Positions 1 through 6,690 of a stretch of 6,690 bases of DNA are shown here, in pieces (within the stretch, counting starts at the first letter, position 1; each line of letters starts with the position of its first letter). The position numbers were made by a program, and so were the translations under genes. The DNA comes from an uncultured Prevotellaceae bacterium (GTDB taxonomy: Bacteria; Bacteroidota; Bacteroidia; Bacteroidales; Bacteroidaceae): positions 1 to 6,690 of the forward strand of contig CAMPCG010000163.1 of NCBI GenBank assembly GCA_946644025.1, written 5' to 3'. Below the pieces are notes generated by a model. It had not been told where the DNA came from, did not search any database, and saw only the letters and a program-made list of their open reading frames with translations.

Positions 1-1090
1 CCATGGCATCGGCATAGGCGTATGGATAGGTATCCATGCGGATGCCGTCGATGCCCACGGTCTCTATCCACCAGATGCTGTTCTGTATGAGGTAGCGCAT
101 GAGGTGGGGGTTGCGCTGGTTGAGGTCGGGCATGGTCGAAACGAACCATCCCTCCTGCGTCTCCCTTCGGTCAACCTCCGATGCGTAGGGGTCGAGCACG
201 GGCGTCAGCTTATAGGATGTCTGCAGGAAGCTGGTGCCTCGCGGGTCGCTCTTGCCGCCGCTCTCGCGGAGCCAGTCGCTCAGGTTGAGCCAGTCCTTCG
301 ACGGCATGTCGGCCACCCAGGGATGCTCGAAGCCGCAGTGGTTGAAGATCATGTCCATGACCACCTTCAGCCCTCGCTTGTGACAGTCGTCTATGAGCTG
401 GCGGTACTGCTCGTTGGTGCCGAAGCGTGGGTCTACGCGGTAGTAGTCGGTGCAGGCATATCCGTGATAGGTGGAGTAGGTGTCCATCATGTCGGGCGAG
501 TCGTTCTCCAGGATGGGTGTGAACCACAGGGCGGTGACGCCCAGCTCGTTGAAGTAGTCGAGGTGCTGTCGCAGTCCCTCGAGGTCGCCTCCGTGGCGCA
601 GCGACGGCGCGTTGCGGTCTTCGCGGTATTGGCGCAGTCCTGGCACGAGGCTCTTGTGCCCCTCTGACTGTGCAAAGCGGTCGGGCATGAGCAGGTAGAG
701 CACGTCGCTGATGTCGAAGCCGCGGCGCTCGCTGCCTTTCATCTCGCGGGCCTTCAGCTTGTAGTCGGCCGTCATGGGCTTCTTCTTCTTCCCGCAGGCA
801 AATCTGAGCGTCATCGTGCCTGGCTGGGCGTTCTTCACGTTGAGGTAGACCAGCAGGTAGTTGGGCGAGTCGAGGCGTACGATGCTGTCGACGGCGACAC
901 CGGGATAGTCGGTGGTGACGTCGTCTACGTTGCGAATGTTCTGTCCGTAGACCATCAGCTGTACCGAGGGATTCTTCAGTCCCACGTACCAGTCGGTGGG
1001 GTCGATGCGGTCGATGGTGGTTTTCATTTTCGGTGCTGCGCTCATGGTCAGTGTGCACAGTGCAAGGCTTAATAGGAGTGTGTGTTTCAT
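1..1090 (-). CDS. GH13 alpha-glucan hydrolase, SusA/cyclomaltodextrinase-like, 3' part cut by window edge
   Basis: Reading the minus strand from the ATG at 1088-1090 gives 363 codons open to the window edge. Residues 1-19 form a signal peptide (MKHTLLLSLALCTLTMSAA) without a lipobox Cys, so a periplasmic location is likely. Residues about 22-115 contain WYVGLKNPSVQLMVYG, the hallmark of the cyclomaltodextrinase N-terminal domain. The GH13 barrel follows: YHGY with H209 and DYYRVDPRFGT near 215-225, region I DMIFNH (D246 to H251), region V MPDLN (320-324), and region II GIRMD with R351 and the predicted nucleophile D353. The catalytic Glu (region III) and the second Asp (region IV) lie beyond the window. 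Family members hydrolyse alpha-1,4 links in cyclodextrins, pullulan or malto-oligosaccharides; the exact substrate cannot be read here. No SusC, SusD or SusR gene is visible. It lies 65 bp behind the acidic-tail gene on the same strand, with a hairpin between them. The family is near certain, the SusA-like role probable. Confidence 0.93.
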   Translation of the reverse strand, partial: MKHTLLLSLALCTLTMSAAPKMKTTIDRIDPTDWYVGLKNPSVQLMVYGQNIRNVDDVTTDYPGVAVDSIVRLDSPNYLLVYLNVKNAQPGTMTLRFACGKKKKPMTADYKLKAREMKGSERRGFDISDVLYLLMPDRFAQSEGHKSLVPGLRQYREDRNAPSLRHGGDLEGLRQHLDYFNELGVTALWFTPILENDSPDMMDTYSTYHGYACTDYYRVDPRFGTNEQYRQLIDDCHKRGLKVVMDMIFNHCGFEHPWVADMPSKDWLNLSDWLRESGGKSDPRGTSFLQTSYKLTPVLDPYASEVDRRETQEGWFVSTMPDLNQRNPHLMRYLIQNSIWWIETVGIDGIRMDTYPYAYADAM

Positions 1091-1119
1091 AGTCTCTGTG
1101 TTTATGTCTATGGTAAAGG

Positions 1120-1142
1120 GGTTGGCGGGTAGACCGCCAACC
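1120..1142 (-). terminator. 9-bp hairpin between the acidic-tail gene and the GH13 gene, possible weak terminator or attenuator
   Basis: A perfect 9-bp inverted repeat, GGTTGGCGG (1120-1128) and CCGCCAACC (1134-1142), encloses a 5-base loop. It sits 13 bases after the stop of the upstream minus-strand gene and about 30 bases before the GH13 start. On the minus strand it is followed by CCCTTTACC rather than a clean U tract, so efficient intrinsic termination is doubtful. It could also protect an mRNA 3' end or act as an attenuator. I see no TAnnTTTG box between the hairpin and the GH13 ATG, which leaves read-through as a plausible route of GH13 expression. Confidence 0.5.
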
Positions 1143-1155
1143 GCTTGAGGAAATG

Positions 1156-1959
1156 CTAATCCTCTACGTAGTCTGAGAGTTCCTCGGCCTCTTCGTCGGG
1201 GTCTCCCGATCCGAGGTCCATCATGGTGGAGTAGTTCTCCTCGGTAATCTCGTCGTCGTTGGGCTCCACAATCTCTATGTCGTCCTCGTCGGGCTTGTTG
1301 AAGGTGTCCTCTATCTCTACGTCCTCGTCCTCGTTCTCCTCGTCGTCGGAGTAGTTGTTGAACTTCATCCTGGGGCGTTCAGCCTCGGGCTTGGCCTTTG
1401 CGAAGATGGCCTCCACCCATGTTCCCTTGGGCACTTCCAGCACTTCAAATCCGTCTTCGATTTTCTTCTCGTACATGCCGCCCTTCTTGTGGAGCCGTTC
1501 TTTCGGCAGCGTTGTCGTCGAGATGTCGAATCCGTTTTCTATGATGTCCTTGATGCTCTGCGAGAGCGAGTCCCATCCTCCGCCGAAGTTTCTGTCGAGC
1601 ACCTCGATGAGCTTTGCGGCCGTGATGTGGCGTATGTTCTCGTAGGTGAGGTCTGTGACGCGCGTGATGGGCCTTTTCTTGATGGCCCAAAGGCTTCTCA
1701 TGCCCTCTTCCAGCCGCACCTGTCCCACCTTGTAGCCGAGTTTCTCGTACTTCGCCCTGACGGGCTGTGGTTCGCGGGTGATGTCTTCTATCATGAAGGC
1801 CGAGCGTATGATGTCGGCATAGTGGCGCACGTTCTCCTTCTGCTCGGCATCTTTCTCGGCGCTTTCCAGCAGACGGAAGATGTCGTTCTCCTGAACGTCC
1901 CACACGGTACTTTTGGTAAGCGTCTTGAGCGATAATACCTTTTTCTCTGTTTGTTCCAT
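1156..1959 (-). CDS. Conserved-looking hypothetical cytosolic protein with a highly acidic C-terminal tail
   Basis: This 267-residue protein starts at ATG 1957-1959, about 27 bases from a good -7 box, and stops at TAG. I do not recognise the family. It has no signal peptide and no membrane segment, so it should be cytosolic. Residues 1-60 are charged and probably helical. Residues about 62-190 look like a globular core with tracts such as YEKLGYKVGQVRLEEGM (71-87), NFGGGWDSLSQSIKDII (124-140) and GGMYEKKIEDGFEVLEVPKG (160-179). From residue 205 to 267 it becomes a low-complexity tail with 32 Asp or Glu in 63 residues, a single Lys and no Arg. Such tails occur in RNA polymerase delta subunits and in nucleic-acid-mimicking proteins, but I see no sequence match to either. 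It is divergent from yycJ and upstream of the GH13 gene. The reading frame is secure; the function is unknown. Confidence 0.85.
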   Translation of the reverse strand: MEQTEKKVLSLKTLTKSTVWDVQENDIFRLLESAEKDAEQKENVRHYADIIRSAFMIEDITREPQPVRAKYEKLGYKVGQVRLEEGMRSLWAIKKRPITRVTDLTYENIRHITAAKLIEVLDRNFGGGWDSLSQSIKDIIENGFDISTTTLPKERLHKKGGMYEKKIEDGFEVLEVPKGTWVEAIFAKAKPEAERPRMKFNNYSDDEENEDEDVEIEDTFNKPDEDDIEIVEPNDDEITEENYSTMMDLGSGDPDEEAEELSDYVED

Positions 1960-1985
1960 TTTATTATTCTAATTGTTTACGTCTG

Positions 1986-1993
1986 CAAAGTTA
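1986..1993 (-). promoter_or_regulatory. Bacteroidetes -7 box for the acidic-tail gene
   Basis: The minus strand reads TAACTTTG here, an exact match to the Bacteroidetes primary sigma -7 consensus TAnnTTTG. A -33 candidate lies upstream as TTTTGATTGC (2011-2020), with a TTG at 2012-2014 (18-base spacing) or TTTTG at 2016-2020 (22-base spacing). Transcription would begin around 1979, leaving a leader of about 20 bases that is AT-rich and has no Shine-Dalgarno sequence. Confidence 0.75.
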
Positions 1994-2165
1994 GCAATTT
2001 TTGTTATTATGCAATCAAAACGCCTATTGTTTAACAACCTTTAACGGGGCGCCTTTTCAGTTTCTCCCGGTCTGCCGCTTGGCGGGGGCCGCGTTGGCCA
2101 ATGGGCGGAAAATGAAAAATAAGTGAAAAAAGAGGGCCGTATGCCGCCGTCTGTGTTTTTTTTCC

Positions 2166-2173
2166 TACCTTTG
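2166..2173 (+). promoter_or_regulatory. Bacteroidetes -7 box for yycJ
   Basis: TACCTTTG matches the TAnnTTTG consensus exactly and ends 22 bases before the yycJ ATG, predicting a very short leader. No clear TTTG -33 box lies 18-21 bases upstream; the region there is GCCGCCGT followed by a T run. The leader contains no Shine-Dalgarno sequence and is A-rich just before the ATG (TTCAAATG), as is usual in this phylum. Confidence 0.7.
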
Positions 2174-2195
2174 CATCCATTTATAACGTGTTCAA

Positions 2196-3023
2196 ATGCT
2201 GAAATTCATATCCTTTGGCAGTGGTAGCAGCGGCAACAGCTATGTGCTCTACAGCGACAGCGACGCACTGATGATCGACGCCGGTGTCGGTGTGCGCGCG
2301 CTGAAGAAGCACGCCAAGAGTTACGGTCTGGCGCTGTCTCGTGTGCACCATCTGCTTGTCACCCACGACCATGCCGACCACATCAAGTGTGTGGGCAGCC
2401 TGAGCCATGACCTGCATCTGCCCGTCTATGCCACCGAGGCCGTCCACCACGGCATAGACCGCAACTACTGTGTGGCGCGCAAGGTGGATGCCGAGCTGCG
2501 ACACTATCTTGTCCCTGGCACCCCGGTTGAGGCTGGCACCTTTCGTGTGACGCCCTTCAGCGTGCCTCACGACAGCAGCGACAACGTGGGCTACCAGGTG
2601 GAGGCGCAGGGCACGGTCTTTTGCATCATCACCGATGCCGGCCGCGTCACCGAGGAGATGGGTCAGTATATAGGCCGTGCCAACTACCTTGTCCTGGAGG
2701 CCAACCACGATGTGGAGATGTTGCAGAACGGGCCTTACCCGCAGCACTTGAAGAAGCGCATACAGAGCGGTACGGGCCATCTGAACAACGTGGCCTGTGG
2801 CGAGGCCATCGCCCACTACATGAACGAGCAGCTGCGCCACGTGTGGCTGTGCCACCTCTCGGAGGAGAACAACCACCCCGAGCTGGCCCGCAAGACGGTG
2901 GAGGCGGTGCTGCGCGGCTATGGCATCGTCGTCGGCAAGGACATGGAGCTCGACGTGCTGAAGCGCACCATGCCCACGGGGCCCTTCGAGCTTGTGCCCA
3001 GCCAGCTCTCGCTTTTTGACTGA
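2196..3023 (+). CDS. yycJ: YycJ/WalJ-family MBL-fold metallo-hydrolase (probable nuclease) with C-terminal clamp-binding peptide
   Basis: The protein has 275 residues, a normal length for the family. Family marks are the N-terminal FGSGSSGNS (7-15), the metallo-beta-lactamase metal motif THDHADH (56-62, with H57, H59, D61, H62), PHDSSDN (124-130, H125), TDAGR (146-150, D147), LEANHD (167-172), GHLNN (194-198, H195) and CHLSEENN (219-226, H220). Together these supply a complete two-metal site. There is no signal peptide, so it is cytosolic. YycJ homologues in Firmicutes sit in the walRK operon, and a mutator effect has been reported for Bacillus anthracis yycJ, which suggests a role in DNA repair; that is family knowledge from memory. 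The extreme C terminus is QLSLFD (270-275), matching the beta-clamp-binding consensus QL(S/D)LF, which fits a DNA-acting enzyme. It is monocistronic: divergent from the acidic-tail gene and convergent with the barrel gene across a terminator. Confidence 0.93.
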   Translation: MLKFISFGSGSSGNSYVLYSDSDALMIDAGVGVRALKKHAKSYGLALSRVHHLLVTHDHADHIKCVGSLSHDLHLPVYATEAVHHGIDRNYCVARKVDAELRHYLVPGTPVEAGTFRVTPFSVPHDSSDNVGYQVEAQGTVFCIITDAGRVTEEMGQYIGRANYLVLEANHDVEMLQNGPYPQHLKKRIQSGTGHLNNVACGEAIAHYMNEQLRHVWLCHLSEENNHPELARKTVEAVLRGYGIVVGKDMELDVLKRTMPTGPFELVPSQLSLFD

Positions 3024-3029
3024 GCTGTT

Positions 3030-3062
3030 GCTGCGATGGAATCGCAGCGTAAGAGACGTTAC
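3030..3062 (+). repeat. Dispersed hairpin repeat, copy A
   Basis: GCTGCGAT (3030-3037) and ATCGCAGC (3041-3048) form a perfect 8-bp stem with a GGA loop, followed by GTAAGAGACGTTAC. The same arrangement returns at 4945-4978 with a few differences, so this looks like a dispersed intergenic repeat. This copy begins 6 bases after the yycJ stop codon and lies ahead of the terminator. The two copies share about 28 of 33 positions by eye, with one base inserted in copy B. Confidence 0.6.
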
Positions 3063-3089
3063 GGGGAGGGTTGAGAACACTAAAAAGAC

Positions 3090-3121
3090 ATCCCCAGCCA
3101 GGCTGCTGTCCGGCTGGGGAT
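3090..3121. terminator. Bidirectional intrinsic terminator between convergent genes
   Basis: ATCCCCAGCC (3090-3099) pairs perfectly with GGCTGGGGAT (3112-3121), giving a 10-bp GC-rich stem and a 12-base loop. On the plus strand it is followed by AATTTTGTTT, ending yycJ transcripts. On the minus strand the flank reads TCTTTTTAG, ending transcripts of the outer-membrane barrel gene. The position midway between two converging stop codons fits this double use. Confidence 0.88.
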
Positions 3122-3148
3122 AATTTTGTTTCTTGTCGTTGCTTCTGC

Positions 3149-3685
3149 TTAGAAGTTGTAGTAGAGTCCGAAGTCCACGCGGCTGGCGTCGATGTCTACG
3201 CCGAAGGTGTTGGTAGCCTTGGCGCCGCTGTAGTCGGGCTTTGCGCTCTTATAGCCGATGAATCCCAGGTGTGAGACGAAGCTCAGGCTCTTGTTGAGGT
3301 TGACGGCCACACCGGGCTTGATGCCGATGCCCCAGGTGTTGGTCTTGTAGCCGGCAATCTTAGAGTCGGTGTTGCTGAACTCGAATCCGCCGTCGAGGAA
3401 GAGGTTCACCTTCTCAAACTTAACGCAGTTGAAACGAGCGTAGGGGTTGACCGAGAGGGTCTTCACCTTGGTGTCGTCCTTGCCGGTCTGAGCGTAGCCG
3501 AAGGCGATACCCAGTGCCCAGTTCTCGTCGAGGGTGTAGCCCACCTCGGGCTTAATCTTGAAAGCTGTGGTGCTGTTGCCATCGTGAGAGGTGGTCTCAA
3601 AGCCAAGAGCGCCACCAACGTAAACCTGTGCATCCATAACAACTGCAACCATGGCAGCCATCATTGTCAAAACAATCTTTTTCAT
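3149..3685 (-). CDS. Small outer-membrane beta-barrel protein
   Basis: This 178-residue protein starts at ATG 3683-3685 behind an A-rich leader containing AAAAGG. Residues 1-19 (MKKIVLTMMAAMVAVVMDA) are a signal peptide, with likely cleavage before QVYVGG. The mature chain is about 159 residues of alternating hydrophobic and polar strands, such as VYVGGALGFE, FKIKPEVGYTL, WALGIAFGYAQ, LSVNPYARFN, VNLFLDGGFEF, WGIGIKPGVAVNL, LSFVSHLGFIGY and VDFGLYYNF, separated by polar turns. It ends in Phe, as outer-membrane barrels usually do. About eight strands are visible, matching the OmpA/OmpX-like beta-barrel domain found in many copies in Bacteroidales. The ligand and role are unknown; adhesion, membrane structure or small-molecule passage are all possible. 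It appears monocistronic, with its own -7 box and the shared terminator downstream. Confidence 0.9.
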   Translation of the reverse strand: MKKIVLTMMAAMVAVVMDAQVYVGGALGFETTSHDGNSTTAFKIKPEVGYTLDENWALGIAFGYAQTGKDDTKVKTLSVNPYARFNCVKFEKVNLFLDGGFEFSNTDSKIAGYKTNTWGIGIKPGVAVNLNKSLSFVSHLGFIGYKSAKPDYSGAKATNTFGVDIDASRVDFGLYYNF

Positions 3686-3745
3686 TTTTCCTTTTACCTT
3701 TTGTTAAACTGAATAAATGTTGTTCTTGCTTCTCAAAAGCGGGTG

Positions 3746-3753
3746 CAAAGGTA
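3746..3753 (-). promoter_or_regulatory. Bacteroidetes -7 box for the outer-membrane barrel gene
   Basis: The minus strand reads TACCTTTG, an exact TAnnTTTG match and identical to the yycJ box. It predicts a leader of roughly 55 bases containing GTTTAACAAAAGG before the ATG. A TTTG at the -33 position is not visible; instead one arm of an 11-bp inverted repeat (3773-3783) covers that position, which suggests control by a bound protein. Confidence 0.72.
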
Positions 3754-3772
3754 GGGAGTTATTCTGACATAC

Positions 3773-3838
3773 GCATAATTATTCTTCGTCTTTTGGACTG
3801 TTTGCCCGCACAATGTTGATATTTGTCAATAATTATGC
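3773..3838. repeat. 11-bp perfect inverted repeat upstream of the barrel gene
   Basis: GCATAATTATT (3773-3783) and its exact reverse complement AATAATTATGC (3828-3838) lie 44 bases apart, 55 bases centre to centre. The inner arm covers the expected -33 region of the barrel promoter and the outer arm lies further upstream. The geometry fits paired operator half-sites or a looping arrangement better than a hairpin, but binding is inferred only. Confidence 0.5.
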
Positions 3839-3856
3839 AGGGAAGTGGGTGCTGGG

Positions 3857-4003
3857 AAGCCCCACCCCCGGCCCCTCCAGGCCCCCTCTGTCTCCCCCCA
3901 AGGGGGAGGGGAGCTTTCGCGGCTTAAGCCTCCCCCTCGGGGGGAGGTTCTTGCTCCATTTTCATTACGCAAGCGTCCCTTTGGGCCGAGCGGGTGGGGG
4001 CTT
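3857..4003. repeat. GC-rich palindromic intergenic element, REP/MITE-like
   Basis: The outer arms AAGCCCCACCCCCGGCCC (3857-3874) and its imperfect reverse complement at 3983-4003 bound a 147-bp element. Inside are CTCCCCC/GGGGGAG (3892-3908, loop CAA), the perfect palindrome GGCTTAAGCC (3921-3930), CCTCCCCC/GGGGGAGG (3929-3947, loop TCG) and ACGCAAGCGT (3967-3976). Similar C-tract/G-tract palindromes are, as I recall, scattered between genes in many Bacteroidetes genomes. No protein is encoded. It lies downstream of tyrA and could fold at the 3' end of that transcript, acting as a terminator or decay barrier. Confidence 0.7.
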
Positions 4004-4069
4004 GGGGGGGTGGGTGTTGGGTGGGTGTTGGGTTGGTGTAGTGGGTGTTGGGTGGGTGTGCTGGGTGGG
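3992..4069 (+). repeat. G-tract tandem repeat with G-quadruplex potential
   Basis: The plus strand has twelve separate runs of three or more G in 78 bases. The core is an 11-bp unit TGGGTGTTGGG repeated exactly at 4011-4021, 4022-4032 and 4042-4052, with degenerate units between and after. Short loops of 1-4 bases between G runs meet the usual criteria for intramolecular G-quadruplexes. Transcripts of tyrA would carry the C-rich complement, so any quadruplex would form in DNA or in plus-strand RNA. Confidence 0.75.
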
Positions 4070-4093
4070 AGGTTATTTCCGCGGCAGAACATT

Positions 4094-4129
4094 CCTCTCA
4101 CCTCTCACCCCTCACCTCTCACCTCCTCA
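4094..4129 (-). repeat. Heptamer tandem repeat overlapping the tyrA stop codon
   Basis: Read on the minus strand this is TGAGGAGG, TGAGAGG, TGAGGGG, TGAGAGG, TGAGAGG: five units of a TGAGAGG-type heptamer, the first carrying one extra base. The TGA of the first unit is the tyrA stop codon, so copy-number changes downstream would leave the protein unaltered. Units do not keep a three-base frame. Short heptamer arrays of this kind are a known class of bacterial intergenic repeat. Confidence 0.75.
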
Positions 4130-4918
4130 TTTTATTTCGATGTCGCGGCGCACGTTGTCGCGTATCTTCGTGAGGTAGGTCTTCATGCCCTCTCCGTCTT
4201 TTTTGTCGATAATCTCGAGTAGCTCTTTCAGCTCGGTGCGTATCTGGGCCACCTGGTCGTGGGTGTAGGGGTTGAAGAGTATTTCCTGCAGCAGGTAGTC
4301 GTCCTCGTTCAGCACTCCCTTGGCAATGCGCATGTGGCGCTTGAAGGTGGTGCCGGGCGCGTCCTGGTGCTTCATCACTGCTGCGAAGACGAAGGTGGAG
4401 ACGAAGGGTATGGAGAGCGAGTAGGCCACGGTGCGGTCGTGCTCCTCGAAGGTGTATTCGTAGATGTGCAGTCCCAGCCGCTGGTAGAGGTCCTTGAAGA
4501 ATATTCGCCCCATGTAGTCGCCCTCGCTGATGATGATGGCGTTCTCCTCCGACAGCTGCTGCAGGTTGGCGAAGGTAGGTCCGAACATGGGGTGTGTCGA
4601 GACGTATCGTCGGCCGGTCTTCTCGTAGAAGTCCTTGAGGTCGGTCTTCACCGAGGCGATGTCGCTGATGATGCAGTCGTCGGGCAGGTAGGGCAGTACC
4701 TGTTCAAAGACGGGGATGGTGTACTTCAGTGTCACGGCGTTGATGAGCAGTTCGGGGCCGAAGTCCCTTATCTCCTCCATGGTCGTGAAGCGCTGGCAGT
4801 TGTAGGTGAAGCGCATACGCTTGGCGTCGCGCTCGTAGACGGCCACCTCGTGGTCGAAACTCAGCAGGTCGATGAAGAAGCTACCCATCTTGCCTGCTCC
4901 CATTACTAAGATTTTCAT
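4127..4918 (-). CDS. tyrA: Prephenate dehydrogenase (TyrA), tyrosine biosynthesis
   Basis: The 263-residue protein starts at ATG 4916-4918 and stops at TGA 4127-4129. It should oxidatively decarboxylate prephenate to 4-hydroxyphenylpyruvate with NAD(P)+ in the cytosol. The N terminus is a Rossmann fold with GAGKMG (7-12); E29 at the end of the second strand (VAVYERD) favours NAD+ over NADP+. Next come SDIASVK (85-91) and STHPMFGP (107-114), where H109 corresponds to the catalytic His of the TyrA family. The helical C-terminal dimerisation domain contains EEHDRTVAYSLSIPF (158-172), matching the family's HD-x-x-x-A-x-S region. There is no ACT domain and no fused chorismate mutase, so it is a monofunctional TyrA without the usual allosteric domain. 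No TAnnTTTG box is visible in the 80-bp gap upstream, so transcription from the lipoprotein gene or argH is likely. Confidence 0.93.
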   Translation of the reverse strand: MKILVMGAGKMGSFFIDLLSFDHEVAVYERDAKRMRFTYNCQRFTTMEEIRDFGPELLINAVTLKYTIPVFEQVLPYLPDDCIISDIASVKTDLKDFYEKTGRRYVSTHPMFGPTFANLQQLSEENAIIISEGDYMGRIFFKDLYQRLGLHIYEYTFEEHDRTVAYSLSIPFVSTFVFAAVMKHQDAPGTTFKRHMRIAKGVLNEDDYLLQEILFNPYTHDQVAQIRTELKELLEIIDKKDGEGMKTYLTKIRDNVRRDIEIK

Positions 4919-4944
4919 TGTGTCTGTTGTTGTTGTAGTTTAGG

Positions 4945-4978
4945 GCTGCGATGGAACCGCAGCGTTAAGAGACGGTAC
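4945..4978 (+). repeat. Dispersed hairpin repeat, copy B
   Basis: GCTGCG (4945-4950) and CGCAGC (4958-4963) form a 6-bp stem, followed by GTTAAGAGACGGTAC. It matches copy A (3030-3062) along its length, with one substitution that breaks a stem pair (A opposite C), one inserted T and a G for T. It sits between the tyrA start and the lipoprotein stop and lies in reverse orientation to those genes, whereas copy A is in the same orientation as yycJ. Confidence 0.6.
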
Positions 4979-4998
4979 ACGGTTAGGGATTTGCGGTT

Positions 4999-5568
4999 TT
5001 AGGGTCCGTTGCTGACTGTGAGCATACCGCTAAACTCGTTGTAGTCCACGTATCGGTACATGGCCAGGTTGTGGCCTTTCTCTCCGCTCTGCACGTAGCC
5101 CTCCGAGCCGTTGATGTTGTAGGTGCGGTGGCATTTGTCGCAAGTCAGTTCGTAGAGCGAGCTCCATTTCAGCTCGTAGTTAAAGTCGCAGTTGGGGCAC
5201 TGCAGGTCGTATGCCTTGAGCTGTCCGAACGACGACCGCCCTATGATGAGTCCCTGCTTGTAGCCCATGCGTGTGTAGAGCACGGCGCGTCCGTTCACCG
5301 CCGTGCTCATGGTCAGGTCGAGGTCGGAGGCGGCATACGACTCCTTGTCCCGGTTGGGGCTGAGCTTGAGGTGGGTGACGCCGTGGTCCATCACTGCCTT
5401 GACGATGCAGAAGGTGCCGCCGGCCATGTTGTTCACCGAGCGTGTCAGTGCGCTCGAAGTGAACAGCGAGGCCTGGAATGTGAAGTAACAGTCGTGGGTG
5501 CTGTACATGTTGTCGGTCTCGCACGCACTGCACATTATTATTAATAATGTAAGGAGAATCTTCTTCAC
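4999..5568 (-). CDS. Putative lipoprotein with a four-Cys Rieske-like C-terminal domain
   Basis: I choose the GTG at 5566-5568 as start because it gives MKKILLTLLIIMCSAC, a clean lipoprotein signal with lipid Cys at residue 16; a TTG nine bases further upstream (5575-5577) would only add three residues. The 189-residue product should be anchored in a membrane facing the periplasm or surface. Residues about 20-110 look beta-rich. The C-terminal part has C124-P-N-C127 and C143-D-K-C146-H147, then YNINGSEGYVQSG and a closing LAMYRYVDYNEFSGMLTV. This layout, including the 15-residue gap and the G-x-V-x-x-G stretch before the last strands, resembles a Rieske domain, but both His ligands are Cys. 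Zinc or a rubredoxin-like iron site is therefore more likely than a Rieske cluster. It lies 49 bases behind argH and is probably co-transcribed. Function unknown; the domain reading is inference. Confidence 0.8.
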   Translation of the reverse strand: MKKILLTLLIIMCSACETDNMYSTHDCYFTFQASLFTSSALTRSVNNMAGGTFCIVKAVMDHGVTHLKLSPNRDKESYAASDLDLTMSTAVNGRAVLYTRMGYKQGLIIGRSSFGQLKAYDLQCPNCDFNYELKWSSLYELTCDKCHRTYNINGSEGYVQSGEKGHNLAMYRYVDYNEFSGMLTVSNGP

Positions 5569-5617
5569 TATAAACAACGGATTAAGACGGATTTCACGAA
5601 TGATATAGCCAGAGGGT

Positions 5618-6690
5618 TTAGAATGAATTCAGCAGTTTCCTCTCTGCTGCCTCCACCCGGTCGAATCCGAACTGCGCCAGAGTCTGGTCCATGAGTTCGG
5701 CTATGCGGTCGTTGCACAGGTTGCCGATGCTTCCCTCGTGGGTGTGGTGAATGTCCTTGCAGGGTGTGAAGCGTCCGGCCTCGATGTCGAGCCCCACCTT
5801 CTTGTAGGCGTCGCGGAAGGGCATCCCTTCTGCTGCGAGGCGGTTGACCTCCTCTACTGAGAACATGGGGTCGTAGCGGCTGTCGTCGAGTATGTGCTCG
5901 TTCACCTCTATGCGGCTGATGATGTAGGCCGTCATGCGTAGGCAGTCGAGCAGCTCGTCGAAGGCCGGCAGGAACACCTCCTTGATAATCTGCAGGTCGC
6001 GGAAGTAGCCGGTGGGCAGGTTGTTGCGTATGAGTGTCACCTGCTGGGGCAGGGCCTGCAGCTTGTTGCTCTTGGCGCGTATGAGTTCGAAGACGTCGGG
6101 GTTCTTCTTGTGGGGCATGATGCTCGAACCGGTGGTGCACTCCTTGGGCAGACGCACGAAGCCGAAGTTCTGCGAGTTGAACAGGCAGGCGTCGAAGGCC
6201 AGCTTCGACAGTGTGGCGGCTATGGCGGCCATGGCGAAGGCCACGCCCGTCTCCATCTTCCCGCGGCACATCTGGGCGTAGACCACGTTGTAGTCCATCG
6301 TGTCGAAGCCCAGCAGCGTGGTGGTCATCTGCCTGTTCAGGGGGAACGACGAGCCGTAGCCTGCCGCCGACCCCAGGGGGTTGCGGTTCACCGTGCGCCA
6401 GGCGGCAAGCAGGAACTGCATGTCGTCGGCCAGCGACTCGGCGTGGGCGCCAAACCACAGTCCGAACGACGACGGCATGGCCACCTGCAGGTGGGTATAG
6501 CCCGGCATGAGCACGTCCTTATACTGTTCGCTCTTCTGCTGCAACTGCTTGAAGAGGTCGTCCACGGCCTCGGCCACGAGGCGTAGCTGGTGGCGGGTGA
6601 AGAGCTTCAGATCCACGAGCACCTGGTCGTTGCGCGAGCGTCCGGAGTGGATCTTCTTGCCCATGTCGCCCAGCTTTCTGGTCAGCATCA
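5618..6690 (-). CDS. argH: Argininosuccinate lyase (ArgH), N terminus cut by window edge
   Basis: The frame is open from the right edge to TAA at 5618-5620 and gives 356 residues from the first Met. That Met (6686-6688) is internal to the family's sequence, since the reading frame continues to the edge and about 90-100 N-terminal residues are expected before it. The enzyme splits argininosuccinate into arginine and fumarate in the cytosol, the last step of arginine synthesis. Counting from that Met, SGRSRNDQ is at 15-22, GYTHLQ at 63-68 with the conserved His at 66, and the superfamily signature GSSIMPHKKNP at 187-197, whose second Ser (189) is the catalytic residue in this family. The C terminus ends LLNSF. 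All visible active-site segments are intact, with no frameshift. It is probably the first visible gene of a unit with the lipoprotein gene and tyrA; its promoter is outside the window. Confidence 0.96.
   Translation of the reverse strand, partial: MLTRKLGDMGKKIHSGRSRNDQVLVDLKLFTRHQLRLVAEAVDDLFKQLQQKSEQYKDVLMPGYTHLQVAMPSSFGLWFGAHAESLADDMQFLLAAWRTVNRNPLGSAAGYGSSFPLNRQMTTTLLGFDTMDYNVVYAQMCRGKMETGVAFAMAAIAATLSKLAFDACLFNSQNFGFVRLPKECTTGSSIMPHKKNPDVFELIRAKSNKLQALPQQVTLIRNNLPTGYFRDLQIIKEVFLPAFDELLDCLRMTAYIISRIEVNEHILDDSRYDPMFSVEEVNRLAAEGMPFRDAYKKVGLDIEAGRFTPCKDIHHTHEGSIGNLCNDRIAELMDQTLAQFGFDRVEAAERKLLNSF

Follow-up and report, generated by a model that had tools for sequence, protein, structure and literature searches.

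A walJ gene that ends in a clamp-type peptide

We analyzed a 6.7-kb stretch of DNA (6,690 nucleotides, hereafter the window) from an uncultured Prevotellaceae bacterium. It carries walJ (yycJ), a coding sequence at 2196..3023 on the + strand for an MBL-fold hydrolase of 275 amino acids, as defined by its open reading frame, the Pfam family PF12706 and alignment to Priestia megaterium WalJ. The PF12706 MBL domain scored 71.7 bits in the Pfam search, and the protein resembled the yycI-adjacent WalJ of Priestia megaterium (L210) over its full length (32% identity across 266 columns, E 1e-48). When 72 sequences were aligned, the window protein counted in, residues H57, H59, D61, H62, H125, D147 and H220 were invariant, the first four of them within the metal-site motif HDHADH (H57-H62; 2364..2381, + strand). 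As in the MBL superfamily at large, these seven residues presumably bind the metal. Judged by its MBL fold, its conserved ligands and its full-length similarity, the protein is a member of the WalJ/YycJ family.

The predicted core closes with the strand FEL (residues 264-266; 2985..2993, + strand), placed by the AlphaFold model and the tails of homologues, and most of the Prevotella WalJ proteins examined terminate at this strand or just past it. In the window protein, it is followed by the short linker VPS (residues 267-269; 2994..3002, + strand), delimited from homologue tails, by the pentapeptide QLSLF (residues 270-274; 3003..3017, + strand), and by a terminal Asp with the stop codon (3018..3023, + strand), the C-terminus thus reading PTGPFELVPSQLSLFD and then stop. 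The codons run from Q270 (3003-3005) through L (3006-3008), S (3009-3011) and L (3012-3014) to F274 (3015-3017), with D275 at 3018-3020 and TGA at 3021-3023. The first-pass annotation had placed QLSLF at residues 270-274, one residue ahead of the stop, and translation of the open reading frame at 2196..3023 confirms this. We class the pentapeptide as clamp-binding-type from its sequence, its occurrence in relatives and the consensus QL[S/D]LF or QxxLF of a motif class that binds DnaN, as given in an excerpt of PMC12309361.

Pfam and NCBIfam searches of the open reading frames revealed no walRK gene neighborhood around walJ within the 6.7-kb window. That neighborhood is known from Firmicutes and is not a defining mark of the WalJ family; a WalJ relative in Pseudomonas aeruginosa is located between bamC and purC. 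No repair genes were found in the window either: the neighbors of walJ are metabolic or of envelope type, or match no family, and the window contained no Rfam match. The walJ and OMP genes converge, and the hairpin that separates them at 3089..3122 (called on the - strand) is at best a possible terminator, as one such site was observed in the scanned region against 2.9 expected from shuffles. Just upstream of the walJ start, at 2166-2173, lies TACCTTTG, which we take to be similar to the Bacteroidota promoter element TAnnTTTG. Upstream of walJ, a 267-aa open reading frame with an acidic C-terminus (1156-1959, - strand) had no Pfam or NCBIfam match. Elsewhere in the window, a lipoprotein-like open reading frame with a TTG start and paired CxxC motifs (4999-5577, - strand) had no Pfam family above cut-off. 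The segments 3892-3946 and 3992-4073 are GC-rich and intergenic; they contain an inverted repeat of 18 nt, 94% complementary, as well as imperfect direct repeats rich in G.

The peptide forms no core strand in the models

AlphaFold modeled the window protein with a mean pLDDT of 93.6. At residues 271-275 the average was 52, with no strand and a low-confidence helical turn at 271-274. In the model of P0121, from Flavihumibacter sp. R14, residues 255-277 (the end of the protein) are coil, and the last two blocks have pLDDT values of 52 and 64. The first-pass annotation had named a buried strand of the MBL fold as an outcome that would speak against its reading; neither model has a core strand at the motif, where pLDDT is low or the chain is coil, and the idea of a buried strand was discarded on that basis. 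The annotation had also described the stretch PTGPFELVPS as flexible-looking. This was borne out only in part: FEL forms a strand and residues 261-270 have a mean pLDDT of 85, and the confidence drops at the residues that follow. The window linker, with about three residues (VPS), has little reach, which may restrict docking.

The top 50 structural neighbors of the window model comprised RNases, phosphodiesterases, PqqB and others, RNase Z, PhnP-type and Apyc1 structures included, and none was named a DNA exonuclease; no solved WalJ structure was seen by sequence search. Such neighbors would suit an enzyme that docks on DnaN by its tail and, rather than being a DNA exonuclease, acts close to the fork as a hydrolase of a nucleotide or an RNA end, and some relatives do carry the database name phosphoribosyl 1,2-cyclic phosphodiesterase. 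We nevertheless consider this improbable. The NCBIfam PhnP score of the window protein is 31.8, far below the cut-off of 272.25, so that a PhnP phosphodiesterase identity was rejected, and the walJ passage of PMC4801191, citing Yang et al. 2013, presents WalJ of Bacillus anthracis as the product of a mutator/mismatch-repair gene with 5'-3' dsDNA exonuclease activity. The mutator effect of yycJ loss in Bacillus anthracis, which the first-pass annotation had mentioned, is thus already in print.

The tail motif exceeds chance

We counted clamp-type peptides within the C-terminal 25 residues of 596 distinct WalJ-like proteins. These comprise proteins of 225 aa or longer that matched any of eight WalJ at a BLAST E of at most 1e-5, together with proteins found by homology; this set may contain a few more distant MBL proteins. 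QxxLF occurred in 185 of the 596, a figure that is not a frequency, since the proteins share ancestry and some of them were gathered by searching with tailed WalJ, and in 0 of 1126 control proteins (the other open reading frames of at least 120 aa from the fetched loci). The general six-residue clamp motif, which is the other clamp-ligand form, was found in 18 WalJ-like proteins and 2 controls (L078 and L026), and 393 of the 596 had neither form. Identical C-terminal stretches were counted once, and L200 (208 aa) and L202 (at a contig end) were dropped as incomplete. In an earlier set, QxxLF appeared 0 times in the remaining 99,742 WalJ residues; the 20-residue cut used for that set and for the tree scores P0005 as tailless, its QLSLF starting 22 residues from the end.

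Shuffling of the tails gave the same picture. Two groups, which we call Cytophagia/Chitinophagia-type and Pedobacter-type, were named from their named relatives and their position in the tree. Among representatives of the Cytophagia/Chitinophagia-type WalJ, which are about 33% identical to the window protein, 40/63 carried the tail peptide against a mean of 0.9 after shuffling, and in the Bacteroidales part of the same set the motif was observed in 8/88 against a mean of 0.15; it was present in 0/21 other tails. The QLSLF tail of the window WalJ is more than chance.

The composition of the peptide bears on its function. The search pattern leaves position 3 free, yet 23 of the 32 Cytophagia/Chitinophagia-type tails that carry QxxLF have Ser there, and the 14 linker positions before the motif had entropies of 2.8-3.8 bits; Q1, L4 and F5 are fixed by the search pattern and are invariant by construction. 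Hydrophobic C-termini can act as protease tags, and 49 of the 84 QxxLF peptides in the earlier set abut the stop exactly, as a degradation tag or some other signal unrelated to the clamp might. The motif also occurs with up to 17 residues after it, however, and its six-residue variants are similar to the second form of clamp ligand, of which an excerpt of PMC12309361 gives QLSLPL as an example. Moreover, Ser at position 3 agrees with the consensus QL[S/D]LF published there. We consequently regard a tag as very improbable.

Close homologues keep the peptide, and most of the sampled genus lacks it

All 16 top-scoring homologues carried QxxLF; they share 73-100% identity with the window protein (about 100% in two cases) and had 1 to 17 residues after the motif. 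Among the best 120 of 5392 homologue matches, 21 had a clamp-type peptide, 19 as QxxLF (variants QLSLF, QLELF, QPVLF, QTELF and QLPLF) and 2 in the six-residue form (QLSLDF and QLSFAF). In the 80 named loci, QxxLF was found only in L001 and L002. Compared with the window, the QLSLF codons differ at 2 positions in L002 and at 3 in L001, every change being synonymous, which with only five codons is a weak signal; the rest of walJ differs from L002 by 59 synonymous and 44 non-synonymous codons, and from L001 by 91 and 41. The WalJ of L074 ends in EELSLF-stop and that of its relative L167 in VQLSLF-stop; the Glu in place of Gln suggests that ELSLF in L074 is possibly a decaying motif.

Samples of the genus, order, phylum and class were drawn irrespective of the tail, the genomes at their centers excepted. 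In the genus of the close relative G002, 91/100 genomes had a WalJ match, and the motif was present in 2/91, one being the center genome. Because only these 2 carry it, we conclude that most sampled Prevotella WalJ do without the motif. The first-pass reading depended on the tail being conserved among close homologues: this stood for the 16 closest and failed for the genus, and the tail was also absent from one Bacteroides and one Parabacteroides record. Across the close homologues, the Cytophagia/Chitinophagia-type proteins and a Cyclobacteriaceae-type set, the peptide is kept while flanking residues vary, yet it is missing in 89/91 WalJ of the genus sample.

This rarity, together with the endings DLVP-stop and VPGV-stop of some relatives, which are possible remnants, could indicate that the motif in this Prevotella clade is a functionless extension produced by neutral read-through. 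Its presence in all 16 best matches and the purely synonymous codon differences within QLSLF relative to two relatives argue the other way, and we hold this to be the least probable of the readings considered.

The tail is common in some Bacteroidota and scattered in Bacteroidales

The order sample, centered on the Xylanibacter brevis genome G005, which is itself tailless, had matches in 31/119 genomes; the 29 tails included 1 QxxLF (L130) and 1 six-residue form (L131). Genome G234 of this sample stood outside the tail count, and a weaker six-residue match, L138, lies inside a tailless protein and was treated as chance. In the phylum sample of G005, 13/148 genomes matched at E 1e-20 or better, with 6 QxxLF and 1 six-residue peptide. 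For the class of G128, searched with a tailed query, 36/295 genomes matched (E 1e-25), giving 34 complete and 2 incomplete tails. The 34 comprised 12 QxxLF, 2 six-residue and 2 weaker forms and 18 without a motif, 5 of which looked decayed (KLNLF, QLSLW, QLSIF and two QFQFAI). Most sampled Bacteroidota genomes were hence without a clear WalJ; many may use another excision exonuclease, or this first-look search may have missed their WalJ.

In the Cyclobacteriaceae-type set, also collected with a tailed query, QxxLF was found in 103/119 proteins and the six-residue form in 1/119, and 13 of the other 15 hold a variant that we judged recognizable, such as QLSIF, QLSMF or QLRLW. Within Bacteroidales, 9/14 members of the G264 family had peptides of the six-residue type, QLTLDF and QLEIDF among them, and the G221 family had QMCLF and QMRLF in 2/7. 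The Pedobacter-type WalJ had no clamp motif. Of 227 matched plasmid/phage records (29 + 198), 12 were scored, and the motif was present in 0/12: seven non-Bacteroidota cellular records (Priestia, Paenibacillus, Latilactobacillus, Acetoanaerobium, Fusobacterium, Pseudomonas and Neochlamydia), two from Bacteroidota (Bacteroides and Parabacteroides) and three phage. A tail ancestral to all WalJ, which we considered, is unsupported by these 12 tailless records.

In a FastTree phylogeny of 172 representatives, which came with long-branch warnings, the tail needed 17 changes, compared with about 40 for shuffled labels, and at least eight were forced by starred branches. On these sequence comparisons, the tail is common in the Cytophagia/Chitinophagia-type WalJ, scattered in Bacteroidales, with the window as a scattered case, and absent from the small number of other records scored. 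Neither the enzyme family and its part in mismatch repair nor the class of peptide is new; what appears to be new is that many Bacteroidota WalJ carry a C-terminal clamp-type peptide, which seems to come and go in Bacteroidales. None of the titles or abstract beginnings within our literature coverage reports a clamp motif in WalJ/YycJ, a weak negative since most subscription journals lie outside that coverage.

Mismatch-repair partners carry similar peptides

The partner proteins were surveyed in the genomes of 12 relatives, which stand in for the window's genome. MutL, MutS and DnaN were present in 12/12. MutL carried QxxLF in all 12, about 140 residues before its C-terminus, and DnaE carried QxSLF in 9 of the 10 genomes in which it was found, that of G097 being without the motif; the searches of G002 and G369 gave no DnaE. 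MutS had QLSFF, QMSLF, Q[LM]QMF or QLNIF in 12/12. These forms are distributed by group (loci L232-L243), with QLSFF in six Prevotella-type genomes and the others in the remaining six. In G128, WalJ and DnaE share QASLF.

The alignment between the DnaN of G002 and E. coli beta spans 369 residues, with matching DGHKL and RYPNY stretches. Judged by the residues of the clamp cleft, these stretches and the C-terminus MMPMLIND of the G002 protein presumably belong to a normal cleft.

The claim that QLSLF is a clamp-docking peptide, as the first-pass annotation had proposed, is well supported by comparison: the motif is kept across varied flanks, is absent from the control open reading frames, resembles the motifs of DnaE and MutL, and does not form a core strand in the models; its absence from most WalJ of the genus sample tells against it. 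From the motif class to which the peptide belongs, we infer that the tail very probably docks on DnaN.

A model for clamp-tethered excision

We propose that the window WalJ is a clamp-tethered 5'-3' excision exonuclease in mismatch repair, a reading to which we assign a probability of about two in three. Given docking, nuclease activity and a mismatch-repair role are probable by analogy with the published Bacillus work; excerpts of PMC8034640 likewise name WalJ as the exonuclease of mismatch repair. In this model, the WalJ of this Prevotella lineage would be an MBL-fold 5'-3' DNA exonuclease whose QLSLF sits in the DnaN binding cleft. The clamp left behind the fork would license and orient MutL, which would dock by its own QxxLF and nick the new strand. 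The second, free cleft of the dimeric clamp would then hold WalJ at the nick, and excision toward the mismatch would thereby be restricted to freshly replicated DNA.

The tail could also dock on DnaN for another clamp-centered job, for instance to trim the 5' ends found at gaps, at stalled forks or on Okazaki fragments. In B. subtilis, loss of walJ improves survival after replication arrest, as loss of recJ does, according to a passage of PMC9836290, and walJ has a row in the DNA-damage Tn-seq table of PMC6051672. Two Prevotella-type genomes whose WalJ has no tail, G003 and G005, retain both MutS and MutL. In the Paenibacillus phage Saudage (L214, 2077-3762), recT and primosome genes flank a WalJ-like MBL gene, and seven Staphylococcus plasmid matches (H21-H27) overlap recT or recombinase annotations; such positions would suit a 5'-3' exonuclease partner in recombination. 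On the other side, passages of PMC4801191 and PMC8034640 give mismatch repair as the family's role in repair, and the MutL and MutS proteins of the relatives' genomes bear similar peptides. Another clamp-centered job is therefore unlikely, though clearly less so than the remaining alternatives discussed above. In S. aureus, deletion of walJ made no difference in the phenotypes tested, among which the passage in PMC4801191 does not list mutation rate.

A broader version of clamp-tethered excision, which we offer tentatively and consider doubtful, is that DnaN serves as a hand-over platform in Bacteroidota mismatch repair. MutS, MutL and WalJ would all dock by Q-type peptides, and WalJ would resemble PCNA-bound Exo1. 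The tail would have been repeatedly gained and lost between related species, and tailed and tailless pairs might differ in how closely excision is coupled to replication, with mutation rate perhaps differing as well. To our knowledge, little is understood about how an excision exonuclease is recruited to the correct strand in methyl-independent mismatch repair. A clamp ligand in WalJ, if true, would offer a direct physical route for bringing the exonuclease to the right strand. The many tailed Cytophagia/Chitinophagia-type WalJ, set beside the tailless Pedobacter-type and most sampled Prevotella WalJ, provide a natural comparison.

Comparison with known systems

The closest known counterpart is Bacillus WalJ/YycJ, which belongs to the same family as the window protein, as the alignment with Priestia WalJ indicates. 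The Priestia protein, however, has 264 aa, stops at the core without a clamp motif and is encoded beside yycI, whereas the window gene is not. Bacterial MutL shares the QxxLF motif, as in the genomes of the relatives, but bears it internally rather than at its end and is an endonuclease. A table of PCNA partners (PMC9690074) includes eukaryotic Exo1. In function, Exo1 is alike, being an exonuclease of mismatch repair that works 5'-3' and touches the sliding clamp, although its protein, ligand motif and clamp are not known to be related to those of the WalJ case.

Clamp motifs are often C-terminal, as passages of PMC4549789 and PMC9690074 state. PolC of B. subtilis has a C-terminal QLSLF peptide, identical to that of the window WalJ, and this peptide has a KD of 3.8 micromolar for DnaN (PMC12309361, in excerpt), but PolC is a polymerase and thus an unrelated enzyme. 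NucS/EndoMS of Actinobacteria contacts the clamp via its last five residues, according to an excerpt of PMC12892979, and so offers a case of a nuclease in DNA repair that binds the clamp through its C-terminus, as we propose for the window WalJ. It differs in being a mismatch endonuclease of species without MutS and MutL, whereas the genomes of the window's relatives have both.
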